A DNA stretch of 40,873 bases from a virus: positions 1-40,873 of the IMG/VR virus record IMGVR_UViG_3300042922_001480; one strand, 5' to 3'. Of this stretch, positions 1-40,873 are shown piece after piece. The notes under the pieces are model-generated. The model did no database searches, was not told where the DNA came from, and saw only the letters and a program-made list of their open reading frames with translations. The stretch's first letter is position 1; every line of letters begins with the position of its first letter. The position numbers and the translations under genes are program-made.

Positions 1-978
1 ATGGTCGCGCGGAAACGGACAGCAGTCGCCACAGACCCGATGCCCGAGCGCATCGAGCCATGCCTCGCTCTCCTCGTCTCGAAGCCGCCAGTCGGCCCGG
101 CATGGGCATTCGAAATCAAATGGGATGGTTACCGTTTGGCGCTCCATGTCGAGCCCGGCGGCGTTCGTGTGATCACCCGCGGCGGGCACGACTGGACCAC
201 GCGCTTTGCCCATCTGGCCGAAGCGGCGCGGCAGCTCGGCCCCTCGACCATGATCCTCGACGGTGAGGCGGTGGTGCTGGACGAGCAAGGCCGATCCGAC
301 TTCGGCCGGCTGCAAAAGGCGCTCGGCGGCCGGGGCGGCAAGCGGTTCGCCCGCGAGGCGATCTTCTATGCGTTCGATCTGCTCTATCTCGACGGCCGCG
401 ACCTGACGCGCGAACGGCTCTCCGAACGCCGCCGGATCCTCGAGACCATCGTGCCTGGCCAGGATGGCCTCATTCGGCTTTCCGAGGAGTTCGATGGGGA
501 TGGCAAGGTGCTGCTTCAGCACGCCTGCAAGCTCGGCCTCGAGGGCATAATCGGAAAGCGCCGCGACAAGCCGTACCGCTCCGGCCGGCTCGGCGACTGG
601 ATCAAGGCCAAGTGCGTGCAGAGCGATAGCTTCGCCATCGTCGGCTACGAGCTGTCGGAAAAGATGCGCGGCGTGATCGGCCGGCTGCTGCTGGCGGCCA
701 GGCGCGGCGGCGAGCTCGTCTATGTCGGCGGCGTTGGGACCGGCTTCACCCGCGACGAGCTGCGCGCGCTGAAGAAGCAGCTCGATGCCATCCGCACCAC
801 GAAGCCGCCGGTCAAGCTACGGCGCAAGGGTGCGGTGTTCGTTGAGCCGCAGCTTGTCGCCGAGATCGAGTTCCGCGGCTGGACCGATGAGCCGAAGCTG
901 CGTCATCCTTCCTATAAGGGGCTGCGCGAGAAGGCGGACCAGAGCGAGGTCATGGTGCTCGGCGCCGACATGGCGTGA
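1..978 (+). CDS. ATP-dependent DNA ligase, LigD ligase-domain type
   Basis: This 325-residue protein joins DNA ends using ATP and fits the ligase domain of bacterial LigD used in Ku-dependent end joining. The adenylation motif E38-I-K40-W-D-G-Y-R carries the nucleotidyl lysine K40. A motif III-like FYAFDLLYLDG, motif IV EGIIGK and motif V WIKAK follow in order, and the last 110 residues form the OB-fold part ending in the EFRGWTDEPKLRHPSYKG block typical of LigD. Polymerase and phosphoesterase domains are absent, so it is a stand-alone ligase. The ATG is the first base of the window, so a longer upstream start cannot be excluded. Ku is not in view. It is a host gene by context. Confidence 0.93.
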   Translation: MVARKRTAVATDPMPERIEPCLALLVSKPPVGPAWAFEIKWDGYRLALHVEPGGVRVITRGGHDWTTRFAHLAEAARQLGPSTMILDGEAVVLDEQGRSDFGRLQKALGGRGGKRFAREAIFYAFDLLYLDGRDLTRERLSERRRILETIVPGQDGLIRLSEEFDGDGKVLLQHACKLGLEGIIGKRRDKPYRSGRLGDWIKAKCVQSDSFAIVGYELSEKMRGVIGRLLLAARRGGELVYVGGVGTGFTRDELRALKKQLDAIRTTKPPVKLRRKGAVFVEPQLVAEIEFRGWTDEPKLRHPSYKGLREKADQSEVMVLGADMA

Positions 979-1002
979 GCGCCGGGAAAGTTGGAGGGGC
1001 CG

Positions 1003-1236
1003 ATGCAGGAGGATTTGTTCCGCGTCACGCCGGAGAGGCTCGATGCCGCAAACAAGCTGAACGCGGCTCTCGCCGACCTGCCGCCGGATGACGTGCTCTT
1101 TGTTCTGGCGATGGCAGCAGCGGCGGTGCTCAAACGGGTCGCGCCGGATCCTGGCGAGGAGGACACGGCGTTTGAAGGATTCATGAAGGTAATCTGGACC
1201 GAGCTTACCGACGACGGACCGCCAAACGTGCAGTAA
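1003..1236 (+). CDS. hypothetical protein, 77 aa
   Basis: Small acidic, mostly helical protein that I do not recognise. The ATG at 1003 follows a strong ribosome site (GGAGGGG at 993-999) and starts 24 bases after the ligase stop, so the two may be co-transcribed. An in-frame TTG at 991 would place the ribosome site inside the gene and is less likely. No motif, signal peptide or membrane segment is visible. Confidence 0.6.
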   Translation: MQEDLFRVTPERLDAANKLNAALADLPPDDVLFVLAMAAAAVLKRVAPDPGEEDTAFEGFMKVIWTELTDDGPPNVQ

Positions 1237-1268
1237 AAAACGTCGGGCGAACGCGCCCACAGCTGCCG

Positions 1269-1553
1269 CTAGTGGCGCCCGGGCGATGGTTGATGATGAC
1301 GGCTGAAGCCAGTACCTGGCTGCACGTCGTCGCTCGCATTCCAGTTCGCATCGATGTGCAGTGTTGCCAAGCACTTGCCGGACTCACTTGCCATCCGGCA
1401 CTTGATCTCCGCTCGAGGCGAAAGCTCTCCATCCACGTCGCGAAGAAGTTCTCCTACCCAAGTCACGAGCTCTGACCACGCAGCTTTATCGTTGGCCATG
1501 TAAACATGTTGGCGCTCGTTCTCGCCTTCAATCTCGAACGTATACTTTGGCAT
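1269..1553 (-). CDS. DUF6894-like small protein
   Basis: The 94-residue product starts MPKYTFEIEGE and runs through a GELLRDVDGEL stretch to SGKCLATLHI. This resembles the short DUF6894 proteins (start MPRYFFH, middle helix, end LATVPF-like strand) that are abundant in Rhizobiales and have no known role. The ATG at 1553 is preceded by GAGAGG; a further upstream in-frame ATG at 1568 has no better site. The last 20 residues extend past the usual family end. Family assignment is by pattern only. Confidence 0.6.
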   Translation of the reverse strand: MPKYTFEIEGENERQHVYMANDKAAWSELVTWVGELLRDVDGELSPRAEIKCRMASESGKCLATLHIDANWNASDDVQPGTGFSRHHQPSPGRH

Positions 1554-1840
1554 TTGCAATCCTCTCATGAGGAAGCAACGCTCGCCATGCTCTAGACGTT
1601 CCCTTTATCTATCGACCTCGCGCCTGGATCACGGCGGCGCCAGGTGTCGGGCCCGGCGCCGCCGGATGTCACCGTGACCGCCCCCGCAGCGCCGCGGGAC
1701 AAAAATCACCACCCCGAACACGGGTGGCGGTCTTTGCACACGAAGCCCCGGAGGAGATTGAAGGGGACACTGCTGCAACGCGGTGAATGGAGCGACGTTC
1801 CCCTTCTCTCTTGCTAGCACGACTCGGCGATACCGACGCC

Positions 1841-2095
1841 ATGGAGCCCTACGTCATCACCACCCGCCGCATCACCGTGCTGGGCGGCCAGCTCGCCGAG
1901 ATCCCGCCGGACGCGCCGCCAGGCCTGCGCACATGGACTTGCCATGCCTTTTTTGTGCCTGGCGGCAAGGCGAGCCAGCTGAAGCCGCGGATCAAGCAAA
2001 CCCACATTGACATCACCGAGGTCGATGGTGGCGCCTGGGTGTATGGGGGCCACTTCTGGCTGGAGCAGACGCTGAAGGATCTCGGCTTGGCATAG
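1841..2095 (+). CDS. hypothetical protein, 84 aa
   Basis: Unrecognised protein with alternating strands (VITTRRITVLGG, THIDITEVDGGAWVYGGHFW). I chose ATG 1841 because codons from there on have strongly GC-rich third positions, whereas the 18 codons from the earlier ATG at 1787 do not. The 287 bases upstream (1554-1840) hold no gene I can support; they contain a 9-bp inverted repeat (1633-1641 with 1655-1663) of unknown meaning. Confidence 0.45.
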   Translation: MEPYVITTRRITVLGGQLAEIPPDAPPGLRTWTCHAFFVPGGKASQLKPRIKQTHIDITEVDGGAWVYGGHFWLEQTLKDLGLA

Positions 2096-2224
2096 AGTTG
2101 GTCTAGCGGCTACGCTGGTACTAACGTGCACCTGTTGTCTGATAGCGATTGCGGGCACAAGCCTTTCTGCCAAGCGCGTTGAACCGCCCCATAGCGGACG
2201 TCAAGAAGGTCGGTAGACGAACGC

Positions 2225-3253
2225 ATGACAAAAGGCGAACACCATCACGAGATAGACTTCGCGAAGAGGTATTTCGCGGTCGAGGAATCAACCTTAGATG
2301 CGGCCTCCGCGCTTTACCGCTTAGAACTCTTAATTGATGATGCGCAGACGGTCGCAGAACATCTTCAACCTCTTCTTCAAGGGCAAATTGCCCCTGCATT
2401 CTTCGAATTTGTCTCATACTACAATGTTGGATTTGTTACCTGCCTCGAATGGCATGCCAAGTCACGCTTGAGCGATCTCATCAGTTACGACCCCAAACAG
2501 ATTATCGAGCTTAACAAATCCATCAAGAATAACGTGAATACGCAGTTGGCCGTGCTTACGATAACGGAAGGCTTGACCATTCCCAATGTTCTTGGTGGCT
2601 CTATACGCATATCAACATTCGACGCATATATTGGAGCACTTAAGGCATTACTCAAACGCTTTAAAGATACAGAGACGTTAGACAAGGCTCTCGATGCCAA
2701 ATATAAAGGCACCCAGATCCGGAAAATTCTGGTGGACTTATATGAGGTCAGAAATTCATTGGTGCACGAGATTGATCTGAGTAAGATCGGTCATTGGAAC
2801 ATTAGGTCTTATTCCACCTTTCAAGACGTACTTGATAATGGAAAGGCAATAGAGAAGTTTGTCAAACGAATTGAACGCCGCCTAACTCAGATTGCACCAG
2901 AAGATTTTCCGAATCTGCTAAACTCACGAGGCTTTCCAAAGGACGACGTCGCTCGTCTTGCCAGAGAAATACGCAAGCTTGAAAAGAAAATCTCAGACAG
3001 CATCGCGTCAAATAATATATACGCAGATCTTTCTGTCGAAGAATGGAATAAACTGATAAGAAAGTCGAGATCATACATTCGATCTCACCTTACTTTTATC
3101 AACGGATTATATTTACCTGGACAAAGATATTATGACGTTCGTCCTTATATGAAGAAGACGTTACTAACTCAAAGAGTTCAATATCTAAACGTTATCGTGA
3201 AGCAACTGCTCGGTGATTCAGACGCAACGGATGGCGATGAGGCCGCTCCCTAG
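2225..3253 (+). CDS. HEPN-like protein, AT-rich, possible defence gene
   Basis: The 342-residue, largely helical protein contains an R-x4-H motif in the stretch [10 protein letters not shown] (about residues 176-185), the catalytic signature of HEPN ribonucleases. Base composition is far more AT-rich than everything around it (many ATA, TTA and AAT codons), a sign of recent transfer. It lies directly upstream of a degraded SRAP gene, which suggests an insertion at that spot. By family, HEPN proteins often act in abortive infection or as toxins; the specific subfamily is not recognised. The ATG follows a weak AGACGA ribosome site. Role is inference. Confidence 0.6.
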
Positions 3254-3262
3254 GGCGAGCGA

Positions 3263-3489
3263 GTGACAGATCCAGCCGGCGTCACCAACATCCGCAACCT
3301 GAGGCGATACCAGTGATCCTCACCACCGAGGAGGAGCTCGATGCCTGGATGCGCGCGCCGTGGGCTGAGGCCAAGACGCTGCAGCGGCCATTGCCGGATG
3401 ATGCGCTGCAGATCGTGGCTCGCTGGAGCGCGAAAGAGGATCCACCTCTGACGGCGCCTTTGCTCGGAGAGCCGAGACTGTTTGGCTGA
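3263..3489 (+). pseudogene. SRAP/YedK (SOS response-associated peptidase) remnant with internal deletion
   Basis: Two fragments of a SRAP family protein lie head to tail in different frames. 3263-3301 reads [13 protein letters not shown], the central block that in rhizobial SRAP proteins precedes SPHWRRWL. From about 3304 another frame reads [17 protein letters not shown] and continues through [16 protein letters not shown] to a stop, which is the normal C-terminus. The N-terminal half with the catalytic Cys2 and the segment between the fragments are missing. SRAP proteins crosslink abasic sites in single-stranded DNA, so this copy cannot work. It marks chromosomal sequence damaged by insertion or deletion. 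Confidence 0.72.
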
Positions 3490-3508
3490 TCACGAGCAGT
3501 ACCGCTGA

Positions 3509-4393
3509 TTAGGTACTTTCAGATTCCACCACATCTTTGAACAAGTCCGCGAGCGTTTTTGTAGCACCAATTTCAGGGAACGCCTCCATCATATCCTTGG
3601 CCATACTGGCTATGACGACCTTTGCATGTAGTAAGAGTACATCTGCGTCGCTTTGATCGAGCACCGCTCTCAAATGACTTAAAGGATTTCGATCAAAATC
3701 CTTCACATGTCGGATACGATCCAATGTTTTTGCGGGGGGTGCGGGTGATGCACTGACGGCCTCCAAGCCAGCAAGAAGCTGGCCCCACGTATTCTCTTCG
3801 GCATCGTCCTTACCCGTATAGTTTCTGTAATAAATCCTCAAAACTGCTTCGATCGAACGGCAAGAGTGATATCCTGACGCCGTGTAAAGCCCGAACGCAA
3901 AACACCTTCCGGCCTGCTGATATTCTCTGAGACAGTCAGGGCCAATAAAAGGGATGATCTCATTGGCAAAAGTCCACTCGGCACGATCCACGAGGTCGGC
4001 AACATCATAAGTTCCCCTCTTTGGCACCCTGTACGTGGCCGCCTTCTGCATCTCCGCCCTAAAAACTGCCTCAAAATTTTGGACCGAGCGACGGACATCG
4101 ATTACGTGCCAAACAGCAACCTCTGTGGATCCCTCCGGATACGAGAAATTTCCCTCGGCGTCCGTGAAGTACGTTTTGTCGATCTTATCGAGAACCTCTG
4201 ACAATTCTACAGCCGCACGTCTGCATATATCTATTTGAACCGGGGGACTGGCGCCGAGAACCGCATTAAGATGTGGCTTTGCCTGAGACATCAGACCGAA
4301 TATCTCAAGAACGCTTATTTTATCTCTTACATAGAGAAGCGGATGGACGGCTGCGCCTAACTCATAGAGTCGATAAAGGTCTATGCGTTCCAA
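3509..4393 (-). CDS. HEPN-like protein next to the prophage edge
   Basis: A mostly helical 294-residue protein. The C-terminal part has a basic/aromatic helix (RSIEAVLRIYYRNYTG), then KDFDRNPLSHLRAVL with an R-x4-H signature, then a final helix, an arrangement usual for HEPN domains. I chose the TTG at 4393 because GGGAGGGG lies four bases upstream and because a longer reading to 4507 would run through the phage terminator at 4428-4466. Composition is less GC-rich than the phage. It could be phage cargo or a host island gene; together with 2225-3253 it makes a convergent pair. Function is inferred from the motif only. Confidence 0.6.
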   Translation of the reverse strand: MERIDLYRLYELGAAVHPLLYVRDKISVLEIFGLMSQAKPHLNAVLGASPPVQIDICRRAAVELSEVLDKIDKTYFTDAEGNFSYPEGSTEVAVWHVIDVRRSVQNFEAVFRAEMQKAATYRVPKRGTYDVADLVDRAEWTFANEIIPFIGPDCLREYQQAGRCFAFGLYTASGYHSCRSIEAVLRIYYRNYTGKDDAEENTWGQLLAGLEAVSASPAPPAKTLDRIRHVKDFDRNPLSHLRAVLDQSDADVLLLHAKVVIASMAKDMMEAFPEIGATKTLADLFKDVVESEST

Positions 4394-4427
4394 GATACCC
4401 CTCCCTTCAGGCAACTCTTGGTAGCAC

Positions 4428-4466
4428 AAAAAAAATGGCCCCGCCCCTCCCGAAGGAGAGGCGGGC
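4428..4466 (-). terminator. Rho-independent terminator of the phage lysis/late operon
   Basis: On the minus strand an 11-bp stem with one mismatch (4440-4450 with 4455-4465, loop 4451-4454) is followed by eight U residues (A run at 4428-4435). It lies past the last lysis-region gene and closes the late transcript. It also marks the probable left limit of the phage genes. Confidence 0.8.
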
Positions 4467-4522
4467 AAGTCGCAGGAGGAAACGCCCAAGGAGGGCAGGC
4501 ACGGCACGTCACCGCCAGACGG

Positions 4523-4705
4523 TCATTCAGCGGCTTCCCGTTGCGCCTGAGGCGCGATCTCTTGCTTAGTGGCCGGCGCCGGATGCCGTGCATCCCGAGC
4601 CGCCTTGATCAGATCGGCGGCGAAGGCCTCCACCTCGTCGGGGTACCGATCTCCACGCAGGCGCCTCGGGAGACGATCAGCATGCCGGGCGTATCGAGAC
4701 GGCAG
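4523..4705 (-). CDS. possible small ORF after the lysis cassette
   Basis: The frame after the stop of the 4712-4993 gene stays open to 4523 and ends in a coding-looking helical stretch (DEVEAFAADLIKAARDARH). No ATG, GTG or TTG lies near its beginning; a CTG at 4705 or an internal GTG near 4640 would be needed. It is in the same frame as the gene before it, separated by one TGA. It may be a genuine small gene with an unusual start, a C-terminal remnant, or chance. The rest of the 318-base gap 4394-4711 holds only the terminator. Confidence 0.25.
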   Translation of the reverse strand: MPSRYARHADRLPRRLRGDRYPDEVEAFAADLIKAARDARHPAPATKQEIAPQAQREAAE

Positions 4706-4711
4706 GCTCGC

Positions 4712-4993
4712 TCACTTGCCCATCAGCGCCTTGGCGCCAAGCGAGAGCAGGTAGAAGAACCCGCCGGCGACCGCGAGCAGGACGGCGCCGCCGATCTTGG
4801 ATGCCGCCCCGTCGAAGGCGCGGCGCATGCGGCGCACGAACGTGAAGTCCGCTCGTGCCTCCTTCCTGTCCTCGCTGTCCTCAATGAACAGCCCGGCATC
4901 GGCGAGGCCATTGACGACGGCTCGTTCCAGCATGGCCTCGAGTTCGGAACGCGAGATCGACACGACGACGGATTCCCGGATTTCGTCCTGCAT
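4712..4993 (-). CDS. small phage membrane protein of the lysis cassette
   Basis: The 93-residue protein begins MQDEIRESVVVSISRSELE, has a polar helical middle (EDRKEARADFTFVRRMRR) and a single C-terminal membrane segment (IGGAVLLAVAGGFFYLLSLG), so the N-terminal part probably faces the cytoplasm. The ATG at 4993 overlaps the stop of the o-spanin gene (TGATG), so the two are translationally coupled. It may be an accessory holin or antiholin; I cannot assign it to a family. A longer in-frame start at 5098 would run into the o-spanin gene. Confidence 0.7.
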   Translation of the reverse strand: MQDEIRESVVVSISRSELEAMLERAVVNGLADAGLFIEDSEDRKEARADFTFVRRMRRAFDGAASKIGGAVLLAVAGGFFYLLSLGAKALMGK

Positions 4994-5337
4994 CAGCGCG
5001 CCCTCTGGCTGGCCGATCGCGCGGCGTCCGGCCCGGCGGCCAAGATGGCGCGTTCCGTCATCACCACGCCGATTAGGCCATCGAGCCGCCCCTTGCATAC
5101 GGCAAGATTCTGCCGGTCGGCGGCATGGATTGCGGTCTGCTTCGATACCGATCCCGTCGCTTGGGCGAGGCCGGGCGCCGGGCCGTCCACCGTGGTGGTG
5201 AGGCCAGCCGGGATGGTGGCGAGGTTCGGTCGCTCAGCGAATGGCGTCGAGGCCCCGCAGGACGCCAGGAGGAAGGCCTCGATACACGTCGCGGCAACCG
5301 TCAGGCACCTGCTTGTCGTCTTCCTGCTGCGCCACAC
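4993..5337 (-). CDS. Rz1-like o-spanin lipoprotein
   Basis: The 114-residue product starts at GTG 5337, seven bases after GGGAG. It has a basic n-region (RSRK), a hydrophobic core and a lipobox L24-A25-S26-C27 followed by G, so it is predicted to be an outer-membrane lipoprotein. It begins inside the last 104 bases of the i-spanin gene in another frame, the arrangement of lambda Rz/Rz1. The mature part is rich in P, T and A. Together with the i-spanin it would disrupt the outer membrane in the last step of lysis. It is longer than lambda Rz1 (60 residues). A longer in-frame start at 5598 is possible but would lose the signal peptide. Confidence 0.75.
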   Translation of the reverse strand: MWRSRKTTSRCLTVAATCIEAFLLASCGASTPFAERPNLATIPAGLTTTVDGPAPGLAQATGSVSKQTAIHAADRQNLAVCKGRLDGLIGVVMTERAILAAGPDAARSASQRAR

Positions 5338-5719
5338 TGAGGATCTCCCTTTGCGTCTGTTCAAGGCCGGCCATGCGGGTGTTGAGGGCGTCGACGAATT
5401 GCCGGCCGAGCTGCTCGGTGGCGGCGCGGGCGCCTGCCTGGAACTGGCGCTCGCGCTCGGCGGCGGCCTGCCAGCGCCCCCGCTCCTCGGTAAGGCCGGC
5501 GCGATAGCGCGCCTCGCCATGGGCGCTGAAGGCGAGCCACAGCCCCGCCACCACGGCAGCGATGCCAGCCGGCGCGGCGAGCAGCCGATAGACGACACGC
5601 GGAATCGTGGAATAGATGATGAGGGCGAGGCCGAGCAGGATCAGCGCGGCGGCGCCGAGCCCCTGCGCCCACGCCCACAGCAGTGAGACGGCGGCGTCGA
5701 GAAAATTGAGCTCCAGCAT
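5234..5719 (-). CDS. Rz-like i-spanin
   Basis: This 161-residue protein has two N-terminal hydrophobic stretches (about residues 15-37 and 45-65) followed by a periplasmic coiled coil rich in A, E, Q and R (EERGRWQAAAERERQFQAG onward) and a Cys-containing tail (PDGCRDVYRG). This matches i-spanins, which sit in the inner membrane and bind the o-spanin lipoprotein across the periplasm. The ATG at 5719 overlaps the endolysin stop (TGATG). Its 3' end overlaps the o-spanin gene by 104 bases. Upstream in-frame extension to 5947 overlaps the endolysin and is a shadow. Confidence 0.75.
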   Translation of the reverse strand: MLELNFLDAAVSLLWAWAQGLGAAALILLGLALIIYSTIPRVVYRLLAAPAGIAAVVAGLWLAFSAHGEARYRAGLTEERGRWQAAAERERQFQAGARAATEQLGRQFVDALNTRMAGLEQTQREILSVAQQEDDKQVPDGCRDVYRGLPPGVLRGLDAIR

Positions 5720-6168
5720 CACACTGCCTTCAGGCAAAGCTCGCGCTCGGCAGCGCGGCGGCGGGTGAGGCCCCGGAAGACGATGCCGCCGGCCTTGTTC
5801 CAGGCCATGAAAGCTTCGCAGCCCTCGCGGATCTTGCCAGCCCGCACCAGGTTCGCTGCGGTCGAGCTGCACGCGCGCTTGGCGCCGATGTTGTAGGCGA
5901 GAGACGTGAACGCGATGAACCGCTGGTCGGGAAGGCCTGGTAGGCACTTCTCAATCGGCTCGGCATAGTCCTCGAGGCGCCGCACCAGCATCGCCTTGCA
6001 CTCGGCGAGCGAATAGCTGTCGCCCTCCTTCACGCCCTCCGTCTCGCCAGCGCACACGGTCCACACGCCGACCACGTCCTGATAGGCGGTAGTCTGCACC
6101 CCCTCCCATCCGGTCACGAAAGTGGCGCACACAGCCGCAACCGCGGCCGACTTCTTCAGCCTGCTCAT
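5719..6168 (-). CDS. SAR endolysin, lysozyme GH24 family
   Basis: The 149-residue enzyme cleaves peptidoglycan. The catalytic triad pattern E-x8-D-x5-T is present as E22 (in GWEG), D31 and T37, as in phage 21 and P1 lysozymes. The N-terminus (MSRLKKSAAVAAVCATFVTG) is a weakly hydrophobic, A/V/G-rich segment directly before the catalytic glutamate, typical of a signal-arrest-release domain; the enzyme would be exported by Sec and released when the membrane is depolarised. Cys14 may be part of the control by disulphide exchange. ATG 6168 overlaps the holin stop (ATGA). Confidence 0.9.
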   Translation of the reverse strand: MSRLKKSAAVAAVCATFVTGWEGVQTTAYQDVVGVWTVCAGETEGVKEGDSYSLAECKAMLVRRLEDYAEPIEKCLPGLPDQRFIAFTSLAYNIGAKRACSSTAANLVRAGKIREGCEAFMAWNKAGGIVFRGLTRRRAAERELCLKAV

Positions 6169-6386
6169 GACTTGTCCCCGATGTTGGATTGCGCGATCAG
6201 CCGGGCGGCCAGGGCGCCGGCGGTGATGAAGAAGGAGAGCGCGGCGAAGGCGCCGGGCGGGATCGGCAGCGCGCCGTTGAGGAAGGGCAGCACCACCTCA
6301 ATGCCGGACAGCAGAGCAGCCGCGGCGATCAAGCGGACGCTCCAGGCGCGCTTGAGCACCGCCTGCCAGTTGTCGACGAGGCGCAT
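6165..6386 (-). CDS. phage holin
   Basis: This 73-residue protein has two hydrophobic segments (AWSVRLIAAAALLSGIEVVL and PGAFAALSFFITAGALAARL) with short charged ends, the layout of a class II-type holin found before lysozyme genes in alphaproteobacterial phages. It would permeabilise or depolarise the inner membrane and trigger the SAR endolysin. The ATG at 6386 follows a GGAG site. The gene starts only 18 bases after a hairpin terminator, so its expression may depend on read-through. Confidence 0.8.
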   Translation of the reverse strand: MRLVDNWQAVLKRAWSVRLIAAAALLSGIEVVLPFLNGALPIPPGAFAALSFFITAGALAARLIAQSNIGDKS

Positions 6387-6403
6387 GCGAAGCTCCGGAA
6401 ATG

Positions 6404-6427
6404 AAAAGGCCGCCCGGAAGGGCGGCC
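6404..6427 (-). terminator. hairpin terminator or attenuator in front of the holin gene
   Basis: A perfect 8-bp stem (6408-6415 with 6420-6427, GGAA loop on the plus strand) is followed on the minus strand by UUUUC. It ends the transcript of the three small genes 6738-7603 and leaves only 18 bases to the holin start. Confidence 0.7.
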
Positions 6428-6493
6428 GTTACGTGATCTTGCGAAGGGTTCGCACTGCGCAGATAGTTCGGCGCCGGGGCCTACCTTGGAGAC

Positions 6494-6736
6494 ATGGCCG
6501 TGCCATTCCGTAACAAGGGCTATGATCCCGAGACCGTCGTCTTCCTGCAGCAATGCCTTGATATCGCGACGGAAGCCGCCTGCCGCCTGACCGGATCGCT
6601 CCCCAGTGAGGATCTTCGGCAGCGCCTAGCAATCGCCCTGATGGAAGGCGCAGAGGCGGACCTTAGCAACCAAGACGAATTGATCGACTTTGCCGTCAAA
6701 TCCCTGCCGGAGTTTCGGAAACGCCTGGCGAACTAG
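6494..6736 (+). CDS. hypothetical protein, plus-strand moron candidate
   Basis: An 80-residue helical acidic protein (ETVVFLQQCLDIATEAACRL, DLRQRLAIALMEGAEADL) that I do not recognise. It is encoded against the late operon, has its own GGAG ribosome site, and sits between the late-gene hairpin at 6404-6427 and the converging gene ending at 6738. Such lone reversed genes in late regions are usually cargo expressed independently of the lytic programme. Confidence 0.65.
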   Translation: MAVPFRNKGYDPETVVFLQQCLDIATEAACRLTGSLPSEDLRQRLAIALMEGAEADLSNQDELIDFAVKSLPEFRKRLAN

Positions 6737-6737
6737 T

Positions 6738-6998
6738 TCAGCCCGCCGCGTCGACATCCTCGGCGGCGGCGATGATCGCGTGCTCAAGCCGCGTGATGCC
6801 GCCGAGCACAGCATCGATCCGATGCACCTCGGTGCGCTGATGCAGCGCCCGGCCGTCGCGCGTCACCATCACCGCAGCGATGCTTTCGATTTCGCCGGCG
6901 CGGACGCGGCGCTCCATGTCCTTCAACATGGCGAGGCAGTCGAGCTTCGCCGCCTGCACACGCGGGTGCTTATGGAGCGGTACGGGCTTGAGCGTCAT
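6738..6998 (-). CDS. hypothetical phage protein, 86 aa
   Basis: Unrecognised small protein. Its ATG overlaps the stop of the upstream zinc-ribbon-like gene (ATGA), so the two are coupled. A helix with KLDCLAMLKDMERRVRAGEI is followed by a short strand and a C-terminal helix (DAVLGGITRLEHAIIAAAED). It lies past the tail genes, before the lysis module. Confidence 0.6.
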   Translation of the reverse strand: MTLKPVPLHKHPRVQAAKLDCLAMLKDMERRVRAGEIESIAAVMVTRDGRALHQRTEVHRIDAVLGGITRLEHAIIAAAEDVDAAG

Positions 6999-7366
6999 TC
7001 GGCGGCCTCGGGTGGCGGGTTGCGGCTGTCGGCGATGATGCGGATGCCGTGCGCGAGGTAGACCCGCTGTCGCGGAAACTCGCGGCAGGCGGCATCGAAA
7101 GCGGCGCGGGCGATGATGATGTTTTTCGAGCGGGTCACGGTCTCGGGCGGGCTCGTCGGCAGGAACTGCGTCGCCACCAGATAGGTAAGGTCCTCAGGGT
7201 CGATATGCTGCGGGCGCTCCATCCTCACCGCCTTCGAGCCGCACTCCTTGCAGCGCAGCCGGCGGCGCAGCTGGTCGATGGTGGTGAGCCCGGCTTCCGA
7301 GCGCCGGAGCCAGGTTCGGTGCGGGCACATCAGGCACGCGACGCAGATGATCTCGTCGACCAGCAT
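6995..7366 (-). CDS. hypothetical phage protein with zinc-ribbon-like cysteines
   Basis: This 123-residue protein has four spaced cysteines near the N-terminus: CVACLMC at about residues 8-14 and CKEC at about residues 39-42. They could bind one zinc ion. The rest is mixed (TYLVATQFLPTSPPETVTRS, then a helix and VYLAHGIRII). No enzymatic motif is visible. It overlaps the next gene by four bases and lies seven bases after the gene at 7373-7603, in one small operon. Confidence 0.6.
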   Translation of the reverse strand: MLVDEIICVACLMCPHRTWLRRSEAGLTTIDQLRRRLRCKECGSKAVRMERPQHIDPEDLTYLVATQFLPTSPPETVTRSKNIIIARAAFDAACREFPRQRVYLAHGIRIIADSRNPPPEAAE

Positions 7367-7372
7367 GGCGGC

Positions 7373-7603
7373 TCAGCCCTGCGGGCGACGCCTCGCCCGC
7401 ACATAGCCTCGCGAGACTTCGTGTGCGAGGCCCTCAACCTCCGCTTCGAGCGCGGCATACTCCTCCTCGAGCGCGGCGTTCGCCAGGATCAGCACCCGCA
7501 CCGCCGCCCGCGCATCGCCCTCGCACAGTTCGATGACGGCATCGACATCTTCATCGCTGCCGACAAAAGAAGGGCGTTCGGCGGGCACTGGCTCGCTCGG
7601 CAT
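7373..7603 (-). CDS. hypothetical phage protein with coiled-coil segment, 76 aa
   Basis: Acidic helical protein; the middle (LILANAALEEEYAALEAEVE) has a heptad-like pattern and the C-terminus is basic (RARRRPQG). ATG 7603 has GGAG six bases upstream; a longer reading to 7729 is poor in coding signal and lacks a ribosome site. It is the first gene of a three-gene operon ending at the hairpin 6404-6427. Function unknown. Confidence 0.6.
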   Translation of the reverse strand: MPSEPVPAERPSFVGSDEDVDAVIELCEGDARAAVRVLILANAALEEEYAALEAEVEGLAHEVSRGYVRARRRPQG

Positions 7604-7764
7604 GATCGTCTCCGGTGAATTTGGCCGGATCATTCCATGAGAACGAAATGAGAACAAGCCTGTTCCACATCGCTGCAATCGCGAGCGGCGATATTGCATC
7701 GCGGCAAATAGCTTCGAAAGTGCCAGCATATTGACTGATCGTTGCGCGTGTGGTCGGCTGCGGC

Positions 7765-7977
7765 ATGCACCTCGCCAATCAGATTTTGACCGACGAAGAT
7801 GTTCACGAAGCCGCCGCTCGTTTGCGCGAGGCTTTCCGTGCGAACCCCACCACCGCCGACGCGCAGCACATCGCCGACGTGGACATGATCTTCGCGTGGA
7901 TCATGAGGCAGACCGAGTTGCCGGCGGCGTACAAACGCACCCCCAGCAACGTCACTATGGAAGCAACTGATCGATAG
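7765..7977 (+). CDS. hypothetical protein, plus-strand moron candidate
   Basis: A 70-residue protein beginning MHLANQILTDEDVHEAAARL that I do not recognise. A GTG at 7750 would add five residues. It runs against the late operon and its last 23 bases overlap the end of the SGNH tail protein gene (7955), so the two converge. Short helical, no membrane segment. Confidence 0.5.
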   Translation: MHLANQILTDEDVHEAAARLREAFRANPTTADAQHIADVDMIFAWIMRQTELPAAYKRTPSNVTMEATDR

Positions 7978-9907
7978 CCTGCCCAAGGATCTCGTAAGCG
8001 CGAGAGTTCGGGTGGCCATCCGGGATCTGCAAGGTGTTCGGCAAAGCGCCGATCGCGATTGCATCGGCATCCAGAACCGGATCTGCAAAGGGCAGCCAGA
8101 TTGCCAGCGGGTCGATCCACCGCTCGCCGTATAGCGTCTGTTGCTGCCCCCGAATGCTGATGATGTTATTGCGGTCAGCAACAGTCGTAGCAACCCGATA
8201 TATTGGCGACATCACCCGGTAGTCCATGCCCATGCTGACGCAGAAGGCAACCATCGCCTCGACATCAGCGACAACCGTCGCCGGATCGTTGACGTTGTTT
8301 TGCCCTGCCCAGATGACGCAATACTTGGAGCGCTGATCGTACCCGACCGCCAGCAGCCGCGTCCTGATCTGGGTCGACGTCTCGCCGAACACTCCAAGAT
8401 TGATGCAATGGGCGCTTAGGGCAGGCTGGCCGGACTGCCGGAACCCGCCGCCCCTCGCAAGGCCCAGTTGCCCCGGATAGGCAAGAGAGTTTCGAACCGA
8501 CTGCCCGTTCACCTCGAATTCCGGGAGCCATCCGTAGCTCAAGCTGTCGCCTGGGCAGATCGCGAAGTTCATCGGATCGCGGAAGGCGAGCGCGCGGAGC
8601 TCGGCTTCCGTAAGCTCCCGATTGTAGAGCGTGACCCGCTTGAGCACGCACGCACCGAATATCGATCCAGGGTTAGCGCCGAAGCGGGTCTCGCTCCAGA
8701 CAGGGATCGGCGAAGCATGCGCCGTCACGACCTGGGGGCTCCCGTTGAAGGACGCCCTCAATTCGGTTGGCGTCAATGTCCAGGCAACGCTGCCGGGTCT
8801 CTGCCCTCCGGTGGTGCCGAGTTCGCAGCTCGCAACCACAACGTTCCCGACGAGGTAGCGAACCTGAAGCGCATTGGCCGACGTCAGGTTGACCACCACA
8901 CGATTGTTGAGCGTGCCGTCGCCGATATACAACGCCGTCACCGCACCGGATGGACCAAAGCACGCGTCCGACAATGCCCACCATTCGACCACGCCGCCAT
9001 GCGCCCCTTGGGGCGGGGCGACGTTGCTGGTGACGGCATCGAGATTGCGCGTCGCCGCGGCCGTGCCGCTGCGGATCAGCTGGCCGCCAAAGGCGAAGTT
9101 GCTGTTGTGCTCGACGACAGCCAGGCCGCCGAGCCGAAGCGTGAAGTTCACCGCGGCCCCAGCGGTGACGGGGATCTGGAGTTCGCCGCGCATCCATGCC
9201 GTGCTGCCGCCACCAGAACCGCCGGGAACGAAGTAATCCCGCAACTGCGCATCCGGCTTCACAAGCTGCACGCCGACTGAGCCGCCGATCTCTGCAAACG
9301 CGGCCGTGAGATTGACGTGCCGGAGCGCCATGGTGCCGAGATTGGCGAGGCTGCCATTCGCCAGGGCAATGTGCGCCAGAGTGAAGCCGCGCACAGTGCC
9401 GGCAGCGGCGACCTTGTTGTTCGGAACGAAGTAGATCCGAATCGTTCCGTTGGCATCCGGCGCGCCCGTAAAGGCCAGGTCGAACGTCGGGACGCCGAGG
9501 TAAGTACCCGTCGCGACGACAGAATAGGCAAGCGTTCCTGCCGGAAGATCGATCGACATACCGCCCGGCAGCGTACCGGGATTGCCGGTCACGACGCCCG
9601 TCAGGTTCGTGTTGCAACCCTCCGAGGACCAGGCCTCTTCGATGACCAGGCCGCGATCGGTGATACGGGCGGTGTTCGCTGCAAAATCGACGATGTTGCC
9701 GTTCTTCGACTTGGCCGTCGCGTTCGTGCCGGCGCGCACCGCCGTCAGTTGCGCTGCGATATTGCCTTCGACGCCGCCGGCGTAAATCTTCCCCTCGGCG
9801 AAGCCATAGTCGACAAAGGCGCTTGGATCATACCAGGGCGTAACACCACCGCCGCCGGCAACGCCGCGCATCATTCCAAGGGCGAGCCCAAGACCAAGCT
9901 GCATCAT
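7955..9907 (-). CDS. tail protein with LamG-like and C-terminal SGNH hydrolase domains
   Basis: The 650-residue protein has a Gly-rich N-terminal part, a beta-rich concanavalin/LamG-like region (about 290-440, with GDGTLNNRVVVNL and VTLYNRELTEAELRAL) and a C-terminal SGNH/GDSL esterase. The catalytic blocks are visible: GDSLSYG with Ser455, NLGVFGETS, GQNN with Asn537, and DGH with Asp630 and His632. SGNH enzymes remove acetyl or acyl groups from sugars or lipids. As the last gene of the tail block it is a good candidate for a receptor-binding or surface-polysaccharide deacylating tail tip. ATG 9907 overlaps the preceding stop (ATGA). Confidence 0.85.
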   Translation of the reverse strand: MMQLGLGLALGMMRGVAGGGGVTPWYDPSAFVDYGFAEGKIYAGGVEGNIAAQLTAVRAGTNATAKSKNGNIVDFAANTARITDRGLVIEEAWSSEGCNTNLTGVVTGNPGTLPGGMSIDLPAGTLAYSVVATGTYLGVPTFDLAFTGAPDANGTIRIYFVPNNKVAAAGTVRGFTLAHIALANGSLANLGTMALRHVNLTAAFAEIGGSVGVQLVKPDAQLRDYFVPGGSGGGSTAWMRGELQIPVTAGAAVNFTLRLGGLAVVEHNSNFAFGGQLIRSGTAAATRNLDAVTSNVAPPQGAHGGVVEWWALSDACFGPSGAVTALYIGDGTLNNRVVVNLTSANALQVRYLVGNVVVASCELGTTGGQRPGSVAWTLTPTELRASFNGSPQVVTAHASPIPVWSETRFGANPGSIFGACVLKRVTLYNRELTEAELRALAFRDPMNFAICPGDSLSYGWLPEFEVNGQSVRNSLAYPGQLGLARGGGFRQSGQPALSAHCINLGVFGETSTQIRTRLLAVGYDQRSKYCVIWAGQNNVNDPATVVADVEAMVAFCVSMGMDYRVMSPIYRVATTVADRNNIISIRGQQQTLYGERWIDPLAIWLPFADPVLDADAIAIGALPNTLQIPDGHPNSRAYEILGQAIDQLLP

Positions 9908-10419
9908 TCTTCGGTACTCCCCGCGATCGTCCAGGCGCCATCGGCATAGAGGCACGTCACAAGGGCATGCGGCCCGAGCGACCGGGTGTGCCCGTGCGCG
10001 TTGCCGGGCGCGCCGCCGCCCTCGAGCACGAACCGCACCCGGCCAGCGCCGCGCTGCAACACGGTGCAGCCGTCGCCCTCTTCAGCGTCGGCCGGCAAGG
10101 TCATCACCTGCTCGGTGGCTTTGGTGACCGGCACGATGCGGTTGAGGTGCAGTGCGGGGTCGAAGGTGAAATCTCCGGTTTCGACCTCGGCCACCGGCAC
10201 GCGGGCGATAAGCAGCGGGCCAAGGAAGGAGCCGGAAGGCGCATCCCCCCAGCCGTCGGCATCCTTCGGCCCCCAGCGGTCGAGCGCGAGATTGTCGGTG
10301 TAGTGATCGCCGACATTGCCGAGATCGGCGGCCGGCGGGCCGTCGCCGGAAAGCTCGGAATAGCCCTTGTCGCCGCGCCGGCCGGGCGGGCCGCCGCGTG
10401 CCATGATCACCCTTGTCAT
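9904..10419 (-). CDS. phage tail fibre-region protein, collagen-like start
   Basis: This 171-residue protein begins with a short Gly-Pro-rich stretch (ARGGPPGRRGDKG) and ends in a beta-rich domain (GDGCTVLQRGAGRVRFVLEG). Such domains occur in tail-fibre and spike proteins of alphaproteobacterial phages. The start at 10419 has GGAG five bases upstream. It is coupled to the SGNH gene by ATGA and probably forms part of the same tip structure. Exact role unknown. Confidence 0.6.
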   Translation of the reverse strand: MTRVIMARGGPPGRRGDKGYSELSGDGPPAADLGNVGDHYTDNLALDRWGPKDADGWGDAPSGSFLGPLLIARVPVAEVETGDFTFDPALHLNRIVPVTKATEQVMTLPADAEEGDGCTVLQRGAGRVRFVLEGGGAPGNAHGHTRSLGPHALVTCLYADGAWTIAGSTEE

Positions 10420-10429
10420 GGTTTCTCCG

Positions 10430-10783
10430 TCAGTCGCGGATGTAGCGGGTTGCAGGATCGTCTAGGACGGTCATCAGGCCGTCGACGCCGGTGCGGATCT
10501 CCTGGGCGTAGTCGCCCCAGGGCAGCGCCTCGATCGCCGCCTGCGGGCAGCGCGTGACGATCACCGCGTCCTGCGTTGCATTGCCGATCGGCTCATAGAT
10601 CTCGATGGTCCCGTCGGCCGTCGTCAGGGTGAGCGACACGTCTGGATCGGCGAGGCTCTTTAGCCCGATCTCCACCGTGTAGCCGGTGAGGTCGAGCGTG
10701 CCGCCGGGCACGGGCCGCAGCGGCATCGCCTCTTCCCATGGCAGGTGCCGCCAGATGATGGGCCAATCGTCACCGCAGGACAT
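10430..10783 (-). CDS. phage tail-region protein, 117 aa
   Basis: Unrecognised beta-rich protein (GTLDLTGYTVEIGLKSLADP, SLTLTTADGTIEI) that resembles the small Ig-fold-like proteins next to tail-fibre genes. ATG 10783 is preceded by AGGAG; the long N-terminal extension to 10966 is antisense-like and rejected. Lies between two other tail-tip genes on the same transcript. Confidence 0.55.
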   Translation of the reverse strand: MSCGDDWPIIWRHLPWEEAMPLRPVPGGTLDLTGYTVEIGLKSLADPDVSLTLTTADGTIEIYEPIGNATQDAVIVTRCPQAAIEALPWGDYAQEIRTGVDGLMTVLDDPATRYIRD

Positions 10784-10793
10784 AAGCAATCTC

Positions 10794-11573
10794 CTAGCGC
10801 CAGCTGCCGGCCAGGCCGCGGCTGGTCGCCGAGCTCGACACGGCACGTCCGGTCTGTGCATTGAGCCGGGATGCCGAAGCATTGGACCAGTTGTTGCTGC
10901 CGGAAATGATGTTGGCGTCATCATTCTCGGTGGCGTTGGTCCAGGTCGTTCGGGTGTCGACTGCACCCCATACCGCCGCCAGCACCATGCCGCCCGAGGG
11001 GATATCGATGGTCAGGGTGAGCGGCGTGGCCGCGGTGTTCACGGTATCGCTGTCGAACGGCGTGAGCGAGCGGAGCCCGGTTGCCCGATAGAGGGTGAGG
11101 CCGCACACCTGCATGGTGCTATTAAAGGTCACCGACACCGCGCCACTGGTGCCGGTTGGCACCAGCGCCCCATAGAAGCCAAGCACGTTGGAGCTTGCCG
11201 CACCTTCTCCCAGGCTCAACATCTTGGTGGCGGCAACCCCGCCGATGGAGCACGAGATGAACGATCGCGCATTGGGGTTGTCGGTCGAGATGATCGAGGC
11301 GATGAGGTAGCGATCGGAGGCTTCGGCCCCGAAGTTCTGCCCTGAGAAAATATAGGTGGAGAGATCGTTGCTGTTCGGCGTGGCGCGCTGCAGATAGGTG
11401 AGCAGCAGCGGCGCCTGCGTCCCCACCACGCCGGTCACACCGGGCATGAAGGCCTCACACGGCACGCCATTGTGGCCGATGCCGCGCGCCTCCGCCGGCG
11501 TCACCAGGCGGCGGCCGGGCACCACCAGCGCCGGGCGCTCGGGCAGGATGAGCGGCGGAGGAAGCTCGATCAT
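10794..11573 (-). CDS. phage tail/structural protein, 259 aa
   Basis: A Ser/Thr/Ala-rich, beta-rich protein without charged clusters, like other phage particle surface proteins. It starts with a proline-rich stretch (IELPPPLILPERPALVVPG) and continues with repeated short strands (TLTIDIPSGGMVLAAVWG, TTWTNATEND). ATG 11573 overlaps the preceding stop (ATGA). Not recognised beyond its position among tail-tip genes. Confidence 0.55.
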   Translation of the reverse strand: MIELPPPLILPERPALVVPGRRLVTPAEARGIGHNGVPCEAFMPGVTGVVGTQAPLLLTYLQRATPNSNDLSTYIFSGQNFGAEASDRYLIASIISTDNPNARSFISCSIGGVAATKMLSLGEGAASSNVLGFYGALVPTGTSGAVSVTFNSTMQVCGLTLYRATGLRSLTPFDSDTVNTAATPLTLTIDIPSGGMVLAAVWGAVDTRTTWTNATENDDANIISGSNNWSNASASRLNAQTGRAVSSSATSRGLAGSWR

Positions 11574-11959
11574 TCGGCCATCACCTGCGCCGCGTCGGCG
11601 CCGATCGCGGCGAGCAGCTCCAGCGCGTCGGGATCGTCGGCATAGACTTCCGGATGGTCCGGTGCGAACCAGCGGGCGAAGGATGCCGGGTGCGCCGTCA
11701 ACGCGGCATAGGCGGCATCGAGCTTGCCGGCGGCGATCAGCCGATCCTGCACCAGGCTTTTGGGCAGCCGGCGCCGCGGCGGAGGCGACGGCTCGGGCTC
11801 TGGATCGGGCTCATCGCCCACCGCAAGCCCGTGCTCGGCGAGATCGTCAGTGCCCCAGATGCCATCGGCCAGCAGGCCGAGAATGACCGCCGGGTCGAGT
11901 TGCGGCGTGCCGGGGAAGCGCACCCATGCGCCATCCACCTGGTGAACGATGATTTTCAT
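11570..11959 (-). CDS. phage tail-region protein, 129 aa
   Basis: The protein starts MKIIVHQVDGAWVRFPGTPQ, has an acidic-proline linker (DEPDPEPEPSPPPRRR) and a helical C-terminal part (KSLVQDRLIAAGKLDAAYAAL). The layout, between fibre genes and with a helical C-terminus, would suit a fibre assembly or chaperone factor, but I do not recognise the family. Start 11959 is one base after the preceding stop; longer reading to 12094 overlaps that gene. Confidence 0.55.
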   Translation of the reverse strand: MKIIVHQVDGAWVRFPGTPQLDPAVILGLLADGIWGTDDLAEHGLAVGDEPDPEPEPSPPPRRRLPKSLVQDRLIAAGKLDAAYAALTAHPASFARWFAPDHPEVYADDPDALELLAAIGADAAQVMAE

Positions 11960-11960
11960 G

Positions 11961-12725
11961 TCAAAGCGTCCGGGTAAGCGCGGCGGTGATGACGACGGCG
12001 CCGTTATCGACGAGATAGGCGAGGCTGAGCTCGGTGCCGACCGGGATCGAGTACGGGCCGAGGGGAACACCGTCATAAAGGCGGTAGCTGGCATGCAGCG
12101 TCAGCGTCCGCGTGGCGCCGGTGGCGGTGAAATGGAACACGCCCTTCTGGTTCTTCAGGTTCGAAGCCGCGCCCAGCGTGCGATTGCCGCCGAGCGGCAG
12201 CGGCACGTTGCCGGCGGCACCGAAATCGAAGCCCGTTGCAAAGTTCACCAGGATGGTCGCGGCGTCGACGAGCACACCATAGGCCGCGGCATCCCATACC
12301 GCCTCTGGCGTCAAGGTGAGGTCGCCGGCGGCGTCGGCGCGATATTGGCTGGCCGTTGCGAGAGGCCGGTTGAACCGCGCATCGTCGCCCGCCGCCACCG
12401 TGCCCGGCCCGGTGCCGACATTGAGCGGCGCCGCATTGCCGGGCACGAGGTCGAACTCGGCGGCGATGCCGATCGCCACGTAGCGCCAGACGCTTGAGAG
12501 CAGTCCGCTGGTCACGGTGAGGCGATAGGCGCCGCCCTCGGCGAAGAAGCCGGCGAAGCCGTTGGCATCGGCATTGAACGGATTGCCGAGCGGCACGGTG
12601 CCGGCGCGATCCGAGAACAGCGCGGCGAGCAGGCCCGACTCCTCGTCGCGCACCTCGATCGTCGCGCCGGGCACGACATTGCCGGCGGCGTCCTGTATGG
12701 GCGCCTGCCACCTCGCCAAGGCCAT
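11961..12725 (-). CDS. phage tail fibre-like protein
   Basis: This 254-residue protein opens with a carboxypeptidase-regulatory/Ig-like fold (PIQDAAGNVVPGATIEVRDE, then GNPFNADANGFAGFFAEGG and YRLTVTSG), common at the N-terminus of phage tail fibres. The central and C-terminal parts are small-residue-rich beta structure (LPLGGNRTLGAASNLKNQKG). It probably forms a side or tip fibre together with its neighbours. ATG 12725 is 12 bases from the end of the broken tail-tip gene. Confidence 0.6.
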   Translation of the reverse strand: MALARWQAPIQDAAGNVVPGATIEVRDEESGLLAALFSDRAGTVPLGNPFNADANGFAGFFAEGGAYRLTVTSGLLSSVWRYVAIGIAAEFDLVPGNAAPLNVGTGPGTVAAGDDARFNRPLATASQYRADAAGDLTLTPEAVWDAAAYGVLVDAATILVNFATGFDFGAAGNVPLPLGGNRTLGAASNLKNQKGVFHFTATGATRTLTLHASYRLYDGVPLGPYSIPVGTELSLAYLVDNGAVVITAALTRTL

Positions 12726-12737
12726 GAACCTACCCCG

Positions 12738-13802
12738 TCAGTTGATCTGTGCGCCGCGGATATCCGGGCTGCCGGTGATGGTGAGAAAGCTCACCCCGTC
12801 GATTGCGTTGCCACCGGCGCCGCCCGCCCGCGGAAACTGGTCGCCAAGGCCCGGCTGGCCGGGCTGGCCGGCAAGGCCGCCACGCCCGCCGCCGCTGTCG
12901 CCGAGGCCATAGGTCTCGGTGGTGGCATTCTGTCCGGTGCCGTAATTGCCCACGTAGCCGAGGCCGGGCTGATAGCCCTGCCCGCCGCCGCCACCCCAGC
13001 GCCGCACCAGGCTGCTGCTGCCGGAGGCCTCGACACGGCAGCCGCCACCACCGCCGCCGCCCCAGATCTGACCGCCGGTCGCGTCCACCTGCACCGCATA
13101 GCGGGAATAGATCGCGGTGCCGCCGTCCTGGCCGTTGCTGGGCGTGGCGTCGCCGCCCTTGCCCTGAATGCGCCCGCGAATGATGAGATGCAGCGTCACG
13201 CCCGCAGGCCAGTCCCCGACGGTGAAGGCCGGAGTATCGGAGGCGCTGGCGCCGACGATCACGCCGGCCTCGACGATACAGGTCACCTCATCGCCGGAGA
13301 CCGGCGGCGGATAGAGGCTGTCGTGCGCCTCGCGGAAGTTCACGTCCTGCGCATTGGCGTCGATGATGATGACGCGATTATTCAGGTCGCCATCGTCGAG
13401 CGAGGTGAAGCGCAGCTCGTCGGCCTCGATCTCAAAACCGGTATCGGTCGGCTGCAGTCGCACGATCTGGATTGGCACTGAATCCGGCGCGCCGGTGTCA
13501 TCCTGCAAAGGCCGGGATTGCAGCTTGTAGCCGCGCCCCAGCACCGGCGTGAGCGGATCGGTGCGGAAGCTGGAATAGGTGAAATGCCGCGGCGGGGTAC
13601 GGAAACGGCCGAGCTGGATATCGTTGACGCGCCGCGCCACCTGGCGGCCGAAGGCCGGGATCCAGCTGGCGAAGATGCGCTTCACAGCCGGCGCGCCATA
13701 CTCATCCTGCGCCTCGAGGTTCGCCGTCACCGCCGAGGAGCGGTAATTGTCCGGATCGTCCGCCTTCTTCAGCGGGTTCACCAGGCCGAAATAGGTCCAC
13801 AC
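12738..13802 (-). pseudogene. C-terminal part of frameshifted tail-tip gene, with glycine-rich region
   Basis: The frame continues upstream of the GTG at 13802 as DLDESNVLTGTLRIREQPDK and joins the end of 13808-14977, so this is the second half of one gene. There is no ribosome site before the GTG. The last 120 residues hold Gly runs (GGGGGGG, WGGGGGQG, GGGRGGLAGQPGQPG), resembling the glycine-rich receptor-binding modules of some phage adhesins. If the shift is a sequencing error or is corrected, the intact product would be about 740 residues long. Confidence 0.65.
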
Positions 13803-13807
13803 CTGGC

Positions 13808-14977
13808 TTACGCGCTTGTCCGGCTGCTCGCGGATCCGCAGCGTGCCGGTGAGAACGTTACTCTCATCGAGATCGCGGCATCGGTCGCGATCTGCCGCAG
13901 CACCTGCAGGCGGATGATGCGATCCTTGTCATCCCACCACACCGCCAGCGCGCCTTGCTGGATCAGGTCCGACACCAGCTTGTTGACCGCAGTGGGCTCG
14001 GCGATGAGGCGAGTGTAGACGCGGCGCAGGAAGGCGCCGGTTTCTGCCTTCCACGCGGGAAGCGGGATGTATTCCGCCGGCACCTGCGCATAGGTGGTGA
14101 ACAGGTCGGCGATGATGTCGGCCGGGTCCTGCCCCACATAGTGGAGGCACAGCTGCGCCCGGTCCTGCGCATCGTGCTCGGCCGCCTCGGTGCCGTGCTG
14201 GCCGCGCACCAGGGTGAGCACATCGCCCACGCGGGTGAAGTCGCATATTTCCTTGCCGCCGATCGCCACGATACCGGCGGCCGGATATTCGAGATTGCCG
14301 ATGCCGGCGGGCGAGAGGGTGGCCGAGGTGACGGCCGCGTCGATGTCGGCGACGAGGAAGCCCTGGCTGAGCTTCGGCGCCAGCGCCCGATCTTCGTCCG
14401 CCATCTTCAGCGCGTCTTTCGCCACCAGCGAATAGCGCCCGTCGAGCGAAGGCCCCTCGAAGCTCTCAAGGATGAAGTGGCGGGTGTCCATCTCCGCCAG
14501 CGCCTGCCCAAGCTCGCCGCGGATGATGCGGATCGGCTTGCCGCGGAGGTACGGCTGCCGCGCCCGGAACTTCCCCCAATAGCTGCCCTGCTTGAACGGA
14601 TCATAGGGCCGCTCAGTGACGTAGGGATCATAGCCCGGCCCGGTGTCCGGCCACGGGAAATCCGAAAAGCTCACGCTGAGCGAGGAGCGGGTGCCGAGGT
14701 TCTCGCCGAGCGAGATGGTGCCGGGCGAAAGCGACACGCTCTCGATGCAGGGCAGCGCGTCGATGCCGCTCTCGACAAGGTACGCGGTGCCGATGGCAAA
14801 GCGCAGCGTCACCGGAGCATTCGAATAGTTCGGCCGGTCCTGGCACGTCGCCTTGGTGTTGAAGCACTTGCGGGTTCCGGTCGGGTTTGGTCCGGCCAGC
14901 GTCGCCGTGCAAGGCGCGACGCCGTAGCTGAGCGCGCAGGTGTCGATGTCGATCTCGACGAAGGTGAGCGTCTTCAC
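13808..14977 (-). pseudogene. N-terminal part of frameshifted tail-tip (baseplate) gene
   Basis: This reads 370-odd plausible residues with Cys-rich start (DIDTCALSYGVAPCTATL, CFNTKATCQDRPNYSN), typical of a conserved tail-tip protein in alphaproteobacterial siphophages. After LRQIATDAAI the frame becomes nonsense (SMRVTFSPARCGSASS) and stops. The correct continuation lies in another frame from about 13870. Loss of one base in a GCGGATCTC-like sequence would explain it. There is no slippery heptamer. ATG 14977 overlaps the stop of the upstream gene (ATGA). Confidence 0.7.
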
Positions 14978-15804
14978 AGCGCCACCGCCGAGAGCTGGAG
15001 ATTGAGGCCAACCACCACGCCCTCGCGCAGCACCGAGGTCTCCGGCCGGATGTCGCCGGTGACCCAGGCGAAGCCCACCTCGGCCGGATAGTCCGCTGGC
15101 ATCCAGGCGAAGAAGAACGGGATCTCGCGCGCCGCCTTCACGAAGTCCGCGAGGTTGGCGTGGAACCAGTCATAGTTGAGGAACTGGATTTGCGCGTTCG
15201 TCGCGAGCGCCTGCCGGGTGACGATGCGGCCGAGATAGTCCCCGCTCTCGGCCTGCCCCGTCACGATGTCGTCGGAAGCGGCGAAGGGCAGCGGCACATG
15301 GCCGGGCTGCAGGCCGCGCTGCAAGCGGGTGAGCCGGCCGATATAGACCACGGCTATGCGGGGCGCGGTGGCGACGGGCACCAGCTTCAGCCGCACCTGC
15401 GCGGCGAACACGGGATCGAAGCGCAGGATGGCCGGCGCATCGCCCGCCAGCACCACGGGTGTGAACACCTCGATCCAGTCGCCGGGGCTCCCCTCGTCGG
15501 GAATCTCCACCGAGACATTGACGCCGGCCGAGCCGAGATTGTGCCGGGCGATGCCGACATAATCGATCGGGTCAGGGCTGGTGACATCGAAGGTGACGTA
15601 CTGCACGGCGATGCTGTCGGACTGCCAGCGCGCCGCCGTCGAGGGGTTGGCAAGGTTGCTCGCCGGGAAGGCGGTCAGCTCATGATCAGCGGTGATGCCG
15701 CCGAGCGTCACCAGGTTGCGCCAGCCGATGAGCGGCGCGTTCGGCGAATGCTCGTCGACCGGCGTCGCCAGGATGACGACGCTGCGGGAGATGATGACGG
15801 CCAT
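14974..15804 (-). CDS. conserved phage tail-tip protein, 276 aa
   Basis: This beta-rich protein follows the tape measure gene by three bases and overlaps the next gene (ATGA). Its middle (FDVTSPDPIDYVGIARHNLG, PAILRFDPVFAAQVRLKL) resembles a discoidin/galactose-binding-like sandwich, and the end (FFFAWMPADYPAEVGFAWV) is typical of tail-tip proteins in this position. It is probably a distal-tail or hub component. The name of the family is not clear to me. Confidence 0.6.
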   Translation of the reverse strand: MAVIISRSVVILATPVDEHSPNAPLIGWRNLVTLGGITADHELTAFPASNLANPSTAARWQSDSIAVQYVTFDVTSPDPIDYVGIARHNLGSAGVNVSVEIPDEGSPGDWIEVFTPVVLAGDAPAILRFDPVFAAQVRLKLVPVATAPRIAVVYIGRLTRLQRGLQPGHVPLPFAASDDIVTGQAESGDYLGRIVTRQALATNAQIQFLNYDWFHANLADFVKAAREIPFFFAWMPADYPAEVGFAWVTGDIRPETSVLREGVVVGLNLQLSAVAL

Positions 15805-15807
15805 GGA

Positions 15808-17670
15808 TCAGTTCCCAACGATCAGCTGGTAGCCGTCTTTCTGCATGTCGACGAACTGCCGGAACAATTCCTCGACGCTCTCGCGCGAATACACCTGCCC
15901 CTGCAGGCTCAGATAGATCGCCCGCGTCGGGTCGGCCGCGCCGCCATCGCCGCCGCCTGACGACGTATCTTCCGCCGGCGCCGAGCCCTTGTTGACGCTC
16001 GGCCGGCTGCTCGATCCCGGATTGGTGCGGGCAATGGTGGCGATCTGCGCGGCGCCGGCAGCGGCCACCGCGGCGGCGCCGGCAAAGCCCAGCATGCCGC
16101 CCTGCGCGAGCGCCTTGGTGATGCCCTCGGCGGTGTTGATCACCGCCTGCGCGATGCCGAACGCCTTGGCGATGCCAAAGCCCTTCTTGCCGGAAGCCTC
16201 GGCCAGGGTGGAGAGCGAGCCGAGGATATCGGAAACATGGCCGACGAGCTGCTCGCGGATCCTCATCTCCTGCTCGACGCCCTGCCGGGTGATCTCGGCC
16301 AACTTGTCCGTATGGTCCTGCTGCGCCCGCTGCATCAGCTCGTCATATTCGGCCTGCGTGATGTTGCGGTTTTCCAGCCAGGTCTTGAGGTTCTCGATCC
16401 GGGTCTCATAGGAGGCCATCTCCGCCTCCTGCTCCGTCATCAGCGCCTCGCGCAGCGCCTGCACGCGGGCATTGATGGCATCCGTCTCGGCCTGCTGCTT
16501 GGCGAGGAAGGCCTCATAGGCCTTGTCCGCCTCCTCCGGCCGCTCAGGCGGAAGCGGCGTCTTTGGGCCGGTGATATTCGGAACCACAGGCGCGGCGGGT
16601 GTCGATGATTCGCCGTCCTGCCGAGCGTTTAGTATCTTGATGAGTTGAGCCTCTTGCGCGTTGAGCGCATCGATCTTCTCTTGCAAAGCAGCGATAGCAT
16701 TGTCGCCGATGCCCACTTCGATCTGATCGCTATTTGCAATCTTCTCCCGCGCATCCGCGATCTTCGATACCAGATCAAGGCGGTCGCGCATGATGGTGTT
16801 TATGCGCGCCTCTATGGTCTCATTCTGCTGCTGATCCGGCGGATTATAGCTGTCGCGCATCCGCTGCACGAGATCATAGATTCCCTTCAGTTCGGCATAG
16901 GCTTGCCCGATGTCGCGCGCGAACTTGACGACCTCAGTCTGAGACCAAGTTGTCAGAGTCCCCATGACATCGTTGAACTTTCGATTCACATCATCCGCAC
17001 CCTTCACAACTTCATCCGTGAAGACACGGCCAAGCTCGTGCGCGCGGTCGATGGTCTTGCGAATGCCGTCGGCACCCTGGCTGATCAACTGCACGAACTG
17101 CTCGCCACCCGAGCCACCGAGCAGTTCATCGAAGATGCGGATCTGCGCCGCACTGTCGAGTTGGCGCAGGCGCTCGATGATGTCGAGCATCAGTGCGCTG
17201 GGATCCTTCAGCCGCTCTTTCAGATCGTCGGCGCTGTAGCCGAGCCGCTGGAACGCATCGGCGGCGCTGCCGCCACCTGTAGCGATGAACTCGTCGGCCC
17301 GCAGATTCAATTCCTTGAAGCCGTCGACCATGGCGTCGATGCCAATGCGGTTCTGCTCGGCGACGAACTTCCATTCCTGAAATGCCTTGAGCGAGAGGCC
17401 GGAGCGCTTGGCCTCGTCGCCGAGCGAGGCAATGGCGGCCACCGTCTCGCGGATCGCCTGCGTGGCGCCGGCAAAGCCGATGCCGAGGATCGCACCCTTG
17501 ATGCCGGCCGCGGCTGCCGAGACGTAGCTTGCCGTCGTCGACATCGTGGATTTGAACTTCTTGCTCCACGCCTGCGCGTCCCTATCGGCCTTGTCGAGCC
17601 CCGCCTCATACTCGGCAGCGTCGATGCCGAGCTTGGCGAGCAGACTGCCGACTACGGTTCCCTTCGCCAT
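15808..17670 (-). CDS. tail tape measure protein
   Basis: The 620-residue protein sets tail length and leads DNA ejection. It starts MAKGTVVGSLLAKLGIDAAE, continues with a hydrophobic A/G-rich segment (about 45-80), long amphipathic helices and coiled coils (NAIAALQEKIDALNAQEAQL; QEAEMASYETRIENLKTWLE), a second hydrophobic stretch (about 505-555) and a small C-terminal domain. At about 0.15 nm per residue the tail would be near 90 nm, short to medium for a siphovirus (an estimate from the general tape-measure rule). It stands after the tail assembly chaperone, as expected. Confidence 0.9.
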   Translation of the reverse strand: MAKGTVVGSLLAKLGIDAAEYEAGLDKADRDAQAWSKKFKSTMSTTASYVSAAAAGIKGAILGIGFAGATQAIRETVAAIASLGDEAKRSGLSLKAFQEWKFVAEQNRIGIDAMVDGFKELNLRADEFIATGGGSAADAFQRLGYSADDLKERLKDPSALMLDIIERLRQLDSAAQIRIFDELLGGSGGEQFVQLISQGADGIRKTIDRAHELGRVFTDEVVKGADDVNRKFNDVMGTLTTWSQTEVVKFARDIGQAYAELKGIYDLVQRMRDSYNPPDQQQNETIEARINTIMRDRLDLVSKIADAREKIANSDQIEVGIGDNAIAALQEKIDALNAQEAQLIKILNARQDGESSTPAAPVVPNITGPKTPLPPERPEEADKAYEAFLAKQQAETDAINARVQALREALMTEQEAEMASYETRIENLKTWLENRNITQAEYDELMQRAQQDHTDKLAEITRQGVEQEMRIREQLVGHVSDILGSLSTLAEASGKKGFGIAKAFGIAQAVINTAEGITKALAQGGMLGFAGAAAVAAAGAAQIATIARTNPGSSSRPSVNKGSAPAEDTSSGGGDGGAADPTRAIYLSLQGQVYSRESVEELFRQFVDMQKDGYQLIVGN

Positions 17671-17734
17671 GCGGACACCACTTTTGATTTGGGAGATGGA
17701 TGGCTAGGCTTGCGAGGGGATGCGGGAGGGACAC

Positions 17735-18031
17735 ATGCCGCCGACGACGGACTTGTTTTTGCCGGGCCTTGGGAATTGGTCCGGTCTAGTGCTTGCGGCG
17801 GTTATCGCCTTTGGGTTCTTCGCGCCGCTCTGGATGTCGATCGCGGCGGAGAGCGGCATATCAATCGTGACATCGATCGTTCTACTGACGGTCGCTGCGG
17901 GTATTGTCTTCATTGGCAAGGCCGTGACGCACGAAATCCTCGCCGCCATCGTCTACATGGCCGCGCTACTCTCGGCGTCGTCTATCTTCGCTGCACACCG
18001 TTCGAAACCGCCATCCACTGGAGGGCGATAG
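17735..18031 (+). CDS. small membrane protein on the opposite strand, moron candidate
   Basis: The 98-residue protein has two or three membrane helices (WSGLVLAAVIAFGFFAPLWM; IVTSIVLLTVAAGIVFIG; ILAAIVYMAALLSASSIFA). ATG 17735 is preceded by GGGAGGG at four bases. It fills the gap between the tape measure and tail chaperone genes but runs against them, and its last 50 bases overlap the 3' end of the frameshift-encoded chaperone domain. It is not a tail part by orientation; a lysogen-expressed membrane function is plausible. Confidence 0.65.
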   Translation: MPPTTDLFLPGLGNWSGLVLAAVIAFGFFAPLWMSIAAESGISIVTSIVLLTVAAGIVFIGKAVTHEILAAIVYMAALLSASSIFAAHRSKPPSTGGR

Positions 18032-18296
18032 CGATCTGCTCATCCATGGTCTGCTGCGCCCGCGGGCCTCGCCGCCGGATCTGCAGATCCTTCAAGGGCG
18101 TCATCTTCTTCGCGCGGGTGAGCGCGGCTGTCTGGAAAGCCAGCCAAGCGCGGTCATTGTGGTCGCGACGGTCCCGCTCTGTCGCACCGTCGAGCACAGT
18201 GAGGATCTGGCGTAGCGTCAGCCGCCAGAAAACCTCAGGATCCTGCCGGGCGGCAACCCAGGCGGAGAGCAGCGGAGCAGGATCCGTCAGCCCCCC
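17982..18296 (-). CDS. frameshift-encoded C-terminal domain of the tail assembly chaperone (GT-type)
   Basis: The -1 frame relative to the chaperone gene is open from before its stop to 17982. It reads LTDPAPLLSAWVAARQDPEV onward, then WRLTLRQILTVLDGATERDR and a basic region, about 100 residues. There is no ribosome site for independent translation; the first internal start is a GTG at 18197. In lambda and many siphophages the equivalent T domain is made only as a fusion (gpGT) by -1 slippage and binds the tape measure or tail tube. Position just before the tape measure gene fits exactly. Confidence 0.78.
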   Translation of the reverse strand, partial: GGLTDPAPLLSAWVAARQDPEVFWRLTLRQILTVLDGATERDRRDHNDRAWLAFQTAALTRAKKMTPLKDLQIRRRGPRAQQTMDEQIAIALQWMAVSNGVQRR

Positions 18297-18664
18297 GCCT
18301 CCGGAGGGCGGGCAGCCCTGCTCCGCGCCGCCGTGGGAGAGAGCATCGGCATCGCGATCGTGGAGGCCACCATGATGGCTTTCGACGCCTCCTCGAGCCC
18401 AGCTACTTCAAGGATGTCGCCCGCATCCCTGATACCTGCCGCAGGCTGGTGATCCTGCAGCATCGCCCACAGCACCGAGCGCAGCAGGCTCAGGCGCATG
18501 TTAAGCGGGTTTTTCTCGATGACATCGAGTTCCAGGAGGATCTTGAAGATGGGCAGGTTGAGGTGTGCCTCAAGGGAGCACATCGCGTTCATGCTCAGCG
18601 AGAGCAGATAGGTGTTCTCGCCGACCGTCAGGGGCGTCTGCCCCCGGTGAGGGTTCGCCATCAT
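18287..18664 (-). CDS. tail assembly chaperone (G-type, zero frame)
   Basis: A 125-residue protein starting MMANPHRGQTPLTVGENTYL and rich in helices (SMNAMCSLEAHLNLPIFKIL). Position between the tail tube and tape measure genes and the -1 frameshift at its end identify it as the tail assembly chaperone that coats the tape measure during tail assembly. ATG 18664 is used; a second ATG follows directly. The extension to 18862 is antisense-like. A fraction of ribosomes should slip at 18290-18296 to make the longer GT form. Confidence 0.8.
   Translation of the reverse strand: MMANPHRGQTPLTVGENTYLLSLSMNAMCSLEAHLNLPIFKILLELDVIEKNPLNMRLSLLRSVLWAMLQDHQPAAGIRDAGDILEVAGLEEASKAIMVASTIAMPMLSPTAARSRAARPPEAGG
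18290..18296 (-). promoter_or_regulatory. -1 programmed frameshift slippery heptamer
   Basis: The minus-strand sequence is G GGG GGC in the zero frame, matching X XXY YYZ, and lies directly before the zero-frame TGA (18287-18289). Slipping back one base fuses the chaperone to the frame open to 17982. This is the same place and sign as the conserved frameshift of siphophage tail chaperone genes. Confidence 0.75.
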
Positions 18665-18672
18665 GCCGGTGC

Positions 18673-19353
18673 TCACGCGATGACGTTGGCGGTCGCAGCG
18701 CTTTCGGCCGGCGTGGGGCCGACCGAATTCGACGCTGTGACGAGCACCGTGATGGCGGCGCCCACGTCGCCGCCGACCGGCGTGTAGGTCGAGGCATTGG
18801 CGCCGGCAATATTCGCGCCCGCCTTCTTCCACTGATAGGCGAAGGTTGGCGCACCGCTCCATTCACCAGGCAAGGCGGTCAACGGCTGGCCGACCTTGGC
18901 GAGGCCGGAAATGGCCGGCTTGATGACGTTCGCAGGCGCTGCAGCGGCGGTGACAACCACCGAGCCCGTCACCTTGAAGGTGGCGGTCGCGGTCATCTTG
19001 TCGTCGAAGGGGGCCGCCGGCGCATAGCCGGTGAGAATGCCGTCGAAGCCGAACTTGACGCCGTTCGGCCAGGTGATTCGGCACTTCACCTTGGTGCCCT
19101 TCACGCCGAGGAGCAGCGCCTCACTTGCGGAGCCGGGCAGGAAGTTCATCTCAAGCGAGGCCTCGCCGGGATCATTGAGGCCGGGGATGAACTCGCGGTC
19201 GCGGTTCGGCGACTGCATGTGTGTGGCATCGACCGCATCGATCGCGAACGTCGGAGGCGTGATGTTCGTGACTTCGGCTATTGCCGTCCACGCTCCGCCG
19301 CCATTGGTCGAGATTTCAAACAGGCTGCCATAGCCGATCGAAGCGTCGGTCAT
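18673..19353 (-). CDS. major tail tube protein with C-terminal Ig-like domain
   Basis: The 226-residue protein begins MTDASIGYGSLFEISTNGGG and shows a tail-tube beta fold (DREFIPGLNDPGEASLEMNF; KVKCRITWPNGVKFGFDGIL). From about residue 145 comes a bacterial Ig-like domain (KPAISGLAKVGQPLTALPGE then FAYQWKKAG), a decoration also seen on lambda gpV and many other tail tubes, thought to bind weakly to cell-surface sugars. ATG 19353 has GGAG upstream; the longer ORF to 19782 overlaps the tail terminator gene. Confidence 0.88.
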   Translation of the reverse strand: MTDASIGYGSLFEISTNGGGAWTAIAEVTNITPPTFAIDAVDATHMQSPNRDREFIPGLNDPGEASLEMNFLPGSASEALLLGVKGTKVKCRITWPNGVKFGFDGILTGYAPAAPFDDKMTATATFKVTGSVVVTAAAAPANVIKPAISGLAKVGQPLTALPGEWSGAPTFAYQWKKAGANIAGANASTYTPVGGDVGAAITVLVTASNSVGPTPAESAATANVIA

Positions 19354-19405
19354 GGAGATCTCCGGTGCTGATGGAAGCGCCTGCCCACGGCGCGATGACG
19401 GGCGC

Positions 19406-19825
19406 TTAGCTGGCCGTGCGCGACCAGATGTCGAAATCGAGCGAGACGACGTGGAACAGCTGGCTTTCCGGCTTGTCCGCGTAGGAGCGCTCGGCGGTGA
19501 GGAAGATGCCCCCGAAGCGCACCCCGCCGTGCTCGCCGCGATAGCCGGAGAGACGAGCAATGACCGCCTTGGCGGCATCCGAGGCGAGCTTGTAGCCCGC
19601 GGCGTCATTGCCGTTCGGCGCGCGGGCGCGAACGTCGATCTGCACTTGGGCTCCATCGAGCCCGTCAGAGCCGGCCATGTGATAGCCGACAGCTCCGCCG
19701 ATGCGCGAGAGCCGCGCCGCCGGTGAGCCGATGCCCTGCGGATAGATGTTCCAGTGCAGCCGGTCGCCGAGCCTGGCGCCAATGCCGGCGTCGGCGAGCA
19801 TGAGGGAGACGAGCGCCTCTTCCAT
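19406..19825 (-). CDS. tail terminator / completion protein (DUF3168)
   Basis: The 139-residue protein starts MEEALVSLMLADAGIGARLG, continues LHWNIYPQGIGSPAARLSRI and ends with beta strands (FHVVSLDFDIWSRTAS). This is the DUF3168 pattern; the family includes tail terminators that cap the tail tube and join it to the head. It lies between the HK97 gp10-like gene and the tail tube, the usual place. ATG 19825 overlaps the upstream stop (TGATG). Confidence 0.83.
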   Translation of the reverse strand: MEEALVSLMLADAGIGARLGDRLHWNIYPQGIGSPAARLSRIGGAVGYHMAGSDGLDGAQVQIDVRARAPNGNDAAGYKLASDAAKAVIARLSGYRGEHGGVRFGGIFLTAERSYADKPESQLFHVVSLDFDIWSRTAS

Positions 19826-20373
19826 CACGCGCCCCCCTTCTTGGCCTTGCGCTTGGCCGCGCGCCGCGCCGCCTTCTCGATCTCGGTGCCCAGCTCGCGG
19901 CCGATGCCATCGAGCACGGCGCCTTGCGTCTGTGCGAGGGCGGGCCGCAGATAGGGCTGCGGCGCCTGCGTCGCCGAGCCTAACTCCTGCACGATGGCCT
20001 TGATCGCCCGCCGCTTGCTGCCGCGCGCCGGGCCGACATAGACCTCTGCAAAGGTGTCGCTCGTGCCGCCGGCCCGACGCGCCGCCCGCAGCGCCGAAGT
20101 TGCCGCGGCCTTGGATCCGCCCGAGCGCAGCACGGCGCCATAGGCCTTCAGCCCCTCATCCATTTCCGCAATCGTCTTCGCGGCGAGGATGATGCTGTTT
20201 TCCAGATCGTGCGTGTCCTTCGGCGCGAGCTGCGCGGCCTTGGCCGCCATCGGTTTCCCGGTCTTCAGCAGCGTGCGCTTGAGAACGCCCTTCTGCACCG
20301 CCTTGCTCAGATCGGAAAGGCCGGCGCTCAGCTCCTTGAGGCCGGAGACCGAATATCTCAGCTTGCCGACCAT
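19825..20373 (-). CDS. HK97 gp10-family head-tail connector
   Basis: The 182-residue basic protein has the gp10-like order: SVSGLKELSAGLSDLSKAVQ, a helix with VLKRTLLKTGKPMAAKAAQL, the DLENSI block, then VGPARGSKRRAIKA and QPYLRPALAQT. It is a neck protein in HK97-like phages. ATG 20373 overlaps the preceding stop (TGATG), so the longer start at 20472 is not needed. A run of K and R ends the protein (KRKAKKGG). Confidence 0.85.
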   Translation of the reverse strand: MVGKLRYSVSGLKELSAGLSDLSKAVQKGVLKRTLLKTGKPMAAKAAQLAPKDTHDLENSIILAAKTIAEMDEGLKAYGAVLRSGGSKAAATSALRAARRAGGTSDTFAEVYVGPARGSKRRAIKAIVQELGSATQAPQPYLRPALAQTQGAVLDGIGRELGTEIEKAARRAAKRKAKKGGA

Positions 20374-20711
20374 CACTCGGCCCTCGCCGCCGCGGTGATC
20401 TCGATGCCCTCTCGCCGCCCGATCTCCTTGGCGCCGACGATGTCGAAGGTGCGCCCTTCGAACTCCAGCCACCAGGTCGGCGAGACGCCGGCGACATCCG
20501 GGCTCCAGCGGATCCGGAAGCGCGCCGACAGGTTCGCCGTCACCTCGGCCGATGCGAAGCGCTCACGATCCGACACCGGCGCATACTCCGCCCACACCGT
20601 CCGCGCGACCGGCGCGCCCTTGATCGGCGCATTGAACTCGTCACGGCCGAAGTCCTGGCAGTTGGTCGACAACAGCGTGATACGGCGATCGAGCTTGCCA
20701 CCCTCGATCAT
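20373..20711 (-). CDS. head closure protein (head-tail adaptor)
   Basis: The 112-residue protein has the family pattern: GGKLDRRITLLSTN at the start, VARTVWAEYAPVSDRERFAS in the middle, then RFRIRWSPDVAG and FEGRTFDIVGAKEIGRREGI near the end. These proteins close the portal channel and bind the tail. Genes on both sides overlap it by three to four bases. The assignment rests on pattern and gene order. Confidence 0.85.
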   Translation of the reverse strand: MIEGGKLDRRITLLSTNCQDFGRDEFNAPIKGAPVARTVWAEYAPVSDRERFASAEVTANLSARFRIRWSPDVAGVSPTWWLEFEGRTFDIVGAKEIGRREGIEITAAARAE

Positions 20712-21289
20712 CTGTACACCCGCAGTTGCGCGAGTAGCCGGGCCACTCCGATCGGCAGTTCCGAAACGATCGTTCCGGTGATGTGGTCCTCAGCCGTGAG
20801 ATACCATGAGCCGACCAGAAGAAGGATTGCGGTGCGTGCCTGAGGAGGCAGCGCGAAATTAGGGTTTTCATCGTCGGCGGCATAGCCGCACTGGAACCGG
20901 ATCCTGACCGCATCCTTGCGCTCCGAACGCAAGGTCGGTCGGGTGAAAGTCGAGAGCAGGTAGAGTGTCGCCCCCTGATCCGTCGGCAGGCTATAATAGT
21001 TCGCCGGATTCACAGTCTGCTCGATACCGGCGGCATCGATATAGCGGACATTGACGATGGTACGCACAGGCTTTGCCGGGATGGCCACCTCAGGCGACCA
21101 TCCCGCTAGGCCGAGTTCCAGCGTTGACGAGCCCAGCACTACGCTGGCCTGGTCCGCCACGAAGGCAGTCGCCTCCTCGATCAAGCCGCGTATCCGCAGA
21201 TCATCATGCACATGATCGATATGCAGGCGTGCCTTCGCTTCGTCGAGCGTGACGACAGGATCCGCAGCCGCGGCGACGATGCTGATCAT
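20708..21289 (-). CDS. head-tail connector protein, HK97 gp6-like
   Basis: The 193-residue protein begins with the typical VTLDEAKARLHIDHVHDDLR helix pair, followed by IRGLIEEATAFVADQASVVL, a strand-rich middle and the end LPPQARTAILLLVGSWYLT. These proteins form the ring under the portal. ATG 21289 overlaps the upstream gene (TGATG). The order portal-protease-capsid-gp6-closure-gp10-terminator is the standard HK97-like order. Confidence 0.85.
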   Translation of the reverse strand: MISIVAAAADPVVTLDEAKARLHIDHVHDDLRIRGLIEEATAFVADQASVVLGSSTLELGLAGWSPEVAIPAKPVRTIVNVRYIDAAGIEQTVNPANYYSLPTDQGATLYLLSTFTRPTLRSERKDAVRIRFQCGYAADDENPNFALPPQARTAILLLVGSWYLTAEDHITGTIVSELPIGVARLLAQLRVYR

Positions 21290-21558
21290 CAGTAGAGCGC
21301 CACGATGTTGGTCGCCGTGGTGCCCGCGACGCGAACCGCCTTGGCGCGCACCGGCAGGGTGGTGCCGGCCGCGACAGCGACCAGCGTCACCGCGTCAACG
21401 TCATCCTCGGCGATGATAGTGATGTCCCCTGCCCCGCCGATCCACAGCGCATCGCACACGCCATCCGGCAGATTGTTCGCGGCGTGAGGCGCTACCACCC
21501 GCAGCCGGCTTGCGGGCATTGTCGCCCGCAAGGCATCGAGCGTGCTCTTTACGGCCAT
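21289..21558 (-). CDS. small beta-rich phage protein, GTA spike-base-like pattern
   Basis: The 89-residue protein contains CDALWIGGAGDITIIAEDD followed by VTLVAVAAGTTLPVRAKAV and a closing GTTATNIVALY. This pattern (YVGGAGDV, FTAVPAGTILPVR, TTATAIVAL) is shared by small proteins of gene transfer agents and siphophages in alphaproteobacteria, sometimes called spike base proteins. Here it stands in the head region, so it may decorate capsid or connector. Role uncertain. Confidence 0.6.
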   Translation of the reverse strand: MAVKSTLDALRATMPASRLRVVAPHAANNLPDGVCDALWIGGAGDITIIAEDDVDAVTLVAVAAGTTLPVRAKAVRVAGTTATNIVALY

Positions 21559-21572
21559 CGCGCAAGCTCCGA

Positions 21573-21950
21573 TCAGGCGTCGTCATAGACGACGTGGAAG
21601 GCGCCGACCTTGGCGGCGCCACCCTGGGCGAGAACGATCTTCACCCGGTCGCCGGCAAGCGCGATCTTGTCCTGCACGGCAGTGCCGCCGGCGGCATAGA
21701 GCGAAGCGACGCCGGCCTGCGAATGCGTCGGCAACCGCGGCGCGACCACGGCCGAGACGTTGACGTCCGCCTGGGTCCACAGGTTGATGCCGGTGGCCTC
21801 GCCGGTGATGGTGAAATCGACGCCATTGGCGTAGCCGTTCACGCCATCCTTGACGTATTCGATCTGATGGATCTTGCCGGAGATGCGAGGGGTATAGGCG
21901 GTCGCGGTGCCATCGGCAGCCGTGGTGACGGTGACCTTGAAGCGGCGCAC
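21573..21950 (-). CDS. conserved phage head-region protein, 125 aa
   Basis: A beta-rich, neutral protein (FKVTVTTAADGTATAYTPRI; HQIEYVKDGVNGYANGVDFT; KIVLAQGGAAKVGAFHVVYD) of a kind found just after the capsid gene in siphophages. It may be a capsid decoration or head completion protein. ATG 21950 is preceded by GGAG; no enzyme motif is present. Family name not known to me. Confidence 0.6.
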   Translation of the reverse strand: MRRFKVTVTTAADGTATAYTPRISGKIHQIEYVKDGVNGYANGVDFTITGEATGINLWTQADVNVSAVVAPRLPTHSQAGVASLYAAGGTAVQDKIALAGDRVKIVLAQGGAAKVGAFHVVYDDA

Positions 21951-21980
21951 GGGAGGCTCCTTTCACGGCGCGAACGCGCC

Positions 21981-22214
21981 TCAATCGGCGGAGGGCTTCC
22001 GCCTGGTGGGGGACTTGTTGGACGGAGCGGGCTCGGCCTTGTTGCGGGGCTTTGCCTCGGCCTTGGCGCGGCGGCCAAGCTCGACGAACTTGCCGGGATG
22101 CCTCTTGAGGAGATCGGCGCCGATACTGTCGGACACCTCGAATTCCTCGCCGGGCCGCAGGCTGTCGGACTTCACGGCACTGACGTGCATCTGGTCGAGA
22201 GCCTTGAGACGCAT
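21981..22214 (-). CDS. small phage head-region protein, 77 aa
   Basis: An N-terminal beta part (LKALDQMHVSAVKSDSLRPG then EEFEVSDSIGADLLKRHPGK) is followed by a basic, proline-rich tail (RAKAEAKPRNKAEPAPS). The first part resembles the short barrel-like proteins that follow capsid genes (pattern: G-E-x-F-E-V-S-D, then LLKxHPGK). It is separated from the capsid gene by the terminator at 22231-22261. Role unknown. Confidence 0.6.
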   Translation of the reverse strand: MRLKALDQMHVSAVKSDSLRPGEEFEVSDSIGADLLKRHPGKFVELGRRAKAEAKPRNKAEPAPSNKSPTRRKPSAD

Positions 22215-22230
22215 GGTGCAGTCCCTTCAT

Positions 22231-22261
22231 GAAAAAGCCTCCGGCGGTGAAGCCGGAGGCT
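22231..22261 (-). terminator. terminator directly after the major capsid gene
   Basis: A perfect 10-bp stem (22236-22245 with 22252-22261, loop of six) is followed on the minus strand by a run of five U. It lies 17 bases after the capsid stop and 17 before the next start. Partial termination here would make capsid mRNA more abundant than the connector and tail mRNA. Confidence 0.8.
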
Positions 22262-22277
22262 GGCTGCAGGAAGGCGA

Positions 22278-23600
22278 TCAGGCGGCGAGCGCGTCGCTGA
22301 AGTCGCCCTTGACGAAGGATTCGGGGCGATAGACCGCGAGCGCCAGACGCTCCTCGGCGCGGATCGTCACGAGGTTCTTGCGGAAGTTGTCGCTGTCCTC
22401 GGTCGAGATCTCGACCGTGGCATCTTCGCGATCGAAGATCTGGGCGCCCATGTTGAAGGCGCCGGTCAGGAACTTGTCGATCGTCATCGCCTGGGTTTCG
22501 ACCACAGGCAGGCGCCACAGCCGCGGCTCGGTGCCGCCCTGCGGATTGGCGAACAGATACGCGCCGTCATCGGTCTTGGTCAGCTCGATGTCGGCCCAAT
22601 CCGCCGGGTGCATCACGATGCCGTTCGACGGATACTCAGCCAGGAACGCCTGCAGGATGGCAAGGCGAATGACATCGATCTTGGTCAGGTTGCCGGCGGC
22701 GGTCGGAACGATCGGCGCGGCGTAGGCCGAGGCCTGCGTATAGATGCCGTTGAGATCGGTGCCGGCGCCAGAGCCGTTGAGAAGCTGGTTCTCCTCGACA
22801 TAGGCGAGGCCATAGCGCAGGCGCCCGTCGATGTAGGACTGCAGCATGGGCACATCGTCGAGGATCTGCTTCGTGGCGAGCACCCAATGCGCGATCGTGG
22901 TGACGGCCGTGGTCACCAGATCGAACTTGATCTCAGACTGCGGCTTGGCCGCACCGGAGGTTTCCGAGACGGTCGCCGCACTGTTGGTGAAGCCGGTCTC
23001 CTTCGGATACTGGATCGCGTTCGAGGTGGTGCGACCCGGCATCAGCAGATCGCGGATAGTCATGCGACGCTGCGGCGTGGCGAGCAGGCCGACACGCTGC
23101 GGCACGATCAGATCGCCGGCCGAGCCATCGGCATCGGTGGTGAGCGCCGAGATGATCGCCTTCACCGGGATCGCCACGCGGCCACGGCCACCGGCCTTGA
23201 TGAAGGCCTTCAGATCGTCATGGCCGGTGACCATCTCCCCGAGGGTCTTGCGACGCTCCGGCCCGGCGGCACCGCGAACCATCTTCTGCTCGATCTCGGT
23301 GAGGCGGGCGGACAGTTCGTTGTGCTTGATCAGAGCTTCATCGGCCGCCCTCTTGGTCTCAGCGGTGACCACACCGAGGTTCTTGATCTCGGTGTTCGTG
23401 GTCTCGGCCTGCTTCTTCACCTCGTCGGCCGCCTTCTTCAGCTCGACGGCAAGCTGGGCGAGATCCGCTTCGCTGGCGCCGGCCGCAGCCGTGGCGGCAA
23501 CGATGCCCATGGCGTGTGCGTCCGGCGCGAGCAGGTAGAGGCCGACGAGTGCCAGGCACACGAAGGCGAGGAGCCCAAGGGCTCGATAGTTGATTTTCAT
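22278..23600 (-). CDS. HK97-fold major capsid protein with N-terminal hydrophobic segment
   Basis: The 440-residue protein has a coiled-coil delta region (about 45-110, DLAQLAVELKKAADEVKKQA) followed by the HK97-fold body (LIVPQRVGLLATPQRRMTIR; SAATVSETSGAAKPQSEIKF; NQLLNGSGAGTDLNGIYTQA; IVMHPADWADIELTKTDDGA). Odd is the start: residues 8-24 are strongly hydrophobic with basic residues before, like a signal anchor, ending near AHAMG. ATG 23600 has AAGGA eight bases upstream; the ATG at 23510 (residue 31), which would remove the segment, has no clear site. The S78 protease upstream should cleave off the delta domain and this segment. Confidence 0.93.
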   Translation of the reverse strand: MKINYRALGLLAFVCLALVGLYLLAPDAHAMGIVAATAAAGASEADLAQLAVELKKAADEVKKQAETTNTEIKNLGVVTAETKRAADEALIKHNELSARLTEIEQKMVRGAAGPERRKTLGEMVTGHDDLKAFIKAGGRGRVAIPVKAIISALTTDADGSAGDLIVPQRVGLLATPQRRMTIRDLLMPGRTTSNAIQYPKETGFTNSAATVSETSGAAKPQSEIKFDLVTTAVTTIAHWVLATKQILDDVPMLQSYIDGRLRYGLAYVEENQLLNGSGAGTDLNGIYTQASAYAAPIVPTAAGNLTKIDVIRLAILQAFLAEYPSNGIVMHPADWADIELTKTDDGAYLFANPQGGTEPRLWRLPVVETQAMTIDKFLTGAFNMGAQIFDREDATVEISTEDSDNFRKNLVTIRAEERLALAVYRPESFVKGDFSDALAA

Positions 23601-23611
23601 GGGAGTGTTCC

Positions 23612-24286
23612 TTAGCGGGGAAGGAAGGCCGAGACGGCGGCGCGCAGCTCGCCGATGGCCGGGTTATTCGCCTTGCCCTCGGACTCGCTCCGAATGGCCT
23701 TCGCATAGCCGACAGAGGCGATCTGTACGGCCATGGCCTTCGGGATCCCTGCCTCGCGCAGGAGATCCTCGAATTCTTTCACCGGCATGGGATCGCCATC
23801 GCGCAGCCGGCGGGCGAACTCCTCCATGCGTTCGGACTTGACGGTCGCCTTCGGATTGGCCGGGAAGCTGACGATCGACACCTCGAGGAGGTCGACTTCC
23901 ATCAGCTTGCGGGGGCCGCTGCCCTCGGCGGGCTGGGTGTCCACCTCGCGATAGCCGATCGACAGGCCGCGGATGGCACCGGCCTTCAAGAGGATCTTGG
24001 CCTCGTCCGCCTTCTGCACGCCGGCGAGAAGGTGGCCCTTGCCCCATAGCCCCTTGCGATCCTCGGCGAGATCCTCCCAGACGCCGATCGGCGTCCACGG
24101 ATCGTGCTGCCAAAGCATCAGCGGCATGGTGCCGGCGCGCTTGTGCTTCGCCAGGCTGTTGGTGAAAGCGCCGGCCTCGACGCTCTCATTGTAGCTGTCG
24201 CGGACACCGAACACCGAGCCGTAGCCCTCAAAGGTGCCGTCTTCCGACAGGTCTTTGACCTGCAGGGCGAATGCCTTGGTCTTCAT
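23612..24286 (-). CDS. prohead maturation protease, HK97 family S78
   Basis: The 224-residue protease shows the family blocks GYGSVFGVRDSYNESVEAGA, LWQHDPWTPIG with His61, IRGLSIGY with Ser109 and MEVDLLEVSIVSFPANP with Glu135, the likely catalytic triad. It cuts the capsid delta domain during maturation and then itself leaves the head. It lies between portal and capsid genes in the standard order, 11 bases before the capsid ATG. Confidence 0.93.
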   Translation of the reverse strand: MKTKAFALQVKDLSEDGTFEGYGSVFGVRDSYNESVEAGAFTNSLAKHKRAGTMPLMLWQHDPWTPIGVWEDLAEDRKGLWGKGHLLAGVQKADEAKILLKAGAIRGLSIGYREVDTQPAEGSGPRKLMEVDLLEVSIVSFPANPKATVKSERMEEFARRLRDGDPMPVKEFEDLLREAGIPKAMAVQIASVGYAKAIRSESEGKANNPAIGELRAAVSAFLPR

Positions 24287-24291
24287 GGGTG

Positions 24292-25530
24292 TCAGTCCTC
24301 GTCGTCGAGCGGCGGCCCGCCATTGTGTCCGAGCGGCACGTTCTGTGACTGCACGGTGAGAACATCGCCGCCGGGGAGCGGCGGCAGGTTTTCCAGCCGG
24401 CGCACCTCGTTGCGCGTCATGATCCCGTTCTGCACCATCACGGTGTAGAAGGCGGCGCGAGCGGCGCTGTCGGTGCGGAGCAGGCCTTCGACCTTGAATT
24501 CCGGTTTCAGCGTCGCGCGCAGCGTCGCCGGGATGAGCGAGCGCTGCACCGCCTGCTCGATGCGGGAGAGGTATGGGCGTAGCGAGAAGGTAAGGAAGCC
24601 GATCAGCTGCTGCTCAAGGCCCGAACCCCAGCTGGTCGAATTCTGCGTATGGCCGACCATGAAGGGCGGCACACGGAACCAGCGACAAATCTCCTCGACA
24701 TGGAACTGCCTGGTTTCAAGAAACTGGCTGTCCTCCGGCGTCATGGTAACGGGCTGGAACGTAACACCGGCCTCAAGCACCATGACGCCACCAGCGTTTG
24801 AGCTGCCGACATAAGGCTCGACAATGTTCTCGCGGAGCTGCTTCCGCTGCTCGGGTTTCAATACCTCGTTGACTGTAAGGAAGCCGGTCGGCCGGATGCC
24901 GTTCGCGAACATCGATCCGGCCATCTCGTCGGCCGCGAGCGCCGTGCCCATGGACTGCCGGGCGAAGGCGATCGGCGAGAGGCCGACATCGCCAGCGCCG
25001 CCGAAGCCGCGCACGTGGAAGATCTCGTCCTCGCCATAGGTTCGGAAGCCCTTCGGGTCCGAGTAGCGATAGACGCGCGCGCCGCGCTCGTTGCGCGAAA
25101 CCTGCATGAGATCAGTAGACAGCGGCGTCAAAGCGACGAGACGATTGCCGATCATCTCTTTCTTTGAATAAGAGTTGCCTCCCAAGCACAAGGAAAGAAC
25201 CACACCTTCCCAAAACTCGACGGCAGTGTAGTCGGCACTGGGTGAGTCATGGATCAAAGCATAGAGCGGGTCATCGGCAGCGATCGTGCGGCTACCGTCC
25301 GCCGCCGTGCGATAAAGCATGAACGGAAGGGTCGCCACAGTCTCTGACAGCAATCGCATGCACGCCCAAGCAGCAGCGATCCGCATCGAGCCTTCTGGTG
25401 TGACGGCCTTTCCGGAAGCCGTCATGGCCGGGAAGGCAACTCGCCAAGATTCAGCGTCTCGCAATCCGAACCCGGCCCGGATCACCTGCTTCAGACGCGA
25501 AGCAAGGGTGAGCTTCGTGCTTCGCATCAT
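24292..25530 (-). CDS. portal protein, HK97 family
   Basis: The 412-residue portal forms the DNA entry ring of the capsid. Family blocks: VTPEGSMRIAAAWACMRLLS, SADYTAVEFWEGVVLSLCLG, DEIFHVRGFGGAGDVGLSPI, FRVPPFMVGHTQNSTSWGSG and GLEQQLIGFLTFSLRPYLSR, ending in the NEVRRLENLPPLPGGD tail. ATG 25530 overlaps the terminase stop (ATGA). Length is normal for the family. Confidence 0.95.
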   Translation of the reverse strand: MMRSTKLTLASRLKQVIRAGFGLRDAESWRVAFPAMTASGKAVTPEGSMRIAAAWACMRLLSETVATLPFMLYRTAADGSRTIAADDPLYALIHDSPSADYTAVEFWEGVVLSLCLGGNSYSKKEMIGNRLVALTPLSTDLMQVSRNERGARVYRYSDPKGFRTYGEDEIFHVRGFGGAGDVGLSPIAFARQSMGTALAADEMAGSMFANGIRPTGFLTVNEVLKPEQRKQLRENIVEPYVGSSNAGGVMVLEAGVTFQPVTMTPEDSQFLETRQFHVEEICRWFRVPPFMVGHTQNSTSWGSGLEQQLIGFLTFSLRPYLSRIEQAVQRSLIPATLRATLKPEFKVEGLLRTDSAARAAFYTVMVQNGIMTRNEVRRLENLPPLPGGDVLTVQSQNVPLGHNGGPPLDDED

Positions 25531-27245
25531 GAGTGCACCGGGTTCGCGAGGAAGTCATCGATACGGCTCTTGGCAACCGGGTTGCGGCTCATCATTTCGA
25601 CAGCGTTGAAGCTCGCCATCAGCGGGTCGATCTTCGAGCTGCCGGTCCGCTTCTCGATGTAGACATTGCTGCCGCGTTGCTCACATCGGGCATTCTCGAC
25701 GCACCAGCGCAGCAGTGCCGAGCCGCCGTGCTTCATCGTACCGTCGGCGAGCTTTCGCTCTGTGCCGAATATCGCCGAGGAAAGCCGGTAACCCTGCGTC
25801 ACCGCCGCCACCATCGGCTCGCCGATGCCGTAGGAGGCGAGCTCCTCGAGGAGCGCGGGAACGCCGGCCGGGTCCAGGCCGATCGCGTTCGCATCCGGCA
25901 AGAGCCCTTCCTGCCAGAGATCAACGATGATCTGCGCGGCCTCCTCGGCGTCTTGCGTGACGCGCTCGCATATGACCAGCGTGCGCTCCGCCTCGAAATC
26001 GGCGAGCTTGCTGACGATCTCCTTATGCCGCTCCAGCACCTTCTTCTGCGCCCAGGCTTTTGCCCACAGCATCCAGTGCCGGGTGACCTTGTGCCGCCCG
26101 ATGACGGCGAGGCCCCACAGATCGTCGAGGCCGCCGACATCGCCGCCGACCACGCAGACGTCGGCATTCGCCTTGATGTAGTCGAGCGTGACGCGCCGGT
26201 CGGTCGCCTCGGTCCAGAAGTCGGCGCCGATCCAGCGATCATCGTGCATCGCCATGCCGATCTCGATATTGAGATGCTGGCTGGCCCAGCGGCGCGCCGC
26301 CTCCTCGCCCTTCTTCCACTCGGTCTGCCACTCGCCATTGAGGCGGTCGACGCTCAGCGAGCGGCCGAGGTTAGGCAGCACCAAACTCCAGTTCTTCGTG
26401 TCTTTCCACGGCAGCGTCGGATCGAGCTGCATCGCCTCTGGGAATTCGTAGAGCACCGGCAGCATCCTGACGCCCTCGGTGATCTTACCGTCGCGCACCG
26501 CGCGGGCGTACTGCAGCTCCTCCTTGAAGATGCCGAACGGCGGCACCTCAGACTGCGTGGTGATGATGATCAGCAGGCTTTCCGGATTGGTGATCATGCC
26601 GCCGCGGATCTGGCCGAGCACGCGCCTGGCGGAGGGCGATTCCGCCATGACGTGCAGCTCATCAAGGATCGCGAAGGCCGGGATCGAGCCGGTGACCACC
26701 TTCGGATCGAAGCTCTTGATCTTGAGCCGGGCATTCATGCGAACACCCGTGCGCTCGTCGACATGTAGATCGACGATCGTCTTCTTGTGGTCGATGACCT
26801 TGAACCGCCGCGACAGATAGGCATCCGCCTCGATCATGGCGCATGCCTGCATGAAGCACTTGTCGGCCACCTCCTGCGTCGGCCCAATGATGACGCCGTC
26901 GATGTTCGGCCGGCGGTTCATCATCAGCGCGATGAGGCCGAGCGCCGCCGCGTTCGTCGTCTTGCCGTTCTTCTTCGGCACCAGGTTGAACAACTCGCCA
27001 ACGAAGCGCTCGCCAGACCTCGGATCGATCGATCCGAAGGCCGCGCGCACGATGTCGCGCATCCACTCCCCGGCCGCCTCGCCCATGGTCGGCATGCCGG
27101 GGATGTCCGGAATACGCAGCTTGTTGAACAGGGCCACCGCGCACTCGGCGAGCACCTCGTCGAGCGGCAGCACCGGAATAGGCGTCTGCCCGGCCTTCAG
27201 CTTGTCGAACCAGTCGGGGCAAGCGAACGAAATGCCCTCGGGCAT
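25527..27245 (-). CDS. terminase large subunit
   Basis: The 572-residue packaging motor has a Walker A-like VPKKNGKTT (89-97), Walker B FAILDE (191-196) with catalytic Glu and a coupling block IIITTQSEV. The C-terminal nuclease has the acidic motif VVGGDVGGLDDLWG (Asp369) and ends with RTGSSKIDPLMASFNAVEMM. This is the HK97-type TerL family, usual in phages with cohesive ends. ATG 27245 overlaps the TerS stop (TGATG). Confidence 0.95.
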   Translation of the reverse strand: MPEGISFACPDWFDKLKAGQTPIPVLPLDEVLAECAVALFNKLRIPDIPGMPTMGEAAGEWMRDIVRAAFGSIDPRSGERFVGELFNLVPKKNGKTTNAAALGLIALMMNRRPNIDGVIIGPTQEVADKCFMQACAMIEADAYLSRRFKVIDHKKTIVDLHVDERTGVRMNARLKIKSFDPKVVTGSIPAFAILDELHVMAESPSARRVLGQIRGGMITNPESLLIIITTQSEVPPFGIFKEELQYARAVRDGKITEGVRMLPVLYEFPEAMQLDPTLPWKDTKNWSLVLPNLGRSLSVDRLNGEWQTEWKKGEEAARRWASQHLNIEIGMAMHDDRWIGADFWTEATDRRVTLDYIKANADVCVVGGDVGGLDDLWGLAVIGRHKVTRHWMLWAKAWAQKKVLERHKEIVSKLADFEAERTLVICERVTQDAEEAAQIIVDLWQEGLLPDANAIGLDPAGVPALLEELASYGIGEPMVAAVTQGYRLSSAIFGTERKLADGTMKHGGSALLRWCVENARCEQRGSNVYIEKRTGSSKIDPLMASFNAVEMMSRNPVAKSRIDDFLANPVHS

Positions 27246-27736
27246 CAGTGCCGCCGGCCCATCTTCGCGAAGATGTCCCCGTAGTCATCAGGGATCATCT
27301 GCGCGTCCTGCAGCGCCTGCTCCTTCTTGCCGAGCGCCTTCGGCTTATCCTCGGCCTCCGGCTCGTCGTCCTCCGCGTCGGCATGGTTGCGGGGCGCAGC
27401 CGGCGCGGCGGTTTTGATCATAGCGTAGAGCTGCTTGATCGCCTGGACCTTGCCTTCGCGCACCAGCTTCATGAGCACGTCGAGCATGACGCCCTCGGTA
27501 AGCACCGCGCCGTATTCGAGCTCGCGGGAAAAATACTTCCGGAGCGTCTTCTCATCGACGCCCATGTTCTCGGCGATCCGCCTCTGCGACCAGCCGGCCG
27601 CCGCGCGTATCGCAACAAACTCTTGATTTTCCTTGTCTTTCTTGAAAGACGGCCGGCCGCGGCGATCTCGTATCGGCGCGATCGGCGCGCCGAACAGATC
27701 GACATCGGGGCGGGGTTCGGAATTCTCGTCAGCCAC
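27245..27736 (-). CDS. terminase small subunit-like protein
   Basis: The 163-residue protein has a helix-turn-helix near residues 49-68 (WSQRRIAENMGVDEKTLRKY), a helical oligomerisation region (LDVLMKLVREGKVQAIKQLY) and an acidic tail. It lies directly before TerL and would recognise the packaging site. The start is GTG at 27736 with GGAG 11 bases upstream, a weak site. Adjacent HNH gene and TerL order support the call. Confidence 0.8.
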   Translation of the reverse strand: MADENSEPRPDVDLFGAPIAPIRDRRGRPSFKKDKENQEFVAIRAAAGWSQRRIAENMGVDEKTLRKYFSRELEYGAVLTEGVMLDVLMKLVREGKVQAIKQLYAMIKTAAPAAPRNHADAEDDEPEAEDKPKALGKKEQALQDAQMIPDDYGDIFAKMGRRH

Positions 27737-27821
27737 AGGAAAAAAACTCCGAACGGTAAGGGCGCGGGTCGGGACGAGAAGAGGCTTCCAGACTTTTGCA
27801 CCCCCCTCCCCGTGCTTGGCG

Positions 27822-28181
27822 TCACCGGACGGCCCGGCGCTCCTCGATCTGCTTCAGCCGATCGTGGCAGGGCTTGCAGAGGGTCTGCAGGTTCGCGTCA
27901 TCCCAGAACAGGCGCTCATCGCCTCGGTGCGGCACGATGTGATCGCACACGAGTTGAGAGGTGTTGCCTTCAATGCGACCGCAGCCGCGCATACGGCAGG
28001 TGAACAGATCGCGGGTGAAGATGGCGATGCGCTTCTTCCGCCAGCGCTCGGTGTCGTACCAGGCACGCCACGGTGCGGACGTGCGACGCAACTGTGTGCG
28101 CTGCCGTTCGTCGCTGGTTTGGATTGCAATGCGCGATAGCGCAGGTGAGATGCGAGAGGGCAGCGCCTTGAGGCGTGGCAT
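27822..28181 (-). CDS. HNH endonuclease of the packaging module
   Basis: The 119-residue protein has the HNH signature VCDHIVPHRGDERLFWDDAN then LQTLCKPCHDRLK, with CRMRGC and CKPC cysteine pairs for zinc. HNH proteins next to terminase genes help TerL cut cos-type packaging sites in HK97-like phages. ATG 28181 follows the terminator at 28203-28234. The 85 bases between its end and TerS may hold part of the packaging site. Confidence 0.9.
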   Translation of the reverse strand: MPRLKALPSRISPALSRIAIQTSDERQRTQLRRTSAPWRAWYDTERWRKKRIAIFTRDLFTCRMRGCGRIEGNTSQLVCDHIVPHRGDERLFWDDANLQTLCKPCHDRLKQIEERRAVR

Positions 28182-28202
28182 GGAGGGAACACCTCAGAAT
28201 AG

Positions 28203-28234
28203 AAAAGGCCCGAAGCGTTTCCGCTCGGGCCTTT
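28203..28234 (-). terminator. terminator after the RiPP-like peptide gene, before the late operon
   Basis: A 13-bp stem with one bulged A (28204-28217 with 28222-28234, UUUC-type loop) is followed on the minus strand by UUUUCUAUUCU. It ends the small unit containing 28261-28380 and insulates the HNH-terminase operon. The plus side has only a short U run. Confidence 0.75.
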
Positions 28235-28260
28235 GAGAATGCTCCCGGATGAGGAAGCGG

Positions 28261-28380
28261 TCAGGTGCCGTTCTGGACCGGCCCTGGCTTGCCCTTCTTT
28301 CCGGAGAAGGCCGCGCCTGCCGTCACCGCCGAAAGCGTGCCGGCCTTTGCAAGGACAGGTGCCGTATAGATCTTCCGCAT
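28261..28380 (-). CDS. 39-residue peptide with lasso-RiPP leader motif
   Basis: The peptide begins MRKIYTAPVLAKAGTLSAVT. It fits the lasso leader consensus Y-xx-P-x-L-xxx-G-xxxxx-T exactly (Y5, P8, L10, G14, T20), with A21 and G22 next, where lasso cores start with Gly after Thr at -2. The following 18 residues (GAAFSGKKGKPGPVQNGT) would be the core, but it lacks the Asp or Glu at ring positions 7-9, so no classic lasso ring can form. Ribosome site AGGGGG lies before ATG 28380. No protease or cyclase gene is in the window. It has a candidate promoter and its own terminator. Function unknown; it could be modified by host enzymes or be a divergent leader-like small protein. Confidence 0.7.
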   Translation of the reverse strand: MRKIYTAPVLAKAGTLSAVTAGAAFSGKKGKPGPVQNGT

Positions 28381-28419
28381 ATCGTCCCCCTAAGTAACGC
28401 TCACCATGGGTTGAGCGCC

Positions 28420-28450
28420 ATTAGGATCGCTGAAGACGGCGGCAAGTCAA
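28420..28450 (-). promoter_or_regulatory. candidate promoter of the RiPP-like peptide
   Basis: On the minus strand TTGACT (28445-28450) and CCTAAT (28420-28425) are 19 bases apart, a loose housekeeping-type promoter that would start a transcript about 30 bases before the peptide ATG. Spacing is longer than ideal. Confidence 0.3.
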
Positions 28451-28483
28451 GGAGGGGTGATACCGGACCATGCCGCCCTCCAG

Positions 28484-28521
28484 AAACAACTATGCCCGGC
28501 CGCGTCTCCGCTCCGGGCATA
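28484..28521 (-). terminator. possible terminator after the AT-hook gene
   Basis: A perfect 9-bp stem (28491-28499 with 28513-28521, loop of 13) is followed on the minus strand by GUUGUUUCU, a poor U run. It lies between the stop of the 28572-29228 gene and the peptide gene, and would separate the two units. Confidence 0.45.
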
Positions 28522-28571
28522 CCATCCTCATTATCAATTTAGGTAGTCGTAATCTGATTTGGCAAAAAGCG

Positions 28572-29228
28572 TCAAGGATTGGAATAGACAATCCGGACTT
28601 CTTTTTCATCATGTCCCCATGAAGGCCGCTCAGCACGCACGCCAGACACCCTGACGTCGGGTTCCTCGCCCGGTGCTCGATCCTCCATGCGCCAGAGCCG
28701 GCAGAAGGCCAAAAGCCCCGATCGGAGCAACCGCAAATCATCGTCACGACAAGGCTCGTCTTTGATCACCACCGCTTCCAGAACGGCGAACACGTTGCTG
28801 GCCTCGGGCAAAGCCCGGATCGCCCGCATCGCAGCGCCGTGCGCCTTCAGCACACGAGCGCGCTTCTGCACCTCCGACTCGGGGCACTCCGCTGCGAGAT
28901 GATCGGCCTCCATCGGCTGTTCCATACCGGGCGCCACCATGCCGGCGAGCGCCGAGCTCGTCTGCATGGGCGTGGCGAGCACGACATGGAACTCCCGCAC
29001 CACACCGCGCCAGCGCTCGGCGGCCCAATACTTCGCCTCGGAGATCACACCGCTCAGGAACATGCGGCCGATCTCCGTCGCCGCCCGCTGATCCTTGCGC
29101 AGATCCTCGGCGAGGCCACGCCGGTGCGGCTGCGCGCACACCACATCCCGCACATCTCGCGGCTTTTGGGAAAGCTTCCCCGAAGGGAACCGCTTGCCCT
29201 GCTTCCTCGGCCTTCCGCGCCTTGCCAT
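28572..29228 (-). CDS. hypothetical phage protein with N-terminal AT-hook, 218 aa
   Basis: The protein starts MARRGRPRKQGKRFPSGK, which contains an AT-hook-like RGRP core for minor-groove DNA binding. The remainder is helical (ERWRGVVREFHVVLATPMQT; KAHGAAMRAIRALPEASNVF) with no recognised domain. ATG 29228 has AGGAGG upstream; the earlier ATG at 29261 is poor. It is the last gene of the replication arm before the late operon, the place where lambda-like phages keep the late activator Q, so a regulatory role is possible but unproven. Confidence 0.6.
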   Translation of the reverse strand: MARRGRPRKQGKRFPSGKLSQKPRDVRDVVCAQPHRRGLAEDLRKDQRAATEIGRMFLSGVISEAKYWAAERWRGVVREFHVVLATPMQTSSALAGMVAPGMEQPMEADHLAAECPESEVQKRARVLKAHGAAMRAIRALPEASNVFAVLEAVVIKDEPCRDDDLRLLRSGLLAFCRLWRMEDRAPGEEPDVRVSGVRAERPSWGHDEKEVRIVYSNP

Positions 29229-29238
29229 ACTCGCCTCC

Positions 29239-30285
29239 TCAAATCCCTTGCCGCAACACATCCCGATCCGCTTCCGTCATCCCGCCCGGCGGGCCGGTCT
29301 TGCCGCCGTCGCCCTTGGGCGGATAGCGCTGCGGGAAGGTTCGGCCCTTGTGCTCGCTCTGCACCCAGCCGCCGTCGCTGCCGCGCACCAGCTCGTGCCG
29401 CCCCATGGTGAAGCGATTGGCGAAGCCAGCTTGCCGATAGGCTGCATGCCATGCCGCCCAGGCGTCGGTTCCTTCCTCGACGAACACCCATTGCGAGCGA
29501 TCGGCCGCACCGGACATCGCCCACAGCACGGCCCGCTTGATCGGGTCATCCTCGATCGGTCGCGGAGCCGGCTCAGCCTTGGTGTGGATGGCAGGAAAGT
29601 TCTTCCAGCGCCGTTCGTTCAGGAACGACGCGGGATCGCAGACACGCCGCTTGATGGCTCGGCAATGGGCGAGGTAGCGCGGCAGGCCAGCCAGGGCCTC
29701 GGCCCGCTCGACGGTGGAGAGCCGAGCCCATGCCCGCATCGCCTTGCGCTCGGAATAGGCCGGATCCGGCTGGAATGTCTCGATGAAGACGGCGAACTGC
29801 GTGTCCGGCCTGCTCTCCCCTTCCCCATCCCCATGTTCGGCTTCGCCCGCTCCGTCCCCCTCGGGGGCTATGGGGGGTTCTTCTATTGACGGTTCAATTG
29901 ACGGTTCCTGTGTTGTCACAGTTGACAAGGGGGCCTTGTCACCGCTGACAAGGGGGGCCTCGTCAGATTGACGAGGGGGGGCCTTGTCAATCTGACAAGG
30001 GGGGGTGCCCTTCTGCACCGTGATCAGAAGGCGGATCATGTCGCTCGTGCGCCCGCCATTCGGGCCGACGCGCGGCGTCCGCTCGATCAGCCCGGCCGCC
30101 TCGAGGTCGGCCAGCCGGCGCGAGACGGTTTCCGGGCTCTGCACGCTGCGCTCGGCCAGCATGCGGCGGCTCGGCCAGCAGCAATGCTCCTCGTCGGCAT
30201 AGTCGGCGAGCGCCATCAGCACCAGCTTGGCGCCCGGCGCGAGAGACGTGATCCGCCACGCCCAATAGGATGCATCGACACTCAC
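29239..30285 (-). CDS. phage replication protein, winged-helix N-terminus (O-like)
   Basis: The 348-residue protein has an N-terminal winged helix (WRITSLAPGAKLVLMALADY; RRMLAERSVQSPETVSRRLA; DLEAAGLIERTPRVGPNGG), a low-complexity, acidic and proline-rich linker (about 95-160) and a helical C-terminal part (RKAMRAWARLSTVERAEALA). This is the layout of lambda O-like initiators. The linker region is encoded by short inverted repeats that look like iterons. It starts at GTG 30285, overlapping the methyltransferase stop (GTGA). No helicase or helicase loader is recognised nearby. Confidence 0.7.
   Translation of the reverse strand: MSVDASYWAWRITSLAPGAKLVLMALADYADEEHCCWPSRRMLAERSVQSPETVSRRLADLEAAGLIERTPRVGPNGGRTSDMIRLLITVQKGTPPCQIDKAPPRQSDEAPLVSGDKAPLSTVTTQEPSIEPSIEEPPIAPEGDGAGEAEHGDGEGESRPDTQFAVFIETFQPDPAYSERKAMRAWARLSTVERAEALAGLPRYLAHCRAIKRRVCDPASFLNERRWKNFPAIHTKAEPAPRPIEDDPIKRAVLWAMSGAADRSQWVFVEEGTDAWAAWHAAYRQAGFANRFTMGRHELVRGSDGGWVQSEHKGRTFPQRYPPKGDGGKTGPPGGMTEADRDVLRQGI
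29913..30000. repeat. iteron-like inverted repeats inside the replication gene, candidate origin
   Basis: Eight half-sites of TGACAA/TTGTCA type (two of them TGACGA/CGTCAG) occur in 88 bases at 29913, 29922, 29936, 29946, 29961, 29969, 29985 and 29993. Pairs form TGACAAGG-G-rich-CCTTGTCA palindromes with a unit of 23-24 bases. In protein they give an 8-residue repeat (DKAPP, DEAPL, DKAPL). A similar set sits in lambda O at the phage origin. Confidence 0.6.
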
Positions 30286-32072
30286 GGCACGGCCTCCTCG
30301 GCGAAGAGGGGTGCCGACATCATCGGCGCGGACGTGGCGCGGGGGACCGGCCTGCCCTTGGGCGCCGTTTCCTCAAGGCTAAGGCAGTTCGCCCGCACCA
30401 GGGCCTCGGCCATGTACGGAGACACGCTGTTGCCGACCATGCGCTTCTGCGCCTCGCCGGTGAACGGCTGGCCGTCATAGCCGTGCTCGATGATGTAGCT
30501 GTCGGGAAAGCCCTGCGCGCGGAACAGCTCGCGCGAGGTGAGCATGCGCATGCCGATGTCGACCAGCACATAAGGCTCGCCGCCGATCGAGACGGTGACG
30601 ACGCCGAAGCGATCGCGCGTCGTCACCGTGTGGCAGGGTTCGTCGAGGCGCGGATCCTGATCGGTCCCGTAGTATTTCATCAGGAAGGCGCGCACCTCGG
30701 CGACATGCCCGCCGCCGGCGCAGATGGTCGGTGCCGGCGCCTTCGCATCCGCGTCGCGCCGGTCGCTACCTTTGAGGTTCAAGAGGCCGGCCGAAACGAC
30801 AGCCTGCGTGCAGCCCTTGCCCACGATGGTCGAGACCGGCTCGCGCGCATCGTGGCCGACCATGTCGGTGTTGTGCTGGGCGAGGAAGGCGGAGACGAGC
30901 GAGGCCCCGTTGCCCGTCGGCACGACGGTTGCGAGCGGCACATGGGCCGGCTGGCACCGAGGCTCCTGCCCTTTCCGCTCGCCATAGCGCGGCACGAAGA
31001 ACGGCGCGACGATCTGATCGGTGTCCTTCCGGCTGGCAGTGATCGTGTGCAGCGGCCCGTCGAGCGTCCGCGATGCGCCGCCCTGCTGCCCATAGCTGGA
31101 GAAGGGCATCAGAACCGGGTCGACCAGGGCGAAAGAGCCCGACGTCGTCATCGTGCGGATCGGTTCGCCGGTGTCGTGCACCCCGTTGCGCTTCGCCGCG
31201 CTCGCCATGTCGGTGCGGATGATGAAGGGCGCCGCAGCATCGAGCACGTAGCGCTTCACCCCCTTGGCGATGCGGGTGAGCGTGGCCTCGGCGAGCGGCC
31301 GCCTGGCCGCGACGCCGAAGTCGCGCTTGATCTCCGCCGACGTGGCAAAGATCGAGGGGCACGGCAGCGACCAGTCGATGATCTCGGCCGCCGTCCGCCA
31401 GGGCTGCTTGCGACCGGCGATCACGTCGGGATCGGTCGGTGCTCCATGCGTCGGCTTCGGCCACACGATCTTTCGGCCATCCCGCCGGGCGATCAGGAAC
31501 AGCCGCTTGCGCACCGTCGGCGCGCCGAAGTCGCAGGCGCGTAGCTCCCGCCATTCCACCTTGTAGCCGAGCCGCCGCAGCTCGCCGACCCAGCGATTGA
31601 AGGTCTCACCGCGGCGGTTCGGACACGGCACCATGAACGGGTTGCCGGCGTCGTCGAGCACTGGGCTTCCGTCCGCGCCGGTCTTCTGCACCAGCGGCCC
31701 CCAGTCGCGGAACTCCTCGACGTTCTCCAGCAGGATCACCTTGGGCCGCGCGCGCTTCGCCCACAGCACCACCACCCAAGCGAGATCGCGGATCGAGCGC
31801 TTCAGCGGGCGCCCGCCCTTGGCCTTGCTGTGGTGCTTGCAGTCCGGCGACGCCCACAGAAGATCGACCGGGCGTCCGGCGCACACATCGTCCGGGTCCA
31901 CCTGCCAGATGTTGGAATTCAGGTGCCGCGTCGCAGGATGGTTCACCGCGTGCATCGAGAGCGCCTCGGCATCGTGATTGATCGCGATGTCAGGCGAGCG
32001 GCCAAGCGCCCATTCGATGCCGGTGGAAGCGCCGCCGCCGCCGGCAAAACTGTCGATGATGATTCCGGTCAT
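30282..32072 (-). CDS. DNA (cytosine-5) methyltransferase with repeat-bearing recognition region
   Basis: The 596-residue enzyme transfers a methyl group from S-adenosylmethionine to cytosine C5. Motif I is FAGGGGAS (9-16), motif IV LLWASPDCKHHSKAKGG with catalytic Cys78, motif VI ENV (116-118), motif VIII RKRLFLIARRDG, motif IX QGFPDSY and motif X MVGNSVSPYMAEAL. Between VIII and IX lie five or six units of about 35 residues with a P-x-x-T-I/V/M-T core (near 303, 339, 376, 411, 446, 478). No partner restriction enzyme is present, so it is probably an orphan phage enzyme that protects phage DNA from host nucleases. ATG 32072 has GAGGGG upstream. Confidence 0.93.
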   Translation of the reverse strand: MTGIIIDSFAGGGGASTGIEWALGRSPDIAINHDAEALSMHAVNHPATRHLNSNIWQVDPDDVCAGRPVDLLWASPDCKHHSKAKGGRPLKRSIRDLAWVVVLWAKRARPKVILLENVEEFRDWGPLVQKTGADGSPVLDDAGNPFMVPCPNRRGETFNRWVGELRRLGYKVEWRELRACDFGAPTVRKRLFLIARRDGRKIVWPKPTHGAPTDPDVIAGRKQPWRTAAEIIDWSLPCPSIFATSAEIKRDFGVAARRPLAEATLTRIAKGVKRYVLDAAAPFIIRTDMASAAKRNGVHDTGEPIRTMTTSGSFALVDPVLMPFSSYGQQGGASRTLDGPLHTITASRKDTDQIVAPFFVPRYGERKGQEPRCQPAHVPLATVVPTGNGASLVSAFLAQHNTDMVGHDAREPVSTIVGKGCTQAVVSAGLLNLKGSDRRDADAKAPAPTICAGGGHVAEVRAFLMKYYGTDQDPRLDEPCHTVTTRDRFGVVTVSIGGEPYVLVDIGMRMLTSRELFRAQGFPDSYIIEHGYDGQPFTGEAQKRMVGNSVSPYMAEALVRANCLSLEETAPKGRPVPRATSAPMMSAPLFAEEAVP

Positions 32073-32145
32073 GCCAGCCCCCTCTCGACAGGACCAGCTG
32101 ACCGGAAGATTGTACCTGCCTCAATTGGAGAGGGAGGAACCGCAA

Positions 32146-32328
32146 ATGCCATTTCAGCTTCAGCGAGTCTTGGGTGCCGCGCGGACTTGGGGAAACAACC
32201 AGACGCCGCAGAGCTGCCAGGCTCTCGCGAGAGAAATCGCCGAAATGGCGAGGCACGTCGACGAACAGGAGGGCCGCATCGCCAATCTCGAAGCGCTCGT
32301 CCGACAGTTGCAGGCGAGGCCACGGTAA
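32146..32328 (+). CDS. small coiled-coil protein, 60 aa
   Basis: The protein ends in a heptad-like helix (DEQEGRIANLEALVRQLQAR) after a helical start (LQRVLGAARTWGNNQTPQSC). ATG 32146 has GGGAGG upstream; an in-frame extension to 31978 overlaps the methyltransferase gene and is a shadow. It converges with the TSCPD gene, ending one base before it. Function unknown. Confidence 0.55.
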   Translation: MPFQLQRVLGAARTWGNNQTPQSCQALAREIAEMARHVDEQEGRIANLEALVRQLQARPR

Positions 32329-32652
32329 TCACGCGGTGCCCTCCCCCGCCGCCAGAGCGTCGAGCAGCGTGCCGATGGGGCCGAGCGGGGCGCCGTGAGA
32401 ATTGCGCGATATGGCGTGGCGTAGCTCGTCGAGATGCGCGCCGTGCTGGAGCGCGATCGAGAGCACCACCGCGGCATCCGAGGTGTTGATCTCGGCATCC
32501 GAGCCGACCTTGGCGCCGTCGATGAAAATCTCGCCGATACTCCCGTCGGGATAGAAGCCGAGCGTCGCCGAGTAGCGCGTGGCCGTGCCGGGCGGGTGCA
32601 CGAAATCGAAGGTCTCGTTCGCCCGCCTCTGGGGCAGGTTTTTGCGTGTCAT
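32329..32652 (-). CDS. stand-alone TSCPD-domain protein
   Basis: The 107-residue protein matches the TSCPD domain: RYSATLGFYPDGSIGEIFID, then GSDAEINTSDAAVVLSIALQ, HGAHLDELRHAISRN and PLGPIGTLLDALA. This domain forms the C-terminus of B12-dependent ribonucleotide reductases and also occurs alone in alphaproteobacteria and their phages. The reductase itself is not here. Role may be nucleotide or nucleic acid binding. ATG 32652 diverges from hicA across the operator region. Confidence 0.8.
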   Translation of the reverse strand: MTRKNLPQRRANETFDFVHPPGTATRYSATLGFYPDGSIGEIFIDGAKVGSDAEINTSDAAVVLSIALQHGAHLDELRHAISRNSHGAPLGPIGTLLDALAAGEGTA

Positions 32653-32666
32653 GCCGTCGCTCCCAT

Positions 32667-32715
32667 TCGTACATTTCTGTACGATTTCCCTTGTGCCTCG
32701 TACATTTTTGTGCGA
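32667..32715. promoter_or_regulatory. two tandem palindromic operators between TSCPD gene and hicA
   Basis: Site 1 (32667-32684) is TCGTACA-TTTC-TGTACGA and site 2 (32698-32715) is TCGTACA-TTTT-TGTGCGA, one mismatch in the last arm. Centres are 31 bp apart, about three helical turns, so both face the same side of DNA. They lie in the divergent promoter region. HicB proteins with a DNA-binding C-terminus repress their own operon, so HicB is the likely ligand. Confidence 0.7.
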
Positions 32716-32747
32716 ATATCTCTCCATCGAAATTGGAGAGGGGAGGC

Positions 32748-32960
32748 ATGAACCGAGACGACTTTATCCGGGCACTTCGAAAGTACTGCCGCAAGAACGG
32801 CATGAGGTTCGAAGTCGAGACCAAGCTCGGGAAGGGAAGCCACTACCGGATAGCGGTTGAAGACAAGAAAACAACCCTTCCGAATGGCGACTACTCCCCG
32901 CGAGGTGCAGCCCGGAACTACATCTGCAAGCAACTCGGCCTCGACCCCGCCGCCTTCTAG
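32748..32960 (+). CDS. hicA: HicA-type mRNA interferase toxin
   Basis: The 70-residue toxin has the double-stranded RNA-binding-like HicA fold with the catalytic motif KGSHYRI (His32) and a GYxPRG-like turn (GDYSPRGAARNY). HicA cleaves mRNA until bound by HicB. ATG 32748 follows GGGAGG. It lies upstream of hicB in the classic toxin-first order, behind two operators. A 12-bp hairpin covers its stop codon. Confidence 0.85.
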   Translation: MNRDDFIRALRKYCRKNGMRFEVETKLGKGSHYRIAVEDKKTTLPNGDYSPRGAARNYICKQLGLDPAAF

Positions 32961-32971
32961 GCGGGGTCGAG
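32940..32971 (+). other. strong hairpin over the hicA stop codon
   Basis: A perfect 12-bp stem (32940-32951 with 32960-32971) with an 8-base loop encloses the hicA TAG (32958-32960). No U run follows, so it is not a standard terminator. It could block exonucleases, pause transcription or affect toxin translation ending before hicB. Confidence 0.7.
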
Positions 32972-33026
32972 TACCCATGTTGGGGCGGACGTCTCGGAAA
33001 CGCCTTGAACGAATGGAGAGAGAGCG

Positions 33027-33458
33027 GTGAACAAGGCCTATGGCTTTACGATCACCCAGGACGATGAACTCGGCTTCGTCGCGCGCTCGCGCGATCTGCC
33101 CGAGGTCATCACCTGGGCGCCGACGCGTGAGAAGGCGGAGGAGGAAGCGGCCGATGCGCTGGAGGTGGCGATCGTCGGCCTGATGCAGGAAGGCGCGGAT
33201 GTCGCCGAGCCGTCGCCCCTGAAGCGCGGCGAGGTTCCGGTGTTCCCGCCGGCGCAGGTGTCGGCGAAGCTTGCGGTCTATCGGGCATGGCGCGCGGCCG
33301 GCATCAGCAAGTCGGCCCTCGCCGCGCGCATGGGCCGGAGCGAGGTCGAGGTGCGGCGCATCCTCGATCCGCGCCACGGCACCAAGCTGGAGCAGATGGA
33401 AGAGGCCGCCCGTGCGCTCGGCGGGCGACTGTCCATCAGCTTCGAGGATGCGGCCTGA
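33027..33458 (+). CDS. hicB: HicB-type antitoxin with C-terminal helix-turn-helix
   Basis: The 143-residue antitoxin has the HicB N-terminal fold (YGFTITQDDELGFVARSRDL then LPEVITWAPTREKAEEEAAD) and a C-terminal HTH (SKSALAARMGRSEVEVRRIL, about 94-113). It neutralises HicA and represses the operon. ATG 33027 follows GGAGAGAG. The 66 bases between hicA and hicB hold the hairpin at 32940-32971. Confidence 0.9.
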   Translation: MNKAYGFTITQDDELGFVARSRDLPEVITWAPTREKAEEEAADALEVAIVGLMQEGADVAEPSPLKRGEVPVFPPAQVSAKLAVYRAWRAAGISKSALAARMGRSEVEVRRILDPRHGTKLEQMEEAARALGGRLSISFEDAA

Positions 33459-33475
33459 GATGGGAGGCGGCGCGA

Positions 33476-33823
33476 TCATTCCGCCGCCTCCGCCGTGAAG
33501 GCCGCGCGGCGGCGGGAATAGGCCAGCTTCATGTTCCGCTTCTGGAACAGAGGCGAGAGGTGCGCCGGGTTGCAGCAGCGGCGCACCGTGCAGGTGTGGT
33601 CGAGCTGTTCGCCCGCCCGCAGCAGTCGCCCGCCGGAGACCAGCCACACCACCTTGTGCGCGGCCTGGGTCACGCCCTGCCACTTCACGCGGCCATAGCC
33701 GCCGCCGCGCCCGGTGCCACTGGTGGAACCGATCCACAGCCAGCACCCCTTCGCGGGGCATAGCTGCACGAGTGCGCGCAGCCGCGCCGGGAGATCATCG
33801 AGGGTGAAAGGAGCGCGCGCCAT
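33476..33823 (-). CDS. HNH endonuclease, early region
   Basis: The 115-residue protein has the compact HNH pattern of phage homing-type nucleases: GCWLWIGSTSGTGRGGGYG, AAHKVVWLVSGG, LDHTCTVRRCCNPAHLSPL. His of AHK, the HTC block and the CCNPAHL zinc loop are intact. It is the second HNH gene in this phage and lies in the replication arm. It could be a homing nuclease or a DNA metabolism factor. The end converges with hicB. Confidence 0.8.
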   Translation of the reverse strand: MARAPFTLDDLPARLRALVQLCPAKGCWLWIGSTSGTGRGGGYGRVKWQGVTQAAHKVVWLVSGGRLLRAGEQLDHTCTVRRCCNPAHLSPLFQKRNMKLAYSRRRAAFTAEAAE

Positions 33824-33969
33824 TACAGCCCCGCCTCCCGCTTCATCCTATCGATTGAGCGAGTGGAACCGTCTGCCGGCTTCGGCGTTTTTCTGTCGAA
33901 CGCATGCAATACCCAGTAGTGAGGGCGGCAATCGACCCCTAGCCCCAGCACCCCAGCCGCCCGAACCAC

Positions 33970-34007
33970 GGCGCCGCTCTGTCCCCCGGAGCGGCGCCAT
34001 TCTTTTT
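33970..34007 (+). terminator. plus-strand Rho-independent terminator without a clear upstream gene
   Basis: A perfect 10-bp stem (33970-33979 with 33989-33998, loop of nine) is followed by AUUCUUUUU. The nearest plus-strand gene upstream is hicB, ending 512 bases before, with a minus-strand gene between. A smaller stem with GUUUUU lies near 33873-33889. The gap 33824-34101 holds no protein gene that I can support. Confidence 0.7.
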
Positions 34008-34101
34008 CCGCGGGGCGCGCGAGATGCTCATCCGATGCGGTTCGCGGGAACGTGCAAAAAAGGGTGCTTCCGACTTCGGTCGCTGGTGGTATCGTGGGGG
34101 A

Positions 34102-34314
34102 ATGGATGAGAACTTGGAAATGCGCGCCCGCGCCTTGTGCGCCGCAGATATAGATTCGGCCGAGCCTCCTGTTCAGGATCGTCAGGGCGCTATTGATCGG
34201 TACTGGATTGTTGTGGCCACAGAGATTGCTGGCGGCAATACCGGATTCGAAATGCCGGCCGACTTCGAACTGCGGGCTCAGGAATTCCGCTGGCTTAGCA
34301 AAGTTCCAAACTGA
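34102..34314 (+). CDS. hypothetical protein, 70 aa
   Basis: Small acidic protein (MDENLEMRARALCAADIDSA; YWIVVATEIAGGNTGFEMPA) that I do not recognise. Composition is a little less GC-rich than the phage core. It is on the plus strand in the early arm, in tandem with the next plus-strand gene. The start at 34102 is preceded by GGGGG at close range, not an ideal site. Confidence 0.45.
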   Translation: MDENLEMRARALCAADIDSAEPPVQDRQGAIDRYWIVVATEIAGGNTGFEMPADFELRAQEFRWLSKVPN

Positions 34315-34368
34315 TCGAGCGTCCACTTTAGCGGGGAACTCTTTCTCCGGCTCAATGCTTCCCCTTTC

Positions 34369-34785
34369 ATGGCAACTCTGGTTGATCGTCGCGCGCGAGC
34401 GATAGCTCGCACAACGGCGAGAACGGCGCGCACCGCCGCAGCGGCAGTTGCGAGGCGTGAGCTCGTCGCCAAGAGAGGCGCGGAACGTAGAATGCAGCAT
34501 GTTGCGACGCTGTCGGGCGACGGCTGGCTGCGTACTCGCGAGACAGGCTCCGCCGCCGCGACGTACCGCATCGAAATCTATCGCCACACCGGCGGCCCCG
34601 AACACGGCCGTCTGGTCACGCACGGTGTGATCGCCGCGGAAGGCTGGGCGCTCGCGGTGGCGCGCCTGGAAGGTGCCGCCGTGCTTGTTCAGCAAACCGG
34701 CGAGGCGATCGACGTTCGCCTGACAAGCATGGGCAGCGATACGACGGCGTCCTTTATTGTCACCGGCAAGATGCCCGCCTTCTGA
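34369..34785 (+). CDS. hypothetical protein with basic N-terminus, 138 aa
   Basis: The first 40 residues are rich in R, A and T (RARAIARTTARTARTAAAAV); the rest is a compact alpha/beta region (TYRIEIYRHTGGPEHGRLVT; EGWALAVARLEGAAVLVQQT). No ribosome site precedes ATG 34369; an alternative ATG at 34495 would give 96 residues without the basic part. It converges with the DnaA-like gene. Family unknown. Confidence 0.5.
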   Translation: MATLVDRRARAIARTTARTARTAAAAVARRELVAKRGAERRMQHVATLSGDGWLRTRETGSAAATYRIEIYRHTGGPEHGRLVTHGVIAAEGWALAVARLEGAAVLVQQTGEAIDVRLTSMGSDTTASFIVTGKMPAF

Positions 34786-34796
34786 GCCGAGCAACT

Positions 34797-35504
34797 TCAC
34801 CGTCCCGCCTCCAGCCCCGCGCGAATGGCCGCGATCTCGTCGGCAAGCGTCGGGCTTTGCGCTGCCAGCTGCTCGATCTTCCTCACACCGTGCAGCACGG
34901 TGGTGTGGTCGCGCCCGCCCATCCGGCGGCCGATCTCGGGAAACGAGCGCAGCGTGAGCGTCTTCGCCAGATACATCGCCACCTGGCGCGGTCGGACCAC
35001 GTCTGCCGTGCGCCGCTGCGAGAGGATATCGGCGCGCGAAACCCCGAAGCGTTCGGCCGTCGCCTTCACCACAGCGTCGATGCTGATCCGACGCGGGTTC
35101 TTCAGCGCTTCCTGCGCGCGGCCGATTTCCGCTTCCACCACCTCGATGGTGAGTGCGCCGGGGTTCAGCTTGTTGAACACCAGCAGCCACTTCATCGCGT
35201 GGTCGAGCAGGCCCTCATTGTCCGCGCAGACGTGCACCACATGCGCCAGCACTTCGGCCGGCAACGTTTCGCCGGGTTCGTCGCACTGCGCTGCCGGCAC
35301 CTCGTCGGGTGTCGGCCGCTCCTCTGGCTCGGCTGGTGGAACCAGCGTGAGCGTCGGCGTCCTCGGCCCCTGCATCAGGCGCTTGCGCACATGGGCGTAA
35401 TGCGAGAGCAGCTTGCGCGTCGAGAATGTCTCGATCGTTCCGGCTTCCACGCGGTCAAGCATGGTTCCCCCCTGTTTGTTCAAGGTCTTACTGTTCTCGC
35501 CCAT
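34797..35504 (-). CDS. DnaA domain IV-like phage protein without AAA+ domain
   Basis: The 235-residue protein carries a complete DnaA domain IV in its C-terminal half: SIDAVVKATAERFGVSRADI, RRTADVVRPRQVAMYLAKTL and the DnaA-box signature GGRDHTTVLHGVRKIE. The ATPase domain III is missing; the N-terminal half is different and helical (TRKLLSHYAHVRKRLMQG). It probably binds DnaA boxes and may recruit or block host initiation. Start 35504 has AGGGGG upstream; a second ATG at 35462 (MLDRV) also has a strong site (AGGGGGG). It follows the CII-like gene in the minus early operon. Confidence 0.85.
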   Translation of the reverse strand: MGENSKTLNKQGGTMLDRVEAGTIETFSTRKLLSHYAHVRKRLMQGPRTPTLTLVPPAEPEERPTPDEVPAAQCDEPGETLPAEVLAHVVHVCADNEGLLDHAMKWLLVFNKLNPGALTIEVVEAEIGRAQEALKNPRRISIDAVVKATAERFGVSRADILSQRRTADVVRPRQVAMYLAKTLTLRSFPEIGRRMGGRDHTTVLHGVRKIEQLAAQSPTLADEIAAIRAGLEAGR

Positions 35505-35514
35505 CGCCGCCCCC

Positions 35515-36033
35515 TCACCGCTTCATGGTGCGGGTCTTGCGGGCCGCGGTCTCGCTCACCAGCGCATAGAGGTCGGCCATCCGGGCGAGCGCCTCGCTGA
35601 TCGCCGGCAGCGCGTCGCCCGCCTCCGCCGGCGTCAGCTCCGCCCCGCCTTCGGAGCCGGGCGCGATATCGGCCAGCAGCAGGGCGATGGCCTCGCCGGT
35701 CTCGCGCATCACCTCGGCAGATAGCCCGGCCACCTTGCCGTCCGCATTCGGCATCGGCACGAACACGCCGCCGGCGGCGAGCGCCAGGTGCTGCGCCGCG
35801 TCGGCGCAGCCGAAGTGGCGCGTCAGCTGCGAGACGCGGCCGAAGCCGAGATCACTCGGCTGGTCGGGGTCCAGCTGCTTGCGCAGCGTCCAGTGCGTCA
35901 CACCAAGGAAATCGGCGGCAAGCGGAATGCCCTCGGCCGGCGCGCTGTTGGCGCCGTGCTCGCGGCCGATCGCTTCGAACAAATGCACGAGCGCATCGTG
36001 CGCCGAACCGGGGTTCGCCCGTTTCATCGTCAT
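35515..36033 (-). CDS. phage regulatory CII-like protein
   Basis: The 172-residue protein has the phage CII/CP76 pattern: AADFLGVTHWTLRKQLDPDQ followed by LGFGRVSQLTRHFGCADAAQ, a DNA-binding region, and a helical C-terminal part with acidic linker. In related phages it controls lysogeny or early transcription. ATG 36033 overlaps the stop of the Cro-like gene (ATGA), so the two are coupled. Confidence 0.8.
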   Translation of the reverse strand: MTMKRANPGSAHDALVHLFEAIGREHGANSAPAEGIPLAADFLGVTHWTLRKQLDPDQPSDLGFGRVSQLTRHFGCADAAQHLALAAGGVFVPMPNADGKVAGLSAEVMRETGEAIALLLADIAPGSEGGAELTPAEAGDALPAISEALARMADLYALVSETAARKTRTMKR

Positions 36034-36272
36034 GGCAACGCCTCGGTGAGGTTGGAATTGCTGGCCGGAGTCGCCGTGGGCATGCTCGGCGCCGGATAGA
36101 GGTCCGGCCGCAGCTCGTGACGCGGCACTCCGCTTACGCGCTCAATGTCGAGCACGCGCTCGGCTGGGACGCGCTTCCATGAATAGAAGGTCTGGTGCTT
36201 CACCCCGATCTCGCGAGCGAGCCGTGTGATGCCCCCTACGTTCTCGGCAGCATGCTGGATTGAGGCAATCAT
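36030..36272 (-). CDS. Cro-like YdaS-type helix-turn-helix protein
   Basis: The 80-residue protein has an HTH of the YdaS/Cro type (GGITRLAREIGVKHQTFYSW then RVLDIERVSGVPRHELRPDL) and a disordered tail. It diverges from the CI gene, the position of Cro. It should repress the repressor gene during lytic growth. The predicted start of its mRNA lies at or near the ATG, and no ribosome site is visible, so it may be translated from a leaderless message. Confidence 0.82.
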   Translation of the reverse strand: MIASIQHAAENVGGITRLAREIGVKHQTFYSWKRVPAERVLDIERVSGVPRHELRPDLYPAPSMPTATPASNSNLTEALP

Positions 36273-36277
36273 GCGAG

Positions 36278-36307
36278 TATGTAGGCATAACCTACCTACA
36301 TCGTCAA
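36278..36307 (-). promoter_or_regulatory. cro (PR-like) promoter with CI-type operator
   Basis: On the minus strand TTGACG (36302-36307) and TACATA (36278-36283) are 18 bases apart. Inside lies GTAGGTTATGCCTAC (plus coordinates 36281-36295), a 15-bp palindrome with arms GTAGG/CCTAC. A further GGTAGG half-site lies just upstream of the -35. Confidence 0.65.
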
Positions 36308-36354
36308 CGCCTACCGTTGGTGCGCACGTGGTAAGCGATGGCTACTTTGAGGGG

Positions 36355-37041
36355 ATGAGCACCCTTGGATCACGCATTCGCGCGGCGCGAGAGGCGAGAG
36401 GCCTCACCCAGGATGACGTGGCGCGTCATTTCGGGATCAAGCGCGTGTCGGTCACGCAATGGGAGAGCGATACCACCAAGCCCGCGCTGGCCCGCATTGC
36501 CGAACTGGCGGAGCTACTCGGCATTTCGGAGCAGGACATTCTCAAGGGCGGCAAGACGCCCGCCGCTTCGCGCCCGCCGAAGCCGCCGCGACCGGAGACG
36601 CCGAAGGTCGAGATGATACCCGGTGATGATCTCGTCGGCGCCCGGGATTTTCCCGTGTATGCGGCGGCCATGGGCGGCGAAGGCCATCTCATCGTGAACT
36701 TCGAGCAGATCGAGACTGTGAAGCGCCCCTCCATCCTCGAGGGTGTGCGCAATGCCTATGCGCTGCTGATCAGCGGCGATTCCATGCGCCCCGCGTTCAA
36801 TCACGGCGACATGGCCTTGGTGCACCCCGGCCTGCCCGTCGCGAGGGACAAGGTGCACATCTTCTATGATCATCCGCCCTTCGGCGAGGCCGGCGAGGCG
36901 GAGGCGATGATCAAGAGCCTGGTCGGCTGGACCAACGATAAGTGGAAGCTGGAGCAGTACAATCCGGCCAAGCTGTTCGATGTAGATCGGATAGATTGGC
37001 CGACAGCACACAGAGTAGTTGGAAGGTATGATGCCCGCTGA
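36355..37041 (+). CDS. CI-type repressor, HTH plus S24 peptidase-like domain
   Basis: The 228-residue repressor has an N-terminal HTH (SRIRAAREARGLTQDDVARH; GIKRVSVTQWESD, residues 5-60) and a LexA/S24 C-terminal domain with Ser143 in ISGDSMRP and Lys187 in AMIKSLV. An AAAMGGEG segment near 103-110 is where self-cleavage usually occurs. It should hold lysogeny by repressing the cro and left-early promoters and be cleaved under RecA activation. ATG 36355 follows GAGGGG; the longer ORF start at 36226 lies inside the cro gene. Confidence 0.92.
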   Translation: MSTLGSRIRAAREARGLTQDDVARHFGIKRVSVTQWESDTTKPALARIAELAELLGISEQDILKGGKTPAASRPPKPPRPETPKVEMIPGDDLVGARDFPVYAAAMGGEGHLIVNFEQIETVKRPSILEGVRNAYALLISGDSMRPAFNHGDMALVHPGLPVARDKVHIFYDHPPFGEAGEAEAMIKSLVGWTNDKWKLEQYNPAKLFDVDRIDWPTAHRVVGRYDAR

Positions 37042-37477
37042 GCCCTTGTCTGCATGGTCGAAAGCAAAGTGGCTCAGGTTTATCCTCGTCATTGTCGCCG
37101 CAGTGGCAGGATCTCAGGTCGTCGCGTACTGGCTTGAGGAGCGCGATACGCAGAAGCTCGTCGTCGATGCCATCTCTCAGTCGGCCGCAACGCTACAGAG
37201 CAAGGCCCCACTTGCGATCGATGGCTCCACGACGCTGACTGGAGCGACCGCCAATAACGATCAACTGTCGATCAGCTACATGCTCACATTCGACATCCCC
37301 AGCAACAAGCACACCGAGCTACAGGAGGAACTGCGTAGGCTGGCAAAGAAGAATATTTGCGCCAATGCCGGCTTTAAGACCATTCTATCTACAGGCGGAA
37401 GAGTGGTCCTTTCCTACTCCGACAGGTGGAACGTCCAGTTCACCGAAGTGCGCTTCGATGGATCGAGTTGCACATAG
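37031..37477 (+). CDS. single-pass membrane protein co-transcribed with the repressor
   Basis: The 148-residue protein has one N-terminal membrane segment (WLRFILVIVAAVAGSQVVAY) and a periplasmic domain with two Cys (NICANAG, GSSCT) that may pair. It overlaps the repressor stop by 11 bases and has GGAAGG before ATG 37031; ATG 37028 is also possible. Sharing the repressor transcript means it is made in the lysogen, as are many superinfection-exclusion proteins. No known family was recognised. Confidence 0.7.
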   Translation: MPAEPLSAWSKAKWLRFILVIVAAVAGSQVVAYWLEERDTQKLVVDAISQSAATLQSKAPLAIDGSTTLTGATANNDQLSISYMLTFDIPSNKHTELQEELRRLAKKNICANAGFKTILSTGGRVVLSYSDRWNVQFTEVRFDGSSCT

Positions 37478-37513
37478 CCTCGTAGCCATGTGCGCGCGTG
37501 AACGCTTGTACAG

Positions 37514-37810
37514 TCAGGCCGGTATCGCCTCCGGCCATTCCCTCCGCCCACCAGACGTCGCGTCCTCGATAGCGAGCGGCACCTCGCCATAGGTCGCTAG
37601 GATCACCGCGTCCGTCCATTCGCCCATGTCGGGATCCCCGCGGCGCGAGAAGGCAACAGCTCCGCCGGTCGGCCCTACGCGCTTCGCCATTGCCTCCGCC
37701 ATCCGCCGCGCGTGGCTTGGGCTAGCGGCCTGCTGCGGCTCCCCTTCCTTCAGTCGCCCGCGGGCGCTCCGCAGATATGGCATCGCGACGTGATATGTGA
37801 CCGTTGGCAT
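37514..37810 (-). CDS. hypothetical phage protein, 98 aa
   Basis: The protein begins MPTVTYHVAMPYLRSARGRL and continues with SHARRMAEAMAKRVGPTGGA and a GEWTDAVILATYGEVP block. It is typical of small early proteins in alphaproteobacterial phages but unnamed. ATG 37810 has GAGGAG upstream. It converges with the membrane protein gene and diverges from the left-early promoter at 37922. Confidence 0.6.
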   Translation of the reverse strand: MPTVTYHVAMPYLRSARGRLKEGEPQQAASPSHARRMAEAMAKRVGPTGGAVAFSRRGDPDMGEWTDAVILATYGEVPLAIEDATSGGRREWPEAIPA

Positions 37811-37921
37811 GGTCTGCTCCTCTCGTTTCTGTAGCAATCAGACTTAGGAAATGAGAACAATTCAAGAACAAATCCGCACGACTGGGGACAATGCACTTAC
37901 CGACCTTTGCCTACCTACCTA

Positions 37922-37951
37922 TTGACACTCAATGTAAGTGATGCCTACATT
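37922..37951 (+). promoter_or_regulatory. left-early promoter with CI-type operator
   Basis: TTGACA (37922-37927) and TACATT (37946-37951) are 18 bases apart. Inside is GTAAGTGATGCCTAC (37934-37948), the same palindrome as in the cro promoter with one arm mismatch and the same placement against the -10. CCTACCTACC half-sites lie just upstream (37909-37920). Confidence 0.7.
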
Positions 37952-37986
37952 TCTCCCATCGCACGACCCAGATGGGAGCCCCGGCC

Positions 37987-38265
37987 ATGCAGCCGCACAC
38001 CGAACCGAACTGCCGCATCCTCATCCCCGGCCAGCCGATCGCGGCGCCCCGCGAGAGCGTGAGCGAGTTCGTCGCCCGCCAGCTGCGCGAGCACGAGGAG
38101 AAGGTCAGCCACCTCGCGCAGGACATTGAGGACATCGTGGCCCGACAGGGCAGCGTGAAAGATGAGGATCTCCTCACCCTCGGCTGGTCCCTCCCGACCC
38201 TCAACGAGCTGCAGGACGAGGCGCTCGCCATCGTCCGCGAGCGGGCCGAGCGCCGCATTTCCTGA
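37987..38265 (+). CDS. early phage protein, 92 aa
   Basis: First gene after the left-early promoter. The start MQPHTEPNCRILIPGQPIAA is followed by two helices (EFVARQLREHEEKVSHLAQD; LNELQDEALAIVRERAERRI). ATG 37987 has GGGAG eight bases upstream; ATG 37972 would add five residues without a site. Not recognised; by position it should be silenced in the lysogen. Confidence 0.65.
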   Translation: MQPHTEPNCRILIPGQPIAAPRESVSEFVARQLREHEEKVSHLAQDIEDIVARQGSVKDEDLLTLGWSLPTLNELQDEALAIVRERAERRIS

Positions 38266-38292
38266 GACCCGAGCTTCGGCCCGGTCGGACCA

Positions 38293-38350
38293 CCGCCGGA
38301 GCGCGTTGCGCACTCCTCCCGCGCAGCCCCCTACGCGCTCCGGCGGTTTT
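38293..38350 (+). terminator. long hairpin with nested stem, probable terminator
   Basis: A perfect 14-bp stem (38293-38306 with 38333-38346) encloses a 26-base loop, which contains a small TGCGC/GCGCA stem, and is followed by UUUU. It ends the first early gene 28 bases after its stop; later genes would need read-through or their own promoters. Confidence 0.65.
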
Positions 38351-38370
38351 CTCAAAGTCACGGTGCTGGC

Positions 38371-38637
38371 ATGTCCAAGCAACTAAGCGGTCCTTGGACC
38401 GTCACGGAAGATTTCACTATCCTCGACGACGAAGGCCACTGTGTCTGCGTCGTCGGCGATCCTTTCGACAAGGCGGCACCGCAAGACAAGGAGCGCGCTG
38501 CGGCCATCGCCGCTCTCCCCGAATTGCTGGATTTCGTGCGGGAGGTCGCTCGCAGGGATCCCGTCTTTGCCAAGGGGCACGAGAAGCAGCGCATCCGCGA
38601 CGCCGCATATCTTGTCGCCAAGGCGGAGGGCCGCTGA
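38371..38637 (+). CDS. hypothetical phage protein, 88 aa
   Basis: Begins MSKQLSGPWTVTEDFTILDD with two or three beta strands (GHCVCVVGDPFD) followed by helices (ERAAAIAALPELLDFVREVA; IRDAAYLVAKAEG). This short pattern is common in phages and prophages but has no known role. Its stop is one base from the next ATG. Confidence 0.65.
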   Translation: MSKQLSGPWTVTEDFTILDDEGHCVCVVGDPFDKAAPQDKERAAAIAALPELLDFVREVARRDPVFAKGHEKQRIRDAAYLVAKAEGR

Positions 38638-38638
38638 G

Positions 38639-39169
38639 ATGCGCTGCCCCGGTTTCCTCCGCCGCTTCCTGCTCCGCCGCTGCGAAGATGTCATGGCCCG
38701 CCGCCGGCCCGATATGTTCATCGGCGGCACCGAGCGGCCTTACATGCTCCGCTGGTGGATGCCGCGCTCCAACTGGTTCGGGCTCTATCTGCACGTCTTC
38801 CTGCGGGACGATGACGATCGCGCCCTGCACGATCACCCCTGGCAGTCGCTCTCCATCCTGCTCTCCGGCGAGCTGATCGAGACCTATGCCCCGGTGCCGG
38901 AGCTTGCGGCGGATCCCGGCCACCAGGTCACCCGCACCCTGCGCCGCGGCTCCATCATCTGGCGCGGTCCGCGCTTTGCACACCGGCTCGCACTGCTGCG
39001 CGATTTCGAAGGCCAGCCGAAGCAGGCCGTCACGCTGTTCTTTGTCGGCCCCCGTGTCCGCAAGTGGGGCTTCTGGTGCCCGAAATCCTCGGCCGCAGGC
39101 GGCTGGCGGCACTGGAAGGATTTCGTCGCGAAGGACGATCCCGGCGCCGTCGGCCCCGGCTGCGACTAG
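38639..39169 (+). CDS. cupin-like phage protein
   Basis: The 176-residue protein has a cupin-type [20 protein letters not shown] block with the metal-ligand HxH pair, then [19 protein letters not shown] with a further His, and [18 protein letters not shown]. These small phage cupins are recurrent in siphophages; the substrate is unknown. ATG 38639 overlaps the context of the preceding stop (TGAGATG), so it is probably coupled. The longer start at 38441 is antisense to nothing but overlaps the upstream gene and is rejected. Confidence 0.72.
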
Positions 39170-39196
39170 CTCATTTCACCCCGTCAGGAGGCTTCC

Positions 39197-39469
39197 ATGC
39201 GTCGCCTGCTCTTTCCGCATATGTCCGACAATGCCCGCACCGCAGCCATCCTCTGGCTTGTGGTGCTCATCGCCGCCGGCGCCATCATCCTGGCCGCGAC
39301 CATGCGCCCCGCCGCGGCGGCAGGCGCGCTCGATCTCATCGCTCCCGCCGGCGCGCCGGTCGGCCAGCCGATGGCGCTCGCCGTCATCACCGGCGCCGCC
39401 TTCATCGGCTGCGTCGGTGGCCTCATGCTCTGCCGCGTCGGCCGCCCGCTGCCGCGCCGGCGCATTTGA
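39197..39469 (+). CDS. small membrane protein, two membrane helices
   Basis: The 90-residue protein has two hydrophobic helices ([40 protein letters not shown]) joined by a short periplasmic loop and ends with RPLPRRRI. It stands between the cupin and GapR genes on the left-early transcript. ATG 39197 has AGGAGG upstream. Role unknown. Confidence 0.65.
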
Positions 39470-39480
39470 GGGGGGCAGGC

Positions 39481-39867
39481 ATGGCGCGCACGAAGAAATC
39501 GGCAACCGAACGCTGGGGCGATGTCGGCCCGCGCGGCATGCCGCCGCCGGAGGATGTTCCGAACGATCAGCCGCTTTCCGATGCCGCCGCCGGCTTCGCC
39601 AAGGAACAGCTGAAATCCTTCATCGAGCGCATCGAGCGCCTAGAGGAGGAGAAGAAGACCATTGCCGACGACATCAAGGATGTCTTCGCCGAGGCGAAGG
39701 GCAACGGATTCGACACCAAGGCGCTGCGCGCCATCCTGCGCATCCGCAAGCAGGATGCCGACCAGCTCGCCGAGCATCAGGCGATCGTCGATCTCTATCT
39801 CGAAGCGCTCGGCATGCTCGCCGACACCCCGCTCGGCCAGGCCGCGAGGTATCGGGAAGGACTATGA
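39481..39867 (+). CDS. phage-encoded GapR-like DNA-binding protein (DUF2312)
   Basis: The 128-residue protein carries the full GapR/DUF2312 core ([60 protein letters not shown]) after a 45-residue variable N-terminus. In Caulobacter, GapR binds overtwisted DNA ahead of replication and transcription. A phage copy may help phage replication or alter host DNA topology. ATG 39481 has GGGGG upstream. Confidence 0.88.
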
Positions 39868-40338
39868 TGGCGGATCGCCGGCCTCTGATCCGCCAACAGC
39901 CGGCAAACCCAACTCCGCGTCTTCTTCGCCCTGCATTGAGGGCACGAGCGCCAGGTAGAACATCCACGCAAAGGTCAAATAGATAACTGGCGTCACCTCG
40001 GCCGCGCGACCGGTAACCAAGATCAAGTAACCGGAGATGACCGGCATAAAGAGCACGAGCAGCACAAGCGAACGAGGCCATCCAATATCATTCGCCCGCT
40101 TCCCGATCGCCGTGATCATGGCGATTACAGACGGAAAGAGAAATAGAGCAAATGCTACGTACCAGCCGAAGCTGGGGGCGCCCGCCACTTCTTCGTCGAC
40201 GCGCGCGGGGCTATCGAACATAGCATGCAGAATTCTCGACACAGCGTAAACAGATGAAACCAAGACAACTATATATATCAAATACTTAAGTCGAGGAAGC
40301 CGGCCTGTGGCTCTATCTAGAAACAAATCTCGAAGCAT
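39862..40338 (-). CDS. DUF805-like membrane protein
   Basis: The 158-residue protein starts [20 protein letters not shown] and has four membrane helices, with the DUF805-like [20 protein letters not shown] signature between helices two and three. Its end overlaps GapR by six bases, tail to tail. Base composition around 40200-40330 is more AT-rich than the phage core. It may be a moron or host gene. Confidence 0.75.
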
Positions 40339-40393
40339 GAAATCTCTGTCGCCCGGCGCGCCTTCCGTGTGGTGGCGCAGGATAACATTTGCG

Positions 40394-40873
40394 ATGGAAT
40401 GCCGCCAAGCGGCCCGGAATGCGATTGCTCTCATCGCCCGGCAACGTCGCCACGCATGGATCGGCACCATCGCATTGTTTTGCCTAGCGGGGCCGGCCAA
40501 CGCCGACATCTATGTCATTGACGGCGACACGATTGTTGTTGACCGCGAGCATATCCGTCTGGTCGGCGTCGATGCACCGGAGATCCGCCACGCCAAGTGC
40601 GACGCCGAGCTCTCGCGCGGCCTGGAGGCCAAAGCGCGCCTGCTGGAGATGATCGTGGATGCGTGCGGCCCGCTCGCGAAGGCCTTGGCGAGCTGCCTCG
40701 ACATAGCCCGTCAGCCCCACCCCGATCGCTACGGCCGCACGCTGGCACGAGTCTCGATTGGGGGCATGGATTTGGCCGCACAGTTGATCGGGGGCGGCCA
40801 TGCTAGGCCCTATGACTGCCCGCGAGGACACTGCCCTCGTCGAGCTCCGTGGTGCGCGGCAGGACGCCCATGA
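40394..40873 (+). CDS. secreted thermonuclease-like (SNase) protein
   Basis: The 159-residue protein has a hydrophobic export signal (AWIGTIALFCLAGPANAD) and an SNase core: VIDGDTIVV, IRLVGVDAPEIRH and DRYGRTLARVSI, which hold the Asp, Arg, Glu and Arg residues of staphylococcal nuclease. It ends with the PYDCPRGHCPRRAPWC tail. The start ATG 40394 is my choice; the frame is open to 40307 but overlaps the divergent gene. It probably acts in the periplasm or outside the cell. The stop is the last codon of the window. Confidence 0.8.
   Translation: MECRQAARNAIALIARQRRHAWIGTIALFCLAGPANADIYVIDGDTIVVDREHIRLVGVDAPEIRHAKCDAELSRGLEAKARLLEMIVDACGPLAKALASCLDIARQPHPDRYGRTLARVSIGGMDLAAQLIGGGHARPYDCPRGHCPRRAPWCAAGRP

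Follow-up and report, generated by a model that had tools for sequence, protein, structure and literature searches.

The question raised by this locus is whether an open reading frame of 39 residues carried by a phage, with a leader of the kind that precedes lasso peptides, is a gene at all and, if so, what kind of peptide it encodes. It lies on the minus strand at 28261–28380 of the window, by which is meant the whole stretch of 40,873 nucleotides analysed (IMGVR_UViG_3300042922_001480). The initial annotation described an orphan peptide that might be matured by host enzymes, act as a decoy leader for them or show that the leader fold serves another purpose. As set out below, 28261–28380 is a real gene and its product is not a lasso peptide; it is considered likely to be a functional RiPP precursor acting in trans, a moron of a temperate siphophage that is matured by the host into a linear modified peptide and belongs to a dispersed pool of such precursors.

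Translation of the gene gives MRKIYTAPVLAKAGTLSAVTA as the leader, followed by GAAFSGKKGKPGPVQNGT as the core. The leader (21 residues; 28318–28380, minus strand) is conserved, contains a YxxPxL motif and ends in LSAVTA, and the positions singled out by the initial annotation (Tyr5, Pro8, Leu10, Gly14, Thr20 and the Thr(−2)/Gly(+1) junction) are all present as described. In the profile search that had been recommended as a check, the 39-residue peptide narrowly passed NCBIfam NF033521 (lasso_leader_L3) with 19.3 bits (E 8e-4) against a cutoff of 19 bits, the match covering residues 5–22, so that a lasso-type leader with Thr(−2) is recognised. The predicted core (28264–28317, minus strand), its cut site being placed from Thr(−2), contains FSGKK, which is invariant in all 24 aligned family members including that of the window, and has Ala where nearly all other copies have Asn (GAAFSGKK). 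The remark that core positions 7–9 hold no acid was confirmed: Asp and Glu are absent there from the window core (GAAFSGKKGK) and from all 24 FSGKK precursors.

The peptide is an orphan within the window and not within its host. The draft genome of the genus Ancylobacter that contains the window (G000; 222 contigs, 91.65% complete, 7.5% contamination) has 11 homologues with E values from 4e-9 to 5e-5, giving 12 copies with that of the window: nine tandem precursors at C9:95976–97443, a single copy at C9:102796 heading the B1 operon, and an orphan at C84:146518. Across 392 genomes of the family, FSGKK peptides were found in two, both Ancylobacter; the second, G022, is a complete genome of 6.29 Mb with the same enzyme and array locus and five dispersed orphan precursors, one of them within a related prophage. 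The assignment of C9 and C84 to one organism rests on matches to G022 (91% identity between the B2 proteins; a 7.5 kb flank on C84 at 87.5%). The C84 orphan and an orphan of G022, at 1.72 Mb, each lie less than 2 kb from a tRNA-Val(cac). In G022 the array locus stands between a flavin monooxygenase-like gene and a disrupted duplicate of that gene (L025 7096–8148 and 15204–15845), and gives the impression of an inserted island. Elsewhere in G022, a gene for a RiPP enzyme of the MbnB/TglH/ChrH type and a DUF2282 gene (L028 4817–6101) stand about 4 kb from an orphan precursor.

Divergence within the coding regions, when pooled, amounted to a pS of 0.55 against a pN of 0.19, and the precursor family is, judged from its sequences, under purifying selection. 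The window copy differs from the G022 orphans by a pS of 0.47–0.62 and a pN of 0.13–0.19, and from the precursor heading the B1 operon of its own host by a pS of 0.80 and a pN of 0.25; since it is nearer to the former, it may have been brought by the phage from a different Ancylobacter lineage. A chance reading frame devoid of function would accord with the shortness of the peptide and with the lack of any match in a protein search of 50,697 phage records. Peptide-alignment scans of genome and viral contigs and a degenerate DNA pattern run on the viral contigs likewise confirmed nothing, confirmation by tblastn being difficult for a peptide this short. That reading is contradicted by the family of homologous precursors, the pS/pN values and the promoter element and insertion footprint described below; it was rejected and is given practically no credence.

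Around the C9 array are encoded a PqqD/B1 protein (RRE), B2, an HprK-like kinase, NTP_transf_5, an AMP-ligase, a GNAT and an ACP-like protein, so that the RRE/B1 and B2 proposed to be sought elsewhere in the host genome were found, beside near-identical precursors, and maturation by host enzymes gains support. The only B2 of G000 matched the lasso B2 peptidase model with 50.9 bits (cutoff 33). The cyclase sought along with them was not found: the 92% complete G000 yielded a single 26-bit fragment and no full-length match to PF00733 (the Asn_synthase/cyclase family), the complete genome G011, which has a related locus, yielded no full-length match either, and the L009 and L025 loci include no gene for a macrolactam cyclase. 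Together with the absence of an acid at positions 7–9 from every FSGKK core, this argues against a lasso pathway. A lasso precursor whose cyclase is encoded at some other genomic locus, for which the NF033521 match and the B2 enzyme might speak, was rejected on these grounds and is thought extremely unlikely, and the cyclase-less RRE/B2 locus supports the earlier suggestion that the leader serves another purpose. As for a decoy, whose leader would occupy the host RRE and thereby block the maturation of host peptides, the leader is intact and the RRE is present; a decoy, however, needs no core, and here conservation is as strict in the core as in the leader, which renders this function very improbable.

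The signals around the gene indicate a transcription unit of its own. The ribosome binding site reported earlier is AGGGGGA at 28385–28391 (minus strand), its GGGGG being kept in most lead copies. The candidate promoter fared less simply: a consensus scan listed no sigma-70 site for the peptide gene, but a TTGAC element at −70 (28446–28450, minus strand), putatively the −35 element, is shared with ten other lead copies, so that all 11 first-in-unit copies have it between −59 and −71, where its chance occurrence is about 1.25% per copy. In seven copies a GCAACAC box lies 42–44 bp upstream of TTGAC; the window copy has TTGAC without this box and instead its own inverted repeat, CGCTCA-N8-TGAGCG (28398–28417), a possible operator between promoter and ribosome binding site and the sole exact copy in the window. 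The pattern GCAACAC-N34-38-TTGAC had seven matches in G022, six of them at precursors, with none for the reversed control, and two in G000, one at a precursor, with four for the reversed control. Both terminators noted earlier are strong hairpins when their folding is compared with that of shuffled sequences. The one behind the peptide, with a T tract (28204–28234, minus strand), reached −23.9 kcal/mol with flanks (z −4.45), but the upstream one (28491–28521, minus strand; z −4.0) belongs to the preceding gene for a 229-residue protein and also occurs in relatives without the peptide.

Promoter, peptide and terminator form an inserted cassette of about 287–290 bp (28182–28468, minus strand), delimited by alignment with empty sites, the exact ends being inferred. 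Its left neighbour is that 229-residue phage gene, with an AT-hook-like N end (28572–29261, minus strand; phrog_15385), and its right neighbour is an HNH endonuclease gene (27822–28181, minus strand; PF01844, phrog_589), at whose start codon the cassette is positioned. To the left of the cassette, alignment with the empty site of G012 and L067 identifies TGGAGGGCGGCATG (28469–28482, minus strand) as what is left of the ribosome site and start codon of the ancestral HNH gene, and the window has a new HNH start 3' of the cassette. The empty site in the G012 prophage is a gap of about 110 bp that holds the terminator and the HNH start GGAGGTTGGCATG; the viral contig L067 has the same sequence there. 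In Mesorhizobium phage vB_MseS-P1 the genes stand in the same order and the gap measures 128 bp. A different ORF occupies the cassette position in contig L071. A separate unit between phage genes that is missing from relatives is one mark of a phage moron, the other being expression in the lysogen, which is here predicted; the footprint and empty sites bear out the claim that the peptide gene is a separate unit carried by a phage.

Next to the HNH gene come a 163-residue gene in the position of the terminase small subunit (27245–27736, minus strand; unknown phrog) and the terminase large subunit (25527–27245, minus strand; TerL phrog_9, E 3e-97); with portal, head, tape-measure, endolysin and replication genes also present, the prophage is of the siphophage type. 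It is bounded by a 25-bp repeat at C84:285739 and 329313, at a tRNA-Gln, and the entire window is therefore inside it. The putative integrase at C84:286770–288032, for which Pfam gave nothing, is named by guess. The related prophage of G022 is bounded by a 17-bp repeat at a tRNA-Phe (2937384 and 2984167) and holds an orphan precursor at 2942109, preceded by the GCAACAC box and at a phage position different from that in the window; the homologues that had been sought in related phages are thus represented by one, elsewhere in its genome, and most relatives are without. Both prophages have a gene for an ATP-dependent DNA ligase at the same end (window 1–978; L026 16114–17091 in G022). A divergent orphan precursor of G022, MGISGKKPYTPPTLKKSAVLSSVTAAPVSRSGG... 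(L059, about 9215–9376), lies about 0.6 kb from a tRNA-Gln, at which the window prophage has integrated in G000.

The cassette might be a passive hitch-hiker that entered the prophage through whatever process dispersed the chromosomal orphans, and that is perhaps matured with no gain to the phage. G000, G022 and other genera all have scattered orphans, and the two prophages carry their precursors at different places, with no fixed phage position; against this, pN/pS is low in comparison with the G022 orphans, though the selection cannot be dated to the time spent in the phage, and a near-identical phage contig (L070), which starts within the peptide core, keeps it with one synonymous change. 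Such passive carriage comes close to an even chance. That the phage borrows a host pathway for linear phosphopeptides in trans and that its own peptide benefits the prophage, as a signal, exclusion or competition factor, is put forward only tentatively and seems rather doubtful.

For the preferred reading, a host-matured linear peptide, the following course is proposed, in an order that we infer. The peptide would be expressed in the lysogen from its own transcription unit, and the host RRE protein B1, encoded on a different contig, would bind its YxxP leader. The HprK-like kinase would phosphorylate the conserved core Ser, B2 as a cysteine peptidase would cleave after Thr(−2)-Ala(−1), and NTP_transf_5 and the ligase-ACP-GNAT set would modify the peptide further, probably by attaching an acyl chain to Lys. 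The result would be a linear modified product rather than a lasso, with one enzyme set serving the dispersed precursors; virus and host would probably share one peptide-making pathway. The best reading of the genes is a product predicted to be linear, Ser-phosphorylated and probably Lys-acylated. This offers a concrete case, open to testing, of a phage supplying substrate to a host pathway.

The kinase profile matches HPr kinases, and the AlphaFold model of the enzyme (pLDDT 91.9) finds its best match among PEP carboxykinases, whose fold is related to that of HPr kinase. Its His, Lys, Asp and Asp are invariant in 19 sequences, a motif named in PMC9266682. The closest described family is that of the linear polyphosphorylated peptides (LPPs) reported from Bacillota (Popov et al. 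2026, PMC13381572), with which the present system shares a discrete RRE, a YxxP leader, an HprK-like kinase and an NTP transferase in the absence of a macrolactam cyclase, as well as a Ser near the N terminus of the core, the phosphorylation of which is here predicted. LPPs employ an SpI (signal-peptidase)-type leader peptidase, whereas a lasso B2 cysteine peptidase is found here, in alphaproteobacteria, together with an acylation module that is not always present and with precursors spread across genome and phages. Phosphorylated lasso peptides (paeninodin, pseudomycoidin, Bsf type; PMC9266682, PMC10368454) likewise have B1, B2, an HprK-like kinase, a nucleotidyltransferase-like protein and a leader ending with Thr(−2), but also cyclase C; here neither that cyclase nor a ring-closing acid was found. 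The system is set apart from both and is probably a pathway to linear, phosphorylated peptides of a kind so far undescribed for these bacteria, adding a B2-dependent, cyclase-less alphaproteobacterial branch, in part with an acylation module, to the newly described linear phosphopeptides. Prochlorosins (PMC10783134) also rely on a single enzyme set for many precursors, with unrelated chemistry and leader, and phage is absent from the text of that paper. RiPP mining seeks precursors beside enzymes; here they are scattered over the chromosome and two prophages, with one enzyme set, and are linked by a promoter element that they have in common.

Beyond Ancylobacter, a B2 search across the order (E 1e-15) found related loci in 17 of 397 genomes, and such loci also occur in named Mesorhizobium and Chelativorans records; B1, B2, HprK and NTP_transf_5 were all present in the 25 loci examined. 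Since a search of 385 class genomes at E 1e-20 matched the own genome alone, no claim is made past the order. Among 56 precursors collected manually from 14 loci or groups, precursors not being found for most Mesorhizobium loci, 55 have a Ser within the first nine core residues counted from the predicted cut. Each of the five lineages that have AMP-ligase, GNAT and ACP shows Lys in the core of every precursor, as against one of nine lineages lacking this acylation module (Fisher p 0.003, from few lineages and hand-curated lists), an association that offers a lead to acylation rather than proof. The converse, that Lys in the core implies a GNAT, was weakened by G520 and G663, in which the cores have Lys but a GNAT is missing, so that only the direction from module to Lys holds. 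Selidamides and nostolysamides have a leader type different from that of the present precursors. These GNAT-acylated RiPPs (PMC9505594, PMC13060382) share a GNAT in the locus and a Lys in the core, the differences being the separate AMP ligase and ACP found here and that acylation is here predicted.

G627, G746, G757 and G433 have precursor arrays near which no pathway gene was found, and G548 has a similar lone precursor; since these enzyme-free arrays lie in other genera, trans-acting precursors look general in this B1-B2-HprK-NTP_transf_5 family. The arrays of G627, G746 and G757, which are of one genus (L218, L219 and L221), each consist of five tandem precursors in the same position beside a kinase-type sugar gene, with cores that contain Cys (such as PVSNCQV) and no enzymes nearby. 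In G548 (L195 7457–7852), a lasso-type leader, PYHKPTLTKGSVLSDVTA, is fused to a domain (SDIRLKRDIHPIG...) that we take to resemble the S74 chaperone domain of phage tail spikes.
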